64,000 nt of DNA from Fimbriimonadaceae bacterium. Lineage in GTDB: Bacteria; Armatimonadota; Fimbriimonadia; Fimbriimonadales; Fimbriimonadaceae. Shown one piece after another: positions 1-64,000 of the stretch. Position 1 is the stretch's first letter, and each line of letters starts with the position of its first letter. The translations under genes were made by a program, and so were the position numbers. The stretch lies in NCBI GenBank assembly GCA_022843485.1, contig JALHNM010000002.1, positions 158,238 through 222,237 on the forward strand, in the 5' to 3' direction. The notes under the pieces are model-generated. The model had not been told where the DNA came from. It saw only the letters and a list, made by a program, of their open reading frames with translations, and did no database searches.

Positions 1-1
1 T

Positions 2-1300
2 CGACAACGCAAGTCTCGGAAGGACAGCCAGCACGATTGGGGCTCCAAAGTCCAAAACCTGGTCGGACGAGAGGTGTTTGAGGAAGCCGACCCAGAGCGC
101 GTCGTAGCAAAATGCCATGGTAGAACTGGAGAGATCGTCTACAATGAGTTGACGGATATCGTGAAGTGGTGGAGTCAGGGCCGACGGCAAGGTTTCTCGG
201 ATAGGCTTGTTCTGGTTAGTTGGTACCTGATCTTCTGCATCCTCTTCTCCTTGGCTTTACCGTATGTTATGAAACAGGTTGCGCCCTCGGCAAAGTCCGA
301 GGAGCTCACAGCGATGACACAGATCGTCTGGTGGGGGTCTTGCTTGTGGTGTCTCGCCATAAACGCGATCCTGCGAAAAATCTCGCATTGGTCTTTAGAC
401 TGGAGGTTCGGAGTCATATCACCGCAAGGGGTTCGGAGAGGGGCCGGTTCTGGTTCGGAGAAGCTCGATCTGTCTACGTTTACTACTCGATACCGCAGCC
501 TTCGAGAGCGGTTTGTGCCCTTCAGCGAGACGTATCTTCTCCGGGTTGAGGTGTTCATCGGCATCGCTGCGGGCCTGGCCCTCATCGCGACGTTAGCAGG
601 GATCGCGGTGTTGCTGAGATCGGGGGGGGACTATAGCTTGCGGATTTGGGTCATCGGGCTCCACGTTTCGTCCACTATGGTTGTGCTTTTCGGGCTTCTG
701 AACGGCGTCTCGATCGCAACGGACGACGAAGAGGAGAAGGGGGTCGCATTTAGTGAGGTCGTCCAAGTGCGCGACGTCTGGAACAGGCCCTTCGTCGCCC
801 TCTTGTGGGACTCCTCGATCGCCGATAGGGCGGACACGTTCTTCGTGCTAGGCCGAAACCGGGCGTCCGGCACCCATGGAGGCGCCCAAGACAGCGACCT
901 ACTCGGAAAGGTAGGGGATTACACTCTCCCGCTATCGATCCAGGATCTCCAAGGAGACACCGAGCAAGCTCCCGCAAAGGTCGCTTCGAAGGGAAGAGGG
1001 GTCTACGAGTTGAACGAGGACGAGTTTATCCGCGAAATCCACGATCTGGCTTCGACACCTGAAGAATGGCAAGTTGCGGCGATTCTGCCGGTCGGATCCG
1101 ACACGCGAGGGCTATACAGCGCGATCGACGTCAAAGTTAGCATGTCTCCAAAGATGGCAGTCTTGGCCCATGCTCGCTACCTCAACCTTCAAGCAGTTCT
1201 TCTCCTTGATCGTCCTGAGGGGGACACGGAGTGGCGGATCGTGTACTACGACGAAGACACCGAGCTTAACCAGAGCTCTAGAATCCTGGTACACGGTTAA
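2..1300 (+). CDS. Unrecognised multi-pass membrane protein, 5' end cut by window edge
   Basis: The reading frame is open from base 2, through an internal GTG at 74, to the TAA at 1298-1300, so the gene very probably begins upstream of the window; at least 432 residues are encoded here. Counting from the GTG at 74, four hydrophobic segments are visible at about residues 45-66, 83-100, 160-182 and 190-210, in two pairs separated by a soluble loop. A roughly 190-residue hydrophilic C-terminal domain follows. I recognise no family. Its codons use far more A and T than the genes after 1.3 kb, a sign of recent acquisition or of the edge of an accessory region lying to the left. No partner gene can be judged because the upstream part is missing. 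Confidence 0.65.
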   Translation, partial: RQRKSRKDSQHDWGSKVQNLVGREVFEEADPERVVAKCHGRTGEIVYNELTDIVKWWSQGRRQGFSDRLVLVSWYLIFCILFSLALPYVMKQVAPSAKSEELTAMTQIVWWGSCLWCLAINAILRKISHWSLDWRFGVISPQGVRRGAGSGSEKLDLSTFTTRYRSLRERFVPFSETYLLRVEVFIGIAAGLALIATLAGIAVLLRSGGDYSLRIWVIGLHVSSTMVVLFGLLNGVSIATDDEEEKGVAFSEVVQVRDVWNRPFVALLWDSSIADRADTFFVLGRNRASGTHGGAQDSDLLGKVGDYTLPLSIQDLQGDTEQAPAKVASKGRGVYELNEDEFIREIHDLASTPEEWQVAAILPVGSDTRGLYSAIDVKVSMSPKMAVLAHARYLNLQAVLLLDRPEGDTEWRIVYYDEDTELNQSSRILVHG

Positions 1301-1334
1301 CGCATTGGTTGGGACTCGATACCGAATTGCCGTC

Positions 1335-2003
1335 CTATAGGCCGGAACCACACGTCGCCCGCCCGATGATGTGCGGGCGGACGACGGGGAAGGGGAGTTC
1401 GAATCGCTCGTAGTGGACCTGGTCGAACCCGGCGGCCTCGAGGTCGGCCCAGGTCGTCCGGTCACAGTGGCACCCGCAGGCCAGGAACTTCCAGACGGGC
1501 TTCACCGTCTTCTGCCACCGGGCGTGCCAGCTCCCTTCCGGCGCCGAGACGTGCTCGATGAAGCGGTACTCGCCCCCCGGTTTGAGCACCCGCCTTACCT
1601 CCCGCAGGACCGCCGACACGTCCTCGACCGAACAGAGCACCAGAGTCCCCACGACGAAGTCCACCGAAGCGTCGGCGAGGGACACGGACTCGGCCGAGCC
1701 GACGACGAACTCAGCCCGGAGCCCGGCCTTCGCCGCGGCCCGCTCCTGGAAGGGGCGCATGTACGGGTTCGGCTCGACCCCCACCCACTCGACACCGGAG
1801 GGGAAGTGGGGGATGTTGACCCCCGTCCCGGGCCCGATCTCAAGGACCCGACCGTGGAGCCCCTCGAACAACTTGGCTTTTCGAGCGGCGACGACGGGCT
1901 CGTAGAACCGCATCACCCAGTCCAGGCTCGTCGCGAACGCGCGCTGGAGCCAGACCGGTTCACGGCGGGTATGGGCAACGGACTCAGAAGGACTCACACT
2001 CAC
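1335..2003 (-). CDS. Class I SAM-dependent methyltransferase (METTL7/UbiE-like)
   Basis: This 222-residue protein carries the Rossmann-type SAM site: motif I LEIGPGTGVN at about residues 55-64, an acidic residue ending the second strand (GVEPNPYM), and the motif II/post-I run VDFVVGTLVLCSVED. The tail (PFPVVRPHIIGRAT) is like that of METTL7-type methyltransferases, which act on small or lipid-like substrates; the substrate here is unknown. A GTG at 1997 lies five bases after a CGTACT box on the same strand and may be the true leaderless start, shortening the protein by two residues. It converges on the membrane gene to its left, with a 34-bp gap. Confidence 0.75.
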   Translation of the reverse strand: MSVSPSESVAHTRREPVWLQRAFATSLDWVMRFYEPVVAARKAKLFEGLHGRVLEIGPGTGVNIPHFPSGVEWVGVEPNPYMRPFQERAAAKAGLRAEFVVGSAESVSLADASVDFVVGTLVLCSVEDVSAVLREVRRVLKPGGEYRFIEHVSAPEGSWHARWQKTVKPVWKFLACGCHCDRTTWADLEAAGFDQVHYERFELPFPVVRPHIIGRATCGSGL

Positions 2004-2044
2004 GAGTACGCGGCGGGAGCCCCCGAGGGAGGCCGAGTCCTGGG

Positions 2045-2518
2045 TTACTCCTCGTCTTTCACGTCTTCGCGCCGCTGGAGGACGATGTCCGGGAAGCCCT
2101 CGCCTCGGATGAAGGTCATCTTCCTTTCCGGTTCCAACCGCAACGTCCGGGTGCCGCCCTGACCCTGGATGTCGGGCCCAAGCTGTTCGATGGGCCGGCC
2201 CAGCATGCGTTGGATCGTCAAGGTCGCGGTCTTGTCCCGGAACACGACCTCGCCCTCTTTATCGAACCCTGCTTCGACAAGCTTGAAGGTCCCGTCGGCG
2301 TTGATCGTGAGTCGAACCCGGGCCAAGGTCTGGGCGGTCGGGTCCTCCCGCTGCTGGGTGAGCAGGGGCCTCGTCCCGACCCACTCCCCGACCCAGGCGC
2401 CCTGGGTCTGGCAGCCCGAGGTGGCGAGGATCGCTATCCCCACCAGGCCCAAGACCGTCGCCGTTACCGCCCGCCGGGCTCGCGGCCCGGTCGCTATACT
2501 CTGCTGAATGCCCGTCAT
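2045..2518 (-). CDS. Small exported lipoprotein of unknown function
   Basis: A 157-residue protein with a basic N-terminus, a hydrophobic stretch at about residues 18-33 and a lipobox ending LATSGC at about residue 36, so it should be lipid-anchored after signal peptidase II cleavage. The mature part is a short beta-rich domain (alternating strands such as [18 protein letters not shown] and TRTLRLEP), of the sort seen in lipocalin-like or copper-resistance-type small domains, but I cannot assign a family. The ATG start overlaps the divergent purL start by 11 bp, so the two promoters are interleaved. No better internal start precedes the signal sequence. Confidence 0.6.
2495..2500 (+). promoter_or_regulatory. 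-10 box of leaderless purL
   Basis: TATACT ends seven bases before the purL ATG, and no Shine-Dalgarno lies in the gap. Transcription would start at or next to the A of the start codon. No clear -35 box is visible. Confidence 0.6.
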
Positions 2519-4778
2519 CGTCGCTGAGCTCTACCGTTCCCTAGGGATTACGGACGCAGAGTACGCCAAGATCGTCGAGCTGCTAGGACGTCCGCCGAGC
2601 GAGACCGAGCTGGGCATGTTCAGCGTCCAGTGGAGCGAGCACTGTTCGTACAAGTGCTCGCGCCCCGTGCTGGCTTACTTCCGGCGGTACCGGGAGGCGG
2701 TCGAAGGGGAGGGCCTCGAGAACGCCGGGGTCGTCGAGATCGGCGACGGCCTCGGGGTCGTCATGAAGGTCGAGTCCCACAACCACCCGTCGGCGGTCGA
2801 ACCCTACCAGGGGGCGGCCACGGGGGTCGGCGGCATCATCCGGGACATCCTCACGATGGGGGCCCGGCCGATCGCCGCGCTCGACTCGCTCCGCTTCGGC
2901 CCGATCCGCGACGGGGAAGCCGCCCCAGAGGTCGTCGCCCGGAACCGGTACCTCTTCGGCCGGGTGGTCGAGGGGATCGGGGGCTACGGGAACTGCGTGG
3001 GCGTCCCGACCGTCGGAGGCGAGGTCTCCTTCCACCCCCGATACTCCGGCAACCCGCTCGTGAACGCGATGTGCGTCGGCCTGCTCCGGCTCGACCAAGT
3101 CACGACCGCGGGCGCGGCGGGCGTGGGGAACCCGGTTCTCTACCTCGGCTCGGCCACCGGCAAGGACGGCATCCACGGGGCCAGCTTCGCGAGCGAGGTC
3201 CTCGGCGAGGATAGCGACGCGAAGCGACCGAACGTCCAGATCGGCGACCCCTTCGCGGAAAAGGCCCTCATCGAAGCGACGCTCGAAGCCCTGGCCACGG
3301 GCGCGGTCCAATCGATCCAGGACATGGGCGCGGCCGGGCTCACCTGCTCCACGACCGAGATGGCGGCGAAGGGCGGAGTGGGAATGATGATCGACCTCGA
3401 CCTGGTCCCCATGCGCGAGGAGGGCATGACCGCCTACGAACTCATGCTCAGCGAGAGCCAAGAACGGATGCTCTGCGTCGCCTACCGGGGCCGAGAGCAG
3501 GAAGTCGTCGACGTCTTCCGAAAGTGGGACCTGCACGCGGTCGAGATCGGCCAGGTCACCGAATCGGGGCTTGTGATCCGTCGCCACGGCCAGGTCGTGG
3601 TCGACGCACCCGCGGAAGCGTTCACAGAGGGCTGCCCCGTCCGCGACCTGCGGGGCGAAGAGCCCGAGTACCATCGGCGCGCCCGGGAGTTCCGCCTGGA
3701 CGGGATCCCCGAGACCGACCTCGGCGAAGGGCTGCTCACCCTGCTTGCCGCCCCCTCCCTAGCGAGCAAGGGTTGGGTCACGGAGCAGTACGACCAGCAG
3801 GTGCAGACTCAGACGACGCTGCTCCCGGGCGACGGCGACGCCGCTGTCCTCGCCCCCCGGGGCACCGGGCGGGGTCTCGCGGTCGCCATCGACGGCAACG
3901 GGCGCTGGGTCTACCTCGACCCCTACGCCGGTGGCCTGCTCGCCGTCGCCGAGGCAGCTCGGAACGTCGCTTGTACCGGTGCCCGGCCCCGGGCCGCCAC
4001 CGACGGCCTGAACTTCGGCGACCCGAACCAGCCGCACGTGTTCTGGCAGTTCGAGCGTTCGGTGCGCGGGATCGCCGACGCCTGCGAGGCCCTGGGGGTG
4101 CCGGTCGTCAGCGGGAACGTCAGTTTCTACAACGAGAGCGAGCTCGGCGAGGTGCTCCCGACACCCATGGTGGGCGTGATGGGGGTCTTGGAGGACGCGG
4201 GCCAGCGGCTCAGCTCCCGTTGGGCCGAGGGTATGGAGGTCGGGCTGCTCTGGGTGCCGCTCGAGACCGGCCCCCAGCAGGGTCTCGGCGCGAGTTCGTA
4301 CCTGGCCGAGTGCCATGGGATCGAGGACGGCGTGCCTCTCGCTCCGGATCTGGCTGGTGAGGCCGAGCTGTTCGAGTCGCTCGCCCGCCTCGCCGAGCAG
4401 GGAACCATCGGAGCGGCGCACGACGTGAGCGAGGGCGGGTTAGCCTTCGCCCTCGCCGAGATGGCGGTCGGGAGCGGCGTCGGAGCCGAACTCGACGTGC
4501 CGGCCTCCGCCCCGCTCGGGTCTCGGGCGGACGCACAAGCGTTCGGCGAGGTGCCGGGCCTCGTGGTCGTCGCTTACCCGAAGGGCCATGGTCCGCGGGT
4601 CGAGGGCGGCGTCGTGGGCCGAGTGCGGTTCGCACCGATGGGACGCGTCGGGGGCGACCGGCTCGAGGTCGTGTTTCCGAATGGGCGCCTCTCCGTCGCC
4701 GTCCACAACCTCGCCCAGGCCTATCGCGAGGCGATCCCGGCCGCCATGCAGCCCACCCGGGAACAGGAGGGTGCGTAA
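2508..4778 (+). CDS. purL: Phosphoribosylformylglycinamidine synthase subunit PurL
   Basis: PurL converts FGAR plus ammonia and ATP to FGAM in de novo purine synthesis, receiving ammonia from PurQ with PurS as bridge. The 756-residue length is that of the short multi-subunit type (not the 1,300-residue fused form). Visible signatures are the N-terminal [13 protein letters not shown] (about residues 37-49), the [19 protein letters not shown] segment (about 92-110), the glycine-rich [19 protein letters not shown] in the middle and the second AIRS-like half with [15 protein letters not shown]. The start is fixed by the leaderless promoter. purS and purQ are not in this window. It stands alone or leads into the TPR gene 43 bp downstream, which has its own promoter. 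Confidence 0.97.
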
Positions 4779-4808
4779 CGTGATCGAACACGGAAGTGGG
4801 GACATGGC

Positions 4809-4814
4809 TATAAT
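4809..4814 (+). promoter_or_regulatory. -10 box of leaderless TPR gene
   Basis: A consensus TATAAT ends seven bases before an in-frame GTG at 4822. It selects this start over the much longer open frame that begins at 4588 inside purL. Confidence 0.7.
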
Positions 4815-4821
4815 CGCTGAC

Positions 4822-6753
4822 GTGAGGCATCCTTCCTGGCGCGCTCTCCCTCGGATGGGGATGACCCTTGCTCTCCTGGTCGTCGCGGCCCTCGCATTAG
4901 GGCAGGCCCCGACCGTCAGTGCCGCCGAACGTGAGTTCCTTGCGCGGCTCAAGGAGGCAGCGACCCTCTTCACCGAGAAGCAGGACTCGGCCGGTTCGAT
5001 CAAGGCCCTCGAAATGCTGCGACAGGAGCAGCCGGAGAACTTCGACGTGAACTCCTGGCTCGGGTTCGTTCAGCTTCGATCTGGCCAAGCTGCGGCGGCC
5101 GTCGGGCCTCTGAGCAAAGCCCGTTCGATCAAAGGCGACGACGAGTCCGTCCTCGCGAATCTCGGCCTCGCCCACGACACGCTCCAGGACTGGCCGAAGG
5201 CGATCGAGGCCTACCAGGCGCTCGTAGCCCTCAAGCCCGACAACCCCTCGTATCAGGCCAAGCTCGGGACCGCCCAACTCAGCGGCGGGCAGGTCGATGC
5301 GGCCATCGCGACGCTCGAGAAGGCCGATGCGGCAGCCCCCGGCGACACCGCCGTCTCGCTGAACCTGGCCTCGGCCTACGTCCGGGCGAACCGGTCGGAC
5401 GATGCCCGGAGGGTCTACAGCCGTTTCAACACGGAGACGGCCGACCCGGAAGCCCGCGCCACTGCCCTGAGCTGGCTCGGCTTCGACCACCTACAGGCTG
5501 GTCGCTACAGAGAGGCGATCCCGCTGCTCGAACAGGCTCGCGCGGCGCGTCCGAATGACTTAGAGGTCCTCAACAACCTGGCCACCGCGTACAGCAGGGT
5601 CGATCCGCCGGAGGACACCAAGGCGCTCGAGGTCTACCGAGGCATGACCCGCCTCGACCCGCAGCTCTCAATGCCCTGGTACAACATCGGCGTTATCGCC
5701 CTGCGCCAAGGCCGGGCCGCCGATGCCCTCGCTGCCAACCGCGAGGCCCTCGCCCGGAACCCGAACGACCCCTTCGCGAGGAACAACCTCGGAAGGGCGC
5801 AAGAGCTCTCCGGCGACCTGAACGCGGCCGTCGCGAGCTACGAGGCCGCTGCCCAGGCCGACCCGCAGAACAAGACCTTCCAACGCAACGCCGGGACGGC
5901 CAACGCCTCCCTCCGACGCTACGACCGGGCCGTCGCCCAGCTCGAGCGAGCCCGTGCCCTTGGCGACGACGACCCGCAGATCCGGGTCACCCTCGGGGCA
6001 GCGTACGTCCAGTTGGGCCAGCTCGACAAGGCTCGTCCGCTGCTCGAAGGGGCCGAAGGCTCGATCCGCCCCGATCCCCAGGCTCAAGCGTCCTACTGGT
6101 CGACCCTCGCCCAACTTCGGGAGAAGTCGGGCGATGCTGACGGGGCCCTTGTCGCGACCCGCCGCGCAGTGGACGCGAAAGGCGACGACCCCGAACTCCG
6201 GAAGAACCTCGCCATCGTGTTGTACAAGCGGGGCGACCTGACGGGGGCTCTCACCGAGTACCTTGCGGTGCGCGACCTTCGACCGACTGACCCCGACGCC
6301 CACTCCGACCTCGGCACCGTCTTCTTCGCGCTCGACCGAAAGGAAGAGGCCGTCGCGAGCTGGCGCCAAGCGGTCCGGCTCCGCCCTACCGACAACCGTA
6401 CTCGTCTGAACCTGGCGACCGCACAGTGGGACCTCAACGACGCGGACGGGGCGCTCTTCCACTGGAACACAGTGCTGAAGACCGACCCCAAGAACGCCGA
6501 CTCGATGAACGGTGTCGGGCTACACGCCCTCCAGGCCGGCCGGCTCCGCGACGCCGAGCGTCAGTTCCGAGCCGTGATCGCGGCGCACCCGCGGTACCTG
6601 GCCTCCTATAACAACCTGGCCGCCGTGCTCGAGCGCCTCGACCAACGACCCCAGGCGATCCAGATCCTTGAGCGGGCCCTGCGCATCGACCCCGGCTTCG
6701 CCCCCGCACGGCGGAACCTCGAGCGGCTCAAGAAGGCTGAGAGCGGCGGTTGA
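4822..6753 (+). CDS. Exported tetratricopeptide-repeat protein
   Basis: With the GTG at 4822 the protein is 643 residues and begins with a classic signal sequence: basic residues, then MTLALLVVAALALG, then a small-residue cleavage site (TVSAAE). The rest is almost entirely TPR units of 34 residues, about 15 by eye, with recognisable W-x-x-L-G and A-x-x-x-x-x-x-A-L-x-x-x-P patterns, so it is probably a periplasmic scaffold for protein contacts. The frame is open back to 4588 within purL, but that extension has purL-shadow composition and would bury the signal peptide. The stop overlaps the nadK start (TTGA), so the two are probably translated together. Confidence 0.88.
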   Translation: MRHPSWRALPRMGMTLALLVVAALALGQAPTVSAAEREFLARLKEAATLFTEKQDSAGSIKALEMLRQEQPENFDVNSWLGFVQLRSGQAAAAVGPLSKARSIKGDDESVLANLGLAHDTLQDWPKAIEAYQALVALKPDNPSYQAKLGTAQLSGGQVDAAIATLEKADAAAPGDTAVSLNLASAYVRANRSDDARRVYSRFNTETADPEARATALSWLGFDHLQAGRYREAIPLLEQARAARPNDLEVLNNLATAYSRVDPPEDTKALEVYRGMTRLDPQLSMPWYNIGVIALRQGRAADALAANREALARNPNDPFARNNLGRAQELSGDLNAAVASYEAAAQADPQNKTFQRNAGTANASLRRYDRAVAQLERARALGDDDPQIRVTLGAAYVQLGQLDKARPLLEGAEGSIRPDPQAQASYWSTLAQLREKSGDADGALVATRRAVDAKGDDPELRKNLAIVLYKRGDLTGALTEYLAVRDLRPTDPDAHSDLGTVFFALDRKEEAVASWRQAVRLRPTDNRTRLNLATAQWDLNDADGALFHWNTVLKTDPKNADSMNGVGLHALQAGRLRDAERQFRAVIAAHPRYLASYNNLAAVLERLDQRPQAIQILERALRIDPGFAPARRNLERLKKAESGG

Positions 6754-7610
6754 GAGTCCACCTCCTCGTCAACCTGTTCCGTCAGGACGCCGTCAGGGCA
6801 GCGGCGGAGACGGCCTCTTGGCTCAGAGGACGAGGGGTCGATGTCGGGTCTGACCCCGAGGGCGCCGAAGCGACCGGAGCGCACCCGCGATCGGCCCAGG
6901 ACTTGGCCCAGGCCGACCTCATGGTCACCTTCGGGGGGGACGGGACGCTCATCCGTGCCTCGCACCTCTGCGCGGCGACGGGCACCCCGATCCTCGGCGT
7001 CTTCTATGGTCGGTTCGGGTTCGTGACCCAGATACGGCCCGACGAGGCGCGAGCCGCCCTCGGCCAATTCCTCGAAGGGGAGTACCAGCTCGACGAGCGG
7101 ATGATGGTACAGACCGACCTCGTCCGGGACGGCAAGACGGTCGCGAGCCTCCACTCGCTCAACGAGGCCGTCGTCCAGAGGTCCGCCACGACCCGGATGC
7201 TCACGTTCCGGGTCTCGATCGACGGTCGTCAGCTCGCCCACTACCCGGCCGACGGGGTCATGGTCTCGACCCCGACCGGATCGACCGCGTACGCCCTTTC
7301 TGCGGGTGGGCCCGTGGTGGACCCGTCGATGGAGGCCCTCCTCTTCGCCGCCATCATGCCGCACACCCTCTCCGCACGGCCGCTCGTCATGCGGCCGGAG
7401 GCGACCGTCGAGCTCGCCGTCGAGACCTTGGGCGACGCGGTGCTCTCGTGCGACGGACAGGGCCGTCTCCACCTGCTCCGGGGGGACCGCGTCATCGTCA
7501 CCAAGAGCCCCCGCAAGACCCGGCTCGTCAGCGTCGACCGCGACGACTTCCTGGAGAAGCTCGCCGACCGCCTGCAGTGGAGCCGGGGGCACGACACGGA
7601 GGAAGCGTGA
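6750..7610 (+). CDS. nadK: NAD kinase
   Basis: NAD kinase phosphorylates NAD+ to NADP+ with ATP or polyphosphate in the cytosol. The 286-residue protein has the diagnostic GGDGT at residues 62-66, an NEAVV segment corresponding to the NE/D NAD-binding motif, and the glycine-rich VSTPTGSTAYALSAGG. The usual G-N-L-G-F-L loop reads GRFGFVT, so the conserved asparagine is replaced by arginine. It starts with TTG, overlapping the TPR stop by four bases, and its TGA overlaps the GTG of the next ABC gene. nadE, the step that makes its substrate, is also in the window but 16 kb away. Confidence 0.95.
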   Translation: MRVHLLVNLFRQDAVRAAAETASWLRGRGVDVGSDPEGAEATGAHPRSAQDLAQADLMVTFGGDGTLIRASHLCAATGTPILGVFYGRFGFVTQIRPDEARAALGQFLEGEYQLDERMMVQTDLVRDGKTVASLHSLNEAVVQRSATTRMLTFRVSIDGRQLAHYPADGVMVSTPTGSTAYALSAGGPVVDPSMEALLFAAIMPHTLSARPLVMRPEATVELAVETLGDAVLSCDGQGRLHLLRGDRVIVTKSPRKTRLVSVDRDDFLEKLADRLQWSRGHDTEEA

Positions 7611-8524
7611 GCGTCCTCGAGGTCGAGGCGGTCCACGTCGGCTTCCCGGTGCGCGGGGGGACGGTCAAGGCCCTCGATGGGGTGTCGGTGACCCTGGCCG
7701 CGGGCGAGACCCTTGCCGTGGTCGGGGAGTCCGGGTGCGGGAAAACGACCTTGGCCCGAGTCGTGCTCGGGCTGCAAAGGCCGTCTTCCGGAAAGGTGAC
7801 GCTCGCGGGGCGACCGGTGACCGGCGTGAGCCCGGGGCAAGCGAGTCGAGTGGGCATGGTCTGGCAAGACCCCTACGCCAGCCTCGACCCCCGCTGGAGG
7901 GTGGCAGACATCGTCGCGGAGCCTTCGCGCTTGGCAGGGCGTGAGCCGGACGTTGAGGGGGTGCTGCGCGAGGTCGGTCTCGACTCGAGCTTCGCCGACC
8001 GGTTCCCGCACCAGCTGAGCGGCGGCCAGCGCCAACGGGTCGCGATCGGGAGGGCCCTGGCCCTCCGGCCGCCTCTCGTCGTGTGTGACGAACCTACGGC
8101 CGCCCTCGACCTGAGCATGCAGGCCCAGATCCTCAACCTTCTCAAGCACCTGAAGGCGGACACCGGGGCCGCGTACCTCTACATCTCCCACGACCTGACC
8201 ACTGTTCGGTTCCTCGCCGACCGGGTCGCCGTGATGTACCTGGGGCGGATCGTCGAGACCGGCCCTACGGAGGCCGTCTTCGCCCGCCCCGCCCACCCGT
8301 ACACCGAATCGCTCATCGCCTCGTCTCCTACGCTGGAGACTCTCGGCCGCCTCCCAGACGCCCTTCCGGGCGAGATCCCGAGCCCGCGGGACTTGCCCGT
8401 CGGCTGCCGGTTCCTGGGACGGTGCCGCTATAGGCAGGACGTCTGCGCTAAGATAGACCCTTCGCTCGAACTCCGTAACGGACGGGACGTCGCATGCCTA
8501 TACCCCCTGTCCTCAGTCGAGTAA
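7607..8524 (+). CDS. Oligopeptide/dipeptide-type ABC transporter ATP-binding protein
   Basis: At 305 residues this is an OppF/DppF-type ATPase that powers peptide or nickel uptake at the inner membrane. Walker A is GESGCGKTT at residues 40-48, the signature is LSGGQRQRVAIGRA, Walker B is LVVCDEP, and the C-terminal extension has the oligopeptide-family cysteine cluster (GCRFLGRCRYRQDVC), a possible iron-sulfur site. The GTG at 7607 overlaps the nadK stop (GTGA); an upstream open frame lies inside nadK and is rejected. No permease or second ATPase is adjacent. A peptide-binding lipoprotein is found at 40.5 kb, but a link is only a guess. Confidence 0.9.
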   Translation: MSVLEVEAVHVGFPVRGGTVKALDGVSVTLAAGETLAVVGESGCGKTTLARVVLGLQRPSSGKVTLAGRPVTGVSPGQASRVGMVWQDPYASLDPRWRVADIVAEPSRLAGREPDVEGVLREVGLDSSFADRFPHQLSGGQRQRVAIGRALALRPPLVVCDEPTAALDLSMQAQILNLLKHLKADTGAAYLYISHDLTTVRFLADRVAVMYLGRIVETGPTEAVFARPAHPYTESLIASSPTLETLGRLPDALPGEIPSPRDLPVGCRFLGRCRYRQDVCAKIDPSLELRNGRDVACLYPLSSVE

Positions 8525-8562
8525 TATAAGACACGTTATGGGCGTCCGTAGCGTCTCTAGCA

Positions 8563-9255
8563 ATGTCCCCCCAACAAACTTCAATGGAACCCGCCCCTGT
8601 GCACCGCCCCGTTTACGCCCGCGAAATGAGCGAGCTCGAGCACGACGTGCTCGAGATGGCCAGCCACGCTGAGGCGATGGTCACGAAGGCGGTCGATGCC
8701 CTCCAGCGCCTCGACGTGGTGTCGGCCCGTGAGGTCATGCGAGACGACGACGAGATCGACATCAAGGAGATCGCCGTCGAGCAGCGCTGCCTCCGGCTCC
8801 TCGCCCTCCAGCAGCCGATGGCGGCCGACCTCCGGGAGATCGGCACCGTCATCCGCATCATCACCGACATCGAGCGGGTCGGTGACCTCGCCGTCGACCT
8901 CGCCAAGATCACGCTCAAGATCGACCGTGAGCTCGGGGCGACGGACTACGTCGATATCCCTCTTATGGCGAACGCCGCGCGCCAGATGCTACGCCTCGCC
9001 ACGCAATCGTTCGTCAAGAAGGACACCTCGACGATCCACGAGATCCTCGACACCGAGGATCGGGTGGACGAGATGTACCGCTCCCTCCGGGGCCAGGTGT
9101 TCGACTACATGCTCGCGAACCCCGACCAGGTCGTCTCGGCGGGTTGGGTGCTCCTGGCGATCCACCACGTCGAGAGGATCGCCGACCACGCCCTCAACAT
9201 CGCCGAACGGGTGGAGTTCATGGTCACCGGCGAAGTCGGGCGTCGACGGGTCTGA
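8563..9255 (+). CDS. phoU: Phosphate-signalling regulator PhoU
   Basis: PhoU couples the Pst phosphate transporter to the PhoR kinase and keeps the Pho regulon off when phosphate is plentiful. The 230-residue length and all-helical make-up fit. Metal-binding motifs of the two PhoU repeats are visible: DDDEIDIKEIAVEQRCLRLLALQQPMAADLR in the first and the matching IERIADHALNIAERV-like helix in the second. No pst or phoB gene is near, but a PhoR-like kinase lies 6.5 kb to the right on the other strand. It follows the ABC ATPase by 38 bp; a TAATAT run at 8522-8527 could be its -10. Confidence 0.93.
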   Translation: MSPQQTSMEPAPVHRPVYAREMSELEHDVLEMASHAEAMVTKAVDALQRLDVVSAREVMRDDDEIDIKEIAVEQRCLRLLALQQPMAADLREIGTVIRIITDIERVGDLAVDLAKITLKIDRELGATDYVDIPLMANAARQMLRLATQSFVKKDTSTIHEILDTEDRVDEMYRSLRGQVFDYMLANPDQVVSAGWVLLAIHHVERIADHALNIAERVEFMVTGEVGRRRV

Positions 9256-9267
9256 CCCGGACGGGTG

Positions 9268-9273
9268 TAGACT
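9268..9273 (+). promoter_or_regulatory. -10 box before polysaccharide exporter operon
   Basis: TAGACT ends nine bases before the ATG at 9283 with no Shine-Dalgarno between. The spacing fits a leaderless or nearly leaderless mRNA. Confidence 0.45.
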
Positions 9274-9282
9274 TCGCAGCCA

Positions 9283-10149
9283 ATGCGGGCCGAGCTAGCG
9301 GAGCTGTGGCGATTCCGGGAGTTACTCGGGGCGATGGTGGAGCGCGAGCTCCGGATCCGCTACAAGAACAGCGTCCTGGGGTTCTTCTGGTCGTTCCTCA
9401 ACCCGCTCGTGACGGTTCTCGTCATGTGGTTCGTCTTCCGGACGCTGTTGCGCAACGAAACGGACAACTATAGCGCCTACGTCCTCTCGGCGTATATCCC
9501 GTTCATGTTCTTCAACCTAGCCGTGCTCGACTCGGCCCAGTCGGTGCTCGTCTCGCTGCCGATCGTCAAGAAGGTGTACTTCCCACGGGAGATCTTGCCG
9601 CTCGCTTCCGTCCTCGCGAACTTCGTCCACCTTCTCCTCGCGTTCCTCGTTTTCTTCCTTTACCTTCTCGTGGTGTGGGCGGTCACCGGGTTCCAGGTGA
9701 CCCCGTTCACGTGGCGCATCGTCGCGCTCCCGATCCTTCTGGTAGTCACGTTCGCGCTCGCGCTCGGGGTCTCGTTCCTCGTGTCGGCCCTCAACGTGTT
9801 CTACGAGGACGTCAAGTACGTGATGAGCGTCGTGCTCTACCTGGCGTTCTTCCTCACCCCTATCATGTACTTCAGCGAGAACGTCTACTATGCGTTCAGC
9901 GGTAAGGGGTGGTGGGGTGAGGTCGTCTACACGCTTTACCACCTGAACCCGGTCGCCATGCTCGCTACGGCGTACAAGAAGGCGCTCGTCTCGCCGGGTC
10001 CGATCGACATCTCCGGGATCGGGAAGGTCCCGCCGGTCCCGTTCGAGTGGGGCTACTTCGCCGTCGCGTGCGTCGTGTCGTTCGGTCTCTTGGTCGGGGG
10101 TTACGCCGTCTTCAACCGGCTCAAGTGGAGGTTCGTCGAGCGGCCGTGA
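9283..10149 (+). CDS. ABC-2 type polysaccharide/polyol-phosphate exporter permease (Wzm/TagG-like)
   Basis: A 288-residue integral membrane protein with six hydrophobic segments in the ABC-2 arrangement. The N-terminus (LLGAMVERELRIRYKNSVLGFFWSFLNPL) is the hallmark of the Wzm/TagG/RfbA group, which flip O-antigen, teichoic acid or capsule across the inner membrane. It forms a two-gene operon with the ATPase that follows, joined by a GTGA stop/start overlap. A glycosyltransferase and several LPS-core genes nearby point to O-antigen or a similar surface glycan as the cargo. Confidence 0.93.
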   Translation: MRAELAELWRFRELLGAMVERELRIRYKNSVLGFFWSFLNPLVTVLVMWFVFRTLLRNETDNYSAYVLSAYIPFMFFNLAVLDSAQSVLVSLPIVKKVYFPREILPLASVLANFVHLLLAFLVFFLYLLVVWAVTGFQVTPFTWRIVALPILLVVTFALALGVSFLVSALNVFYEDVKYVMSVVLYLAFFLTPIMYFSENVYYAFSGKGWWGEVVYTLYHLNPVAMLATAYKKALVSPGPIDISGIGKVPPVPFEWGYFAVACVVSFGLLVGGYAVFNRLKWRFVERP

Positions 10150-10874
10150 CCGAGCCCGCCATCGTCGTCGAAGGGTTGACGAAGGAGTTCGTCCTCTCGC
10201 ATAGCGGCGCCGCCTCGCTGAAGACCGCCGCCCTCTGGTGGAAGCGGAAGCGGCTCGAGCGGCTACAGGTGCTCCGCGGGCTCAGCTTCACGGTCCCTCG
10301 CGGCCAGTGCGCCGCCATCGTCGGGCGCAACGGGGCAGGGAAGAGCACGCTCCTGTCCCTGCTGGCCCGGGTCTACAAGCCAACCTCGGGCCGGGTCGAG
10401 GTGGCGGGCCGGATCGCGCCGCTCCTCGAGTTGGGCGCGGGGTTCCACCCAGACCTCACTGGGCTCGAGAACATTCTCTTCAACGGGATGATCCTTGGGC
10501 TGACTCGCCGCCAAGCGGTCGAGCGAACCCACGCGATCGTCGAGTTCGCCGAACTCCTCGGGCACATCGACTCGCCGGTTCGGACGTACTCGAGCGGGAT
10601 GCTCGCTCGACTCGGGTTCTCGATCGCCGTCCACGTCGACGCCGACGTGCTGGTCGTGGACGAGGTGCTCGCGGTCGGGGACTACGCCTTCGAGGAGAAG
10701 TGCTACCGCCGGATCGGCGAGTTCCGAGAGTCGGGAGGGACGATCCTGTTCGTCTCGCACAACGCCGAGTCAGTGCTCCGGGTGGCGGATCGGTGCCTCT
10801 GGCTCGAGCAGGGCACGGTGCGCATGGACGGCGACCCGCAAGAGGTCCTCGCCGCCTACCAAGCCCCCTCGTAA
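10146..10874 (+). CDS. Polysaccharide ABC exporter ATP-binding protein (Wzt/TagH-like)
   Basis: Partner ATPase of the upstream permease. From the overlapping GTG at 10146 it is 242 residues, with Walker A GRNGAGKST at residues 60-68, the family-typical PLLELGAGFHPDLTG and the signature YSSGMLARLGFSIAV, then DEVLAVGD as Walker B. The length stops right after the nucleotide-binding domain, so the C-terminal carbohydrate-binding domain found in many Wzt proteins is absent; chain-length or cap recognition must be done elsewhere. The 33 codons of open frame upstream lie inside the permease gene and are rejected. Confidence 0.93.
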   Translation: MTEPAIVVEGLTKEFVLSHSGAASLKTAALWWKRKRLERLQVLRGLSFTVPRGQCAAIVGRNGAGKSTLLSLLARVYKPTSGRVEVAGRIAPLLELGAGFHPDLTGLENILFNGMILGLTRRQAVERTHAIVEFAELLGHIDSPVRTYSSGMLARLGFSIAVHVDADVLVVDEVLAVGDYAFEEKCYRRIGEFRESGGTILFVSHNAESVLRVADRCLWLEQGTVRMDGDPQEVLAAYQAPS

Positions 10875-10875
10875 C

Positions 10876-10906
10876 CGCGGGCTGTGGCCGCCAGGCCACC
10901 CCCGCG
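10876..10906. terminator. Hairpin between convergent exporter and glycosyltransferase genes
   Basis: An inner stem GTGGCC/GGCCAC with a GCCA loop (10884-10899) sits inside an outer CGCGGG/CCCGCG pairing. It has no T-run on either strand, so it is at best a weak or factor-dependent terminator. Confidence 0.35.
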
Positions 10907-10915
10907 CCGCTGGGG

Positions 10916-11827
10916 CTACCGGGGGTCGAGGGGGGAGAGGAGGACGCGACAGAACAGGGCAGCCTTTTGGGCTGCGCCAGATCGACCGGTCACGACCAGG
11001 ATGCCCCAGCCGACGAGGCGCAGGATCGCACCGAGCCGGTTGAGGAGCAGGCAGCACGCCGCCGCCGCCCACCCGTGGTGGATCGCGAAGTAGAGCTCCT
11101 TCCCCCGGTTGTAGCGAGCCACCGAACGCCACCGATCCCCGGTGCTCGATCCGCCGAGCTCGTGTTCGAAGATCGCCGAGGGCACGTACAGGATTCGGCC
11201 GTGCCGTCGTAACCGGCGACAGAGGTCGGTGTCCTCGACGTAGAGGAAGAACCGCTCGTCGAACCGCTCGACCGGGCGGAACAGCAGGCACGCCCCCTGG
11301 ACCTGCTCTACGTCGGTCGGCTCGGAGGGCGACCGGTCCAGCGCTCGCCTGGTCTCCCAGTAGGGAGCAAGGAGTCGCGAGCCCGGGGCTAGCTTCTCCA
11401 GGAAAGTCTGCTCGCAGAACACGGCCCACAGCGTCAGGCGCCCGGCGCAGGAGTTCTGCGTGCGGTCAGTCCCCGGATCGACGAGCCGCCCTCCGCAGGC
11501 CACGACCCCGGGGTCTGCCATGACCTGGGTGAGGCGGTCGATCGCGCCTTCGAGCGGAGCCGCGTCGCTGTTCAGGAGGAGCGCGAGACCCCCGGACATC
11601 AGATCAAGGCCCTGGTTGTTCGCGGCACCGAACCCCCGGTTCGTGTCGTTTCGGATCAGCCGCACGGTCGGGAACTCGCTTGCGACCATATCCGGCGAAC
11701 CGTCGGCCGAAGCGTTGTCCACGACGATCACCTCGGTGCCCGCCGGGGCCGTGGCGAGCGTGCGCTCGAGGCACCGCCGGAGTAGGGCCAGCGTGTTGTA
11801 GCTCACGATGATGACGCTGATCCGCAC
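10916..11827 (-). CDS. Glycosyltransferase family 2 (rhamnosyltransferase-like)
   Basis: A 303-residue GT-A enzyme that adds a sugar from a nucleotide donor, probably to the glycan moved by the neighbouring ABC exporter. It opens with ISVIIVSYNTLALLRRCL, followed by VIVVDNASADGS and the metal-site region LLLNSDAAP, then the acceptor-side VDFC-like block FFLYVEDTDLCRRLR typical of WbbL/rhamnosyltransferase-type proteins. A C-terminal hydrophobic helix (LRLVGWGILVVTG) suggests membrane association. The frame is open to 11890, which would overlap greA; a GTG at 11825-11827 lies nine bases after a TTTACT box and removes the overlap, so I choose it. Confidence 0.88.
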   Translation of the reverse strand: MRISVIIVSYNTLALLRRCLERTLATAPAGTEVIVVDNASADGSPDMVASEFPTVRLIRNDTNRGFGAANNQGLDLMSGGLALLLNSDAAPLEGAIDRLTQVMADPGVVACGGRLVDPGTDRTQNSCAGRLTLWAVFCEQTFLEKLAPGSRLLAPYWETRRALDRSPSEPTDVEQVQGACLLFRPVERFDERFFLYVEDTDLCRRLRRHGRILYVPSAIFEHELGGSSTGDRWRSVARYNRGKELYFAIHHGWAAAACCLLLNRLGAILRLVGWGILVVTGRSGAAQKAALFCRVLLSPLDPR

Positions 11828-11836
11828 AGGACGGTC

Positions 11837-11863
11837 AGTAAACCCGGCGGGACGTGCCACAAT
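11837..11863. promoter_or_regulatory. Divergent promoter region, glycosyltransferase and greA
   Basis: Two -10 boxes lie in the 46 bp between the divergent starts: TTTACT on the minus strand (11842-11837), nine bases before the glycosyltransferase GTG, and CACAAT on the plus strand (11858-11863), ten bases before the greA ATG at 11874. Neither gene has a Shine-Dalgarno. Confidence 0.5.
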
Positions 11864-11873
11864 GTCGGTTCCC

Positions 11874-12350
11874 ATGTCCAACGAGGTCATGCTCTCGCAG
11901 GAAGGCTACGATCGGCTCAAGAAGGAGCTCGAGCAGCTCAAGGGCGAAGAACGCCAGCGGATCGCTGAGGCGATCCGCGAGGCCAAGAGCCATGGTGACC
12001 TCCGCGAGAACGCCATGTACCACGAGGCGAAGCTGAACCAGAAGCGCCTCGAAGGGCGGATCGCCGACCTCGAGCACATCCTGCAGACGGCCAAGGTCGT
12101 CGAGACCGGCTCGCACAGCGCCGACGTCGCCCATATGGGGAGCAAGGTCACGGTCAAAGACCTGCAGTGGGGCGACGAGATGACGATCACCCTCGTCGGG
12201 GCGTTCGAGGCGGACCCGATGAACGACCTGATCTCGGTCGCTTCGCCTCTAGGCGAGGCGCTCGTCGGTCAACCAGCCGGGGCCGAGGTCGTGGTCGAGG
12301 CGCCCTCAGGGACGCAGCGATACCAGATCGTCACCGTAGAAGGGGCTTGA
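11874..12350 (+). CDS. greA: Transcription elongation factor GreA
   Basis: GreA enters the secondary channel of RNA polymerase and stimulates cleavage of backtracked RNA. The 158-residue length is exactly typical. The N-terminal coiled coil (EGYDRLKKELEQLKGEERQRIAEAIREAKSHGDLRENAMYHEAK) includes the acidic tip with D and E residues needed for catalysis, and the C-terminal FKBP-like domain ends SPLGEALVGQPAGAEV. Another in-frame ATG occurs at 11862, but it overlaps the -10 box. Confidence 0.97.
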   Translation: MSNEVMLSQEGYDRLKKELEQLKGEERQRIAEAIREAKSHGDLRENAMYHEAKLNQKRLEGRIADLEHILQTAKVVETGSHSADVAHMGSKVTVKDLQWGDEMTITLVGAFEADPMNDLISVASPLGEALVGQPAGAEVVVEAPSGTQRYQIVTVEGA

Positions 12351-12452
12351 CCCGGCCCCCGGGGAAACTTTTCGCCCCGCCAGACCGTTCTTTCCCATGT
12401 CGCTCAGTCCGTAGGGCGATAAATCTCAACCAACTGGAGGTGGTGCCTAAGA

Positions 12453-12494
12453 ATGAGTCACCGTAAACGCCGCCAGAGGGGCACCGGGTTTTAG
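12453..12494 (+). CDS. Candidate 13-residue basic peptide
   Basis: ATG to TAG encoding MSHRKRRQRGTGF, six of 13 residues basic. A GGAGGT stands 11 bases upstream, rather far for efficient initiation. It lies just upstream of an intrinsic terminator, the arrangement of a leader peptide, but there is no gene immediately behind the terminator in the same transcript. It may be chance; I give it only because the flanking signals are good. Confidence 0.2.
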   Translation: MSHRKRRQRGTGF

Positions 12495-12555
12495 CGACCC
12501 TGTCCGTTTGACCAGGTTCGTCATGAACCACCGGTCTCTCTGGTGAACACGAAAA

Positions 12556-12587
12556 GCCCCGGCCTCCCAGCCGGGGTCTTTACTTTT
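12556..12587 (+). terminator. Intrinsic terminator downstream of greA / candidate short RNA
   Basis: Perfect eight-base GC-rich stem (GCCCCGGC, loop CTCCCA, GCCGGGGT with one wobble) flanked by AAAA before and TCTTTACTTTT after. This is one of the two clearest intrinsic terminators in the window. Confidence 0.8.
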
Positions 12588-12642
12588 CCAAGGGCCATCG
12601 TCCGCGCCCAGACGTTCCGTTTCCTCCGAATGCGGGTTAGGC

Positions 12643-12648
12643 GATAAT
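12643..12648 (+). promoter_or_regulatory. -10 box of leaderless kdsB
   Basis: GATAAT ends six bases before the GTG start, with no Shine-Dalgarno. Confidence 0.6.
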
Positions 12649-12654
12649 GGCGCG

Positions 12655-13383
12655 GTGGACAGCGTCGTCGTGATCCCTTCGCGCATGGGGGCCACCCGAT
12701 TCCCGGGGAAGCCGCTCGCCGACCTTTGCGGAAAGCCGATGGTGCGGTGGGTGTGGGAGGCGGCCGTGGCGAGCGGCGTGTCGGACCGTGTCGTCGTGGC
12801 CACGCCCGACGTTGAGATCGTCGAGGCGTGCCGGGGTTTTGGGGCGGAGGCGGTGCTCACCCGGGCCGACCATGTGAGCGGCACCGACCGGATCGCCGAG
12901 GTCGCGGGAGTGATCCCCGCCGACTTCTACATCAACGTCCAGGGCGATGAGCCTTTGATGCCCGCCGCCACGATCGCCGCCTGTGCCTCGCCCATGCGCG
13001 ACGATCCGGGCTGCCCGATGGCGACGGTCCACGGCGAGTGCCTCCCCGGGGACGAGGACGACCCGGCCGTGGTCAAGGTCGTCAGCGACCTCGCGGGCTA
13101 TGCGCTCTACTTCTCGCGACATGCGGTGCCGTTCCCCCGGAATCCCCGGGTCGAGCCGCTCAAGAAGCACGTCGGCCTCTATGCCTACCGCCGGGACGTC
13201 GTGCTCGCCTTCGCCGGGTGGCAACCCACGCCGCTCGAGCGGGCCGAGAGCCTGGAGCAGCTCCGGTTCATGGAGAACGGCGTACGGATCAAGGTCGTCC
13301 GCGGTGAAGCGCCCGCCATCGCCGTCGACACGCCCGAGCAAGCTGACGCGGTCCGAAAGCTGCTCGTACGGCAAGGCCGGTAG
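12655..13383 (+). CDS. kdsB: 3-deoxy-manno-octulosonate cytidylyltransferase
   Basis: KdsB activates Kdo with CTP to CMP-Kdo, the donor for the inner core of LPS, in the cytosol. The 242-residue length fits. The N-terminal VVVIPSRMGATRFPGKPLADLCGKPMV is the sugar-nucleotidyltransferase signature with the catalytic Arg/Lys, and the middle block FYINVQGDEPLM carries the metal-binding Asp. Its presence, with gmhA and heptose kinase 7 kb away, argues for an LPS-bearing outer membrane. It is preceded by its own promoter and followed by a 186-bp gap. Confidence 0.95.
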   Translation: MDSVVVIPSRMGATRFPGKPLADLCGKPMVRWVWEAAVASGVSDRVVVATPDVEIVEACRGFGAEAVLTRADHVSGTDRIAEVAGVIPADFYINVQGDEPLMPAATIAACASPMRDDPGCPMATVHGECLPGDEDDPAVVKVVSDLAGYALYFSRHAVPFPRNPRVEPLKKHVGLYAYRRDVVLAFAGWQPTPLERAESLEQLRFMENGVRIKVVRGEAPAIAVDTPEQADAVRKLLVRQGR

Positions 13384-13532
13384 TGCGCCGCCCAGAATGG
13401 CTCGCTCCCCGAGTGAGGGAAGGGGCGCTCACAGGTCCAGCAGATAAGGCGGCGACTGGGTTTCGGCGGATCGCCGGGAGTCAGCCCAATGCGTTGTCCC
13501 CTCCCCGATTCCGTCCCTAGCCGAACTCCGGG

Positions 13533-13562
13533 GTGACAGGCCCGGGCGAACGGGGGCACAAT
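13533..13562 (+). promoter_or_regulatory. Promoter of leaderless rel
   Basis: GTGACA (13533-13538), an 18-bp spacer and CACAAT (13557-13562) form a recognisable -35/-10 pair. The -10 box ends seven bases before the rel GTG. The preceding 150 bp after kdsB hold no gene or clear structure. Confidence 0.55.
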
Positions 13563-13569
13563 AGGCGTA

Positions 13570-15798
13570 GTGGAAGGCGCTGCCCCAATGGCCGTTCCCT
13601 CGAACGAGCCGGAGCCCCAGCCGTTCGACCAGTACCAGACACTCCTGGACGAGGTTCGAGCGGCGCGCCCTGACGCCGACCTCGAAGCGATCCGGGCCGC
13701 CTACGAGCTCGCAAAGTCCGCTCACGAGGGTCAGACTCGCTCGTCGGGAGAGCCCTACGTGACCCATCCGATCGAGGTCGCCCGGATCGTCGCTGGCCTC
13801 CACATGGACGACGATTCGGTCATCGCCGCCCTCCTCCACGACGTCATCGAGGATACGGCCGTCACCGTCGAGCAAGTCAGAGCCAAGTTCGGGCCCGACA
13901 TCGCCCACCTCGTCGAGGGAACGACCAAACTCAAGATCGCCCCACTGCCCGACGGGAGTGCACGCCAACGGGCGGCCGCCGAGACCGCACGCGCCGCCGA
14001 GAGCCTCCGCAAGATGCTCCTCGCGATGGCCCAAGACATCCGGGTCATGGTCATCAAGCTCGCCGACCGCCTGCACAACATGCGGACGCTCGACGCCCTC
14101 GCCCCCGAGAAGCAGACCCGGATCGCCAACGAGACGCTCGATGTCTACGCCCCGCTCGCCGCTCGACTCGGCATTTGGCAGGTCAAATGGCAGCTCGAGG
14201 ACCTCGCCTTCAAGGTCTTGCACCCCAAGGAGTTCCAGGAGATCGCGGATCTTGTCTCGAAGTCGCGCCTCGACCGAGAGGCCGAGCTCGAGGATGCCGT
14301 CTCGATGCTGCGCCAGCGGTTCGAGGAGCGCCGGCTCACCGGGGTGAGCGTGACGGGGCGCCCGAAGCACCTCTTCAGCATCTTTAACAAGATGGTGAAG
14401 CAGGGGATCCCGTTCGAAGAGATCTACGACCTGCTCGCCATCCGGGTCATCCTCCGCGAGCCGCACGAGTGCTACCTGGCTCTGGGGGTCGTCCACGACC
14501 TCTTCCTCCCGATGCCGGGCTTGTTCTACGACTACATCGCGATGCCGAAGCCGAACGGCTACCAGTCGCTGCACACCAAGGTCCTCGGCCCGAACAACGA
14601 CCCGCTCGAGATCCAAATCCGCACCCAGGCCATGCACGAGGTCGCCGAGTACGGCGTCGCGGCGCACTGGTCCTACAAGGAAGGGACGGTCCGCAACGAC
14701 ACGACCCAACTCGCCGACCTGCGGCGTCAGCTCTTCGACTGGTCGAGCGACTCGCGCACGTCGAGCGACTTCCTCCGGGCCGTCTCGACCGACCTCTTCA
14801 GCGAGCAGGTCTTCGTCTTCACGCCGAAAGGCGACGTCCTCGACCTCCCGAAGGAGTCCACGCCCGTCGACTTCGCCTTCCGCGTCCACACGAACCTCGG
14901 GATCACCTTGGTCGGGGCGAAGGTCAACGGCGTCATCGTGCCGCTGAGCACGCCGCTGCAGAACGGCGACGTCGTCGACCTCGTCACCCGCTCGAACGCC
15001 CAGCCCAGCCTCGACTGGCTCGAGTTCATCAAGAGCCAGCACGCTCGGTCGAAGCTCCGCACCTACTTCCGCAAGCGTAACCGGTCGGAGAGCGTGCTCC
15101 GAGGGAAGGAGGCCCTGGATCGAGGGCTCAAGGGCGCCGGGCTCGACCCCCGGCAGTTCGTCGGCGAGGAGCGCTTGAACGAATGGGCGCCCGAGTTCAA
15201 GCACTGCGCGAACGGGGAGGACATCCTGGCGAGGATCGGCGAGGGCCTCCTGAGCGTCCAGAGCGTCGTCGACCGGATCCGGCGGACGGTCAAGGAGCAG
15301 CAGCCCGAACTACTCCACCCGCGCCCCAGCGGCCGCGAGGCCACCCTCATCACGGGAGGCATCGACAACGTGCTCTTCCGCCGGGCCAAGTGTTGTTTGC
15401 CGGTGCCGGGCGAGGACGTGGTCGGCTACGTGACCCGCGGGCGGGGGATCATCATCCACCGCCGGGTCTGCCCGAACGCCCTGCGCCTCGCCGAGACCGA
15501 CGGGGACCGCCTGACCGCCGTAGAGTGGCCGAGCGACGGGTCGCTCCACGCCGTCGACATCAGGATCGTCAGCGTCAACCGCCAGGGCCTCCTCATGGAA
15601 GTCTCCACCATCTTCGGAGAGTCGAAGACCAACGTGAGCAGCGCCAACATCCGTACCCTCCCGAACCACACCGGCGAACTCGATATCACGATCGACGTGA
15701 CCGACATCGGCCATCTCCAGGCGGTGATGAGCAAGCTGGGGAACCTGTCCGACGTGCTCTCGATCTTGCGAGTCTTCGGCGGGTCGGCCGGACGCTAG
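13570..15798 (+). CDS. rel: Bifunctional (p)ppGpp synthetase/hydrolase (RelA/SpoT family)
   Basis: Makes and degrades the stringent-response alarmone on ribosomes. The 742-residue protein has all long-RSH domains in order: HD hydrolase (THPIEVA, LLHDVIEDT with H66, H90-D91, E94-D95; LADRLHNMRT), synthetase (YDYIAMPKPNGYQSLHT near residues 320-336), TGS (VFTPKGDVLDLPKESTPVDFAF), a conserved-cysteine zinc-finger region (RRAKCCLPVPGEDVVGYVTRGRG) and a C-terminal ACT domain. The hydrolase residues are intact, so it should be bifunctional. A second ATG lies at codon 7, but the GTG fits the promoter. Its stop shares CTAG with the convergent kinase gene. Confidence 0.97.
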   Translation: MEGAAPMAVPSNEPEPQPFDQYQTLLDEVRAARPDADLEAIRAAYELAKSAHEGQTRSSGEPYVTHPIEVARIVAGLHMDDDSVIAALLHDVIEDTAVTVEQVRAKFGPDIAHLVEGTTKLKIAPLPDGSARQRAAAETARAAESLRKMLLAMAQDIRVMVIKLADRLHNMRTLDALAPEKQTRIANETLDVYAPLAARLGIWQVKWQLEDLAFKVLHPKEFQEIADLVSKSRLDREAELEDAVSMLRQRFEERRLTGVSVTGRPKHLFSIFNKMVKQGIPFEEIYDLLAIRVILREPHECYLALGVVHDLFLPMPGLFYDYIAMPKPNGYQSLHTKVLGPNNDPLEIQIRTQAMHEVAEYGVAAHWSYKEGTVRNDTTQLADLRRQLFDWSSDSRTSSDFLRAVSTDLFSEQVFVFTPKGDVLDLPKESTPVDFAFRVHTNLGITLVGAKVNGVIVPLSTPLQNGDVVDLVTRSNAQPSLDWLEFIKSQHARSKLRTYFRKRNRSESVLRGKEALDRGLKGAGLDPRQFVGEERLNEWAPEFKHCANGEDILARIGEGLLSVQSVVDRIRRTVKEQQPELLHPRPSGREATLITGGIDNVLFRRAKCCLPVPGEDVVGYVTRGRGIIIHRRVCPNALRLAETDGDRLTAVEWPSDGSLHAVDIRIVSVNRQGLLMEVSTIFGESKTNVSSANIRTLPNHTGELDITIDVTDIGHLQAVMSKLGNLSDVLSILRVFGGSAGR

Positions 15799-17036
15799 GC
15801 GAGCGGCAAACGGACCGTGAAGGTCGTCCCTCGGTTCAGTTCGGACTGCACGGAGACCCGCCCTCCATGGGCCTCGACCAGGTGGCGCACGATGCTCAGC
15901 CCGAGCCCCGTCCCGCCCGTCGCCCTCGACCGCGCCTTGTCGACGCGATAGAACCGCTCGAAGATCCGGCCCTGGTGCTCGCTCGCGATGCCGACCCCGG
16001 TGTCCTCGACCTCCAGCACAGCCTCGCCACCCTGCAGGGCCAGCCGTACCTCCACCCACCCGTGCGGCGTGTAGTTGATCGCGTTATCGACGAGGTTGAT
16101 CGCGATCTGGGCGAGCTGGGGCCCGCTGCCGCGGACGTGGATGCCGGTCGCAAGGTCGGCGGCGAGCCGCAACCCCCGTTCTGTCGCCTTCGCCTCGAGC
16201 TGCGCCACGACCCCGTCGACGAGCTCGGAGAGGTCGACCGGGTCACGTGGAGCCGGTTTGGACTCCGCGACGCTCAGGGCAAGGAGGTCGTCGGTGATGA
16301 GAGTGAGCCGGTCGACCTCGCTGATGATCCGCTCCAGGTACCGGTGCGTCGTGCCGCTCGACTGGGCCGCCTCGTCCTGGATCGTCTCCGCCATCGCCCG
16401 GATCGTCGTCATCGGGGTCCGGAGCTCGTGCGACACGTTCGCCACGAAGTCGCGACGGATGCGTTCGAGCCTGCGCAGATCGGTGATGTCGTAGATCGAG
16501 ACGAAGTACCGCTCGTCCGAGCCACGCTCCGGCCACACCTGGGCGATCCCGGTCCTCTCGACCGGGTGCGAGAAGTGGATCTCCCCTCGGACCGTGCGCT
16601 CCGTCTCGACGGCTGACTTGACCAACGACTGGAGCTCACGGCTCAGCGTCACGGCTAGGATCTGCTTGCCCGCCGGTTCGACGTCGAAGGTCAGGACGGC
16701 CTTGTCGTTCGCGTAGAGCACCGTCCCCTCGCGGTCCACAAGGAAGACGAGAACGTCCAGCCCGTCCGCGAGGTCGTCAAGGGCGTCGCGTTGCCGCTGG
16801 AGCTCCACCTCGAGGAACGCGGACCTCTTCTCGAGCCCGGCGCTCACGTCCCGGGCTTGGACGAGGCGGTTCCACCCGAACAGCGCCAACCCGATCACGA
16901 GCGCCGCGAGGAGGATCGAGAACGCGATGTCGCCGACCACCGTCTGCGGCAGCACGAGCTTGAGCCCGAGCAGGACGACCGCCCCCGCCACGCACGCCGC
17001 CCCGAACACGAACGGGTCGTCCCAGCGTCTCGTCAT
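15795..17036 (-). CDS. PhoR-like membrane sensor histidine kinase
   Basis: A 413-residue kinase: two N-terminal membrane helices (about residues 8-30 and 34-54), a coiled linker, a PAS domain (LVFLVDREGTVLYAND), the H-box FVANVSHELRTP with the phosphoacceptor His203, and the ATPase domain with N (NLVDNAINYTPHG), G1 (VEDTGVGI), F (IFERFYRVDKAR) and G2 (TGLGLSIV) boxes. The order and the short two-helix sensor are those of PhoR-type kinases. No response regulator is adjacent, so it is an orphan; phoU 6.5 kb away makes phosphate sensing a reasonable guess. The stop overlaps the convergent rel stop in CTAG, leaving no room for a terminator. Confidence 0.9.
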   Translation of the reverse strand: MTRRWDDPFVFGAACVAGAVVLLGLKLVLPQTVVGDIAFSILLAALVIGLALFGWNRLVQARDVSAGLEKRSAFLEVELQRQRDALDDLADGLDVLVFLVDREGTVLYANDKAVLTFDVEPAGKQILAVTLSRELQSLVKSAVETERTVRGEIHFSHPVERTGIAQVWPERGSDERYFVSIYDITDLRRLERIRRDFVANVSHELRTPMTTIRAMAETIQDEAAQSSGTTHRYLERIISEVDRLTLITDDLLALSVAESKPAPRDPVDLSELVDGVVAQLEAKATERGLRLAADLATGIHVRGSGPQLAQIAINLVDNAINYTPHGWVEVRLALQGGEAVLEVEDTGVGIASEHQGRIFERFYRVDKARSRATGGTGLGLSIVRHLVEAHGGRVSVQSELNRGTTFTVRLPLA

Positions 17037-17063
17037 CGCCCCAAGGTGCCTCGGTACGCGCCC

Positions 17064-17768
17064 CTAGCGCCAGGCAGACCGGACTGGGCTGTTCGGCCTC
17101 ACCCAGGGGTCGATCTGCTCCCGGGTCAGAAGGACCTCGAACACGCCGCTCGACCACGGGCCCATCTCGTAGGGCGGGAACAGCCAAAGGAGGCCGCGCG
17201 ACGTCACGACGAACCGGTCGAGCGACGCGGCAGGAAGGTCGCGGACGGTGCCGTCCTCCACCCAGTTCGGCTTACCAGAGCGCAGGATCGAGGCCATGAT
17301 CTCGGGCCCTACGGTGGTCGCCGGGTCGATCCCGGGCCGGAGCACGTCGCGCAGCCGGAGGACGACGGGCCGACCCCGGTCGTCGAGGGCCAACGTGTGC
17401 ACTGTGAGCCCGAGGTTGCCGTGTGCCCCCCCGGTGTACTGGGCGATCGAGAGCGAGACGCTCACAAGCCGGTCCGAGGCCGCGTGGACCTCGTAGCTGG
17501 CCTCGTGCGTGTACTCGATCTTGGAGCCCTCTCGGCGCAGGTCGGCCGTGTCCTTGGCGGCCTCCTTGACGAACCGATCGTGCTCGCTCCGGGCCGCGAG
17601 GGCGAGGCGGGAGTTGGCGGCCTTCGCCAGGGGGCCCGTACTCTGGAAGACGGGGAAGGAGGTCTTCGCCGAGTAGAGGCCTTTCACGTTCGCCTCGACT
17701 GTGGCGGAGCGGTGCGCCAGGGTGCTCTGATCGAGCAGCACCGCCGCAAGGAGTGAGAGCATGGTCAT
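17064..17768 (-). CDS. Exported DUF3298 (RsiV/PdaC-like) protein
   Basis: A 234-residue protein beginning with a short signal sequence (MTMLSLLAAVLLDQS). The body matches the DUF4163/DUF3298 pair: an N-terminal half ending in YEVHAASDRLVSVSLSIAQYTGGAHGN, whose YTGGAH motif is diagnostic, and a C-terminal half with LLWLFPPYEMGPWSSG. Related domains occur in the anti-sigma factor RsiV (lysozyme sensor) and the deacetylase PdaC. Function here is unknown, but a cell-wall ligand is plausible. The ATG at 17768 is fixed by the -10 box six bases upstream. It precedes the histidine kinase on the same strand with a 27-bp gap, so the two may be one transcript. Confidence 0.8.
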   Translation of the reverse strand: MTMLSLLAAVLLDQSTLAHRSATVEANVKGLYSAKTSFPVFQSTGPLAKAANSRLALAARSEHDRFVKEAAKDTADLRREGSKIEYTHEASYEVHAASDRLVSVSLSIAQYTGGAHGNLGLTVHTLALDDRGRPVVLRLRDVLRPGIDPATTVGPEIMASILRSGKPNWVEDGTVRDLPAASLDRFVVTSRGLLWLFPPYEMGPWSSGVFEVLLTREQIDPWVRPNSPVRSAWR

Positions 17769-17774
17769 GCCCGT

Positions 17775-17780
17775 AGTATG
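17775..17780 (-). promoter_or_regulatory. -10 box of leaderless DUF3298 gene
   Basis: CATACT on the minus strand, six bases before the ATG at 17768. Confidence 0.5.
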
Positions 17781-17803
17781 ACTGGTTCGGCCGTACCGAC
17801 GGG

Positions 17804-18241
17804 CTAGTGGACGGTCATGCTGTGCTCTTCCGCTTCGAGGGGCCAGGGGGCGGCGTTATGCCCGACCAGCACGCCGACCGGGTCGGTGGGGAAGCGTTCG
17901 AGCCGAGCGAGGCTCCCGCCACCGTCGTCCTCCTCGTCCCAAGGGTCGCTCGGGCCGCTGAATGCGAGCTCGAGCACGCCGTCGGGGAAGAGGTCGTAGG
18001 TGAGGTCGGCCCAAAGCGGGTTCTGACGCTCGACGAGCCGGGCCCGCTCTTCCCGCCCGTAGTGGAGGAACCGGTCGCGGAAGAGCCGGGCGGCCTCGGT
18101 CGAACGGAACAGCCGCAGGTACACGAGGTCGGGCGTCTCTCGACGGAACGTCTTGATCTCGTACACCGCGTCGCGGGCCGACGCGGCGACGCCGTAGCTT
18201 AGGGCCCGTGGGCCGTTCGCAGCGATGAAAAAGCAGGCCAT
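17804..18241 (-). CDS. Degenerate GIY-YIG-fold protein
   Basis: A 145-residue protein from the ATG at 18241. The first 82 residues align by eye with GIY-YIG nucleases of the YhbQ/UPF0213 type: strand CFFIAANGPRALSYGVA in place of YVYILxNxPxGTLYxGVT, helix ARDAVYEIK in place of ERRVxEHK, LVYLRLF in place of LVYFE, and the closing ERQNPLWADL in place of ESVNPEWRDL. The catalytic residues are lost: first Tyr to Phe, the second displaced (SYG for YIG), the arginine and glutamate not conserved. It is therefore probably a non-nuclease relative. The acidic tail (PWDEEDDGGGS) has no match. A longer frame starts at GTG 18265. Confidence 0.6.
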   Translation of the reverse strand: MACFFIAANGPRALSYGVAASARDAVYEIKTFRRETPDLVYLRLFRSTEAARLFRDRFLHYGREERARLVERQNPLWADLTYDLFPDGVLELAFSGPSDPWDEEDDGGGSLARLERFPTDPVGVLVGHNAAPWPLEAEEHSMTVH

Positions 18242-18268
18242 GGGTCGCACCCCGAAAACCGACACGTT

Positions 18269-18274
18269 AGTATA
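18269..18274 (-). promoter_or_regulatory. -10 box upstream of degenerate GIY-YIG gene
   Basis: TATACT on the minus strand. It is only three bases from the GTG at 18265 but 27 bases from the ATG at 18241, which favours the ATG with a short leader. Confidence 0.5.
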
Positions 18275-18338
18275 GCGAGGTCGGAGCCGTTCGACAAGGG
18301 GGGCGCCCTCAGTCTGTCGAGAAACTTTGTGCCGAGGG

Positions 18339-19343
18339 CTAGGACGCCTGGATCTGGTCCCGGCCGGCTCGCTTGGCTCGATAGAGGGCGGCGTCGGCCC
18401 GCTCGATCACGACGTCGAGGTCCGTCTCGCTAGGCGCCGCGAAGTCGTAGCCTACGCTGACGCTGACGGCATGGCCGTCGAACACGATCTTGCGGACCCC
18501 GGACGCGATCCTCTCGGCGACCCGCGCCGCCTCGAAGGGGGTGTCCACGGCAACCATCACCGCGAACTCGTCGCCACCGTACCGGGCGGCGATATCGGTG
18601 GAGCGGATGGAGGAGTCGATCACGTCCGCCACCGCCCGCAGGACACGATCGCCGGCAGGGTGGCCGAAGGAGTCGTTGACGGTCTTGAAGTTATCGACGT
18701 CGATGACGAGGAGTGCGAGCACCTGGTCTTCCGGCCGAGGCTGGGCCATGGCGGCGGTGAAGGCCTCGCGGAAGGCGCTGCGGCACACGAGCCCCGTCAA
18801 GGCGTCAAGCTTGGCGTCCCGAACGGCCTGTGCATGGGCGGCCGTCACACGGTGCAGCGCTCGGTGGAGGTGCCACCGCTCCCAGTTCAACCGGGCGACT
18901 TCGCGCTTGAGAGCCGTCTCTGCGTCCCGCAAGGCGGACACGTCGATGACCTGAACGACGAAGAACGCGAGATCCCCGTCGGCGGTGTACGCTGGGCTCA
19001 GCGTGGCGATGGCGTTCCGCACGCCCGGTTCGTCGCCCTCGACCTGGATCGGGAGGCTGCCCGTCTCTCCGATCCGTAGCAGGGAGCGGATCACGCGGGT
19101 CTGGGCGATGTCGAGGCCCAGGGCGCTGGCGAGGGTCTGGCCTCCGAGATCGATCGGGCCTGTCGACTGGCTCGGAGAGAACCGCCGGACGGCGTCGTTC
19201 GCGAAGAGCACCCTCCCGCGCCGGTCTGCGACAAGGGTCGGGGTTCGCGAGCGATCCGCCGCCCGGGCCAACGTCGAACGCAGGGCGTCGAGGGTCGTCT
19301 CCCTCGTCACCGCTGTCCGTTCACCGTTCGCGCCGTCGTGCAT
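18339..19343 (-). CDS. PAS-GGDEF diguanylate cyclase
   Basis: A 334-residue soluble protein that should make cyclic di-GMP from two GTP. A PAS domain occupies about residues 30-140 (TLVADRRGRVLFANDAVRRF, then VIDVSALRDAETALKREV), a signalling helix follows, and the GGDEF domain fills the rest. The active site GGDEF is intact at residues 256-260, and the allosteric I-site RxxD is at residues 247-250, so product inhibition is expected. DALTGL marks the domain start. No EAL partner is seen in the window. Its promoter must lie in the 19344-19500 gap, where no convincing -10 could be chosen. Confidence 0.92.
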   Translation of the reverse strand: MHDGANGERTAVTRETTLDALRSTLARAADRSRTPTLVADRRGRVLFANDAVRRFSPSQSTGPIDLGGQTLASALGLDIAQTRVIRSLLRIGETGSLPIQVEGDEPGVRNAIATLSPAYTADGDLAFFVVQVIDVSALRDAETALKREVARLNWERWHLHRALHRVTAAHAQAVRDAKLDALTGLVCRSAFREAFTAAMAQPRPEDQVLALLVIDVDNFKTVNDSFGHPAGDRVLRAVADVIDSSIRSTDIAARYGGDEFAVMVAVDTPFEAARVAERIASGVRKIVFDGHAVSVSVGYDFAAPSETDLDVVIERADAALYRAKRAGRDQIQAS

Positions 19344-19498
19344 CGTGTTCGCCTCTTGGCCCCGGGGGCCGACACTTCCAATTATTGACGTCCGAAGCGC
19401 ATCTTTGAGGAGCGGCTCTAGGGATTGCCTGGCCTCAAGCGATTACTGGGCCGTGATGGCATCTGCGAGTCACCCGAGAACCGGTAATGAAACACGAA

Positions 19499-19571
19499 GG
19501 TTTTGCGGGAAACTCTGACGTTTGAGCTTGTGTTGAGCGCTCTGGGAATCGAGCGCGTTTTTCCGCAAACC
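19499..19571 (+). other. Nested inverted repeat with terminator-like core
   Basis: The 262-bp gap between the GGDEF gene and the heptose kinase contains two nested stems. The outer arms, 19499-19513 and 19557-19571, pair over about 13 bases with small bulges; the inner stem GCGCTC/GAGCGC (19537-19556) is followed by TTTTT at 19558-19562. Read on the plus strand the core is an intrinsic terminator, yet no plus-strand gene precedes it. It may end an unannotated RNA or be a small palindromic element. The rest of the gap shows nothing recognisable. Confidence 0.45.
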
Positions 19572-19605
19572 TAGCGATACTATGGGGCGAACGTCCCGAA
19601 AGGCC

Positions 19606-20571
19606 TCAAGATCGGAGCGCGGCCCGGAGCTCCTCGGCGGAGACGGTAGCCACTCCGACCTTCCCGACGACAACGGCCGCCGCCCGGACCGCGAGCTGCG
19701 CCGCCTCCGCCACGCTAGCCCCCGACGCCAGGGCCAGGGCGAGGGTCGCGGCGACCGTGTCCCCGGCTCCGGCCACGTCATAGACCTCGACCGGGTGGGC
19801 GGGCACTGCGACCGACTCCCCGGCCGCCGTCCAGGCGATGAGCCCCTTAGCGCCCCGGGTGACGACGAGCGTCTCGACCCCTGTCGCCTCTCGCATCTCC
19901 GCCCCGGCGGCATGGATCGACCCGTCGTCGGCAAACCGGTCGTCCCCGCTCGCGGCCACCGCCTCTGAGACGTTCACCGTCATCACCGTCGCCCCCATGA
20001 GCCACGGCACCGAGCGGGGCTTGGCGTTCACGAGGAACGGCACCCCCGCTTCCCGGCAGGCGGCGATGGCCTTCCTGGCGACCTCGGCCGAGACCACGCC
20101 CTTGGCATAGTCGGAAGCGAGGACGGCGTCCACCCCGGGCAGCGCTTCGGTGAGGGCCGCGAGGAGCCGCTCTGCCGTCAGGGCGTCCAGATCGCGGCGC
20201 TCCTCGCGGTCCACCCGGAGCACCTGCTGGCTCTGGGCGACCACCCGGGTCTTCCGGGTCGTGACCCTGGCCGGTTCCGTGACGACGCCTTCGACGCCCA
20301 CCCCACGCTCCCCGAGGGCCGTCCGCAGTGCCTCGCCTGCGCGGTCCTCGCCCACGACCCCGAACACCGACGCCCGCCCGCCGAGGGCCACGACGTTCGC
20401 CGCCACGTTCGCCGCGCCTCCGGGCACGGCGGTCTCGCGCTGGACGTCGATCACGAGCACCGGCGACTCGGGCGACACACGGCTGGCCTGGCCCCAGACG
20501 TACTCGTCCATCATGAGGTCGCCCAGTACGGCGACCGTCTGCCCGGCGAATCGGTCGAGAAGGCTCGTCAT
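19606..20571 (-). CDS. rfaE1: D-glycero-D-manno-heptose-7-phosphate kinase (PfkB family)
   Basis: Phosphorylates heptose-7-phosphate at C1 in ADP-heptose synthesis for the LPS inner core. From the ATG at 20571 it has 321 residues, the length of the separate kinase domain, with no fused adenylyltransferase (the E. coli HldE second domain). PfkB features: VLGDLMMDEYVWGQ near the N-terminus, VPGGAANVAANVVALGG (substrate lid) and the catalytic DVAGAGDTVAATLALAL near residue 265. The open frame extends far upstream but only through gmhA in another frame. gmhA ends 14 bp before it, giving a gmhA-kinase operon; the adenylyltransferase and phosphatase steps must be encoded elsewhere. Confidence 0.92.
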   Translation of the reverse strand: MTSLLDRFAGQTVAVLGDLMMDEYVWGQASRVSPESPVLVIDVQRETAVPGGAANVAANVVALGGRASVFGVVGEDRAGEALRTALGERGVGVEGVVTEPARVTTRKTRVVAQSQQVLRVDREERRDLDALTAERLLAALTEALPGVDAVLASDYAKGVVSAEVARKAIAACREAGVPFLVNAKPRSVPWLMGATVMTVNVSEAVAASGDDRFADDGSIHAAGAEMREATGVETLVVTRGAKGLIAWTAAGESVAVPAHPVEVYDVAGAGDTVAATLALALASGASVAEAAQLAVRAAAVVVGKVGVATVSAEELRAALRS

Positions 20572-20585
20572 CGCGGCCAGGGACG

Positions 20586-21164
20586 TTACCCCGCCCCCGC
20601 TAGCCGCGCCTCGACCACCTCGATCAGGGCGTGGAGGGCGAGCATGTGGAGCTCTTGGATCCGGTCCGAGGTCGTGCCGGGGGCCAGGACGACGAGGTCG
20701 CACAGCGGGGCGAGCTCGCCGCCGCCGCGCCCGAGCAGCCCGGCGACCACCATCCCGCGCTCGCGACCCGCCTCGGCCGCCCGGAGCAGGTTGGGCGACT
20801 GGCCGGACGTCGAGAGCAGGAGCAGCAGGTCGCCCTCCCGCCCGAACGCCCGCACCGCCCGGGCGAAGACCTGGTCGTAGCCGTAGTCGTTGGCGACGCA
20901 GGTGAGGTGGGTGGGGTCGGCGAGGGCCAGGGCCGGGTAGGGGGCGCGGTCGGACCGGAACCGCCCCGTCCACTCCTCGGCGTAGTGCATGGCGTCGGCG
21001 AGACTCCCGCCGTTCCCCGCGACGAGGGTCTTCCCGCCGCTCCGGAACACCTGTTCCTGAACCTCGGCGAGCCTCTCCAGCACTGCCAAGACGCCCGTGT
21101 CAGCCCGAAACTCCGCCAACACCCGCGCGGCTTCCTCAAAGGCCCCAACGAATCCCTCGCCCAC
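20586..21164 (-). CDS. gmhA: Sedoheptulose-7-phosphate isomerase
   Basis: Converts sedoheptulose-7-phosphate to heptose-7-phosphate, the first step of ADP-heptose synthesis; its product feeds the kinase encoded next. The 192-residue protein is one SIS domain with AGNGGSLADAMHYAEEWTGRF, LSTSGQSPNLLRAAEAGRERG and the C-terminal TSDRIQELHMLALHALIE, all GmhA hallmarks. The GTG at 21164 is fixed by the -10 box six bases upstream. Confidence 0.94.
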   Translation of the reverse strand: MGEGFVGAFEEAARVLAEFRADTGVLAVLERLAEVQEQVFRSGGKTLVAGNGGSLADAMHYAEEWTGRFRSDRAPYPALALADPTHLTCVANDYGYDQVFARAVRAFGREGDLLLLLSTSGQSPNLLRAAEAGRERGMVVAGLLGRGGGELAPLCDLVVLAPGTTSDRIQELHMLALHALIEVVEARLAGAG

Positions 21165-21170
21165 GGGCTC

Positions 21171-21176
21171 AATGTA
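21171..21176 (-). promoter_or_regulatory. -10 box of leaderless gmhA
   Basis: TACATT on the minus strand, six bases before the GTG at 21164. Confidence 0.5.
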
Positions 21177-21203
21177 GCACGGAGGCCGGGGGTGGGGGAG
21201 GAG

Positions 21204-21280
21204 TGGTACTCCGGACGGGATTCGAACCCGCGACCTTCGCCGTGAGAGGGCGACGTCCTGAACCGCTAGACGACCGGAGC
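21204..21280 (-). tRNA. tRNA-Glu (anticodon CTC), CCA encoded
   Basis: On the minus strand the acceptor arm GCTCCGG pairs with CCGGAGT, with a G-U closing pair. The anticodon arm is TCGCC-CTCTCAC-GGCGA with anticodon CTC at 21246-21244, and the T arm holds GGTTCGAATCC. The discriminator A and a genomically encoded CCA follow at 21207-21204. It sits between gmhA and the acylase gene, both also on the minus strand. Confidence 0.95.
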
Positions 21281-21311
21281 CCGCGAGCCCGCCAGTATAC
21301 CGCCCCCCAAG

Positions 21312-23537
21312 CTAGTCCCGGACCGGCCAGACCGGCTTATAGGTCCATCCTCGGGCCAGGGCCACCTGGTCGGCCTCGTGGGGGCCGGTCTCGGCGACGC
21401 CGGGCGGGAGCACGCTCCGCGCGATGGGGCCCTCGCCGAACGTCGTGATCTGGATGTAGGTCCCCCGATTGCCATAGGGCACGGGCGGGCCGTTCGGGGT
21501 GCGGAAGGCGCCCGCCCGGTAGGCCCAGGCGAGCGGGTCCGGGCCGCGCTCCTTAGTGAGCTTCTCGATCGCCGCCTCCATCGCCGCCTGCGCGACCTCG
21601 ACCCGGGTGCGCCCGGCGAGGTAGTCGAACTTCGTCCGCCCCTCGAGCGCCTCGAGCATCACGCTCGGCTGGACGGCGATCTCGAAGAACCGGTCGTTCG
21701 TGAAGTTGCCCACGTGTTGGCGGAAGAGGAGCCGGCGGAGCTGACTCACCGACTCGTCGTAGAGCGTGGCCGCCGGGTCGCCGTCGAGCGCCCACCCGCC
21801 GAACGAGTCCAGCACCCGCCACGCGAGCGGCACCTCGTCGACCGAGTCCACCACCTTCTGGAAGAACGGCATGAACGCCCCGTCGTCCTCGCGGTACCTC
21901 GCGACCGCCCAGACGGCCCGCTCGAGGTCGCCGAGCGTCACCTTCTGCTGACGCAGGAACTTCGCGAGCGCCTGGTTCCGGAACAGCCGCCCCCAAGCCG
22001 GGGTGTCGCCGTTCGGCCACCACGTCGCCGGCTTGTTGTTCCAATTCACGATGAGCCCGGCGGGCGGGTTGTCGACCCGCGGGAGCCGGTCGCGGCCCAG
22101 GAAGCCCTTCCACTCGGCCTCGGGGCCGCTCGGGATCGGGAAGCGCGGGTCGAAGCCGGCCGCCCGGACCGGGTGGTCGCCCGTGTAGCGCCAGCCGATG
22201 TCGCCGTCCCGGGTGGCGAAGAAGAAGTTGAAGTTCACCGAGATCTGTTCCTCGGCCGTCTCGAGCTGCGCCTTCGACCTTGCCCGGTAGACGTCGAAGA
22301 GGCTCGCCCAGCTCGAGAGCTCCTTCTTCCAGTGCCCGCTCCGTTGGCTGAACACGGCCCCGCCAGACCGGCTGTTGAGCACGACGGGACCGTCGTGCGT
22401 CCGCTCGGCGACGAACTCGACCGGCGCTTGGCCCTTCACCGGGATCGACCACTTGAGGCGCTGGATCGGCCGTTTCTGTCCGCCGGAGAGGTAGGAGTCC
22501 GGCCCGTCCGTCTTGGCCCAGACGATGTCGGTGACGTCGCCGACGCCGGTGGTCAGGCCCCAGGCCAGGTAGGGGGTGTTGCCTACGACGATCGCGGGGA
22601 CGCCGGGGACGTTGATGCCCACGACCTTGAGCCCGGGGGCGTCGATCGCGACTTCGTGGACGACGGCGGGCGTGTCGAGGCCCATCTGCGGCCCGCTCAA
22701 CAGCATCGGCCGGCCGGTCGCCGAGCGGCCCTTGCCGACGACGACGGCGTAGGACCCGGTCTTGTACGGCACGCCATGGGCCTGGGCGACCAGCTCGCTC
22801 TCGCGCATCTCGACCGCCCGGATCGACGAGGCCAATTCGAGCAGCGAGACTTTGGGGAGCGCGGCCAGGTGGGCCTCGGTCGTGGCCCGATCGGGGAGCG
22901 GGAACGTCGGTGGGGAAGCTTTGAGCGGGTCTTCGAGCTCCGAGACCGTGGGGATGGCGCGGGCGTCGTTGAACCAGAGGAAGTCGTCGACGACGTCGAG
23001 GGTGCGCTCGCGGACAGGCTGGGTCTGGAGGTAGAGCCAGAGAGCCATGTTGCGCAACTCCCCGGCGCCGCCGGTGCCGAACCGCCGGGCGAGCATCACG
23101 GAGATGGCGGCCGAGTCGAGCTCGGTCCACGGCTGCGGCTCGAACCCGAGTCGGGCGTACCCCTCAGGCAGCGTCCCGGCCGCCTTTCGGGCCTGGATCG
23201 TGGCGTTCACGCCCTTCGCGTACTCCCGCATCGCGACCCTCGCCGGTTCGCCGAGCCCCGCGACCATCGCCGACAGCTCCTCGTCCGTATAGGCCGTTCG
23301 CAGGACCTCCTGGTCGGATCGCAGGCTGTCGCGCCCGTAGACCTCGGCCATCCGCCCCCGGGCGACGCGCCGGGCGTTCTCCATCTGCCAGAGCCGGTCC
23401 TCGGCCACGACCTGCCCGAACGCGAAGCAGGCGGCTTCGAACGTGGGCGCGGTCACTTTGGCCACACCGTAGGCGTCTCTCTCTACTGTCGCAGAGGGAG
23501 GCGCGAGGAGGGCGAGGCCGAGGAGCAGGGCTTGCAT
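21312..23537 (-). CDS. Penicillin-acylase-family N-terminal-nucleophile hydrolase
   Basis: A 741-residue exported precursor of the S45 family (penicillin G acylase, cephalosporin or acyl-homoserine-lactone acylases). It has a short signal peptide (MQALLLGLALLAPPS), the alpha-chain motif VERDAYGVAKVTAPTFEAACFAFGQVVAEDRLWQME, and the processing site TG|SYAVVVG, in which Ser262 becomes the new N-terminus and nucleophile after self-cleavage. GHWKKELSSWASLFD and NWNNKPATWWPNGDT are typical beta-chain segments. The substrate cannot be told from sequence; amide bonds of lipids, quorum signals or peptides are all possible. It acts in the periplasm. Confidence 0.9.
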   Translation of the reverse strand: MQALLLGLALLAPPSATVERDAYGVAKVTAPTFEAACFAFGQVVAEDRLWQMENARRVARGRMAEVYGRDSLRSDQEVLRTAYTDEELSAMVAGLGEPARVAMREYAKGVNATIQARKAAGTLPEGYARLGFEPQPWTELDSAAISVMLARRFGTGGAGELRNMALWLYLQTQPVRERTLDVVDDFLWFNDARAIPTVSELEDPLKASPPTFPLPDRATTEAHLAALPKVSLLELASSIRAVEMRESELVAQAHGVPYKTGSYAVVVGKGRSATGRPMLLSGPQMGLDTPAVVHEVAIDAPGLKVVGINVPGVPAIVVGNTPYLAWGLTTGVGDVTDIVWAKTDGPDSYLSGGQKRPIQRLKWSIPVKGQAPVEFVAERTHDGPVVLNSRSGGAVFSQRSGHWKKELSSWASLFDVYRARSKAQLETAEEQISVNFNFFFATRDGDIGWRYTGDHPVRAAGFDPRFPIPSGPEAEWKGFLGRDRLPRVDNPPAGLIVNWNNKPATWWPNGDTPAWGRLFRNQALAKFLRQQKVTLGDLERAVWAVARYREDDGAFMPFFQKVVDSVDEVPLAWRVLDSFGGWALDGDPAATLYDESVSQLRRLLFRQHVGNFTNDRFFEIAVQPSVMLEALEGRTKFDYLAGRTRVEVAQAAMEAAIEKLTKERGPDPLAWAYRAGAFRTPNGPPVPYGNRGTYIQITTFGEGPIARSVLPPGVAETGPHEADQVALARGWTYKPVWPVRD

Positions 23538-23574
23538 ACCCCGGCGTTTTACCCGTGGAGCCGATCCGCCAAGG

Positions 23575-23775
23575 TTAAGGCAGCGTCTTGTTCCGGGACG
23601 CCGGGAGCGACCTGCGGGAGAACGCCGAGTAGACGACGAACCCGATGCCCGCGACCACGGCGAGGGGGATCACGATCTGGAACAGGAGGCCGACCGCGAA
23701 GCCGATCACCTTCCCGGCGAGCCACAGCGCGGCGAGGCCGATGACGGGGTAGAGGACGATCTTGCCGAAGTTCAT
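23575..23775 (-). CDS. Small two-helix membrane protein
   Basis: A 66-residue protein made of two hydrophobic helices (about residues 5-24 and 28-49) with a short basic tail (SRRSLPASRNKT). No family recognised. It lies 37 bp upstream of the acylase start on the same strand and may be co-transcribed. A GAGG lies about eight bases before its ATG. The hydrophobic pattern and GC-rich third positions make it likely to be real despite its size. Confidence 0.55.
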   Translation of the reverse strand: MNFGKIVLYPVIGLAALWLAGKVIGFAVGLLFQIVIPLAVVAGIGFVVYSAFSRRSLPASRNKTLP

Positions 23776-23838
23776 GGGGGACCCTCATTGCTGGAGACGT
23801 CGGCCCGGGGCGAGAGGTTGTCGCGGGCTGGGACCCGG

Positions 23839-23844
23839 TACCCT
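23839..23844 (+). promoter_or_regulatory. -10 box of leaderless nadE
   Basis: TACCCT ends six bases before the GTG at 23851. It selects this start over the longer open frame from 23788. Confidence 0.45.
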
Positions 23845-23850
23845 AAACTT

Positions 23851-24720
23851 GTGTCCGACTGGGCTGTCTTGAAGGCGCCTTCCACCTATTCCGACTCCGA
23901 CCGTCTCCTCGCCGTCGATCCCGCCGAGACCGTGGCCTGGCTCGTCCGGTTCCTCCAAGACGAGGTCGGGCGGCAACGGGGCTTCATGCGAGCGGTCGTG
24001 GGTCTGAGCGGGGGAGTGGACTCCGCCGTGACGGCCGCCCTTTGTGCCCGCGCCTTCGGGCCCGAGAACGTGACGGCCTTCCGGCTCCCCTACAAGGTGT
24101 CGTCGCCGGAGAGCCTCGCCCATGCCCGGCTCGTGAGCGAATGGCTGGGGGTCGGCGAACGGACGATCGACATCACCCCACTCGTCGACGGCTACATCGG
24201 GACGGCTGAACCCGACGCGAGCGCCCACCGAATCGGAAACGTCTGCTCGCGGTGTCGCATGGTCGTCCTCTACGACCAGTCCGCGAAGCTGGAGGCGCTG
24301 CCGATCGGGACGTCGAACAAGACGGAGCGCCTCTTCGGCTACTACACCTGGCACGGGGACGACACCCCGGCCGTCAACCCGCTGGGCGACCTCTTCAAGA
24401 CGCAGGTCTGGGCCGTGGGCGAGGAACTTGGGGTGCCCGAGGCCGTGTTGCGCAAACCCCCGACGGCGGATCTGGTCGCGGGCCAGACGGACGAGGGCGA
24501 CCTGGGACTCACGTACCCCGAGGCGGACCGCATCCTCGTGCACCTCGTCCGGGGCGTGCCTGCGGGCACGCTCGTGCGCTGGGGGTTCGAGTCCGCGAAG
24601 GTCGAGCGGGCTTACGGGCTCGTCGCACGGACTCACTGGAAGCGAAGGCTCCCAACGACGGCGATGCTGAGCGACACCGCCATCGGCGAGAGCTATCTAC
24701 GGCCCGTGGACGACCGCTGA
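23851..24720 (+). CDS. nadE: Ammonia-dependent NAD+ synthetase
   Basis: Amidates nicotinate adenine dinucleotide to NAD+ with ATP, the last step of NAD synthesis. The 289-residue protein has the PP-loop VVGLSGGVDSAVTAALC near residues 50-66, the substrate region GTSNKTERLFGYYTWHGDDTPAVNPLGDLFKTQV, and no nitrilase domain, so it uses free ammonia. The start is chosen from the leaderless promoter; the 21 codons upstream would overlap the region before the small membrane gene. nadK at 6.75 kb is the following step in the pathway. Confidence 0.93.
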   Translation: MSDWAVLKAPSTYSDSDRLLAVDPAETVAWLVRFLQDEVGRQRGFMRAVVGLSGGVDSAVTAALCARAFGPENVTAFRLPYKVSSPESLAHARLVSEWLGVGERTIDITPLVDGYIGTAEPDASAHRIGNVCSRCRMVVLYDQSAKLEALPIGTSNKTERLFGYYTWHGDDTPAVNPLGDLFKTQVWAVGEELGVPEAVLRKPPTADLVAGQTDEGDLGLTYPEADRILVHLVRGVPAGTLVRWGFESAKVERAYGLVARTHWKRRLPTTAMLSDTAIGESYLRPVDDR

Positions 24721-24744
24721 CCTTGGGCGCCGAGCCGCCCTGCC

Positions 24745-26034
24745 TCAGCTCCGCCCTGCCATCAGACCGACCGGGGCCGCCAAGTGCCCTGGGAACACCC
24801 GTCCGGTCTCGACCGGCCGGAGCCGCGACGCGACCACTTCCGACAGCACGTCCCGGTAGTCCGTCGTCACGAGCAGGTCCCCCGGTTCGCGTTTGAAGCT
24901 GGCGGCCAGCCCGGGCCAGCGACCATACACCCGGCCCCCGGTCACCCCCGCTCCGAGCACGAGCATGGCCCCTCCGCTCCCGTGATCCGTGCCGAAGCCG
25001 GCGTTCTCCTCGATCCGCCGCCCGAACTCGGACATGACGACCACTGTCGTCCTGGCCGCCTCGCGACCCATGTCGGTGAGGAACGCCGCGACCGAGCCGC
25101 CGAGGTCGGCGAGGAGTTCCGTGAGCCAGCCCTCCGTCCGGCCCTGGGCGACATGGGAATCCCATCCCATCGACTCGAGGCACGCGACCTCCAGTCCAAG
25201 GCCCTGTCTCGCGACGAACGCGACCTGTCGGAACGCCCGGCCTAGAGGCGAGTCGGGGTAGCTCGCCCCACCCTCCGGCCGGGCTCCCTGGGGGTCTGCC
25301 TTTGCGAGGGCCTTCAGCAGCGACAACGTCTCGCGCCCGGCCCGTGTCATCAGGTCGTCGCCCTGGGCGTACATCCGTTCCAAGAGCCCTCCCACTTCGG
25401 AGCCGGCGTCCAGGGAGTAGCGGTCGAGCGACTCCACGGTGAGGGCGTGGGTCGCCCCACCGAGCGACTCTGGCGCGACGCTCGAGAAGGAGACCGCCCG
25501 TAGGGGAGCTGAGCCGTCCTCGGTCGCGTTCAGGTACCGCGCGAGCCAGCCACCCTGGTCGCCCGACGACGAGTCCCGCGCCCCGCGCTCCATCGCCGAC
25601 ATCGCCTCGAAGTGCGACCGGGTCGTGTCCCGGCTCCCGACCGCCTGGACGACGGCCATGCGGCCTTCCTTGTACTCCGGGAGTAAGGGCGCCAGGGCTG
25701 GGTTGAGCCCGAAGAAGCCATCGAGGTCCAGAGCCGGTTGACCTACGCCCACCCGCCGGTCGCCCGGCCGGGCGATGCCGAGGGACGGCCGGAACCGGTA
25801 GTAGTCCTCGTCAGCGTACGGTACGACGACGTTCAGCCCATCCGCCCCACCCCGAAGGAAGACGACGACGAGGAGCGGAGGGTCGCCCTTCGACTCGCCG
25901 AACGCAGCCTGGGCCCAGGCCGACCTGGCGCCAAGCCACCCGACCGCCGCCCCTGCCGCGGCGAGCACCACCGCACGCCGTCCGGGAGCCTCCAGCTTCC
26001 CGTTCCCGTCGCAGAACCAAGCTTCACGTTTCAT
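24745..26034 (-). CDS. DUF1501 exported protein
   Basis: A 429-residue DUF1501 protein, related to the alkaline-phosphatase/sulfatase fold. A twin-arginine-like leader is visible (PGRRAVVLAAAGAAVGWLG ending SAWAQA), suggesting export folded by Tat. Family blocks include LVVVFLRGGADGLNVVVPY, the middle SRDTTRSHFEAMSAMERG and the C-terminal TVVVMSEFGRRIEENAGFGTDHGSGGAMLVLG. It is six bp downstream of a DUF1800 gene, the standard pairing for these two families in planctomycetes, armatimonads and proteobacteria. The pair is of unknown function; the family is often listed as secreted and Tat-dependent. Confidence 0.9.
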   Translation of the reverse strand: MKREAWFCDGNGKLEAPGRRAVVLAAAGAAVGWLGARSAWAQAAFGESKGDPPLLVVVFLRGGADGLNVVVPYADEDYYRFRPSLGIARPGDRRVGVGQPALDLDGFFGLNPALAPLLPEYKEGRMAVVQAVGSRDTTRSHFEAMSAMERGARDSSSGDQGGWLARYLNATEDGSAPLRAVSFSSVAPESLGGATHALTVESLDRYSLDAGSEVGGLLERMYAQGDDLMTRAGRETLSLLKALAKADPQGARPEGGASYPDSPLGRAFRQVAFVARQGLGLEVACLESMGWDSHVAQGRTEGWLTELLADLGGSVAAFLTDMGREAARTTVVVMSEFGRRIEENAGFGTDHGSGGAMLVLGAGVTGGRVYGRWPGLAASFKREPGDLLVTTDYRDVLSEVVASRLRPVETGRVFPGHLAAPVGLMAGRS

Positions 26035-26040
26035 CGGTCG

Positions 26041-27435
26041 TCACCTCCACTGGAAGGCCGGGGAAGCAAGGGCGAGCGCCCAGCGCTCCTCGGCCGAGGT
26101 CGTGCCCGACTCGATGAGCCGGGAGTGGGTCGGACCGGCGAGGCCCTCCGTCGTGAGGCCACGCCGCTCAAGCCGGTCGACTTCGACTTGCGTGCCCCCG
26201 ATTCCCCCTCGCGTGAGGTCGAGCGCGAAGTTCCACCGCGCGAGCAGCGTGCCCGTCCAGGCCTCCGTCTCGATGGGGTAGCCGTCGGGCATCGGCCATT
26301 GGTGGGGGGCCTGGCCCATCGCAGCGAGGTGGTCTTGCAACGGCCGACCACCGTCCGTGTGCCCGTCGAGTGCGCGGACCGCCGAGACCGCATAGTCGAA
26401 CGGCCTCTTCGCGACCGGGGCGCCGTCCCGCCATGCACCGGTCGCGAAGAGGGCCTGGAGCATCGCCTTGACCGAGCCCCCGGTGTCGAGGAACGCCATT
26501 TCGACCGCCGCCGTAGCCCGGGGGGCGCTGTCGCCCAGGAAGAACCCGCAGAGCTTCCCCGAGACGTGGCGGGCCGTGGCCGGGTGGCGCGAGACGATGT
26601 CGAGCACCCGCTCTCCGTCCTTCACCCCGCCTCCAGCCGGGATGCGTTCGCCCAAAACGACCTTCTCGCCGTCGTCGTGGAGGGCGGGGTCGAACTTGAA
26701 CGCCCCCTTCGCCTTGAGGAAGCCGCGCTCCTCGGTCCAGCCGGTGAAGCACCGGGCGACCTCCATCACGTCTCGTTGGGTGTAGCCCCCATCGACGCCG
26801 AGCGTGTGAAGTTCGAGCAGCTCGCGGGCATAGTTCTCGTTCGGGTGGCGGGCTTGGCTCGCCTGCTGGTCGAGGTAGACGAGCATGGCCGCGCTCCGGG
26901 CGCTGGCCCTGAGCAGGGCGGGGAAGTGCCCGAAGGTGTGGGATCGGGCGACGAGACGCTCGTCGAGCGGCTTGCGATAGGCTCCGAGCCCTTTCCTGGC
27001 GTAGACGTTGAAGTGGTCGTTCCAGAACTCGACCGTGCGCTCCCGGAGCTGCCACGGCGATTCGACGGCGCGGAGCAGGGTGGCCTGCTGGAGCTGGGCG
27101 AGCACGGCCGCCTCCGGCCAGTCGCGCAGTTCCCACGGGCTGAGGTGCATCACATCGAGGCGGAGGAGCCGGGCCAAGAGCGGGAGCGGCTCGTCGTCCG
27201 GGGCGGCCAACTGACCTTCGAACCAGGCCTCGGCACCGAGCTCTCGAGCCTGCGCGGCCTCTCCTGGCCGGGCCCCGTACCCGAAGCACGCGAGGAGTCT
27301 CTCGAACTCGTCGTCCCCGACCCGTTCAGCCGGGAACGCGGCTTCGCGACCGAAGGGGAGGGGCGCACGGCACCCGGCCCCCAGGAGCCCCGCCGCCGCG
27401 AGCGCCCCCAAGGCCTCGCGCCGGGAAACGGTCAC
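26041..27435 (-). CDS. DUF1800 exported protein
   Basis: A 464-residue DUF1800 protein, starting SRREALGALAAAGLLGAGC: a twin arginine followed by a hydrophobic core and a lipobox-like cysteine, so it is probably a Tat-exported lipoprotein. Typical blocks are FWNDHFNVYARKG, HPNENYARELLELHTLGVDGGYTQRDVMEVARCFTGW and VLDIVSRHPATARHVSGKLCGFF. Its start overlaps the stop of the upstream membrane protein (GTGA) and it is followed by DUF1501, making a three-gene operon. Function unknown. Confidence 0.9.
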   Translation of the reverse strand: MTVSRREALGALAAAGLLGAGCRAPLPFGREAAFPAERVGDDEFERLLACFGYGARPGEAAQARELGAEAWFEGQLAAPDDEPLPLLARLLRLDVMHLSPWELRDWPEAAVLAQLQQATLLRAVESPWQLRERTVEFWNDHFNVYARKGLGAYRKPLDERLVARSHTFGHFPALLRASARSAAMLVYLDQQASQARHPNENYARELLELHTLGVDGGYTQRDVMEVARCFTGWTEERGFLKAKGAFKFDPALHDDGEKVVLGERIPAGGGVKDGERVLDIVSRHPATARHVSGKLCGFFLGDSAPRATAAVEMAFLDTGGSVKAMLQALFATGAWRDGAPVAKRPFDYAVSAVRALDGHTDGGRPLQDHLAAMGQAPHQWPMPDGYPIETEAWTGTLLARWNFALDLTRGGIGGTQVEVDRLERRGLTTEGLAGPTHSRLIESGTTSAEERWALALASPAFQWR

Positions 27436-27947
27436 GACGCCTCCGGGGCCGCCTTGGGGACTCGCCCCGACGAAGGCTTCAGGGCATGGACGCCCGCCCC
27501 GAGGCTCGTGAGCAGCCCGATCGGCGCCACGACGAACCAGCCGACCAACGGGATCAGGGCGGCCAAGACCAGGAGCGTCGACCCGAGCACCAGACCCCCG
27601 AGGCTCGAGAGGCGGGAGTTCGCCGCCTCCGCCCGGTTGGCCGCGAGCTTCGCGAGCCCCGAAGCCCCGACGACGGCCACGACGAGGAGCAACACGACCA
27701 CCACGAGAGAGAGAGCCCTCGCCACCGGCGAGGGGATCGCCCCCAGGACGGTCGCAAGGGCCAGGGCCGGAAGCGCGACCAACACCCCGCTCGTCATCGT
27801 GGCCCAGGGGCGCGACTCCACCCGTTGGGCGGCCGCCTCGGCTCGAACAGGGAACAGCAGCCCGACGAGGACGAACGCGGACAGCGTGGTTAGGGCCGTC
27901 CCAAGGACGAGCAAGGTAGCGGCGAGGACGTCTCCGATGGTGAGCAT
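27432..27947 (-). CDS. Membrane protein, first gene of DUF1800/DUF1501 operon
   Basis: From the ATG at 27947 the protein is 171 residues with about five hydrophobic segments. A good AGGAGG stands six bases upstream, one of the few clear Shine-Dalgarno sites in the window, and it rules out the longer frame from 28055 that would overlap the divergent channel gene. I do not recognise the family. The four-base overlap with DUF1800 suggests it helps anchor or export the pair. Confidence 0.75.
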   Translation of the reverse strand: MLTIGDVLAATLLVLGTALTTLSAFVLVGLLFPVRAEAAAQRVESRPWATMTSGVLVALPALALATVLGAIPSPVARALSLVVVVLLLVVAVVGASGLAKLAANRAEAANSRLSSLGGLVLGSTLLVLAALIPLVGWFVVAPIGLLTSLGAGVHALKPSSGRVPKAAPEAS

Positions 27948-28050
27948 GGTCTTCCTCCTATCTAGGCCTACCTTCGTGACGGGAGGAGGTTGCACGGTGG
28001 TGCGAAAGGCCCCCGGGAGGGTTGACCGGGCCCCCGGAATGCCGCTGTGG

Positions 28051-28056
28051 CACACT
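28051..28056 (+). promoter_or_regulatory. -10 box of leaderless channel gene
   Basis: CACACT ends seven bases before the GTG at 28064, in front of the voltage-gated channel. Confidence 0.45.
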
Positions 28057-28063
28057 CGCTGTC

Positions 28064-28885
28064 GTGACGGAGACGACGCCCCCTCCCGGACTCCCCGCCG
28101 CCTGTGCCCGGATCGTCGCCCACAAGGGCTTCGTCAACGCCACGACCCTGCTGATCCTCTTCGCCGCCGCCTTGATGGGGGTGGAGACGGACGCCGCCCT
28201 CGTCGCCGCGAACAAGCCGCTCTTCACGGCCCTCAACGTGGCCGTCCAGGTGCTGTTCGTCGTCGAGATGAGCGTCCGCCTGACGGCCCACTGGCCCCGG
28301 CTCGGAACGTTCTTCCGCGACGGGTGGAACGTGTTCGACTTCCTCGTGGTGGTCGTCTCGCTGCTCCCGGCGGCGGGGCCGATGGCGACGGTCGTCCGGC
28401 TCGCGCGGATTCTCCGGGTGGTGCGGCTCGCTTCCGTCTCGGCCGAGCTCCGGCTGATCATCGAGACCATGCTCCGGTCGATCCCGTCGATGGGGAACGT
28501 GGCGTTCCTGCTGGGGATCCTGATGTACGTCTACTCCGTCCTCGGCGTGTACCAGTTCGCCCGGACCGACCCCGTCCACTGGGGCAACCTGGGCCTCGCG
28601 CTTCAGAGCTGCTTCCAGATGCTAACCCTAGAAGGCTGGGTGGAGCTCCAAAAGACCGTCGCGCCGAAGCACCCCTACGCCCCCTGGTTCTTCGGGAGCT
28701 ACATCCTCGTGGCGGTGTTCGTGGTCGTCAACCTCTTCATCGCGATCGTGCTCAACAACCTCGAGAACGCCAAGCTCTCGATGGAGCGGGAGTCGAGCCG
28801 GCCGGCCGGCGACCTGCACAGTCAGATCGCCGAGCTCCGGGAGCAACTCGACCGGTTCGAGGAAGCCCTCCGCCGAAAGGCGTGA
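28064..28885 (+). CDS. Single-repeat voltage-gated cation channel (BacNav/CavMr-like)
   Basis: A 273-residue six-helix channel subunit that should form homotetramers. S1 is TTLLILFAAALMGVETD; S4 is VVRLARILRVVRLASVSAELRLI with arginines every third residue; S5 and S6 (FFGSYILVAVFVVVNLFIAIVLNNLE) flank the pore. The selectivity filter reads TLEGWVE at residues 188-194. Sodium-selective members have TLESW; glycine at the fourth place is, as I recall, the hallmark of the calcium-selective CavMr of Meiothermus ruber, so calcium conduction is the better guess. The tail (SQIAELREQLDRFEEALRRK) is a coiled coil for tetramer assembly. The start follows the leaderless promoter rather than the frame start at 28022. 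Confidence 0.92.
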   Translation: MTETTPPPGLPAACARIVAHKGFVNATTLLILFAAALMGVETDAALVAANKPLFTALNVAVQVLFVVEMSVRLTAHWPRLGTFFRDGWNVFDFLVVVVSLLPAAGPMATVVRLARILRVVRLASVSAELRLIIETMLRSIPSMGNVAFLLGILMYVYSVLGVYQFARTDPVHWGNLGLALQSCFQMLTLEGWVELQKTVAPKHPYAPWFFGSYILVAVFVVVNLFIAIVLNNLENAKLSMERESSRPAGDLHSQIAELREQLDRFEEALRRKA

Positions 28886-28890
28886 GTCCG

Positions 28891-29598
28891 TTAGCGCCGG
28901 ATGTCCTTGCGGACCCACTTGGCGTGCATGTCGAAGTGAATCTGGTTGCGACCCCGGCCGTGGGCGCTCCACCCCTCCTTGGGGGGCTCGCTCGACCCGA
29001 CGCGCCAATGCGTGCGGGCGTAGTCCCACCACGGGGCCTCGAAGAAGGGCGTCATGAGCCACTCCTGCTCCGAGACGCTGACGCCCTTGGCATCGCACAC
29101 CTGCAGGGGCGTGCGCCCGCGGGTGTACCGGGGCGACTCGGGGTTCCGCTCGCTCAGCAGGTCACTCATGTAGTACGTGAAGCCGTTCTCTGGCCGCGCT
29201 CGGCCCTCCTCGGCCCAGACGCTGTAGAACCACTTCCGCCAGTCCGAGAACTCGCTCGGCGGCAGGACCGGGGACGTGTTGATCCCCTTGCCCTTGGCGT
29301 ATGGGGCCCAGAGGCCGAGGAACGGCCCGACCGGCCCGTAGCGCTTGCCGCCCGCGTTGACCGGCGGCGTCAACTGGAGCCACTCGTCCGGTATCCAAGG
29401 CATCCGGTCCTCGTTGTCCATGACGTAGAGTTCGTTCGCGAACGCGATCTGGCGGAGGTTCGAGAGGCAGGCGCTGCGCTGGGCGGACGTCTTGGCCTGG
29501 GCGAAGACGGGGAACAGGATCGCGGCGAGGATCGCGATGATCGCGATCACGACCAGCAACTCGATGAGGGTGAAGGCGGATCGGCTGATAGGACGCAT
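28891..29598 (-). CDS. Type II secretion/type IV pilin-like pseudopilin, armatimonad type
   Basis: A 235-residue protein with a prepilin peptidase site after a short leader (MRPISRSA, then [19 protein letters not shown] with the conserved Glu5), followed by LFPVFAQAK and [23 protein letters not shown], the pattern of DUF1559-like secreted pseudopilins common in armatimonads and planctomycetes. The C-terminal domain ends in [16 protein letters not shown], where other members show a display cassette (GANYLFADGHAKW-like). These genomes encode dozens of copies, probably displayed on a pilus-like fibre. It ends five bp from the convergent channel gene. Confidence 0.92.
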
Positions 29599-29608
29599 GG
29601 GTGACCCT

Positions 29609-29614
29609 AGTCTC
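29609..29614 (-). promoter_or_regulatory. Possible -10 box of pseudopilin gene
   Basis: GAGACT on the minus strand, ten bases before the ATG at 29598. Confidence 0.35.
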
Positions 29615-29661
29615 GCACACCCGGTGCGGCCTTAGCCGTCCCTTAACCTGAATCGCACCGG

Positions 29662-29667
29662 TATCCT
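29662..29667 (+). promoter_or_regulatory. -10 box of leaderless exonuclease III gene
   Basis: TATCCT ends seven bases before the ATG at 29675, with no Shine-Dalgarno. Confidence 0.45.
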
Positions 29668-29674
29668 CGTCGAG

Positions 29675-30451
29675 ATGACGGTCGCGACGTTCAACGTGAA
29701 CTCGATCAGGGCGCGGATGCCGGTGCTGAAGGCATGGGTCGAATCGGCCGGGCCCGACATCGTCGCGCTGCAAGAGACGAAGGTGGAGGACGGCTCGTTC
29801 CCAATCGCCGACCTCGAGCCGACCGGCTACCACGTCGCGATCCACGGGCAGAAGGGTTACAACGGCGTGGCGATCCTCTCTCGCGTCGCGCCAGACGAAG
29901 TGCATACCGGCCTGGGCGACCCCGACTTCCCGGAGGACTGCCGCGTGATCCGGGCCCGGTTCGGGGAACTCTGGGTCGTCGGCACCTACGTGCCGAACGG
30001 TACCAAGGTCGGGAGCGAGAAGTTCGCCTACAAGCTCGCCTGGTTCGAGCGGTTCGGACGGCTGCTGCGGGAGACCGTCCCGGCCGGAACGCCCGCGGTC
30101 TGGCTCGGCGACATCAACGTAGCCCCCACCGACGAGGACGTCTACGAGCCCGACCGGCACCGGGGCGACGTCTGTTTCCAACCCGAGGAGAAGGAGGCGC
30201 TCGCCCGGATCGTCGGGGAGGGCTGGACCGACCTCTTCCGCCACTTCACCCCAGGCCCGGGGCACTACACGTTCTGGGAGTACACGATCCCGAACGGCTT
30301 CAAGCGCAACCTGGGCTGGAGGATCGACCACGTCTACGCGAACGAAGCCCTCGCGGGCCGGTGTACTGCCTGCGTGGTTGACCGGGCGCCACGCAGCATG
30401 GAGCGGCCCAGCGACCACACTCCCGTCGTCGCCACGTTCGACTTGGCCTGA
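29675..30451 (+). CDS. xth: Exodeoxyribonuclease III / AP endonuclease
   Basis: A 258-residue EEP-superfamily nuclease that cuts abasic sites in base-excision repair. Signatures in order: FNVNSIRARM (Asn), IVALQETKVEDGSF (metal-binding Glu), YNGVAILSR, VGTYVPNG with the catalytic Tyr, WLGDINVAP (Asp-Asn pair), GWRIDHVYAN and the closing SDHTPVVA (Asp-His). Everything needed for catalysis is present. It stands alone, flanked by the pseudopilin and the propeller gene. Confidence 0.96.
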   Translation: MTVATFNVNSIRARMPVLKAWVESAGPDIVALQETKVEDGSFPIADLEPTGYHVAIHGQKGYNGVAILSRVAPDEVHTGLGDPDFPEDCRVIRARFGELWVVGTYVPNGTKVGSEKFAYKLAWFERFGRLLRETVPAGTPAVWLGDINVAPTDEDVYEPDRHRGDVCFQPEEKEALARIVGEGWTDLFRHFTPGPGHYTFWEYTIPNGFKRNLGWRIDHVYANEALAGRCTACVVDRAPRSMERPSDHTPVVATFDLA

Positions 30452-30496
30452 GTTAACGTTCGGTTAAGCACGGGGCCGTTGTGCTAAACCCGACGT

Positions 30497-33037
30497 ATGG
30501 CCATCTCATGCGTCGCATTAGCGCTCGTCCTCCAGCAGGGCCAGGTCGGCCCCGTTAAGGGGGGCACCCTCCTCCCGACCGGCCACGTCGCGCGACCCCT
30601 CGGCGAAGTCCTTGCGTTCAACGGACGGCCCGTCGACCTCGCCCTGAGCCCGGACGGCAAGCTCCTGTTCGTCAAGGACAACGGCGGCCTGCGCGTCGTC
30701 GATATAGTCACCTGGAAGGAGCTCCAGCGCGTCGCCAGCCCGGGCGGGACGTCCATCGGAGGCATCGCGGTGAGCGCCGAGGGCGACGAGGTCTATCTGA
30801 CGAACGCAGGGAACTCGCTCCACGAGTACACCCGTCGCGAAGGGGGCGATTGGCGCCTTGCCCGTTCGATCCCGGTCCCTGCTCGGGACGGGAAGGGCGC
30901 GAGCTTCCCCTGCGGCATCAAGTTGGTCGGGAAGCAGGCCCTCGTGGCGCTCTCGCTCGCGAACGACCTCGCCCACGTCGATCTCGCGACCGGGCAAATC
31001 CTTCGAAGGAGCCAGGTCGGTGTCGCCCCGTTCTCGGTCGAGACTTTCGGTGGTATGGCCTGGGTGAGCGACATGGGTGGAAGGCCCGCCGAGAAAGAGA
31101 CGCGAACCGCCCCTTCGGCGGGTACCCCCGTCGTCGTCGATGAGCGAGGGGTCGCCGCAAGCGGCACGTTGAGCGTCGTCCCCGTCGCTCGGGACCTCGA
31201 GGGTGAGCCGGCCACGGTCGAGATCGGCCTCCAGCCCGCCTCCGTGCTCGCGTTGCCGGCGCGGGGCCAAGTCGCGGTTGCCTGTTCGAACGCGGACACA
31301 GTGGCCTTCGTCGATGCCCGGAGCCGGAAGGTCGTGGCGGAGTTGGTCGTGAAGCCGGACCCCAAGCTGCCGTTCGGCTCGATGCCGACGGGGCTGGCCG
31401 CGAGCGAGGACGGGCGCACCCTGTTCGTCGCCCTCAGCGGGTCCAACGCCGTTGCCGTCGTGAGCCTGGCTGACGCCCGCACCCCGAAGGTGACCGGGTT
31501 CATCCCGACGGGGGGGTACCCCGTCGCCCTCGCCTACCGGTCGGGGACGCTCTACGTTGCGAACAACAAGGGATGGGGGTCACGGTCCGTCGTCCGTGAC
31601 AAGAAGCAGGGTTGGAACTCGCACGACCACCAGGGATCGGTCCAAAGGCTCAAAGTCCCCGAGGGACGGGCCCTTGCCCAAGCCACCGAGACCGTCCGCG
31701 AGACCGTCAAGCTCACGCACATGCTCAAGGCGATGGAGCGCACCGGGGGTAGCGCGGCGACTCCCCGCCCGATCCCGGCCCGACTCGGCGACCCGAGCGT
31801 CTTCAAGCACGTCGTCTACGTGATCAAGGAGAACCGGACCTACGACCAGATGTTCGGGGACATCAAGGAAGGGGACGGCGACCCGAGCCTGTGCCTGTTC
31901 CCGGAGGCTATAACCCCCAACCACCACGCCCTCGCGAAAGAGTTCGTGCTCCTCGACAACTACTACTGCAACGGCGTCCTCTCCGCCGACGGCCACTCCT
32001 GGGCCACCGAAGGGAACGTGACGCCCTACCTCCAGCGGGCGTTCGGGGGGTTCGGCCGGAGCTACACCTTCGGCGACGACCCGATCACCTACTCGTCGAG
32101 CGGCTTCGTCTGGGACGCCGTGCTCAAGGCGGGGCTGTCGTTCCGCAACTACGGCGAGTTCGACTACGCCGACCCGCCCCAGGGCATGGGCTTCAAACAG
32201 GTCTACGACGCCTGGAAGTCCGGGAGCCCGCTCGAGTTCCGCCAGAACATCGGGATCAAGTCCCTTCGCGGTTACAGCAGCCGCGACTACCCGGGCTGGA
32301 ACATGAACATCCCCGACGTGCTCCGGATCGACCGGTTCATGAAGGAGTTCCGCCAGTACGAGAAGGACGGCGACTTCCCGAACTTCGTGATCGTGTACCT
32401 GCCTCAGGACCACGCGAGCGGGACGAGCCCGGGGATGCCGACCCCCCGGAGCCACGTCGCGGACAACGACCTGGCCGTCGGCCGGTTGGTGGAAGCCCTC
32501 AGCAAGAGCCGGTTCTGGAAGGAGACCGTCGTCTTCGTCAACGAGGACGATCCTCAGGCCGGTTTCGACCACGTGGACGGCCACCGGTCGATCTGTCTCG
32601 TCGTCAGCCCCTACTCCCGGCTCAAGAAGACGGTCAGCGTGTTCTACAACCAGGCTGCCGTGCTGCGGACGATCCTGCACGTCTTCGGGATCCCCCCGCT
32701 CAACCAGCAGGTCGCCTCGACGAACCTGATGTCGGCGTGCTTCGGCGACCGGGCTGACCTGACCCCCTACACGTGCCGCGAGGCGACGGTTCCCCTCGAC
32801 GAGCTCAACCCCCCCGCCACGGCCCTTACCGGCGAGGCCAAGTGGTACGCCGTCCTGAGCCCTCGGATCCCGCACGAGAGGTATAGGACGGCGGCGGACG
32901 ACGACCTCCTGAACCGCATCCTCTGGTTCGCGTCCAAGGGGGACGTCCCTTATCCCGCCCATCTTGCCGGCGCCCACGGGAAGGGGCTCGAGGCCCGTGG
33001 CCTACGGTTCGGGGGGGAGGAACACGACGACGATTGA
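30497..33037 (+). CDS. Exported beta-propeller/phosphoesterase fusion protein
   Basis: An 846-residue two-domain protein. After an N-terminal signal-like stretch (AISCVALALVLQQG) come about 380 residues of YncE-type seven-bladed propeller repeats (LALSPDGKLLFVKDNGG, GIAVSAEGDEVYLTNAG, GLAASEDGRTLFVALSGSNAV). The C-terminal half is a phosphoesterase of the alkaline-phosphatase superfamily (PF04185 type): HVVYVIKENRTYDQMFGD, LSADGHSWATEGNVT, VIVYLPQDHASG, TVVFVNEDDPQAGFDHVDGHRS, with the metal ligands conserved. This fusion is widespread in planctomycetes, acidobacteria and armatimonads and is thought to cleave phosphoesters in the periplasm; the substrate is unknown. A weak GCTAAA box lies eight bases before the start. 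Confidence 0.9.
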   Translation: MAISCVALALVLQQGQVGPVKGGTLLPTGHVARPLGEVLAFNGRPVDLALSPDGKLLFVKDNGGLRVVDIVTWKELQRVASPGGTSIGGIAVSAEGDEVYLTNAGNSLHEYTRREGGDWRLARSIPVPARDGKGASFPCGIKLVGKQALVALSLANDLAHVDLATGQILRRSQVGVAPFSVETFGGMAWVSDMGGRPAEKETRTAPSAGTPVVVDERGVAASGTLSVVPVARDLEGEPATVEIGLQPASVLALPARGQVAVACSNADTVAFVDARSRKVVAELVVKPDPKLPFGSMPTGLAASEDGRTLFVALSGSNAVAVVSLADARTPKVTGFIPTGGYPVALAYRSGTLYVANNKGWGSRSVVRDKKQGWNSHDHQGSVQRLKVPEGRALAQATETVRETVKLTHMLKAMERTGGSAATPRPIPARLGDPSVFKHVVYVIKENRTYDQMFGDIKEGDGDPSLCLFPEAITPNHHALAKEFVLLDNYYCNGVLSADGHSWATEGNVTPYLQRAFGGFGRSYTFGDDPITYSSSGFVWDAVLKAGLSFRNYGEFDYADPPQGMGFKQVYDAWKSGSPLEFRQNIGIKSLRGYSSRDYPGWNMNIPDVLRIDRFMKEFRQYEKDGDFPNFVIVYLPQDHASGTSPGMPTPRSHVADNDLAVGRLVEALSKSRFWKETVVFVNEDDPQAGFDHVDGHRSICLVVSPYSRLKKTVSVFYNQAAVLRTILHVFGIPPLNQQVASTNLMSACFGDRADLTPYTCREATVPLDELNPPATALTGEAKWYAVLSPRIPHERYRTAADDDLLNRILWFASKGDVPYPAHLAGAHGKGLEARGLRFGGEEHDDD

Positions 33038-33130
33038 AGCCGTCATAACCCGCGGAACGACCGGACTCGCTCCGCGGGGGTTGCCGGAAGGCCATCGGCG
33101 TCGTACAATCGTCGGCGTCCGCCAACGATC

Positions 33131-34417
33131 ATGAGACTCATCACCCTTCTCCTCGCCTGCAGTCTGGGGGCGGCCGCGACCGCCCAAATCGTCCATGGCA
33201 CCGCCGAGGTCGTGAGCGGCCAAGTCCGCCAGGCCAACGGCACCTGGGCGGACGTGACCGGCACCGTCCTTCAGGTGCAAATCGAGCGCATCGAGGCCCG
33301 CAAGGTCAACGAACCACGGCGCCCGGGCCCCGTCCTCGAGAACGGCACCGTCAACCCTGCCTTCACGGTGATCTACCAGAACGACCGGCCGAGCAACTAC
33401 TTCGCGAACCCGGGCATCTGCAGCGCCCTCGACGACTGGACGATCCTCCCGGCTGGCATCGGCCAACCGTGGCGGCGTCTGACCTTCGGCGTCTCGACGC
33501 AGCGAACCTCCGGCGACGTCCTATGGCACCTCAACGCGTGGGAGACCTACGTCGCCGGTCGAGGGGCCGGCGTCAGCGCGTTCGACCGGGTCTTCGTTAA
33601 CAACTTCGGCGTCCGGTTCAACACGTCGCAGTTCCCGGCGCCGGGGGACTATAAGGTCACGGTCGTCTGGCCGACCTCGGGCCCGCAGATCGTCGCGCCC
33701 AGCACCTCCGTCTTCTTCGGCCAGACTTGGCGCGAGTTCAACATCTTCGGCCAGGGGGCGTTCCTGCTCGGTGAGATGGGCCCCGTCTTCAGCGGCGACG
33801 GCGATCCCCAAATCGGGGCGAGCACCGACCTCTTCTGGCTGGACAACGAGCCGAACATGGTGTTCGACGAGACCGAGGCCGACTTCTTCAACGGCCCGCC
33901 GAACCAGGCGAACGTCCTGTTCGTCATCGAGACCGGCTCGGCAGGACAGCAGGACGTCATCAAGCCGATCTCCTTCCGCTGGTTCCGAGGCAGGGCCAAC
34001 GGAGGGACCGTGGGCAGCCTGCACAACGTCGATCAGAACTACCTTCGCGGCCTTCGCGGCATCACAGCCAACCCCGCCGAGGCCCCGCTCCAGCTCGAGG
34101 CGGAAGGGTTCTCTAGCTTCACGAACCTCACGGAGATGAAGCTCGACCTCATGACCTCGGTCACGACCCCCGGGCTCCGCCAACGGGCCGAGATCTTCAA
34201 CTTCTCGACCAACCAGTGGGTCCAGCTCGACGACCGGGTCGCCCCGCAGACGGACACCCGGGTCACCCTGACCGCCCCCGCCCCCGCGACGAGCTACGTC
34301 GAGCCGGGCTCGGGCACCGTCCGGGCCCGGATCCAGTACCGCCAGGTCGCGCCGGTGAACAGCCCGAACTGGGGCGCACGGATCGACTTGACGAACTGGG
34401 TCACGACCCGCCCCTAA
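33131..34417 (+). CDS. Secreted beta-rich protein of unknown function
   Basis: A 428-residue protein with a clear signal peptide (MRLITLLLACSLGAAATAQ). The mature protein is rich in Asn, Thr, Trp and beta-strand patterns. The last 100 residues (EIFNFSTNQWVQLDDR, then SYVEPGSGTVRARIQYR and NWGARIDLTNW) look like the beta-sandwich ends common to armatimonad secreted proteins. No enzyme motif is visible. A GTACAAT box lies about 20 bases before the ATG. A hairpin terminator follows. Confidence 0.7.
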   Translation: MRLITLLLACSLGAAATAQIVHGTAEVVSGQVRQANGTWADVTGTVLQVQIERIEARKVNEPRRPGPVLENGTVNPAFTVIYQNDRPSNYFANPGICSALDDWTILPAGIGQPWRRLTFGVSTQRTSGDVLWHLNAWETYVAGRGAGVSAFDRVFVNNFGVRFNTSQFPAPGDYKVTVVWPTSGPQIVAPSTSVFFGQTWREFNIFGQGAFLLGEMGPVFSGDGDPQIGASTDLFWLDNEPNMVFDETEADFFNGPPNQANVLFVIETGSAGQQDVIKPISFRWFRGRANGGTVGSLHNVDQNYLRGLRGITANPAEAPLQLEAEGFSSFTNLTEMKLDLMTSVTTPGLRQRAEIFNFSTNQWVQLDDRVAPQTDTRVTLTAPAPATSYVEPGSGTVRARIQYRQVAPVNSPNWGARIDLTNWVTTRP

Positions 34418-34446
34418 GCGACGGCGGGCCTTTGGAGAGGACAGGG

Positions 34447-34481
34447 GCGCCCGTCCGGCACTTTCGTGGCCGGGCGGGCGT
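34447..34481 (+). terminator. Hairpin terminator after secreted protein gene
   Basis: Thirteen consecutive pairs (GCGCCCGTCCGGC with GCCGGGCGGGCGT, two G-U) around a nine-base loop, followed by TCTCCTCCTT. It separates the secreted protein from the metalloprotease operon. The tail is pyrimidine-rich but not a clean T-run. Confidence 0.5.
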
Positions 34482-34496
34482 CTCCTCCTTAGCGCC

Positions 34497-35237
34497 ATGC
34501 CTCCCTCTAGCGAGATCGTCGTCCGACTCGGCGGGGCCGAACTCCGGGTGGCGGTCGTACGCTCGCCCCGAGCCCGGAGGGTGCGCGTCCGCGTCGACGA
34601 ACGGGGCGCGACCGCCGTCATCCCCGCCCGAATGGCCCTCCACGAAGTCGAACGGGCCGTCCAACCCCTTGGGCCCTGGATCGAGAGGCACCTGCGAGCC
34701 ATGGCGGCCCGCCGCTCGACAAGGAGCACGGCGGGCCTGTGGCTCCGTGGGGAAGAGCACCGCCTCGTCCCCGGGTTGAGCAGGTGCTTCGTCGAAGATG
34801 GGCCCAAGGTCGGTGTCCCTAGCGGTGCCACCGAAGCCGACCTGGTGAGCTGGCTCGTCGCGAAGGCGAGGGTCGCCATGGCCGAGCGGCTCTCGATCCG
34901 GAGCCGAGAGATGGGGCTCGCCCCAAGCCGGGTCTCGATCCGCGACCAGAAGACCAAGTGGGGCGCCTGCACCTCGAGAGGCACGGTCACGCTGAACTGG
35001 CGGCTCGTCATGGCCCCGCCCGAGGTCTTGGACTACGTGGTCGTCCACGAGCTGGCCCACCTCGCCGAGCTCAACCATTCCCCCCGTTTCTGGGCGATCG
35101 TCGAGCGGCACTGCCCGGACTGGAAGCGCCACCGCGATTGGCTCAAGGCCAACGGCTGGCGCCTCCAGTCGCTGCCTGCGCTCCCCTCTGCGACAGGGGT
35201 GCCGGATGGGGTATCCCTTCAGTCGTCACACCTATGA
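34497..35237 (+). CDS. YgjP-like (DUF45/M48) zinc metallopeptidase
   Basis: A 246-residue cytosolic protein. The N-terminal half is the basic RRVRVRVDERGATAVIPA strand-rich domain of YgjP, and the C-terminal half has the zinc site VVHELAHLAELNHSPRFW (HExxH plus the third His), preceded by the family motif KWGACTSRGTVTLNWRLV. YgjP-family members have been linked to nucleotide-modification defence contexts and to general proteolysis, but no substrate is known. Its ATGA stop/start overlap with the bPH-like gene makes it the head of the operon that leads into the DUF6754 cluster. Confidence 0.9.
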   Translation: MPPSSEIVVRLGGAELRVAVVRSPRARRVRVRVDERGATAVIPARMALHEVERAVQPLGPWIERHLRAMAARRSTRSTAGLWLRGEEHRLVPGLSRCFVEDGPKVGVPSGATEADLVSWLVAKARVAMAERLSIRSREMGLAPSRVSIRDQKTKWGACTSRGTVTLNWRLVMAPPEVLDYVVVHELAHLAELNHSPRFWAIVERHCPDWKRHRDWLKANGWRLQSLPALPSATGVPDGVSLQSSHL

Positions 35238-35719
35238 CCGCGACTGCGCCGACCCCGACCGTCCAGGCCCTTGAGTGGGAGGTACGGTTGTGGGAGTCCC
35301 GACCTACGCAACGGCGCAAAGTCTTGGTCGCGGCGGGGTTCGCGGCCGTCGCCGCGGTGCTCCTGTTCGGCCGGGACCCGTTCCCGCCCGCGACGGCCCC
35401 GTTCATGGCGCTCGTGGGGTTCGCCACGATCGTGGTGAGCACGGCCGAGCTGTTCTTCCCGCTCCGCTACCGGCTCGACGGGGAAGACGCGCGGGTGCGG
35501 TGCGGTGCGAGCGTCACCGCGATCCGATGGGCCGACGTCAAGCGTCTTGTCCCTATGGAGGACGGCGTGAAGCTCTCCCCCTTGGCCGCGCCCAGCCGAT
35601 TGGACGCTTTTCGCGGGGTTTACTTGCGCTATGCGGGCAACGAGGGCGCGGTATTGGACACAATACGCGCACTCTGGAACAGCGATGCAGACGTTTTGGG
35701 ATCAGGAGCTCACGAGTGA
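35234..35719 (+). CDS. Membrane-anchored bPH-like protein
   Basis: A 161-residue protein from the ATG that overlaps the peptidase stop. Two membrane helices (about residues 29-47 and 54-76) are followed by a small strand-rich domain with the pattern YRLDGEDARVRCGASVTAIRWADVKRL, which resembles bacterial pleckstrin-homology domains of the YdbT/DUF304 type; this is a resemblance, not a firm assignment. The open frame upstream lies in the peptidase gene and is rejected. Its last 35 bases overlap the next gene in another frame. Confidence 0.65.
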   Translation: MTATAPTPTVQALEWEVRLWESRPTQRRKVLVAAGFAAVAAVLLFGRDPFPPATAPFMALVGFATIVVSTAELFFPLRYRLDGEDARVRCGASVTAIRWADVKRLVPMEDGVKLSPLAAPSRLDAFRGVYLRYAGNEGAVLDTIRALWNSDADVLGSGAHE

Positions 35720-35984
35720 GGAGGCCGATCAGTTGATCGGCCGGGTCGCCGCCCTCATCGGCAAGCGCCACATGGAGACCCCCGCGATCTTCGCGCTCGA
35801 GATGCACCGGCCCGTCATGGGCATCGCCGCCCAGGGCATGATCGCCTTCTCGCCGTTCCTCGTCCCGTTCGTCGGCTTCGACAACGTGAACGACTACAGC
35901 CGGCTCCTCGCCAAGCGCGAGTACGTCGAACGCCTCATCCAGCGCCTGGAGGAGGCGCGCGAACTTCCCCCAAAGGAGTCCTGA
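35685..35984 (+). CDS. Small protein of DUF6754 operon
   Basis: A 99-residue protein from the ATG at 35685: an acidic helix (DQELTSEEADQLIGRVAALI), a hydrophobic centre of about 20 residues (PVMGIAAQGMIAFSPFLVPFVGF) and a charged helical end. The centre could be one membrane helix or a buried core. No family recognised. It overlaps the preceding gene by 35 bp, which is unusual, but the hydrophobic pattern and placement argue that it is real. The earlier ATG at 35631 would enlarge the overlap. Confidence 0.6.
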   Translation: MQTFWDQELTSEEADQLIGRVAALIGKRHMETPAIFALEMHRPVMGIAAQGMIAFSPFLVPFVGFDNVNDYSRLLAKREYVERLIQRLEEARELPPKES

Positions 35985-35993
35985 CCCACGACC

Positions 35994-36989
35994 ATGCAAT
36001 GGCTCGACACCGGTTGGTTCGGGATCGTCATCACCCTCGTGATGGTGACGTTCATCCTGTCCAACATCTATCGGGCGGACAAGGGCAAGAAAGAGCTCTT
36101 CATCCGCCGCATCCCCGGCCTGAACGCCATCGACGACGCGATCGGGCGCGCCACTGAGATGGGGCGCCCCGTCATCATGGTCCCCGGGATCGGGTCGCTC
36201 AACGCCGTCTCGGTCCAGGCGCTCAACGTGTTCGCCCACGTGACGAAGACGGCCGCCCAGTTCTCGACGCCCATCAAGCTTTGCGTCGCCGACGCCGCCG
36301 TCTACACCGTGGCGCAAGAGGTGATCCGCGACGTGTACCAGAAGCAGGGGATGATCGAGCGCTACGACGTGGACTCGGTACGGTTCGTCTCGGACCGCCA
36401 GTTCGCCTTCGCGGCGGGCGTGAGCGGGACTATCCTCCGAGAGAAGGCGGCGGCCACGTTCCTCCTCGGCGAGTTCTTCGCCGAGTCGCTCATCTTCGCC
36501 GAGACCGCGAACAGCGTCGGCGCCATCCAGGTCGCGGGCTCCACCCAGACCTCTCAGACCCCGTTCTTCATCGCCGCTTGCGACTACGTCCTTATCGGAG
36601 ACGAGTTCTATGCCGCGAGCGCCTACCTGAGCCGCGTGCCGGTCCTCGTCGGAAGCCTCGTGGGGCAGGACTGGTGCAAGCTCCTGATCGCGACCGGGAT
36701 CCTCCTTGGGTTCGCTACGAACAGCCTCGAGCGGAGCCAGGAGACGAGCGTCGGGCGGGTGCCCCTCGCCGTCGCCGCACCGGAGAAGTGGACGGCCATG
36801 ACGGAAGAGACGAAGAGCGTCTTTGAAGCGGCCGAGGACGAAATCCCGCTGGACAAGCCCCGTCTGCGAAAGCGGAACGAGACAAGCGTGTTCCGACTCT
36901 TCAACCCCCTTGTCCGCGAGGCTGACCTGCGCGTCGAACGGCCTCAGAAGCCGCCGGCGCCACCCGCCGCGACAGGAGGGGCCCAGTGA
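35994..36989 (+). CDS. DUF6754 membrane protein
   Basis: A 331-residue protein with an N-terminal membrane helix (residues 7-24), a large cytoplasm-or-periplasm domain and a hydrophobic hairpin near residue 230 (LLIATGILLGFATN). The conserved body (GRPVIMVPGIGSLNAVSVQ, ADAAVYTVAQEVIRDVY, FAAGVSGTILREKAAATFLLGEFFAES, QTSQTPFFIAACDYVLIGDEFYAASAYLS) is what I recognise as DUF6754, seen in armatimonads and Chloroflexi. No function is known. Gly- and Ala-rich helices and TQTSQTPFF loops do not match any enzyme I know. It overlaps the next gene by four bases (GTGA). Confidence 0.8.
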   Translation: MQWLDTGWFGIVITLVMVTFILSNIYRADKGKKELFIRRIPGLNAIDDAIGRATEMGRPVIMVPGIGSLNAVSVQALNVFAHVTKTAAQFSTPIKLCVADAAVYTVAQEVIRDVYQKQGMIERYDVDSVRFVSDRQFAFAAGVSGTILREKAAATFLLGEFFAESLIFAETANSVGAIQVAGSTQTSQTPFFIAACDYVLIGDEFYAASAYLSRVPVLVGSLVGQDWCKLLIATGILLGFATNSLERSQETSVGRVPLAVAAPEKWTAMTEETKSVFEAAEDEIPLDKPRLRKRNETSVFRLFNPLVREADLRVERPQKPPAPPAATGGAQ

Positions 36990-37930
36990 TCCCGTTAGCC
37001 CAAGCGCCGCCCATCACGTTCTGGGGGGTTCAGCCCGGCTCGGGCGAGATGTGGGTCAAGATCGTCGTGGCCCTTGTGGTCTGCCTCCTGATCATGTTCG
37101 GCCTCACGTTCCTGCCGAACGCGGGGAGAAAGGCCGTTGTCTGGGGCTTCACGTTCGCAGGCGGCCTCTTCTACGTGCTGCTCTGGATCGTTCCGACCCC
37201 GATCAACCGCGGCCCCAGCGACCTCCCGCGTCCGGGCGAAGAGTTCGGGTTCTGGCTCCAAGACGCACTCCCCCACATCGTCAACTCGGCGAACATCCTC
37301 ACCGCGTTCCTGCTCGGGCTCGGCATCTACTCGCTGCTTCGCGTCCACCTCGGGCGCATCGCGAAACGCCAGCCCGACCGCGAGTTCAGCGCCATCCTGC
37401 TCGTCTGCATGGTCGTGATGGCGGGGTTCGGCTATGCCGACTGGATCATGAGGCGGTTCGGGGAGGGCCGCGAGAAGCTGGAACTCATGCAGAACTGGAC
37501 CCCCGTCCAGTACGCGTTCGACCTCATGTTCGACGGGTTGCTCCAACAGATGGACGCCGCGATGTTCTCGATGATCGCGTTCTTCATCCTGTCCGCCGCC
37601 TACCGGGCCTTCCGAATCCGCTCGGTCGAGTCGACGGTGCTGATGGCGAGCGCACTCATCTTGATGCTCAGCCTCCTCGGGGCGCTGGTCGCGCTCTGGA
37701 ACGGGGGAGTCGACGCTATGGCCGTCGCCCTTAACCTTCCGAACGCCAGCGTCGACCTGAAGGAAGCCCACTTCCTCAACAACTTCAAACTGAACGAGGT
37801 CGCGAACTGGGTGAGGAGCTTCCTGCAAGTCCCTGCCCTCCGCGCCCTTGAGTTCGGGGTCGGCCTCGGCGCTCTCGCCATGGGCCTCCGACTCTGGCTC
37901 GGACTCGAAAAAGGAGGGATCAGCGCGTGA
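36986..37930 (+). CDS. Seven-helix membrane protein of DUF6754 operon
   Basis: A 314-residue integral membrane protein with about seven helices: residues near 24-46, 52-72, 98-117, 132-154, 190-212, 215-238 and a C-terminal one (GVGLGALAMGLRLWLG). An amphipathic section separates the first four from the last three. No transporter motif or catalytic residue stands out. It overlaps both neighbours by four bases, so its amount should match theirs, which suggests a fixed-stoichiometry complex. Confidence 0.7.
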   Translation: MIPLAQAPPITFWGVQPGSGEMWVKIVVALVVCLLIMFGLTFLPNAGRKAVVWGFTFAGGLFYVLLWIVPTPINRGPSDLPRPGEEFGFWLQDALPHIVNSANILTAFLLGLGIYSLLRVHLGRIAKRQPDREFSAILLVCMVVMAGFGYADWIMRRFGEGREKLELMQNWTPVQYAFDLMFDGLLQQMDAAMFSMIAFFILSAAYRAFRIRSVESTVLMASALILMLSLLGALVALWNGGVDAMAVALNLPNASVDLKEAHFLNNFKLNEVANWVRSFLQVPALRALEFGVGLGALAMGLRLWLGLEKGGISA

Positions 37931-38904
37931 CCCCGCAAAAGTCCATTTGGGAAAAGCTCCAAGAGATCGACCGGAGGATCCTCTACCTCATCCTCGCGAT
38001 AGCGGTCACCGTGCCGCTCTGGATCCCGGCCAAGCTGCCCGTCATCCCGGACAGCACGTCTATGGATCTTTACGGCCAGCTTATGAGCGTGCCGGAGGAT
38101 AAGACCGTGTTCGTGCAATCCGACTGGACGGTCTCGACCCGAGGCGAGAGCCAAGGGCACCTCGAAGCTCTGCTCCGGATCCTTATGGCGCGCCGGATCA
38201 AGTTCGTGATCTACGCCGCCGCCGACCCGCAGGCACCACAGGTCTTCCGCAACGTGATCCTCGGGCTTAACCAGGAACGGGAAGCGAGGGGTCTGCCGCC
38301 ATACCGGCAATGGGAGGACTACATCGACCTCGGCGCCTTCCTGAACGCGGAAGGCACGCTGAACTCGATCGGCCAGGACGTCCGGAAGCTCTTCGGTCCG
38401 CGACGCTCGGCCGACACGGAGGGCCGGGAACGCCCCGTCCTCGAGTCACCGGTCCTCAGCCGAGTGCAAAAGATCGGGGACGCCGGTCTCTACGTGGTCG
38501 TCACCGCCTCCGCCACCATCGACGTCGCCGTCCAACGGATCTCGGGCAAGACCAAGCTCGCGGCCATGACGACCGGCGTCGTCTTCCCCAGCGTCCTGCC
38601 GTTCTACCAGTCCGGACAGGTCGTCGGGGCCGCTGGCGGACTGAAGGGGGTCTACGACATGGAGTTCCTCATGGCCAACGGCGTGAACGTCGTCAGCCCG
38701 ACCGGGAAGGTCGAAGCCCAGTTCCCGGCGAAAGCGGAACTCACCGCGCCACCGCTCACCGAGATCGAGCCTAAGACGGTCACCTTCGCGCGTGGCCAGC
38801 GGTACTTCCTCTCCTTCCACGCGGCGATCGTGCTCCTCATCATCGCCGTCGTCGTAGGCAACATCGGCATGTACAAGATGCGCAAGAACAGGAGGGGCGC
38901 TTGA
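37927..38904 (+). CDS. Bitopic membrane protein with large extracytoplasmic domain, DUF6754 operon
   Basis: A 325-residue protein with one helix near each end (about 18-34 and 293-316) and some 255 residues between them, on the outside if the basic termini stay in the cytoplasm. The middle domain starts with MDLYGQLMSVPEDKTVFVQSDWTVSTRGESQGHLEAL and includes a Rossmann-like stretch RRIKFVIYAAADPQAPQVFRNVI, and later AMTTGVVFPSVLPFYQSGQVVGAAGGLKG. I recognise no family. GTGA and TTGA overlaps join it to its neighbours. Confidence 0.7.
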   Translation: MTPQKSIWEKLQEIDRRILYLILAIAVTVPLWIPAKLPVIPDSTSMDLYGQLMSVPEDKTVFVQSDWTVSTRGESQGHLEALLRILMARRIKFVIYAAADPQAPQVFRNVILGLNQEREARGLPPYRQWEDYIDLGAFLNAEGTLNSIGQDVRKLFGPRRSADTEGRERPVLESPVLSRVQKIGDAGLYVVVTASATIDVAVQRISGKTKLAAMTTGVVFPSVLPFYQSGQVVGAAGGLKGVYDMEFLMANGVNVVSPTGKVEAQFPAKAELTAPPLTEIEPKTVTFARGQRYFLSFHAAIVLLIIAVVVGNIGMYKMRKNRRGA

Positions 38905-39680
38905 ACCCAGAGACCTATCTCCTTATCAAGCTGACCTTCGGGGTTTTGGCGACGATCGGGCTCTACAGCGTGCTCTATAAGGAGACCAAGCTCTACCGGT
39001 TCTTCGAGCACGTGTTCCTCGGCCTCGCCGCTGGGTTCTCGATCGTCTTCCTCTGGCGCGAGACCCTCTTCCCGCTCTGGTGGGAGAAGATGGTCGGCCA
39101 GATCGACGAACAGTCCGGCGCGCTCGTCCAGCCGGCCTACTGGGCCTACATCGTGTTCTTACCGATCGGTCTCATGGCCTACACCGTCTTCAGCAAGAAG
39201 AACGGCTGGATGAGCCGCGTCCCGATCGGCGTGATCCTCGGCCTCTGGGCGGGCCAGCAGGTCCAGGTCTGGTGGCAGACCTACGGTGGCCAGATCGCAG
39301 GCACGATGCAGCCCGTCATCCCGACCGGTCTCGCGGGGCCCGCGGGCACGTTCCAGTGGACCAAACCGGGCAACACCGGCCTCACCCCGGAACAGATCGC
39401 GGACTTCAACACCAAGATCTGGCCCAGCCAAGCCGTCAACAACCTGATCTTCGTCATCACCGTGCTCGCCGCGCTCAGCTACTTCCTGTTCAGCTTCGAA
39501 CTCAAGGGCAAGGCGATGATCGGGTTCAACAAGCTCGGCCGCTGGTTGCTCATGATCGGCTTCGGCGCGATCTTCGGCAGCACGGTCATGGCCCGCTTCG
39601 CCCTCGTCATCGACCGGATGTCGTTCGTGTTCGTCGAGTGGGTGCAAAGCATCCAGGCCGTCTTCAACCGAGGCGCCTGA
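38901..39680 (+). CDS. Multi-helix membrane protein, last of DUF6754 cluster
   Basis: A 259-residue membrane protein starting TTG inside the preceding stop (TTGA). Five or six helices are visible: about residues 4-26, 35-52, 78-97, 105-120, 179-200 and 215-237. The loop around residues 120-165 is rich in Gly, Gln and Pro (QTYGGQIAGTMQPVIPTG). No known family. recO follows after 13 bp and may be on the same mRNA. Confidence 0.7.
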   Translation: MNPETYLLIKLTFGVLATIGLYSVLYKETKLYRFFEHVFLGLAAGFSIVFLWRETLFPLWWEKMVGQIDEQSGALVQPAYWAYIVFLPIGLMAYTVFSKKNGWMSRVPIGVILGLWAGQQVQVWWQTYGGQIAGTMQPVIPTGLAGPAGTFQWTKPGNTGLTPEQIADFNTKIWPSQAVNNLIFVITVLAALSYFLFSFELKGKAMIGFNKLGRWLLMIGFGAIFGSTVMARFALVIDRMSFVFVEWVQSIQAVFNRGA

Positions 39681-39693
39681 GCGACCACAGGAC

Positions 39694-40440
39694 GTGGCGC
39701 TCGACGTCACCGCCCGGGCGATCGTCCTCCGCCGGTCCGACTCTGGAGAGTCGGACCGGCGGATCGTTGTCCTGACTGCCGAGTCAGGCAAGCTCGACCT
39801 GGTCGCCAAGGGTGCCCGCAAAGCGGGCTCGCGCCTCGCGGGATCGAGCGAGCCCCTCGTCCAGGCCGTTTTCACCTGGGCCGCAGGGAGGCACCGTCGG
39901 TTCGTCACGCAAGTCCAACCAGTGACCTCCTACCCTGGTCTGCGCAAGGACTTTTCGCGCCTGTCCGCCGCCCTCGCCCTCGTCGAGTTGGTGGACGTCT
40001 CGCTCCCCTACGAGAGCCCCGCGCCCGAAGTTCTGACGGTCCTCGAAACCGGACTCGGGGCGCTCGCCGGACCGGGCCCTTGGGAAGCGGCACTTGCTTG
40101 GACGCTGGCCACCCTCCTCGAGGCCGAGGGGATCCACCCGGAGTGGACGACGTGCGCCGTCTCAGGGCAGCCCCTGGCCGAGAACCCCGCTTGGGTCTCC
40201 CCCCGGGCCGGTGGATACGTCCGCGCCGAACTCGCCGCACCCTTTCCCGACCGGACTCCTGTCACCGCCGAGACGCTCATCGCCCTACGTCGCCTCGGCG
40301 AGATCCAGTCCCCACCCCCTGCCCTTCGCGGCGCCTCGGAGTGCCTCGAGACCCTGTTCCAGTTCTGGCGCGCGACGCTGGAGCGCCCGTTGTCGGCGCT
40401 CGAGGCCGTCCTCCGCGAACTGAGACGGGAGGACAGCTAG
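39694..40440 (+). CDS. recO: DNA repair protein RecO
   Basis: RecO anneals ssDNA and, with RecR, loads RecA in the RecFOR pathway. The 248-residue length, the N-terminal OB domain (ALDVTARAIVLRRSDSGESDRRIVVLTAESGKLDLVAKGARK, with the KGARK motif) and the helical C-terminal domain fit. The four cysteines of the usual zinc finger are reduced to one (TTCAVSG), so it probably binds no zinc. GTG start, no Shine-Dalgarno. Codons 12-24 contain a 16-bp perfect inverted repeat, listed separately. Confidence 0.9.
   Translation: MALDVTARAIVLRRSDSGESDRRIVVLTAESGKLDLVAKGARKAGSRLAGSSEPLVQAVFTWAAGRHRRFVTQVQPVTSYPGLRKDFSRLSAALALVELVDVSLPYESPAPEVLTVLETGLGALAGPGPWEAALAWTLATLLEAEGIHPEWTTCAVSGQPLAENPAWVSPRAGGYVRAELAAPFPDRTPVTAETLIALRRLGEIQSPPPALRGASECLETLFQFWRATLERPLSALEAVLRELRREDS
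39728..39763. repeat. Perfect 16-bp inverted repeat inside recO
   Basis: The left arm 39728-39743 and right arm 39748-39763 are exact reverse complements around a TGGA loop, so RNA or DNA could fold into a 16-bp hairpin. It is coding and specifies the near-palindromic peptide RRSDSGESDRR. Confidence 0.9.
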
Positions 40441-40491
40441 CCTGTACGCCGCCTAACGCCCCGCCCGACCCCATTCTGCCCGGACACGTCA

Positions 40492-40497
40492 GAATAT
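40492..40497 (+). promoter_or_regulatory. -10 box of leaderless peptide-binding lipoprotein gene
   Basis: GAATAT ends seven bases before the ATG at 40505, and no Shine-Dalgarno lies between. Confidence 0.45.
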
Positions 40498-40504
40498 CGG
40501 AACG

Positions 40505-42106
40505 ATGCGACTGTGGCCCTTCGCCCTCGCCGCCCTCGCCCTGTGCGCCGTAGGCTGCCAGCCCGGCCGGTTCTCCGAGACGACGTCTCAAGCCCAAGCC
40601 GGGGTGTTCCGCTATCCGATCGTGACGAACCCGACCACGATGGACCCCCACCTGGTCCAGGACGGCGACACGATCGACCTACTCCAACACATGTACGAAG
40701 GCCTCGTCGGCTGGGGCACGAACAACGAGCCGGTCGGCCTCCTCGCCGAGACCTGGACGACTAGCCCCGATGGGAAGGTGTGGACGTTCACACTCCGCAG
40801 CGGGGCCAAGTTCCACAACGGTCGTCCCGTCACCGCCGAGGACGTGAAGTGGAGCTTCGAGCGCGCCACGGACCCCAAGCTCGCCTCCCCCGTCGCCGAC
40901 GCCTACCTGAGCGATATCGTCGGGGTCACCGAGAAGGTCAACGGCAAGGCCGCTGAGATCGCCGGGGTGAAGGCCACCGGGCCCCTTACAGTGGAGATCA
41001 CGCTCAAGGCCCCTGCCCCTTACTTCCTGGGCAAGCTGACGTATATCGTCTCCGCCGTCCTTCCGAAGGAGTCCGTGCCCGCCGATGGACCGATCATCGA
41101 GACCGGCCAGATGGTCGGCACCGGGCCCTTCAAGCTGGAGAGCTTCAAGCCCCAGCAGCTCGTCGTCCTCGCCGCGAACAAGGACTACTACCTCGGGGCT
41201 CCGAAGGTCGAGAAGATCGAACGGCTCGTCGTCGGCGACGCCGTGACCAGGCTGGCCAAGTTCAAGAACGGCGAGGTCGACCTTGTCATGCTCGAGCGCC
41301 AAGACATCGCGGGCATCGAGAAGGACGCCGCGCTGAAGCCGCAGCTCAAGCTCTTCCCGCGTCCGGCCCTGTGGTACGTCGGCCTGAACCAAGTCGCCAT
41401 CTCCCAGTTCCGCGACGTCCGCGTCCGGCAGGCGTTCGCCCACGCGATCGACAAGCGCCGGATCGTGGACGAGCTGCTCGGCGGGGTCAACACCGTCGCC
41501 AACTCGATCGTGCCGCCCGGCATCCCTGGCGGCGCGAGGACCGACGCCAAGGCGATCCCGTTCGACCCGGCACGAGGGAAGGCCCTCCTCGCCGAAGCCG
41601 GGTTCCCGAACGGGCTCGGGTTCCCGTCCCTCACGATCACCTTCCGCGAGGACCGGCCCGACATCAAGACCGTTGCCGAGGCCGTCGCAAGCGACCTGAA
41701 GACTCACCTCAACGTCGACGTGAAGCTCCAGACCATGGAGTGGGGGGCCTACCTGCAGAAGTACAACCGCAAGGAGCAGGCGTTCTTCCACATGCGCTGG
41801 GCGGCGGACTACCTCGACCCGCAGAACTTCCTGAGCCATATGCTCGCGACGAACGGGCCGGAGAACAAGATCGGCTATAGCAACCCCGAGTTCGACCGCC
41901 TGACGAGCGAGGCCGACCGGCTCCTCTCGATGGAGGAGCGGCTCCCGCTCTACGCGCAGGCCGAGGACATCGCGCTGCAGGACGCGGTCTGGATCCCGGT
42001 CTACTTCCAGCGCGACGCGGAGCTGATCAGCCCCCGGGTCCAAGGCCTGAGGGAGTCCCTGTTCGGCCACCTTCCGCATACGTCCGTGTCCGTCGCAGCG
42101 AAGTAG
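40505..42106 (+). CDS. ABC transporter substrate-binding lipoprotein, family 5 (peptide type)
   Basis: A 533-residue solute-binding lipoprotein with a signal and lipobox ending LCAVGC at residue 18. Family-5 landmarks: NPTTMDPHLVQDGDTIDLLQHMYEGLVG, WTFTLRSGAKFHNGRPVTAEDVKWSFERA, GTGPFKLESFKPQQLVVLAANKDYY, and VRQAFAHAIDKRRIVDELLGG. Such proteins bind oligopeptides, nickel or sugars at the outer face of the inner membrane. No permease genes are adjacent. The AraC regulator follows after five bp, so the two are co-expressed, as if the pair formed a sensing or uptake unit with components elsewhere (for example the ATPase at 7.6 kb). Confidence 0.92.
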   Translation: MRLWPFALAALALCAVGCQPGRFSETTSQAQAGVFRYPIVTNPTTMDPHLVQDGDTIDLLQHMYEGLVGWGTNNEPVGLLAETWTTSPDGKVWTFTLRSGAKFHNGRPVTAEDVKWSFERATDPKLASPVADAYLSDIVGVTEKVNGKAAEIAGVKATGPLTVEITLKAPAPYFLGKLTYIVSAVLPKESVPADGPIIETGQMVGTGPFKLESFKPQQLVVLAANKDYYLGAPKVEKIERLVVGDAVTRLAKFKNGEVDLVMLERQDIAGIEKDAALKPQLKLFPRPALWYVGLNQVAISQFRDVRVRQAFAHAIDKRRIVDELLGGVNTVANSIVPPGIPGGARTDAKAIPFDPARGKALLAEAGFPNGLGFPSLTITFREDRPDIKTVAEAVASDLKTHLNVDVKLQTMEWGAYLQKYNRKEQAFFHMRWAADYLDPQNFLSHMLATNGPENKIGYSNPEFDRLTSEADRLLSMEERLPLYAQAEDIALQDAVWIPVYFQRDAELISPRVQGLRESLFGHLPHTSVSVAAK

Positions 42107-42111
42107 ACAGA

Positions 42112-43335
42112 GTGGCCTACAAGACGCACCGAGCCGAGTTCAGCCGTATCGAGGCGGCCCCGACCTGGCGTCCGGGGCCGGATCAGGAGTTGCTCAGAGT
42201 CCGGGGGGGCCGGGGGTGGCAGAGCAACGGGGGCATCGGTCGGCTCCACCCGGCCCGGGGCTTCCCGTACTCGCTGGAGGTGCCCCTGCCCGAAACGCCG
42301 GGTCGGCTCACGCGGGTCGGGATCGTCGGGGTGCTCGCCCTCTTCGCGGACCCGGCGGTCGAGCCGCCCGGCTCGATCGGGGGTGCTCTTGCCCTGGCGG
42401 GAGGGGAAGCGGTCGTCTCGAGGGTCAACCTCGTCCAGGGGCGTCATTACTCGGACGCGGCCCGGCTCGAGCCCGTCGAGCGGGTGAACGGGGATGGCAC
42501 CGAAGTTCGCAGCGTGGGCCAGACCCTGGCCGATGGGGTCCCGGTGCGGGTGGACGCGCTTTGGTGGGACGTACCGAGCGTCGAAGGCGCGACGACCCTC
42601 GTCCTGAGGACGTTCGCCACCCCCGCCAGCTTCGTCGTCTTCGACCTCGTCTTCGAGTGCGACGAGCGGCCGGTCTGCCCGTTCCGGGGCCAGGGCGACC
42701 GGATCTCCCTCGCCGAGATCGGCCAGATCCTGAGGCTCCGAGACCGGGCCCGGTTCGACCGGGCGCTCCTCCAGGCCTCCGAGTCCGTTCGGCAAGCCGA
42801 AGACCCGGACGAGGCCCGCAGCCTCGCCCTCACGTTCCTTGCAGTGGTCGCGGCCGCCCTGATGGGCCCGGATGCGCCCCGTGCCCTCCACTCCGCCCAG
42901 GTCGAGGCCGCCCGAAAGATGCTGGCCCTGGAGGACAGAGGGGCGATCGCCGCTGCGATGGACGACCGGGCCCGGGCCATGACCGCCCCCGTCCTACCCC
43001 GATGGCCCCAGTCCCACGACGGGCTGATCGACCGGGCCCTCGGGCTGCTCGAACGGAACTTCGCCCGCGACCTTCAGGACGAGGAGGTCGCGAACAGCCT
43101 CGGCCTCAGCACCTCGCACTTCCGCTACCTCTTCAAGCAGGCCACCCACCAGCCGTTCCGCAAGTACGTGGTCGGCCTCCGGCTCGAGAAGGCCCGGGAA
43201 CTGCTGCTCTCCACCGACCAGAGCGTGACCGAGGTCGCCCAGAGCGTCGGCTTCACCAGCCCGGCCCACTTCACCCGTGCCTTCGCTAAGCGGTTCGGCG
43301 AGGCCCCCTCCGCGGTCCGGACGAGGGGCCGCTGA
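42112..43335 (+). CDS. AraC-family regulator with novel sensor domain
   Basis: A 407-residue protein starting GTG five bp after the binding-protein stop. The last 105 residues are the double HTH of AraC/XylS: IDRALGLLERNFARDLQDEEVANSLGLSTSHFRYLFKQATHQPFRKYVVGLRLEKARELL and VTEVAQSVGFTSPAHFTRAFAKRFGEAPSAVR. The first 180 residues look like a beta-sandwich or jelly roll (GFPYSLEVPLPETPGRLTRVGIVG, LWWDVPSVEGATTLVLRTFATPASFVVFDLVFE), probably a ligand domain, but not the usual cupin. It probably controls its own operon in answer to the solute bound by the upstream lipoprotein; no operator was identified. Confidence 0.88.
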   Translation: MAYKTHRAEFSRIEAAPTWRPGPDQELLRVRGGRGWQSNGGIGRLHPARGFPYSLEVPLPETPGRLTRVGIVGVLALFADPAVEPPGSIGGALALAGGEAVVSRVNLVQGRHYSDAARLEPVERVNGDGTEVRSVGQTLADGVPVRVDALWWDVPSVEGATTLVLRTFATPASFVVFDLVFECDERPVCPFRGQGDRISLAEIGQILRLRDRARFDRALLQASESVRQAEDPDEARSLALTFLAVVAAALMGPDAPRALHSAQVEAARKMLALEDRGAIAAAMDDRARAMTAPVLPRWPQSHDGLIDRALGLLERNFARDLQDEEVANSLGLSTSHFRYLFKQATHQPFRKYVVGLRLEKARELLLSTDQSVTEVAQSVGFTSPAHFTRAFAKRFGEAPSAVRTRGR

Positions 43336-43416
43336 CCCCGGGTCAGGCCGAGTTCAGCCCGGAGGGGGCAGAAAACCACGTAGGTCGCCCAGTTGGAGAA
43401 GCCCCCAGGGTGAGCC

Positions 43417-43422
43417 AACAAT
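43417..43422 (+). promoter_or_regulatory. -10 box of leaderless small membrane gene
   Basis: AACAAT ends seven bases before the GTG at 43430. Its spacing matches the other leaderless starts, which supports the reality of the short gene behind it. Confidence 0.45.
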
Positions 43423-43429
43423 AGGGAAC

Positions 43430-43603
43430 GTGCTCATTGCAACGATCGCGCTCGGGTACGTGGCCACGGCGGCGGGGTTCCTCGCTTCCTGGGCCAGAAC
43501 GGCGGTCTGGGTCGAAGAAGACGCCCCGACGATGCCGGCCCGAACGACCCTGACCGTCGTAGAAGGCGGAAGGGGAGCGGGCGAGACCCGAAGCGCAGCC
43601 TAG
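43430..43603 (+). CDS. 57-residue single-pass membrane protein
   Basis: From a GTG seven bases after a -10 box the product is one membrane helix (LIATIALGYVATAAGFLASWA) and a 35-residue polar tail. Family unknown. A longer frame starts inside the AraC gene at 43277 but lacks any start signal. The 204-bp gap after it (43604-43807) has a strong hairpin and nothing else. Confidence 0.45.
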   Translation: MLIATIALGYVATAAGFLASWARTAVWVEEDAPTMPARTTLTVVEGGRGAGETRSAA

Positions 43604-43727
43604 GCGTCATCGCCCACCCGTCCACACGCCCCGAGGGGGCCGGACCGGGCAACGACAGCGGCGACAGGACGCACCCAGGCCCCCAGGGCGAACGGGCCGC
43701 GTCCCGACCAGATGAGCGAAACGGGCA

Positions 43728-43758
43728 CGGGGCCTCCCCGTCGAAGACGGGGGCCCCG
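43728..43758. terminator. Strong GC hairpin between small membrane gene and hypothetical gene
   Basis: Thirteen pairs in a nearly continuous stem (outer CGGGGCC/GGCCCCG, inner CCCGTC/GACGGG, two-base bulge, GAA loop). No T-run on either side. It may be a factor-dependent terminator or an RNA structure. Confidence 0.4.
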
Positions 43759-43807
43759 CAGTGCTCCCGGCGCCAAGAAGTGAAGCCGACGTGGCGCTAG
43801 GGGCGTC

Positions 43808-44923
43808 TTGATTGGTGGTGAGCCGTTTCGTGTCACAAGTCTCGAAAATGATCGTTCGGGCAAGAGGTCGCCAGACTCGCGCTTTCCCGACCTGGTCGTC
43901 GGTGGGCCTGCGGTGACCGCCGCCCTTGCCCTGCTCGTTCTCGCCCCTCGGCTCGTCGATCCGTCGCTCAACACTTACGTCGATTGGGTCGTCTACGTCG
44001 GTCACCAGGAGCCGTCCAAGGAGGTCCGTCAGTTCGTCAGCCCGTTTTTCAACGACGGACGCCCGGTGGCCTGGGACTCGGTAAAGGGGATCGAGGCCAA
44101 GCCGCTGACGGACGCCCGGGGCATGGTGTTCGTCGAGCGGGACTTATTCGGACTGGCCTCGCTCCGGGACGGCGTCGCCCTCTTGAGTGCGGCGCGGATC
44201 GACGAGCAGACCGGTCAAGTCGAACTCCCCCTCTCCGCGCTCTCTACCGAGGGTCTCAAGACGGCCCGGGCGGTTCTGGCCGGCGGACACACGAGGAAGT
44301 TCCTCTCGATGGGTCTCGACGATCTGCGGACGGCGAGCGTCGAGTTGACTCTGACCGTCGAGGTCGCCCTCAACGACCGCGGCCAGCGACTGACGGCGGT
44401 CGGATGGCCGTCGAACGGTACGAGGCCCCCCCGCCACACGTTCGACCCCCGCGAACTCGAGACCCCGGCCGACACGCGCCTGCCCACGCCCCGGCCCCTC
44501 GCTGGCTGGCGGGTCGTCTCGTTGTCGGGCGAGTTGGTCGTCTCGAGGATGGAGGCCGTGGTCGAACTCGTCGTGACCCCCAGACTCAGGGAAGCGAGGG
44601 AGGTTGAACGAGAGTACTCGTCCCGGGCACGGGCCCTGACCGACCAACTCGTCCGGCTCGAGAAGGACTCCCTCGGCGGGGGAATCACCGGCACGGAGAA
44701 GCGATGGGCCGACCTCGACCCGAAGCTTCGGAAGACGCTCTTCCGAAGCCGACAGGTGTTCGTCGGTCGGGAGGGGATGAGTGACGCTGAGGTCAGCGAC
44801 TACCTGGGGCGAGCGGAGATCGTTGGCCACCGCCTGTCGCTCTACGTCCGATCGCACGTCCGCGACGAGATGGGGTTCGCGAGCGGCTCGACCCCTCTCT
44901 GGCACTTCATCGGACGCCCCTAG
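43808..44923 (+). CDS. Exported or membrane-anchored protein of unknown function
   Basis: The frame from TTG 43808 gives 371 residues; a GTG at 43913 would give 336 and put a hydrophobic stretch (TAALALLVLAPRLVD) right at the N-terminus as a signal or anchor, so I favour the shorter form without being sure. The rest is a soluble alpha/beta protein with a long charged helix near residues 260-290 (REVEREYSSRARALTDQLVRLEK). No family recognised. It converges on the M32 carboxypeptidase gene, sharing the bases CTAG at their stops. Confidence 0.6.
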   Translation: MIGGEPFRVTSLENDRSGKRSPDSRFPDLVVGGPAVTAALALLVLAPRLVDPSLNTYVDWVVYVGHQEPSKEVRQFVSPFFNDGRPVAWDSVKGIEAKPLTDARGMVFVERDLFGLASLRDGVALLSAARIDEQTGQVELPLSALSTEGLKTARAVLAGGHTRKFLSMGLDDLRTASVELTLTVEVALNDRGQRLTAVGWPSNGTRPPRHTFDPRELETPADTRLPTPRPLAGWRVVSLSGELVVSRMEAVVELVVTPRLREAREVEREYSSRARALTDQLVRLEKDSLGGGITGTEKRWADLDPKLRKTLFRSRQVFVGREGMSDAEVSDYLGRAEIVGHRLSLYVRSHVRDEMGFASGSTPLWHFIGRP

Positions 44924-46419
44924 GACGCCACGGTCTGGCGCAAGCCGTAGAGCCCTTCGTACTTCGCCGTGATCCCGTCGAGGTAGGGCTTGGCGTTCAG
45001 GCCCTCCCCGGTCACTCGCTTGATCAGCTCCTCCGGGGTGAAGTAGCTCCCGTGGCGGTAGATGTGCTCGCGAAGCCAGCCGAGGATCGGAGCGAAGTCG
45101 CCGTGGGCGATGAGGTCGAACGGGTCCCCGAGGTCGGCCGTCAACCGGCCCCAGAACTGGTAGCTCAGGATGTTGCCCATCGAGTAGGTGGGGAAGTAGC
45201 CGACCATCCCGCCCGACCAGTGGACGTCCTGCAGGCACCCGTCCCGGTTGTCCGGCGGGACGATCCCGAGGTACTGCCGGTACTTCTCGTTCCAGTACTC
45301 GGGCAGGTCGCGGACGCGCACCGCCTCCGTCAGCAGGTCGCACTCGGCCTCGTAACGCACCATGATGTGAAGGTTGTACGTGACCTCGTCCGCCTCGACT
45401 CGAATGAGCGACGGCTCGACCCGGTTGACGGCCTTGATAAACGTGTCGAGGTCGACGTCCGGCAGGGCGGGGAAGGCGCGCTTCAGATCCGGCAGGTAAC
45501 GCTGCCAGAAGGCGCGGGAGCGGCCGACGATGTTCTCCCACGTCCGGCTCTGGCTCTCGTGGACCCCGAGCGAGACACCGCCCGAGAGCGGGGTGCGGTC
45601 CCACTCCATCGGCGAGCCCTGTTCGTACATCCCGTGGCCGGCCTCGTGGAGGGTCCCGAAGATCGCGCTCGTGAGCTCGTCCAGGAACCGGGTCGTCAGC
45701 CGGACGTCGCCGACCGAGAAGTTCGTGCAGAAGGGGTGCGGCGCCGTGTCCTGGCGACCGCGATCGAAGTCGAACCCGACCGCCTTGGCGAGCATCGTGG
45801 TGAACTCCATCTGTGCCCCCTTGTCCCAATCGCCGTGGAGGAACGACCGGTCGGGCTCGACCCCGGACTCCTTGATCCGAGCGACCAACTCGACGAGCGG
45901 CTGGCGGATCGTGTCGAACATCGCGTCCCAGCCATTCTTGGTCGCGCCCTCTTCGTAGAGGTCGGTGAGGGCGTCGTAGGGGTGGTCCGTGTATCCCAGG
46001 TGACGGGCTTCCTCCCGGGCGATCTCGAAGAGCCGCTCGAGCGTCGGCGCGAAGGAGGCGAAGTCGTCCGCCTTTCGGGCGCGGACCCACTGCTCGTGGG
46101 CGAGGCTCGAGAGCCGGCTCTTCTCCTCGACGAGCGAGGACGGGATCTTGGTGGCCTTCTCGAGGTCGCGCCGGACGATGCGGAGGAGGGCGGCGTCCTC
46201 GTCGCTCTCGGGCCGGGCTTCGTCCGCGAGCCGGAGCGTCTCGTCGCTCACCGTGAGGTCGTGGGACATGCGGCTCAGCCGGCTCACGTGCTCGGCCCGG
46301 GCCTCGCCGCCGCCCTGCGGCATGTAGCACTGCTGGTCCCAATCCATCACGCCGACCGCGTTGTGGAGCGCGTCGATGTCGGCGAGACGGGCCTTCAAGG
46401 ATTCGAGGGTCGTCGGCAT
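44920..46419 (-). CDS. M32 metallocarboxypeptidase (carboxypeptidase Taq type)
   Basis: A 499-residue zinc carboxypeptidase, the standard length of the family, acting in the cytosol on the C-termini of peptides. The zinc site is HEAGH (His258, Glu259, His262) in FGTLHEAGHGMYEQG, followed by the third ligand in SLGVHESQSRTWENIVGRS; DWDQQCYMPQGGGEARAEHVS and IRVEADEVTYNLHIMVRYE are further hallmarks. The start ATG lies ten bases after a TATGCT box. The longer open frame to 47691 runs antisense-like through the GH65 gene and is rejected. Confidence 0.95.
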   Translation of the reverse strand: MPTTLESLKARLADIDALHNAVGVMDWDQQCYMPQGGGEARAEHVSRLSRMSHDLTVSDETLRLADEARPESDEDAALLRIVRRDLEKATKIPSSLVEEKSRLSSLAHEQWVRARKADDFASFAPTLERLFEIAREEARHLGYTDHPYDALTDLYEEGATKNGWDAMFDTIRQPLVELVARIKESGVEPDRSFLHGDWDKGAQMEFTTMLAKAVGFDFDRGRQDTAPHPFCTNFSVGDVRLTTRFLDELTSAIFGTLHEAGHGMYEQGSPMEWDRTPLSGGVSLGVHESQSRTWENIVGRSRAFWQRYLPDLKRAFPALPDVDLDTFIKAVNRVEPSLIRVEADEVTYNLHIMVRYEAECDLLTEAVRVRDLPEYWNEKYRQYLGIVPPDNRDGCLQDVHWSGGMVGYFPTYSMGNILSYQFWGRLTADLGDPFDLIAHGDFAPILGWLREHIYRHGSYFTPEELIKRVTGEGLNAKPYLDGITAKYEGLYGLRQTVAS

Positions 46420-46460
46420 GGTTGAACCGAGCATACCGCCGCCCGGCTCCCCGGGGGCCC

Positions 46461-48344
46461 TCACGGCCCGAGCCGCTCGACCCGGATCTGGGTGCCGCTC
46501 GCCGTGAGCCGGTACCGTTCGCCGAGCACTTCCAGGCCCTCCACCGTCACCCGCTTCCACTCCGACGGCAGCCGGGGCCGGGCGCTGAGCCAATACCCGC
46601 GACGGAGCTTGACCTTCCACGGCGCGCCTACCGGTTCGACCCGGTCGATCCGCAACCCGAGGAACCCGTAGAGCACGGTGTTCAGCGCCCCCGCCGCCCC
46701 GGTCGCGAAGTACGTGTTCTTCCCGTTCCTGGCCTCGCTGAACAGCAGGAACGGGTTGGCCGTGTAGGGCTGCCAGGCCCGCCTCCACTCCTGGAGCGCG
46801 ACGTCCGGGTCGCCGAACCGAGCCCGCACCGTGGCGTCGATCGCATGGCTCATCGCAGGGCCGTTGGGCGTCGATTTCCCTGCGAACCGCTCTAGCAAGA
46901 CTGCCGCTTGCCGCTCGGCGCCCGGGTCCTGCAGCGGCCAGACCGCGAGCAGCGCCGCCGCCTGCTTGTAGCCCTTGCCGGGGTCGTCGTCGAACGTGGT
47001 GTAGCCGCGCCCGTCGCCCGGCCGCTTGACCTCGCCCGGTAGCGCCAGCCCCGCCCGCCGGACGCACCACTCGGCCACAACGTTCGTGTACAGGTCGTTC
47101 CGGGCGTCGACCTTGAACTCGTCCGGGGACATCGTGTTCAGGACGCCGATCCGGCCGTCTGGAAGGCGGCTCAGCCGAGCGAGGTAGAAGTGCCCCGCGC
47201 CCTGGAGCACCTCGTCCGCTACCTGGTCTTCGGCCAAGCCCAGGGCGGCCGCCTTGTCGAACCAGAACGCGGCCGTCCCCGTCACGTGGTGCTGGTACCG
47301 AGCCTCTCCGGGCGCCTGCTCGTCGCCCCGCTTGGCCGATTCCCAGGGGAACATCAGGCCGGGCCCGGGGGTGGCAGTGACCGGGGACTCGACCTGGCCG
47401 ATCCGCAAGCGACGTCCTCCAGTGAACCAGGCGTCGAAGTTCCGACGGGCCTGAGCGAGGGTTCGGGCCCGGTGAGCGGGGACCGCCCGAGCGAGCCGGG
47501 GTTCCAGGAACGCGAGGGCAGGGAAGATCCATGCGTCCGCGTCCCAAAACTGGCGCCCGCCGTACCGAGTGTGGGACAGACCGAACGGAGACACCGGCTC
47601 CCCTTCGAGGCGCGGCACCGACACGAGCAGCGTGCTCAGGAACGAAGACACCGCCCTTCCATCCTCTGGGGGGCCCTCGATCGTGATCCATGCCCGTGTC
47701 GGCTCTGCGCTCGGTGCCGCACCGTCGAGTCGGAGCTCGACGGATCTGGACACGAACGTCACCCCCGGCGGCGGAGCCACGGACTTATCTGGCGGCCCGG
47801 AGCCTGAGCGCTGAGTCACGGTCAGTCGGGGCTCCCAGTCCGGACGGAGAGTGCCGGTGCCCGCTTCGATCTGGAGATCGACCAGGCTCCGCGACCAGAC
47901 TGAGACCTCGGCGGTCAGAGATCTCGACCCGGGTTCCGTCACCTGGCGGACGATCACAACGTGCCCCTCGGCCGCGGTCCAGGCCGTCTGGCACCAGAAC
48001 CCGCCCGCCGCTTGCTGTGCGTAGGGTCGAGCGGGGTCAGGTGCCGTCGGTCGACCGTCGACCAGTATCCGGAACTGGAGCCCGGTCGTCACGCTCTCCA
48101 GGGACTCGGGCGCGCGCGACCCCCAAGCCCCGGTCACGAGGAGCGGCTGGCCCTGCCACGTGCCGTCCGGGGCGATGCGCGTCCCGAACCAGCCGTTCGC
48201 CACGAGCGGGAGCGGCCCCGCGCCCGGGCGGGTGACGGTGTTCGGCTCGGAGGCCCAGAGCGGCATCGGCACAGGCTGGGACCCGGGCCCGCACCCGGCC
48301 CCAAGAACGACGAAGGCCACGACCCCCAGCGACACCGTCCGCAC
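46461..48344 (-). CDS. GH65-family lipoprotein (glucosidase/trehalase-like)
   Basis: From the GTG at 48344 the protein is 627 residues with a signal peptide ending in the lipobox VLGAGC. GH65 features are clear: GGRQFWDADAWIFPALAFLEPRLARAVPAHRARTLAQAR, GLMFPWESAKRGDE, the HHVTGTAAFWFDKAA helix and TMSPDEFKVDARNDLYTNVVAEW, whose PDE holds the catalytic acid Glu and matches GPDEYH in the family. Members are maltose, trehalose and kojibiose phosphorylases or inverting glucosidases; the exported lipoprotein form and the WDADAW/FPWES pattern resemble acid trehalase and PGGHG-type glucosidases. It probably hydrolyses an alpha-glucoside in the periplasm. Confidence 0.88.
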   Translation of the reverse strand: MRTVSLGVVAFVVLGAGCGPGSQPVPMPLWASEPNTVTRPGAGPLPLVANGWFGTRIAPDGTWQGQPLLVTGAWGSRAPESLESVTTGLQFRILVDGRPTAPDPARPYAQQAAGGFWCQTAWTAAEGHVVIVRQVTEPGSRSLTAEVSVWSRSLVDLQIEAGTGTLRPDWEPRLTVTQRSGSGPPDKSVAPPPGVTFVSRSVELRLDGAAPSAEPTRAWITIEGPPEDGRAVSSFLSTLLVSVPRLEGEPVSPFGLSHTRYGGRQFWDADAWIFPALAFLEPRLARAVPAHRARTLAQARRNFDAWFTGGRRLRIGQVESPVTATPGPGLMFPWESAKRGDEQAPGEARYQHHVTGTAAFWFDKAAALGLAEDQVADEVLQGAGHFYLARLSRLPDGRIGVLNTMSPDEFKVDARNDLYTNVVAEWCVRRAGLALPGEVKRPGDGRGYTTFDDDPGKGYKQAAALLAVWPLQDPGAERQAAVLLERFAGKSTPNGPAMSHAIDATVRARFGDPDVALQEWRRAWQPYTANPFLLFSEARNGKNTYFATGAAGALNTVLYGFLGLRIDRVEPVGAPWKVKLRRGYWLSARPRLPSEWKRVTVEGLEVLGERYRLTASGTQIRVERLGP

Positions 48345-48370
48345 GGCCCAAGGATGGCACGTCCCGTGGC

Positions 48371-48376
48371 CAGAAT
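48371..48376. promoter_or_regulatory. Overlapping divergent -10 boxes, GH65 gene and dienelactone hydrolase
   Basis: CAGAAT on the plus strand ends five bases before the ATG at 48382. On the minus strand the complementary TATTCT (48377-48372) serves the GH65 gene with a leader of about 20 nt. Confidence 0.4.
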
Positions 48377-48381
48377 AGACC

Positions 48382-49062
48382 ATGGCCGGCACGTCGATCC
48401 GATTCCAAGGCAACGGTAACGAGTTCGGGGGCTACCTCGCCTCCAGCGCGATGGGGAAGGGCCCCGGCGTCATCGTCATCCAAGAGTGGTGGGGGCTCAA
48501 CGACCAGATCAAGCGGACGGCGGACCGGTTCGCGGAAGCGGGGTTCACCGCGCTCGCTCCCGACTTCTACCACGGCAAGGTCACCGCCGAACCGGACGAG
48601 GCGGGGTCACTGATGATGGCCCTCAACATCGACGACGCGGCGCTTGTCATCCGAGGGGCCATCGACGCCCTGCTCGCGCACGAATCGACGTCTGGCGACC
48701 GGGTCGGCACCGTCGGCTACTGCATGGGCGGCCAGCTCTCGATGTTCGCCGCCGCGATCGACCCCCGGGTGGGAGCGTGCGTCAACTACTACGGCATCCA
48801 CCCGAACGTCCACCCGCCGTTCGAGGCGCTGGAGGCCCCCGTGCTCGGCCTCTTCGCCGAGCACGACGCCTATGCCTCTCCGGAAGCCGTCGGCGCCCTT
48901 TCCGCCCAGCTCACCGCCCTCGGCAGGGCCCACGAGTTCCACACCTACCCCGGCACCCAGCACGCCTTTGCCAACGACGACCGGGCGCAGGTCTACGACG
49001 CGACCGCCGCCGAGGACGCGTGGTCGCGCACCCTCGCCCTCTTCCGAGAGCGCCTGGGGTGA
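48382..49062 (+). CDS. Dienelactone hydrolase family protein
   Basis: A 226-residue alpha/beta hydrolase. GVIVIQEWWGLNDQIKRTADRFAEAGFTALAPDFYHG is the family N-terminus, GYCMGGQ carries the nucleophilic cysteine, EHDAYASPEAV the Asp and TQHAFANDDR the His. Classical members open dienelactones in chloroaromatic breakdown, but most genomic members have broader esterase roles, so a general hydrolase is the safer call. A terminator active on the opposite strand follows the stop. Confidence 0.92.
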   Translation: MAGTSIRFQGNGNEFGGYLASSAMGKGPGVIVIQEWWGLNDQIKRTADRFAEAGFTALAPDFYHGKVTAEPDEAGSLMMALNIDDAALVIRGAIDALLAHESTSGDRVGTVGYCMGGQLSMFAAAIDPRVGACVNYYGIHPNVHPPFEALEAPVLGLFAEHDAYASPEAVGALSAQLTALGRAHEFHTYPGTQHAFANDDRAQVYDATAAEDAWSRTLALFRERLG

Positions 49063-49098
49063 AAAAAGAAGGGGCCCGGTCGCGATCGACCGGGCCCC
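49061..49098 (-). terminator. Strong intrinsic terminator of thioredoxin-fold gene, possibly bidirectional
   Basis: A perfect 12-bp stem (GGGGCCCGGTCG/CGACCGGGCCCC, loop CGAT) at 49071-49098. On the minus strand it is followed by TTCTTTTTTC, giving a textbook terminator for the gene at 49127-49675. On the plus strand the tail is GAGTTCGACCTTT, much weaker. Confidence 0.85.
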
Positions 49099-49126
49099 GA
49101 GTTCGACCTTTAGCTCCCTCAGGGGG

Positions 49127-49675
49127 TTACTTCGTGATCTGCTGGATGGCGGCGGTCAGGTTCTTGACGCCGGTCTCGTTGGCGACCATGTTCACCCAGT
49201 TGTGGGTGACCTTGCGGTCCTTGTAGACGAGGACCGTGTTCTTGGCGGCCTTGTCGATCTTGTAGGCCTTGAGGTACTCGCTGTTGTTCGGCACCCAAGC
49301 CATGGCGATCGCGTTGTAGCCGGTGCTCTTGGCGGCGTCCTTGAGGGTGGTCTCCATCTTCGCCTTCTTGGCCGGATCGACCACGAAGATGATGAAGGCC
49401 TTGAAGTCCTCGTCCTTCTTGGCGACCTCGTTCAGCTTGCCCGCGATCTTGAGGACGTTCGCGGTGTCGTCACCGTTGACCCAAACCTGGACGGCCGGGG
49501 TGTTGCCGTACTTGCAGGGCGGGCAAGTCGTCGTGCCGGCGTCCGGACCCGTCACGTGGGTCGGGTGGAAGGGCGTGATTTTCTCGCCCACGGCCGGGCC
49601 GGAGCTCACGTTGGCCAGCGCGGGGAGGGCGAGGATGGCCGCAGCGGCGAAGGCGATGCTGATCTTCTTCGTCAT
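49127..49675 (-). CDS. Exported thioredoxin-fold protein with CPPC motif
   Basis: A 182-residue protein with a strong signal peptide (KKISIAFAAAAILALPALA) and a thioredoxin-like body. CPPCKYGNTPAVQVWV places a CxxC motif after the first strand, followed by AFIIFVVDP and an alternating helix/strand pattern to TVLVYKDRKV. It resembles the peroxiredoxin/TlpA-like exported proteins of planctomycetes and armatimonads. It is rich in lysine and uses AAG codons heavily, as do well-expressed genes. A small hairpin (AGCGGC/GCCGCT) lies in the upstream region near 49693-49709 and may affect expression. Confidence 0.75.
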   Translation of the reverse strand: MTKKISIAFAAAAILALPALANVSSGPAVGEKITPFHPTHVTGPDAGTTTCPPCKYGNTPAVQVWVNGDDTANVLKIAGKLNEVAKKDEDFKAFIIFVVDPAKKAKMETTLKDAAKSTGYNAIAMAWVPNNSEYLKAYKIDKAAKNTVLVYKDRKVTHNWVNMVANETGVKNLTAAIQQITK

Positions 49676-49835
49676 GGTAGGTTCCCTATCTAGCGGCCAG
49701 AGCCGCTCTACGTATTCTAACGGTGCCCTTCGTAACGATCGTTCCGGTCCCGTGGAATTTCGGGCCCCTCGCCTAGGTCGGCCCAGGACTTTGGGGCAGG
49801 CTGGGGTGCCCTCGCCCCCGGCCCCGCCCCGCAGG

Positions 49836-49841
49836 TAAATT
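49836..49841 (+). promoter_or_regulatory. Possible -10 box of gcvH
   Basis: TAAATT ends ten bases before the gcvH ATG, with no Shine-Dalgarno. Confidence 0.4.
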
Positions 49842-49851
49842 CGAGCGGCGC

Positions 49852-50232
49852 ATGAACGTCCCCGCTGAACTCCGCTACACCAAGACGCACGAATGGGTCC
49901 GCCTCGAGGGCGACACCGTGACCATCGGCATCACCGACCACGCCCAATCGGAACTCGGCGACATCGTGTTCGTCGATCTCCCGACCCCCGGCCGGTCCCT
50001 TGGCCAGGACGAGTCGTTCGGAAGCGTGGAGAGTGTGAAGACGGTCTCGGACGTTTACGCCCCCGTCGCCGGCGAGGTGGTGGAGGTCAACGAGGCCCTC
50101 GGCGGGCAGTCCGAGCTCCTCAACGCGGCCCCCTACGAGGCCGGCTGGCTCATTAAGGTGAAGGTCAGCGACCCGGCAGCCGTCGATTCGCTCCTTTCCG
50201 CTGCCGACTACCAGGCGCTGCTCGACGCCTAA
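49852..50232 (+). CDS. gcvH: Glycine cleavage system H protein
   Basis: The 126-residue lipoyl carrier of the glycine cleavage complex, shuttling the aminomethyl group between P, T and L proteins. Typical start (RYTKTHEWVRLEGDTVTIGITDHAQSELGDIVFVDLP) and the lipoylation site SVESVKTVSDVYAPV. None of gcvP, gcvT or lpd is in the window. The TAA overlaps the stop of the convergent hypothetical gene (CTAA). Confidence 0.97.
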   Translation: MNVPAELRYTKTHEWVRLEGDTVTIGITDHAQSELGDIVFVDLPTPGRSLGQDESFGSVESVKTVSDVYAPVAGEVVEVNEALGGQSELLNAAPYEAGWLIKVKVSDPAAVDSLLSAADYQALLDA

Positions 50233-51014
50233 CGCTCCCCCCGTTCGATCCGGCCGATGACTCGGTCGATCTCCCGCTGAAGGAGGGGGCTTGCGGTCGC
50301 CCGGCGCTCCCGGAGATAGGGGAGGGCCCGCTCGCCCATCACGAGCAGGTCGCGTTCGGCCATACGGCGGACCACGGGGTTCGGGTCGAGGAGCAGGGTC
50401 GATTGGCAGACCGGCCGAACGCCGGGCTGGATCGAGTCCTTCTCCTCGATCTTGGTCAACCGGAACTGGGCCCCGTCGCGGCCGAAGGTGAAGACACCGT
50501 CGAGGGACCCGCGGTCGCCGCCGTTCGGTTCGACCCCGAGGCCTAACTCGACGATCAACGCCCCGCTGCGGGTCGTGACTTTGGGCTGGCCGGGCTTCTG
50601 GAACCGGAAGAACCCGTCCTGGCTGAACTCCTTCGAGACGGCCAGGTACGCGGCGGCGAGGTCGACGGCCCCCTGCCGCCCCTCGACCCGGGGGGCCCGG
50701 CGGAGGAAGTCCGCCACAAGTGCCGTCCGGTTCTCGAGGTGCTTCGCCCGATCCTGGGCGTCGACCACGAAAACGTTCCGCTGGTTGAGCGGCTGCACCG
50801 GGGTCTGGGCGATCGGGAACTCGCGGAAGCGCAGGCTCACGAACCGGTCGCGCGGCATGACCCGGGTCAGGCGCTCATCGACGATCGCTTGCGTCTGCGA
50901 CCCCCCCACCGCGTCGGGGACGGAGCGCTTGAGCCAGGCCTCGACGGCCGCGACGGGGTCGCCCGAGGGCGTCATGGACGTCAGAATATCGAGAAGCAGG
51001 AGGGCAGTGGTCAT
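50229..51014 (-). CDS. Hypothetical protein with C-terminal HEAT-like segment
   Basis: A 261-residue protein of unknown family. The N-terminus (TTALLLLDILTSMTPSGD) is mildly hydrophobic and could be a signal. The middle is alpha/beta; the end (DPNPVVRRMAERDLLVMGERALPYLRERRATASPLLQREIDRVIGRIE) reads like one or two HEAT repeats. It stops in the shared CTAA with gcvH. Nothing in the context tells its function. Confidence 0.6.
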   Translation of the reverse strand: MTTALLLLDILTSMTPSGDPVAAVEAWLKRSVPDAVGGSQTQAIVDERLTRVMPRDRFVSLRFREFPIAQTPVQPLNQRNVFVVDAQDRAKHLENRTALVADFLRRAPRVEGRQGAVDLAAAYLAVSKEFSQDGFFRFQKPGQPKVTTRSGALIVELGLGVEPNGGDRGSLDGVFTFGRDGAQFRLTKIEEKDSIQPGVRPVCQSTLLLDPNPVVRRMAERDLLVMGERALPYLRERRATASPLLQREIDRVIGRIERGER

Positions 51015-51093
51015 CGTGGGGCCTCGACAGAAGTGAGACGCCTGACGGAGGGCTGAGGGTCGGGGCCGCTCTGGGCCCCGACCCGGAACGAGG

Positions 51094-52179
51094 TCAGTCC
51101 GTCTCGGCGAGGAGGGCCTTCACCTTCGCCTCGAGGTCCTCGCGGGCGTCGATGTAGCGCAGGTTACCCTTGCGGTCGACGAGGAACATCGTCGGGATCG
51201 AGTTGATCCCCCAGGCGGTCGAAAAGTCGCCTTGCCAGCCCTTGCCCTGATAGAACTGGTGCCAGCCGATCCCCTCGGCCTTCACGTAGTCCCGCAGCGC
51301 CTTGAGACCGCCCTCGGCCTCGGGCACGTCGAGGCTAATCCCGACGATCTCAAGCCCCGCCTCCTTGTGGTTGGCGTACAGCTTCTTGATCTCCGGCATC
51401 TTCGCCCGGCACGGCCCGCACCAGGTCGCCCAGAAGTCGATGAGCACGACCTTGCCCCGCAGGCCATCGATCGACACCTCGTTGCCCGACACCGCGTCGG
51501 CGAACGAGAGCGCGAACGGCTGGCCGATGCTGTCGATCTGCTTGACCTTCCCCTTGGCGAAACCCGCCGCCCGCGAGGCCGGGTAGTCGGCGATGATCCG
51601 CGTATAAAACGGCTTTGCGTCGGCCGGCTTCTCCTTGATCTCGGCCACCGTCATCAGGAGCCGGGCGGCGCGGTCGTCCTTGGGGTACTTCTTGGTGAAG
51701 GCGTCCACCGCGTCCATCGCGTTCGAAGCCGCCATGGCCGTGTTCGGGTCTTTGCCTTCGTAGACCGGCCCGAGGACCTTGTTCACCGTGAACTGGGCCT
51801 TGAAGAACTCGGCGGATTGGGCCACCGCACCCGTCGGGCTGGTCGCGAGGAAGGCGTCCATCGCCTTCACGGCCTCGTCGGGGCTGTGGGTCTGCCCGAC
51901 CATCGCAAAGTGCTCGTTCATGAGCGGCGCCGTCCGGTCGTGCCCCGGGTGGGCCTTGTAGAAGCCGAGGATCAGGTCCCCTCGCTTCTTGGCGTAGGTC
52001 TCGAACTCCTTGCTCCAGGCGTCCCAGGCGGCTTCGGTGTTCTCCTTCGGGCGGGCCGGGGGTTGGAAGGCGTCGATCGCCTTGAGCATCGCGTCGGCCG
52101 TCTCGACCGCGGGCTGGGCCATGGCGGCGAAGGACAGCGACGCAAGGACGACGAGGAGGATCGCACGGATCGGTCTCAT
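51094..52179 (-). CDS. TlpA-like exported thiol-disulfide oxidoreductase
   Basis: A 361-residue protein: signal peptide (AILLVVLASLSFAAMAQ), an alpha-helical TPR-like spacer of about 200 residues, and a C-terminal thioredoxin domain with VVLIDFWATWCGPCRAKMPEIKKLY, active site W253-C254-G-P-C257, and the cis-proline region SIPTMFLVDRKG. It probably reduces or repairs disulfides in the periplasm. A GGGAGG nine bases before the ATG and a TATACT box further up select this start. The enormous open frame to 54291 is antisense to glgP and rejected. Confidence 0.9.
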   Translation of the reverse strand: MRPIRAILLVVLASLSFAAMAQPAVETADAMLKAIDAFQPPARPKENTEAAWDAWSKEFETYAKKRGDLILGFYKAHPGHDRTAPLMNEHFAMVGQTHSPDEAVKAMDAFLATSPTGAVAQSAEFFKAQFTVNKVLGPVYEGKDPNTAMAASNAMDAVDAFTKKYPKDDRAARLLMTVAEIKEKPADAKPFYTRIIADYPASRAAGFAKGKVKQIDSIGQPFALSFADAVSGNEVSIDGLRGKVVLIDFWATWCGPCRAKMPEIKKLYANHKEAGLEIVGISLDVPEAEGGLKALRDYVKAEGIGWHQFYQGKGWQGDFSTAWGINSIPTMFLVDRKGNLRYIDAREDLEAKVKALLAETD

Positions 52180-52219
52180 AGGCTTTGGCCTCCCAGCGAC
52201 GACGCCGGGTGTGACACTC

Positions 52220-52225
52220 AGTATA
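52220..52225 (-). promoter_or_regulatory. -10 box of TlpA-like gene
   Basis: TATACT on the minus strand, giving a leader of about 34 nt that contains a GGGAGG Shine-Dalgarno (52194-52189). This is one of the few genes here that pairs a leader with a ribosome binding site. Confidence 0.55.
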
Positions 52226-52292
52226 GACGGACCGCGCGCGAACCCGGTCTCCACCTTTCTAGGCCACCCGGCAAACTTCCGGAGGACTAGCC

Positions 52293-52298
52293 GATAAT
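52293..52298 (+). promoter_or_regulatory. -10 box of glgP
   Basis: GATAAT ends ten bases before the ATG at 52309. It overlaps an earlier in-frame ATG (52297), which therefore cannot be transcribed from this promoter. Confidence 0.55.
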
Positions 52299-52308
52299 GG
52301 GAGAGTCC

Positions 52309-54885
52309 ATGCGGAGCCTGAAGTACGCCCATTCGTTCGAGGTCGTGAAGCGGTTGCCAGAGTCGCTCGAGCCGCTTCGCAGGCTCGCCTACAACTTCTG
52401 GTGGACGTGGAGCCACGAGACTCGATCGCTGTTCCGCGACATCGGCCGCCACCACTGGGAGGCCGTCGAGCACAACCCGGTCGAGCTCATCAACCGCCTC
52501 GATGAGGACGACCTTCAGCGCCTCTGCGGCGACGACGTCTTCATGGCAAAGCTCAACTTGTGCCAGCGGGAGCTCGACCAGTACCTCGCCGCCGAGACCT
52601 GGTTCGACCGCCGCTACCCCGGGCGCCGCGAGGACACCCTGATCGCCTACTTCTCGGCGGAGTTCGGACTCAGCGAGGCTCTTCCGATTTACTCCGGCGG
52701 TCTCGGCGTGCTCGCCGGCGACCACCTGAAGGCCGCCAGCGACCTCGGTGTGCCCCTCGTCGGGGTCGGGCTCCTCTACTCGCGGGGCTACTTCCGCCAA
52801 TCGCTCAGCCCGGACGGCTGGCAACAGGAGCGCTACCCGCAGTACGACTTCTACCGGCTCCCGCTCCAACTCATGCGCGGTGCGGGCGACAAGCCGCTTC
52901 GGATCCGGGTCGACTTCCCGGACAAGCCCGTGTTCTGCCAGGTCTGGAAGGCTCTGGTGGGCCGAGTCGAGCTCTACCTCCTCGACTCGAACATCCTCGA
53001 GAACGAACCGGACGACCAGTCGATCACGGACACGCTTTACGGCGGCGACGAAGAGATGCGGATCCGCCAGGAGATCATCCTCGGGATCGGCGGCTACCGG
53101 GCGCTCGTCGAACTCGGCAAGATCCCGACGGTCTGCCACATGAACGAGGGCCACGCCGCCTTCCTGTCGCTCGAGCGGCTCCGGCAGTTCATGAAGGATC
53201 GCAACGTGGACTTCCGGACCGCCCGCCAGTGCGCCGTCGCGGGCAACGTCTTCACCACCCACACCCCGGTGCCCGCGGGCTTCGACGTCTTCCCGCCCCA
53301 ACTGGTCGAGAAGTACATGGCGAAGGGAGCGGGCGAGATCGGCCTCTCCTTCCCGAAGCTCCTTGAGCTCGGTCGGATCGACCCCACGAACCAGGACGAG
53401 CGCTTCAACATGGCCGTCCTCGCGATGGAGAACGCCAACCGGGTGAACGGGGTGAGCAAGCTCCACGCGACCGTGTCCCGCCGCCTCTTCAGCCGCCGTT
53501 GGCCGGACTACCCCCTCGAGGAGGTCCCGATCGAGGCCGTGACGAACGGCGTCCACACGATGACCTGGATGAGCCGCCGGATGACGGAACTCCTCGACCG
53601 GCACCTCGGCACCGAGTGGCGCGAGGACCCCAGCGACCCCGGGGTGTGGGACCAGGCCTCCCAGATCCCGGCCGAGGAGATCTGGGACGTCCGCGAGAAC
53701 GAGCGGGGCGATTTCGTCCGCTACTGCCGCCGCCGGTTGCGAGACTCGCTTCGCAGTAACCGCTCGGCCCCTCCGGACCTGGCGACGGTCAACGACGTCC
53801 TCGACCCGCGGGTGCTCACGATCGGCTTCGCCCGGCGGTTCGCGACCTACAAGCGGGCCACGCTCCTCTTCAGCGACAAGGACCGGCTCCGAAGCCTCCT
53901 GTTCCACGAGGACCGGCCGGTGCAGTTCGTCTTCGCTGGCAAGTCCCACCCCCGCGACGACGGTGGCAAGCGGCTCATCCAGGAGATCGTGCACTTCATC
54001 CGCCACGAGGGCGCCCGGACACGGATGGTATTCCTCGAGGACTACGATATGGCCGTCGCCCGCCGGCTCATCCAAGGCGTGGACGTCTGGCTCAACAACC
54101 CGCGGCGACCGATGGAGGCCAGCGGTACGAGCGGCATGAAGGTTGTCCCGAACGGGGGACTCAACTGCTCGATCCTCGACGGCTGGTGGGCCGAGGGATA
54201 CCAGCACGGCGTCGGCTGGGCGATCGGCGACGGAAGCGAGACGACGGAGGAGGGCCACCAGGACTGGCTCGACAGCCGCGCCCTCTACCACCTCATCGAG
54301 ACCGAGATCGCACCGATGTTCTACTACCGGAGCGAGGGTGGGGTGCCGCGAACCTGGGTCGAGGCGATCCAGCGGTCGTGGCGCGAGCTGGCCCCGGCGT
54401 TCTCGACGCTGCGGATGGTCCGGGAGTACACGACCCGCTTCTACATGCCTGCTGCCGACCAGTACCTCCGACTCACGTCCGGGGGCCTAGAGCGCGCGAC
54501 GGCCGCCCTCGTCTGGCGCGACCGGGTTCGCTCGGCCTGGAAGGACGTCAAGGTCGAGAAGGTGACGGACGACGCCCAGACGAGCGTTCCGATCGGCGGT
54601 CGGTTCCGGGTTGAGGCCACCGTCTTCCTCGGGGCACTCAAGCCCGAGGAGGTCGCCGTCCAGGCCCTCACCGGCCAAGTCTCGACGAACCGCGAGCTCA
54701 CCCACTTGGACCTCACGGACCTCGAGTTGGTGAGTTCGAACGGCGGCCACCACGTCTATGGGGGGGTCCTCACATGCCCAAGCCCCGGCCACCACGGCTA
54801 CATCGTGCGGGTCGTGCCGAAGCACGAGGACGTCAACGTCGCGAGCGAACTCGCGCTCGTCGCGTACGAACCGGAGAGCGCCTAG
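52309..54885 (+). CDS. glgP: Alpha-glucan (glycogen) phosphorylase
   Basis: Removes glucose-1-phosphate from glycogen or maltodextrin ends using pyridoxal phosphate. The 858-residue protein is of the long actinobacterial/Thermotoga-type glgP family with an N-terminal DUF3417 domain (LRRLAYNFWWTWSHETRSLFRDI), YFSAEFGLSEALPIYSGGLGVLAGDHLKAASDLGVPLVGVGLLY, NEGHAAFLSLERL, and the PLP-site region PRRPMEASGTSGMKVVPNGGLNCSILDGWWAEG. The ATG at 52309 is preferred on promoter grounds. Other glycogen genes are not in the window. The stop shares CTAG with rimI. Confidence 0.95.
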   Translation: MRSLKYAHSFEVVKRLPESLEPLRRLAYNFWWTWSHETRSLFRDIGRHHWEAVEHNPVELINRLDEDDLQRLCGDDVFMAKLNLCQRELDQYLAAETWFDRRYPGRREDTLIAYFSAEFGLSEALPIYSGGLGVLAGDHLKAASDLGVPLVGVGLLYSRGYFRQSLSPDGWQQERYPQYDFYRLPLQLMRGAGDKPLRIRVDFPDKPVFCQVWKALVGRVELYLLDSNILENEPDDQSITDTLYGGDEEMRIRQEIILGIGGYRALVELGKIPTVCHMNEGHAAFLSLERLRQFMKDRNVDFRTARQCAVAGNVFTTHTPVPAGFDVFPPQLVEKYMAKGAGEIGLSFPKLLELGRIDPTNQDERFNMAVLAMENANRVNGVSKLHATVSRRLFSRRWPDYPLEEVPIEAVTNGVHTMTWMSRRMTELLDRHLGTEWREDPSDPGVWDQASQIPAEEIWDVRENERGDFVRYCRRRLRDSLRSNRSAPPDLATVNDVLDPRVLTIGFARRFATYKRATLLFSDKDRLRSLLFHEDRPVQFVFAGKSHPRDDGGKRLIQEIVHFIRHEGARTRMVFLEDYDMAVARRLIQGVDVWLNNPRRPMEASGTSGMKVVPNGGLNCSILDGWWAEGYQHGVGWAIGDGSETTEEGHQDWLDSRALYHLIETEIAPMFYYRSEGGVPRTWVEAIQRSWRELAPAFSTLRMVREYTTRFYMPAADQYLRLTSGGLERATAALVWRDRVRSAWKDVKVEKVTDDAQTSVPIGGRFRVEATVFLGALKPEEVAVQALTGQVSTNRELTHLDLTDLELVSSNGGHHVYGGVLTCPSPGHHGYIVRVVPKHEDVNVASELALVAYEPESA

Positions 54886-55327
54886 GCGAGGTCGTACCGC
54901 CACATGACGACCGCGTCCTCCTTGTTGTCCGGGTAGTACCGGCGGCGGACGGCGGCCCGGACGAACCCGAGCCCCTCGTAGAGCTTGAGAGCGGGAGCGT
55001 TGCTCACCCGTACCTCCAGGGTCGAGCAGGTCGCGCCCCGCTCTCGACACCGCGCAAGGAGCTCGACCATGAGAGCGCGGCCGATCCCCTTGCCGCGGGC
55101 CTCGGGCTCGACCGCCACCGTCGTCACGTGGGCCTCGTCCACCAACACCCACGCCCCGGCGAACCCGACGATCCGGCCCGCGTACTGGGCCACGATGAAG
55201 ACCCCGTGCGGGTGGTCGACTTCGGTGCGGAACGAGGCCTCAGACCACGGCGCCGACTCGGACGCCCGCTCGATCTCTAGGACGGCGGGGAGGTGAGACT
55301 CCTGCAGCTTCTCGAAGCGTAACCCCT

Positions 55328-55331
<4 letters not shown>
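54882..55331 (-). CDS. rimI: Ribosomal protein S18 alanine N-acetyltransferase
   Basis: A 149-residue GNAT enzyme that acetylates the N-terminal alanine of S18. Acetyl-CoA site: VAVEPEARGKGIGRALMVELL (RxxGxG/A), then the RimI-specific LEVRVSNAPALKLYEGLGF and RRRYYPDNKEDAVVM. Other GNATs cannot be fully excluded, but the YYPDN.EDA.VM ending is characteristic. It overlaps the upstream livF stop by four bases (ATGA), giving a livF-rimI pair. Confidence 0.92.
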
Positions 55332-56029
<698 letters not shown>

Positions 56030-56035
56030 GCGGCG

Positions 56036-56041
56036 AGTGTA
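56036..56041 (-). promoter_or_regulatory. -10 box of leaderless livF
   Basis: TACACT on the minus strand, six bases before the ATG at 56029. Confidence 0.5.
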
Positions 56042-56118
56042 GCCGACGGGCCGTTCCGGCGGGGCCCCTGGGCTGACCCGAACGTCCCGGCGCCGAAACC
56101 GAGCGGGGCTGGTTCCAA

Positions 56119-56124
56119 TATGCT
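56119..56124 (+). promoter_or_regulatory. -10 box of efflux adaptor gene
   Basis: TATGCT lies 41 bases before the ATG at 56166. The implied leader of about 35 nt contains AGGAG at 56152-56156, nine bases before the start. This gene appears to be conventionally translated. Confidence 0.45.
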
Positions 56125-56165
56125 TGGGTAATGCGGCGCATGGATCGACCCAGGAGCGAGACCCG

Positions 56166-57806
56166 ATGAAGCGGGTCGCGCTCGTCCTCGCGGTGGTGTT
56201 GGTGGCGGTCCTCGGTGTGGCTGGCCTGGCGTTCCAGCGCTTCCAGGCCGGTCAGAAGGACGCAGAGGCAGCCAAGAAGCGGGAGGTGAAGGTCGATCGG
56301 GGCGAGGTCTTGGTCCAGGTCGTCGAGTCCGGCTCCCTCCAGGCCGTCAAGACCGTCGAGGTCAAGAGCCGCGTTGGCGGTCGCATCGCGAGGCTGATGG
56401 TCGATGAAGGCGACACCGTCGTCGAAGGGCAGCTCATCGCCGAGATCGACCCGCAGGAGACGATGCTCCAGGTCGAGCAGAACGAGGCGCAGGTCCGCGG
56501 GGCCCAGGCTGCCGTGCGTCGGACCTCGGTCGAGATGGCCCAACGACGGGTCACCGCACGGTCCGCCCTCGAACGAGCGGAGTCTCGCCTGGCCCAAGTC
56601 CAGATGGAGCTCAAGATCCAGCCGACGCTCACGAACTCCGCGGTGGCCGGGGCCCGGTCTGCCGTCGCCGGGGCCCGCCAGGCCGCGACCGAGCTCGCTT
56701 CGATCACCCAGCCCCGAGAGCGCACCGCGACGGAGACCGCCCTCCGCGAAGCCGAGGCCGGCCTGCAGAACGCCAGGAGCGAAGCCGCCAGGCAGGAGTC
56801 GCTCCTCGCCAAAGGCTATGTCTCGCGCAGGGAGGCCGAGTCGGCCGCTCTGAACGTCACGCTCGCCGAGACCAAGCTCCGCAACGCCCAGGAGAACCTG
56901 GGAAGGCTCAACGAGGGCCAGCGGCTCGCCCGCGAGCAGTCGAACGAGCGTCTTCGCCAGGCCGAGGCCGAACTCCGCCGCGCCGAAGCGAACTCGATCC
57001 AGGACGACGTGAAGCGCCAGGAGTACGAACGGGCCCTCAAGGACGTCCTCGACGCCCGAGCCCAGCTCCGGGACATCGAGGCCCTCGCCGCGGGTCGCGA
57101 ACAGCAGTCCGCTCAACTCGACCAGCTCCGGAGCGTCCTCACCGACGGCCAGCGGCAACTCCGCGAGACCCGCGTCGTCGCCCCGATTACCGGCACCGTC
57201 ACCCGGCGGGCTGTCCAGGTCGGTGAGCTCGTCTCAAGCCTCAACAGCTTCAGCGCGGGCACGACCCTCGTCCGGGTCGAGGACATGTCCCGCATGGTCG
57301 TCAAGCTCGAGGTCAACGAGATCGACGTGGCCCGGCTCCGGCCAAGGATGCCCGCCGAAGTCACGGTGGACGCCTTCCCGGACGACAGGTTCATCGGCGA
57401 GGTCACGAAGATCTCACCGGCCAACACGACCGCAGGGGCTCAGCAACAGAGCGCGGACCCAGTCGTCAAGTTCGCCGTCGAAGTCACCCTCGAGCGCCCC
57501 TCTCCGAAGCTCAAGAGCGGGATGTCGGCCAAGTGCACAATGAAGGTGGTCGACCGCAAGGGCGTGCTCCGGCTGCCCATCGACCACATTGGCAAGGACA
57601 AGAGCGGCTCGTTCGTAATGTTGCCAGGCCCGGACAAGGCCAAGCCTGAGAAGGGCGCGAAAAGGCAGAGCGTCGTGCTCGGCCAACGGTCCGATACCTT
57701 CTACGAGGTCGTCTCGGGCGTGACGGAGGGTCAGGTCGTCGTCAAGCCGCCGTTCAGCGGACCCGAGCGCAAGGGCATGATGTCCTTCGGGCCGGACGAG
57801 GAGTAG
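56166..57806 (+). CDS. Periplasmic adaptor protein (MacA/HlyD family) with long coiled coil
   Basis: A 546-residue membrane-fusion protein: N-terminal anchor helix (RVALVLAVVLVAVLGVAGLAF), a lipoyl half (VESGSLQAVKTVEVKSRVGGRIARLMVDEGDTV), a coiled-coil hairpin of about 280 residues rich in Ala, Glu, Arg and Gln, then the second lipoyl half (RVVAPITGTVTRRAVQVGELVSS) and the beta-barrel. MacA proteins are usually near 370 residues; the extra length is nearly all in the hairpin, so it may span a wider periplasm. It is followed after three bp by a MacB-type permease. Confidence 0.88.
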   Translation: MKRVALVLAVVLVAVLGVAGLAFQRFQAGQKDAEAAKKREVKVDRGEVLVQVVESGSLQAVKTVEVKSRVGGRIARLMVDEGDTVVEGQLIAEIDPQETMLQVEQNEAQVRGAQAAVRRTSVEMAQRRVTARSALERAESRLAQVQMELKIQPTLTNSAVAGARSAVAGARQAATELASITQPRERTATETALREAEAGLQNARSEAARQESLLAKGYVSRREAESAALNVTLAETKLRNAQENLGRLNEGQRLAREQSNERLRQAEAELRRAEANSIQDDVKRQEYERALKDVLDARAQLRDIEALAAGREQQSAQLDQLRSVLTDGQRQLRETRVVAPITGTVTRRAVQVGELVSSLNSFSAGTTLVRVEDMSRMVVKLEVNEIDVARLRPRMPAEVTVDAFPDDRFIGEVTKISPANTTAGAQQQSADPVVKFAVEVTLERPSPKLKSGMSAKCTMKVVDRKGVLRLPIDHIGKDKSGSFVMLPGPDKAKPEKGAKRQSVVLGQRSDTFYEVVSGVTEGQVVVKPPFSGPERKGMMSFGPDEE

Positions 57807-57809
57807 CGG

Positions 57810-59039
57810 GTGGGCTTCTTCGAATCGTTCCGGGTCGCCATGGACATGCTGCGGCTGCACAAGCTGCGGGCGTTCCTCACCATGCTCGGGGTGATCATCG
57901 GGGTCATGAGCGTGACGCTCATCGTCATGGTCTCGGGCGGGTTCAACTTCTTCCTGACGCACGAGATCAAGCGGCTCGGCAGCGACACGATCCTGGTCTT
58001 CTTCGACCCGAGCCGGGCCCGGCGTGGCGAGACGCTAGGCGGCGTCGAGGGGCTGACCCTCCAAGACGTAGACGCGATCCAGAACCGGGTGAGCGAGGTC
58101 GATATCGCGTCCTCGATCCTCCAGGTGCCGGAAACCACGGTCCGCCGCGGCGAAAAGGAGGTGAAGAACCTCCGGGTCTACGCGACCGACCAGAACCAGG
58201 CCATCCTGAGCCGAGTGGGCGTCACTCGGGGCCGACACCTCACGAGGCAGGACATCGACTCCCGGTCGAACGTCGCCGTCATCGGCCCCGAGGTCGCCGA
58301 GCGGCTCTTCGGCCCCGAGAACCCGATCGGCCAAGTCGTGAGCTTCAGGGGTCTCACCCTGGAGGTCGTCGGCGTCATGGAGCGTTTTGACGTACTCGGC
58401 CAGACGAACGGCCGCGACGTGTGGCTCCCGAACTCGACCGCCATGGATAAGTGGGTCGGGGGGAAGTACGTGACCTACATCACGGCCCGGCCGCGTGACG
58501 GGTTCACGGTCGAGCAGGCCATGGACGGGGTCTGGCGACTCCTCATGCAGAAGTCGGACAACAAGCCGATCTACCGCGTCGACTCGCGCGAGTCGATCAT
58601 CAACTTCTTCGGAGTGGTGGTCGGTGCGGCAGGGGTCTTGCTCGCCGGGGTCGCGGCGTTGTCCCTGCTCGTCGGCGGCATCGGGATCATGAACATCATG
58701 CTGGTCTCGGTGACCGAGAGGACCCGCGAGATCGGGTTGCGTAAGGCCGTCGGCGCCCCTCGCTCCGCTGTCCTCACCCAGTTCCTTGTCGAGAGCGCTA
58801 TGTTGTCCCTTGTCGGCGGGCTCATCGGGATGACGCTCGCGTTCCTCATCGGTCAGCTCGTCACCTTCGGCACGGCCCAAGCCAAGTGGCCGACGGCGGA
58901 CGGGCTCCAGATGCCGTTCCCGCTGACCGTCGCCCTGATCGCCGCCGCCTTCTCCGCGATGATCGGGGTCGTGTTCGGCATCTACCCCGCCGCGAGGGCC
59001 GCCGCCCTCAGCCCGATCGAGGCGCTGCGCACAGAATGA
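57810..59039 (+). CDS. MacB/FtsX-type ABC transporter permease
   Basis: A 409-residue permease with the MacB/LolE topology: helix 1 (RAFLTMLGVIIGVMSVTLIVMVSGG), a periplasmic domain of about 210 residues (MacB_PCD), then three helices (FGVVVGAAGVLLAGVAALSLLVGGIGIMNIMLV, ESAMLSLVGGLIGMTLAFLIG, LTVALIAAAFSAMIGVVFGIYP) ending PARRAAALSPIEALR-like. The SVTERTREIGLRKAVGA segment contacts the ATPase. The ATPase, fused in E. coli MacB, is not encoded here, so it must come from elsewhere. GTG start three bases after the adaptor gene. Confidence 0.92.
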   Translation: MGFFESFRVAMDMLRLHKLRAFLTMLGVIIGVMSVTLIVMVSGGFNFFLTHEIKRLGSDTILVFFDPSRARRGETLGGVEGLTLQDVDAIQNRVSEVDIASSILQVPETTVRRGEKEVKNLRVYATDQNQAILSRVGVTRGRHLTRQDIDSRSNVAVIGPEVAERLFGPENPIGQVVSFRGLTLEVVGVMERFDVLGQTNGRDVWLPNSTAMDKWVGGKYVTYITARPRDGFTVEQAMDGVWRLLMQKSDNKPIYRVDSRESIINFFGVVVGAAGVLLAGVAALSLLVGGIGIMNIMLVSVTERTREIGLRKAVGAPRSAVLTQFLVESAMLSLVGGLIGMTLAFLIGQLVTFGTAQAKWPTADGLQMPFPLTVALIAAAFSAMIGVVFGIYPAARAAALSPIEALRTE

Positions 59040-59095
59040 GCGGCGACTCGCAACGTTCCCCCGTCTGTCGGTCGTAGTGGAAGGAGAGGTAGCCC

Positions 59096-60553
59096 GTGAC
59101 GGACAGAGAGAAGACCGCCCATATCCTCCGCCGCTTTGGGCTCGGGGCCGGCCGCTACGAGCTTGCCAGGTACGAGAAAGGCGGACCTCAAGCCGCCCTT
59201 GGACGGCTCATCGCCGACGCCAAGGTCGTCGAAGAGGACGTCGATCCCTGGGAGTGGACGATCGACGACGAGGGGGAGACCGACCCGAGCAGCTACCGGC
59301 TCCCTGGCTGGTGGGCGCTTCGCATGCTTACGACCCGGCGGCCGCTCCAGGAGAAGCTCGCGCTCTTCTGGCACGACCACTTCCCGGTCGACGCGGAGAA
59401 GGTGGGCGAGTCGCCGATGATGCTCGGCTACCTGAGCGTCCTTTGGAAGCACGGGCTCGGTCGGTACCGTGACCTCCTCGCCGCCGTCGTCAAGCAGGGG
59501 GCTTTGCTCGCCTACCTGGACAATAACACGAGCAACCGGATCCACCCGAACGAGAACCTGGGCCGCGAGCTGCTCGAGTTGTTCAGCCTGGGACGGGGCA
59601 ACTACACCGAAGAGGACGTGCGGTCCGCCGCCCGGGCTCTGACCGGCTGGACGCTGCACTACCTGGGAACCGGGATCGAGATGGACTGGGCCAAGCTCCG
59701 CAAGCTCGCCACCACCCGCCGACTCGGGCTCATGAACGCCTGCTTCGTGCCTGCCATCCATGACGACGGGCCGAAGACGTTCCTCGGCAAGACTGGGCCG
59801 CTCGATGCGGACGGGCTCATCGACGCCGTCGCCCGGCACCCCGCGACCGCCAAGTTCATGTGCCGCAAGCTCTGGACGTTCTTCGCCTATCCCGACCCCG
59901 AGGAGAAGGTCGTGCTCGAGCTCGCGGAGACGTGGCGCAAGACCGACGGACAGGTGGAGGCGGTCTTGCGAAAGATGGCTTCGATGCCCGAGTTCTGGTC
60001 CGAACGGGCCGTCCGCGGGATCGTGAAGTGCCCGGTCGATTGGACCGTGGCACTGTTCCGATCCCTCGACATGGGCGTGGTCTTCGACCAACTCCTCGGC
60101 GACTCCGGGAAGGGCAAGCCGATCCGCAAGGAGCTCCGTGAGAGCGGCGGGGGCGTCGCGTGGATGATGGGGCAGCAGGGACTGAGCCTCCTCTACCCGC
60201 CTAACGTGGACGGGTGGGACTGGGGTCAGTCCTGGCTTACCGCGCAGAACTCTGTGCTCCGGATCAACCATGGGGACGCCATCTTCTGGGGTGGAGGCGA
60301 AGAACGGCCGCTCGCGATGTGGGTCGTCGCCAAGCTCAAGGCCGACGCCCGACCGACCGACCCGGCGAGCCTCGTCGACGCGGTGGCGGAGCTGTTCGAC
60401 GTCCCCTTGACCCCGGAACAACGGACGGTGGTGACGGAGCTCTGCCGCGAACACGGCGGGGTCGAGGCCCTGGGGAGTAAGGACTCGGCCGCCAACGTGC
60501 TCGCCCGTGTCAGCAAGGCGCTCTTCGCGCTGCCCGAAGCCCAGCTCTCCTAG
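59096..60553 (+). CDS. DUF1800 protein without signal peptide
   Basis: A 485-residue DUF1800 protein, second in the window. Blocks match the family: ILRRFGLGAGRYELARYEKGG, LALFWHDHFPVDAEKVG, HPNENLGRELLELFSLGRGNYTEEDVRSAARALTGWTLHY, and LYPPNVDGWDWGQSWLTAQN. Unlike the copy at 26.0-27.4 kb it has no leader sequence and no DUF1501 mate beside it. It follows the permease by 56 bp on the same strand. The TAG overlaps the convergent amidase stop (CTAG). Confidence 0.9.
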   Translation: MTDREKTAHILRRFGLGAGRYELARYEKGGPQAALGRLIADAKVVEEDVDPWEWTIDDEGETDPSSYRLPGWWALRMLTTRRPLQEKLALFWHDHFPVDAEKVGESPMMLGYLSVLWKHGLGRYRDLLAAVVKQGALLAYLDNNTSNRIHPNENLGRELLELFSLGRGNYTEEDVRSAARALTGWTLHYLGTGIEMDWAKLRKLATTRRLGLMNACFVPAIHDDGPKTFLGKTGPLDADGLIDAVARHPATAKFMCRKLWTFFAYPDPEEKVVLELAETWRKTDGQVEAVLRKMASMPEFWSERAVRGIVKCPVDWTVALFRSLDMGVVFDQLLGDSGKGKPIRKELRESGGGVAWMMGQQGLSLLYPPNVDGWDWGQSWLTAQNSVLRINHGDAIFWGGGEERPLAMWVVAKLKADARPTDPASLVDAVAELFDVPLTPEQRTVVTELCREHGGVEALGSKDSAANVLARVSKALFALPEAQLS

Positions 60554-62193
60554 TCGGTCAGCCTCGGTCGGCGGAGGTGGAAGTTCCTCGCCGACTGGAG
60601 CCGGTGAGCGACCTGGGCGACTGTCGCCTCCCCGTAAAGCCGCCCCACCACCGACACCGACTGGCCGCCCCCTTCGCCGTCCGTCCCCCACGGGATCACA
60701 CCCTGTGGGTGACCGGTGGAGTTCGTGATGAACAGGAGACTGTCCCCCCAGTTCGCCCCTACGACAGCGTCGAGGTCCCCGAGCTCGCGTTCGAACCGCT
60801 CGGCGAGCAGGGTCCGGGCCCGCAGGGCTTGGATGTAGTCCACCGCGGAGACGAACCGGGCGGCGAGGAACTCCGGCGGCCAGAGCTTGCCGATCCGCTC
60901 GATGTCCGCCCCCCGGGTCTCGCGGTCGAAGGCGGCCGCCGCCTCGACGAGCAGGCTCGTGAGGACACCGTCCGGCGGGGCTTGGAACGTGACGGGTCGA
61001 ACCTCGGCGCCCTCCGCCCGCAGGACGGCCACCCAGTCGGGCTCCTCCTTCTGCTCCAGCACCCCGATCCGCAGGCCCTTGAGGTCGGACGCCGGGCTCC
61101 AGTGGTACGGACGGTCCACCGCCGACGGATCGAGCGGGTCGCTCCCGACCAGGGCTCCGAGAACGATCGCGCAGTCCTCCATCGAGCGGCAGATCGGGCC
61201 GACCTTGTCGTTCGTCCAGCTCAGCTGCATGGCCCCGTAGCGACTCACCCGGCCATACGTCGGCCGCAACCCGCTGACCCGGCACCGGATCGACGGCGAG
61301 AGGATCGATCCGAGGGTCTCCGTCCCGATCGTGAACGCGGCTAACCCGGCCGCCGCGGCGCACGCCGAGCCAGCGGACGAGCCGCTCGAGCCTTGGCTCG
61401 TGTCCCAGGGGTTCTTCGTCTGCCCCCCGAACCACACGTCGTCGTAGGCCAGGGCCCCGCAGCTGAGCTTCGCGAGCAGGATTGCCCCAGCCTCTCGCAG
61501 CCGGGTCACGACGGTCGCGTCCGCGTCGATGACCTGGTCCTTAAACGCCTCGGCCCCCCAGGTCGTCGGCGCCCCTTTCGTCGCGAAGAGGTCTTTGAGG
61601 CCGTAGGGGACGCCGTGGAGGGGGCCCCGATCGAGCCCGCGTCCGATCTCGTCTTCGGCCCGTTTCGCCTCCTGTCGGGCGCTCTCCGCCATGAGGGTGA
61701 CGACGCACTTCAGTACCGGGTCATAGCGCTGCAGCCGCCGTAGGTAGACGTCGGTGAGCTCAACGGGGCTGATCTGCTTCGTCCGAAGCAGGTGGCGCAA
61801 CTGGGGGATCGACAGGTACGCGAGATCCGCCTCGTTTGTGGGCAGCCTGAAGCGCTTGATCTCCGTGGGTCGCACGGAGACGCCCGGACGCCCCTGAGCC
61901 TTGCGTCCCGAGGGTTGGAAGACAAGGGGGGGCTCGATCGCGTTCTGGATCGCGAGGGCCCGGATCGATTCGACCCGCTTGAGACCCTCACGGGCCCGGT
62001 CGAGGGCAAGGGTGCGCTGGTCTGGGCTCAGCGAGAGTCCGAGGGCCTTCTCCGCTCCCGCAAGGTCGCCCACGGACAGCGGGGAAGTGCTCGGAGCCTG
62101 GGCCGCAGCCTCGAGGGAGAGCCCGGGAAGGAACAAGGCGGCCAGCGACGAACGGAGGAACGCCTGTCGAGTGAGGACGGGGTCGAAGCCCAT
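60550..62193 (-). CDS. Amidase signature family protein, exported
   Basis: A 547-residue amidase with a hydrophobic leader (RQAFLRSSLAALFLPGLSLEAAAQA). The catalytic set is seen in GVPYGLKDLFATKG (Lys), SQGSSGSSAGSACAAAAGLAAFTIGTETLGSI (cis-Ser and nucleophilic Ser), and the NDKVGPICRSMEDCAIVLGAL helix. About 100 residues between leader and core (repeat-like helices with RALAIQNAI) are not in short amidases. The substrate is unknown; GatA is unlikely because of the leader. The ATG is six bases after a TAGAAT box. Confidence 0.92.
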   Translation of the reverse strand: MGFDPVLTRQAFLRSSLAALFLPGLSLEAAAQAPSTSPLSVGDLAGAEKALGLSLSPDQRTLALDRAREGLKRVESIRALAIQNAIEPPLVFQPSGRKAQGRPGVSVRPTEIKRFRLPTNEADLAYLSIPQLRHLLRTKQISPVELTDVYLRRLQRYDPVLKCVVTLMAESARQEAKRAEDEIGRGLDRGPLHGVPYGLKDLFATKGAPTTWGAEAFKDQVIDADATVVTRLREAGAILLAKLSCGALAYDDVWFGGQTKNPWDTSQGSSGSSAGSACAAAAGLAAFTIGTETLGSILSPSIRCRVSGLRPTYGRVSRYGAMQLSWTNDKVGPICRSMEDCAIVLGALVGSDPLDPSAVDRPYHWSPASDLKGLRIGVLEQKEEPDWVAVLRAEGAEVRPVTFQAPPDGVLTSLLVEAAAAFDRETRGADIERIGKLWPPEFLAARFVSAVDYIQALRARTLLAERFERELGDLDAVVGANWGDSLLFITNSTGHPQGVIPWGTDGEGGGQSVSVVGRLYGEATVAQVAHRLQSARNFHLRRPRLTD

Positions 62194-62199
62194 CGCACG

Positions 62200-62205
62200 A
62201 TTCTA
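62200..62205 (-). promoter_or_regulatory. -10 box of leaderless amidase gene
   Basis: TAGAAT on the minus strand, six bases before the ATG at 62193. Confidence 0.5.
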
Positions 62206-62238
62206 CGCACGGACCTCGACCCCGTCAAGGGCGACGGC

Positions 62239-62898
62239 TTAACCGACTTTCTCTTCTTCTCGCTCGTCCTCACGGACGCGCTGACGCCTGATGGCCTCGG
62301 ACTTCCGAATCGCACGGGCCTTTCGCGCCCGGATCGCCCACGGCACTTCGGTCTCTCGCGTCGTGTACCGCCCGGTCATGAGGTCGTACACGGGGAGCAC
62401 GACGTTGAAGTTCCGGTCGTCGGCCTGGTGGTGGAGGAAGTGGCGGACGTCGAACCACTCGAACAGCTGCTTCGTGGGCGGGAATGCGTGGTACCAGCGC
62501 GGCTTGCCGTCCTCCCGGGGGAAGTGCATGTGCCAGTGCAGGAACTCGTACATCACGTAGTAGAGCGTCAGCACGATCGGCACCGTGATCCCGGCGGCCG
62601 GGCCGAGGGTCAGCCAAACGAGCGCGGTGATCGGCGACGTCACGAGCATCGTGGCGGGCCACATCCACGGGCCCAGGCTGATCGGCGACTCGTGGTCGGG
62701 CGCGGGGCGGTGGTAGTCGTCGCCCCGGTAGGCGGGGTGGTGCTCGATGGCGTGAGACACGTAGCTCTGCTCCAACAGGCCGCCGAGGAGCTTCTTCTGG
62801 CGGGTGTGGAGGATGAACTGGTGGAACAGCCCTTCGATCGTACTGGCGAAGACGATCGTTCCAGCGGCGACGAGCGTGACGATCAATGCAGGGTGCAT
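62239..62898 (-). CDS. Fatty acid hydroxylase/desaturase superfamily membrane protein
   Basis: A 219-residue membrane di-iron protein. Histidine clusters in order: HQFILH, SHAIEHH, HWHMHFPREDGKPRWYHAF and RHFLHHQADDRNFNVVLPVYDLMTG, the set shared by sterol desaturases, carotene hydroxylases and fatty-acid hydroxylases. Helices are at about residues 5-26 and 80-112. The substrate is probably a membrane lipid or carotenoid. AGGAAAGG stands seven bases before the ATG; the promoter lies in the shared divergent region to the right. Confidence 0.88.
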   Translation of the reverse strand: MHPALIVTLVAAGTIVFASTIEGLFHQFILHTRQKKLLGGLLEQSYVSHAIEHHPAYRGDDYHRPAPDHESPISLGPWMWPATMLVTSPITALVWLTLGPAAGITVPIVLTLYYVMYEFLHWHMHFPREDGKPRWYHAFPPTKQLFEWFDVRHFLHHQADDRNFNVVLPVYDLMTGRYTTRETEVPWAIRARKARAIRKSEAIRRQRVREDEREEEKVG

Positions 62899-62949
62899 AT
62901 GTAAACCTTTCCTGGCGGCTTAGGGCAGTCCGTTGCGTTCCCCAGAACC

Positions 62950-62961
62950 GATACTAGTATA
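62950..62961. promoter_or_regulatory. Symmetrical divergent promoter between hydroxylase and reductase genes
   Basis: The plus strand holds GATACT (62950-62955) and the minus strand TATACT (62961-62956), back to back within the palindrome ATACTAGTAT. Leaders would be about 50 nt to the left and about 80 nt to the right. Confidence 0.45.
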
Positions 62962-63045
62962 GACGCCCGCCCCACCCGAAACGCCGGAGGGGCCCAACCA
63001 AACGTCCTTCGCAGCGGCGTTCGGCCAAGATAGGGGCAAGCCGCC

Positions 63046-64000
63046 ATGCCCGAGGGCCTCCGCCGCCTCCCGATCCGCCGCCAGCACCAGGCCGTCGAGT
63101 TCGCCGTCCTCTCACCCTGCGTCGTCATCGTCGCGCTCTGGCTCTGGTCGAAGACCCGGCCCGGCGGGTGGGAGGTCACGCTCCCGCAAGCGCTCAGCCA
63201 GGTCCTGAGCCTCATCGCGATCCAGCTCTTCGCCATCGTCCTCGTCATCGCCGCCAGAAGCCGTGGCATCGAGCGCATTTACGGGGGCCTCGACAAGGGC
63301 TACCGAACCCACGGCAAACTCGCGAAGGTCGCGTTCGGGCTGATGCTCGCCCACCCGGTCCTGCTCGTGCCTCACTACCTTGCGACGGGGCAGCCGGTGC
63401 CTGCGCTGTTCTGGTTCGCCGACTTCTGGCCGCGGAACGTGGGCGTCGCCTCGTGGTACCTCTTCATCGGGTTCGTAGGACTCACGCTGTGGCGTAAGGT
63501 CGATTACCAACATTGGCTGGTCAGTCACCGCGTCCTCGGGGTGCCGTTCGTGCTCGCCGGCGTCCATGCGGTCGCCGCCGCGAGCGACGTCCGGGCGTTC
63601 GAGCCGCTTCGGTTCTGGGTCGTTTTCTGGGTCGTGCTCGGGACGGCGTGCTGGCTCTATAAGCTGTTCCTCTACGAGCGCCTCGCCCGGCGGTACGCCT
63701 ACCGGGTCGAGTCGGTGGAGGAGAAAGGGGGCGGCATCCTCGACCTGCGCCTGGCACCGGACGGTGCGAGGATGAGTTACGAGCCGGGCGAGTTCGCGTT
63801 CCTCTCCGTCCAAGGACGGGCCGACGTCTCGCCGGAACAGCACCCGTTCAGCCTTGCCAGCGACCCCGCACGACGGGGGCTCCGTTTCGGCGTCCGGCAG
63901 ACGGGGGATTACACCAAGAGCCTCTCCCGCCTGCGGCCGGGGGACCGGGTCGACGTTTTCGGCCCCTACGGCGAGTTCACCAGTTACAATTTCGACTCGG
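63046..64000 (+). CDS. Ferric-reductase-like transmembrane flavoprotein, 3' end cut
   Basis: The frame runs from the ATG at 63046 without a stop to the window end (318 codons). Six hydrophobic segments form a ferric-reductase-type domain with candidate haem histidines in THGKLAKVAFGLMLAHPVLLVPHY and HWLVSHRVLGVPFVLAGVHAV. A ferredoxin-NADP-reductase-like domain begins near residue 220, with YEPGEFAFLSVQG and the FAD motif QHPFSLASDP, then GDRVDVFGPYGEF. NAD(P)-binding and possibly ferredoxin parts lie beyond the edge. It probably moves electrons from NAD(P)H through FAD and haem to an acceptor outside the inner membrane. A weak AGGGG stands ten bases before the ATG. Confidence 0.88.
   Translation, partial: MPEGLRRLPIRRQHQAVEFAVLSPCVVIVALWLWSKTRPGGWEVTLPQALSQVLSLIAIQLFAIVLVIAARSRGIERIYGGLDKGYRTHGKLAKVAFGLMLAHPVLLVPHYLATGQPVPALFWFADFWPRNVGVASWYLFIGFVGLTLWRKVDYQHWLVSHRVLGVPFVLAGVHAVAAASDVRAFEPLRFWVVFWVVLGTACWLYKLFLYERLARRYAYRVESVEEKGGGILDLRLAPDGARMSYEPGEFAFLSVQGRADVSPEQHPFSLASDPARRGLRFGVRQTGDYTKSLSRLRPGDRVDVFGPYGEFTSYNFDS

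Follow-up and report, generated by a model that had tools for sequence, protein, structure and literature searches.

A membrane gene cluster around a DUF6754 protein

Read directly, the window (the whole 64,000-nucleotide stretch that we analyzed, from a 2.96-Mb Armatimonadota genome of Fimbriimonadales-like affiliation) carries seven genes on one strand at 34.4–39.7 kb, upstream of recO:

34497..35237, + strand: YgjP-like zinc metallopeptidase (PF01863, 181 bits), a neighbor outside the proposed system
35234..35719, + strand: bPH-like two-helix membrane protein, 161 aa, with two hydropathy peaks; candidate accessory component
35685..35984, + strand: small protein, 99 aa, in which a single segment is weakly hydrophobic; candidate conserved component
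35994..36989, + strand: DUF6754 protein (PF20539), predicted as TM1, alpha/beta domain, TM2, and external tail
36986..37930, + strand: TM7, a seven-helix membrane protein by hydropathy, 314 aa; the gene after DUF6754
37927..38904, + strand: 2TM protein, predicted as TM1, domain of ∼255 residues, and TM2; third gene of the core
38901..39680, + strand: TMlast, a five- or six-helix membrane protein by hydropathy, 259 aa; fourth gene of the core
from 39694: recO, downstream of TMlast

A sequence-only reading of this DNA had proposed a run of coupled membrane genes around DUF6754, and the genes from the bPH-like protein through TMlast indeed lie end to end. Its description of the junctions as mostly 4-base overlaps was accurate for the three junctions within the core (DUF6754/TM7, GTGA; TM7/2TM, GTGA; 2TM/TMlast, TTGA) and for YgjP/bPH, where the ATG of bPH lies within the last 4 bases of YgjP, but the bPH and small genes overlap by 35 bases, and a 9-base gap separates the small gene from DUF6754. 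Hydropathy and AlphaFold together assign two membrane helices to the bPH-like protein, none or one to the small protein, two to DUF6754, seven to TM7, two to 2TM, and five or six to TMlast. The resulting total is ∼18–20. The protein that had been called bitopic does have a domain of ∼255 residues, probably external, but it is bounded by a membrane helix on either side, two in all.

The DUF6754 protein matched PF20539 with 303 bits (gathering score 27), covering positions 13–250 of the 257-position profile, and is thus a member of this family, for which no function is described. The bPH-like, small, TM7, 2TM, and TMlast proteins matched no Pfam or NCBIfam family in profile searches. The likeness to bPH is by eye only, as the Pfam bPH profile matched neither of two members up to an E-value of 1. 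Profile searches found no PDB relative for TM7 or for TMlast, and homology between these two was rejected (hhalign probability 0.2%).

Conservation of the cassette across phyla

A DUF6754 profile scan of GTDB genome contigs yielded at least 546 confirmed relatives, of which the best 80 were examined as loci. The order DUF6754–TM7–2TM–TMlast was complete and on one strand in 75 of these 80; of the other five loci, four are truncated at a contig edge, leaving a single real exception (L058). Kept in so many loci and phyla, with most of the exceptions explained by contig edges, the order is conserved far beyond chance. The 80 loci hold 83 complete cassettes, spread over Armatimonadota and about ten candidate phyla (WOR-3/Stahlbacteria, Eisenbacteria, Poribacteria, Latescibacterota, Fermentibacteria/Aegiribacteria, Coatesbacteria, Edwardsbacteria, Riflebacteria, and others). 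One of the 80 records is labeled Actinomycetota and may be misbinned. Judged by DUF6754 counts, the system is near-universal in two sampled phyla, with DUF6754 found in 173 of 201 Armatimonadota and 54 of 60 WOR-3 genomes; DUF6754 was found in none of 14 well-known control genomes.

The peptidase and the bPH-like protein had both been raised as possible companions of the cluster. The bPH-like gene, together with the small gene, was nearby in 43 of the 80 loci, and small-protein homologs were found in 46 of 81 sequences searched (the window plus the 80 loci). YgjP was nearby in none of the 80, and it is therefore a bystander that neighbors the cassette by chance.

The flanks of the cassette vary between phyla: in Fimbriimonadales it sits among housekeeping genes such as recO, and gcvP, plsX, and fabH adjoin it in some phyla. 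The Fimbriimonadales flanks would fit a reading in which unrelated housekeeping membrane genes are held together by operon inheritance only. Yet the order stays constant across about a dozen phyla while the flanks change, the whole four-gene block is duplicated in eight of the 80 loci, and the block is lost jointly with two unlinked genes described below (MutL and c3). The co-occurrence and duplication data already contradict this reading, which we regard as very improbable. The membrane gene set is conserved, translationally coupled, and undescribed, and it probably makes a complex. The label "envelope complex" that it had been given is plausible, but the set would be only the membrane half, as MutL and c3 also appear to belong.

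Predicted folds and topology of the DUF6754 and 2TM proteins

The AlphaFold model of the DUF6754 core (pLDDT 93.1) has a helix at residues 8–30, a six-strand alpha/beta domain, and a helix at 216–253; that of the 2TM protein (pLDDT 95.9) has a helix at 15–31, an alpha/beta domain, and a helix at 288–323. For neither model did Foldseek return a PDB match at E ≤ 1e-3. In VIA-align comparisons, DUF6754 resembled Sir2 (Z 11.7, rmsd 3.6, 144 aligned), the RCK domain of MthK (Z 10.0, rmsd 3.0, 112 aligned), and CODH/ACS epsilon (Z 9.5, rmsd 3.4, 137 aligned), and the 2TM domain resembled CODH/ACS epsilon (Z 8.5, rmsd 3.1, 143 aligned). Both domains are Rossmann-like as modeled; the PDB matches are generic and name no function, and matches to named Rossmann families (RCK/TrkA-N and other) are likewise of the generic fold only, with Foldseek E-values above 1e-3.

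The two domains probably lie on opposite faces of the membrane. Because of the positive-inside charge bias around TM1 (net +3.7 after TM1 vs. −0.3 before, over the alignment), the Rossmann-like domain of DUF6754 is probably cytoplasmic. The bias around TM1 of the 2TM protein (3.2 K/R before vs. 1.4 after) places its N terminus inside and hence its domain probably outside. DUF6754 proteins of other phyla (L103, L068) are extended at the N terminus by a stretch that begins in a signal-like manner and has no recognized Pfam family; we read this stretch as a putative external domain. Homology between DUF6754 and the 2TM protein was rejected, with an hhalign probability of just 2%, so their common TM–Rossmann–TM layout may so far be called an analogy only.

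The DUF6754 domain is strongly conserved, with a mean per-column identity of 57% over 89 sequences, 27 invariant columns, and very high conservation of polar residues. Invariant residues were not significantly concentrated at the ligand-binding positions of Rossmann folds, behind the strand ends (p 0.09 and 0.13), and we therefore claim no active site.

A MutL-like ASKHA protein and c3 as the candidate cytosolic half

We clustered the neighbors of the 80 DUF6754 loci. In Fermentibacteria/Aegiribacteria/Eisenbacteria-like genomes, a MutL-like protein (∼620 aa; hereafter MutL) and a protein denoted c3 (∼370 aa) are encoded between the small gene and DUF6754, and seven loci (including L068 and L103) carry a single operon in the order bPH–small–MutL–c3–DUF6754–TM7–2TM–TMlast. 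In another locus (L099), MutL and c3 lie on the opposite side of the cassette, and in two WOR-3 loci (L123, L126) the small gene lies directly upstream of MutL, with c3 elsewhere. The window's own genome has exactly one MutL (contig C13, 5184–6665) and exactly one c3 (contig C11, 6612–7715; 51% identical to the L103 protein), each on another contig and unlinked to the cassette. In this genome, c3 and a response-regulator gene share 4 bases at their overlap; WOR-3 genomes show no such link. Glycine cleavage genes, which lie upstream in Fermentibacteria and WOR-3, were rejected as partners: in the window's genome, none of them lies next to the cassette or next to MutL or c3.

Joint presence and absence of DUF6754, MutL, and c3 were scored in the same 201 Armatimonadota genomes, where they were absent from 28, 22 (over cut-off), and 19 genomes, respectively; eight of the 28 DUF6754-negative genomes were deduced as those outside the positive list. 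All three were present in 167 genomes and all three absent from 17, an association that is strong for every pair by counts that ignore phylogeny (Fisher p 2e-13 for DUF6754/MutL, 2e-15 for DUF6754/c3, and 7e-21 for MutL/c3). Sixteen of the 17 triple-negative genomes also lack the 2TM protein, and the remaining one (G147) keeps a 2TM gene and is merely incomplete. These 16 span 11 genera and seven families, and two of them are reduced 1.5-Mb genomes from the same family as the window, so joint loss has likely occurred several times independently. Where a genome lacks just one component, its assembly is in most cases incomplete. Among 37 DUF6754-positive genomes of other phyla, 36 have MutL and 35 have c3.

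At least four genomes encode a MutL–c3 paralog in one reading frame (∼850–990 aa), and this fusion speaks for a direct interaction of the two proteins. On the combined operon, co-occurrence, and fusion evidence, MutL and c3 appear to belong to the same system as the cassette. Identity between phyla is ∼60% for MutL and ∼50% for c3; it is rare for proteins to be conserved like core enzymes yet have no known function.

MutL matches PF13941, with 425 bits for the operon protein and 436 bits for that of the window's genome, which places the latter in the superfamily, and the ASKHA-type phosphate motifs DCGSTTTKAI and DIGGATTD are invariant in the alignment. MutL thereby shares its Pfam family and ATP-site motifs with GlmL/MutL, an ASKHA protein accessory to B12-dependent glutamate mutase (PF13941, NF040745, TIGR01319), but it is longer (∼620 vs. 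∼460 aa) and is linked to c3 and DUF6754. A link to glutamate mutase was rejected, as glutamate mutase E (PF06368) occurs in just one of the 201 Armatimonadota genomes (G063), which has an extra, short, high-scoring MutL. The MutL of the window's genome falls below the NCBIfam cut-offs for GlmL (229.9 vs. 475 bits), for Or-4, and for the GlmL subfamily (183 vs. 204 bits). This would make it an orphan GlmL branch tied to a membrane complex and not to a B12 mutase; if true, the misleading annotation "methylaspartate mutase accessory protein" would be corrected.

GlmL is usually proposed to be a reactivating chaperone for glutamate mutase. The kinship of MutL to GlmL (NCBIfam GlmL, 230 bits) could accordingly point to a membrane-bound enzyme complex, with the DUF6754 domain catalyzing lipid, cofactor, or sugar chemistry and MutL as its ATP-dependent reactivating chaperone. 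The polar conservation of the DUF6754 domain, its fold matches to NAD-binding and nucleotide-sugar-binding Rossmann enzymes, and the adjoining gcvP, plsX, and fabH genes in some phyla would all suit an enzyme. However, the fold matches are generic, DUF6754 has no recognizable catalytic or cofactor motif, and a second, external Rossmann-like domain plus ∼13 helices in TM7 and TMlast exceed an enzyme's needs. We consider an enzyme complex rather unlikely.

The N-terminal half of c3 has weak matches to barrel-sandwich domains (Biotin_lipoyl, RnfC_N) in 9–11 of 12 members, and its end resembles KOW. For the c3 of the window's genome, RnfC_N scores 19.7 bits against a cut-off of 25.6, and Biotin_lipoyl is just at its cut-off (22.1). 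The likeness extends to the N-terminal domains of RnfC and NqrA, but c3 scores at or below cut-off and differs in its cysteines: none occupies a conserved column of the alignment, and there is thus no sign of an Fe-S carrier. No Rnf or Nqr partner genes were found among the conserved neighbors of the loci.

A proposed ATP-driven membrane machine

Our preferred reading, which we hold tentatively and with somewhat less than even confidence, is that the cluster is the membrane module of a multiprotein transport or transfer machine driven by ATP, whose cytosolic half, MutL plus c3, is encoded elsewhere in the genome. Gene order, operon structure, co-occurrence, and fusions suggest that all of these proteins may sit in one inner-membrane complex. 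In such a complex, TM7 and TMlast would form the membrane core, MutL and c3 would dock onto DUF6754 at its cytoplasmic Rossmann-like domain, the 2TM protein would receive or present a ligand with its outward Rossmann-like domain, and the bPH-like and small proteins would help at the surface of the membrane. Driven by MutL as it binds and hydrolyzes ATP, the complex would pass through a cycle of conformations and thereby move or hand over a small molecule or a building block of the envelope.

One WOR-3 genome (G217) has six DUF6754 genes with a single MutL and a single c3, suggesting that several membrane modules may share one MutL/c3 engine. We can also imagine, with more doubt than for the machine itself, a new class of primary-active inner-membrane machine in which an ASKHA ATPase and a barrel-sandwich adaptor power interchangeable modules with a Rossmann-like domain on each face; it would be used by Armatimonadota, WOR-3, Poribacteria, Eisenbacteria, Fermentibacteria, and other mostly uncultured phyla.

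Several modules per MutL/c3 pair, and domains on both membrane faces, would also suit a transmembrane sensor or a signaling or assembly scaffold, in which the external 2TM domain (with the N-terminal extension of DUF6754 elsewhere) would sense the state of the envelope and signal through DUF6754 to MutL/c3. The overlap of c3 with a response-regulator gene in the window's genome would fit such a role, but that link is absent in WOR-3, and TM7 and TMlast are well-conserved polytopic proteins, which are unusual in a sensor. A sensor or scaffold therefore strikes us as improbable.

Returning to the ATP-driven machine, we compared its parts with known systems. DUF6754 resembles an RCK/TrkA-N channel or transporter such as MthK in its layout, with a cytoplasmic Rossmann domain after a membrane helix (Z ∼10 when the domain is compared by itself), but no pore signature was recognized, and only the generic fold is in common. 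ABC systems, including those of the GldFG type, presumably resemble the cassette in combining polytopic proteins with a TM–alpha/beta–TM protein; unlike these, the cassette has no ABC ATPase, either among the genes of the cluster or among the most conserved neighbor families of the 80 loci, and the candidate ATPase here is the ASKHA protein. An anti-phage defense system was rejected, as no PADLOC model matched any of eight proteins at an E-value of 0.01. Searches of PDB sequences with six profiles gave nothing convincing.

In the open-access literature we found no paper naming DUF6754, PF20539, or PF13941, and for GlmL only classical or irrelevant matches. Because no machine with this combination of parts is known to us, we would rate the system as outside known kinds, a judgment made on open-access literature. 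Eight protein families, of which six match no database family, appear as one system, which probably comprises seven to eight proteins, including a probable ATP-driven motor or switch, and is kept across about a dozen phyla. Being kept together across so many poorly studied phyla, it probably has an important job in the cell envelope. The gene set is small enough for expression and purification.

Natural MutL–c3 fusions

At four loci, c3 (a protein of ~370 aa with a putative barrel-sandwich domain) is naturally joined in a single frame to a divergent copy of MutL (a MutL/GlmL-like ASKHA ATPase), in each case away from the DUF6754 cassette (DUF6754-TM7-2TM-TMlast).

MutL–c3 fusion genes (coordinates within each locus)
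L120:8277-11168, fusion
L121:1626-4502, fusion
L122:7806-10769, fusion
L125:461-3007, fusion

Gene neighborhoods

In the window's genome, the c3 gene and one for an OmpR-type response regulator share a 4-base overlap (L115:5932-7724), with topA ~3.3 kb away on the same strand; topA also lies near c3 in WOR-3 loci L124 and L127. Glycine cleavage P-protein genes immediately precede small-MutL in WOR-3 (L123:5641-9141, L126:7440-10949), where plsX- and fabH-like genes lie downstream of MutL, and bPH-small-MutL in Fermentibacteria (L101:2889-8389).

Just 5' of the YgjP zinc metallopeptidase gene, the window encodes a predicted secreted protein of 428 aa (window:33131-34417) with no Pfam match.

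Downstream of the cassette, several lineages carry ExbB/ExbD/TonB-like genes (L094, L101, L103, L110), preceded in the latter three by a TonB-dependent-receptor-like gene. The only untruncated DUF6754 locus without a recognisable TM7-2TM-TMlast block after DUF6754 (L058:9677-10762) has a 591-base ORF directly after that gene.
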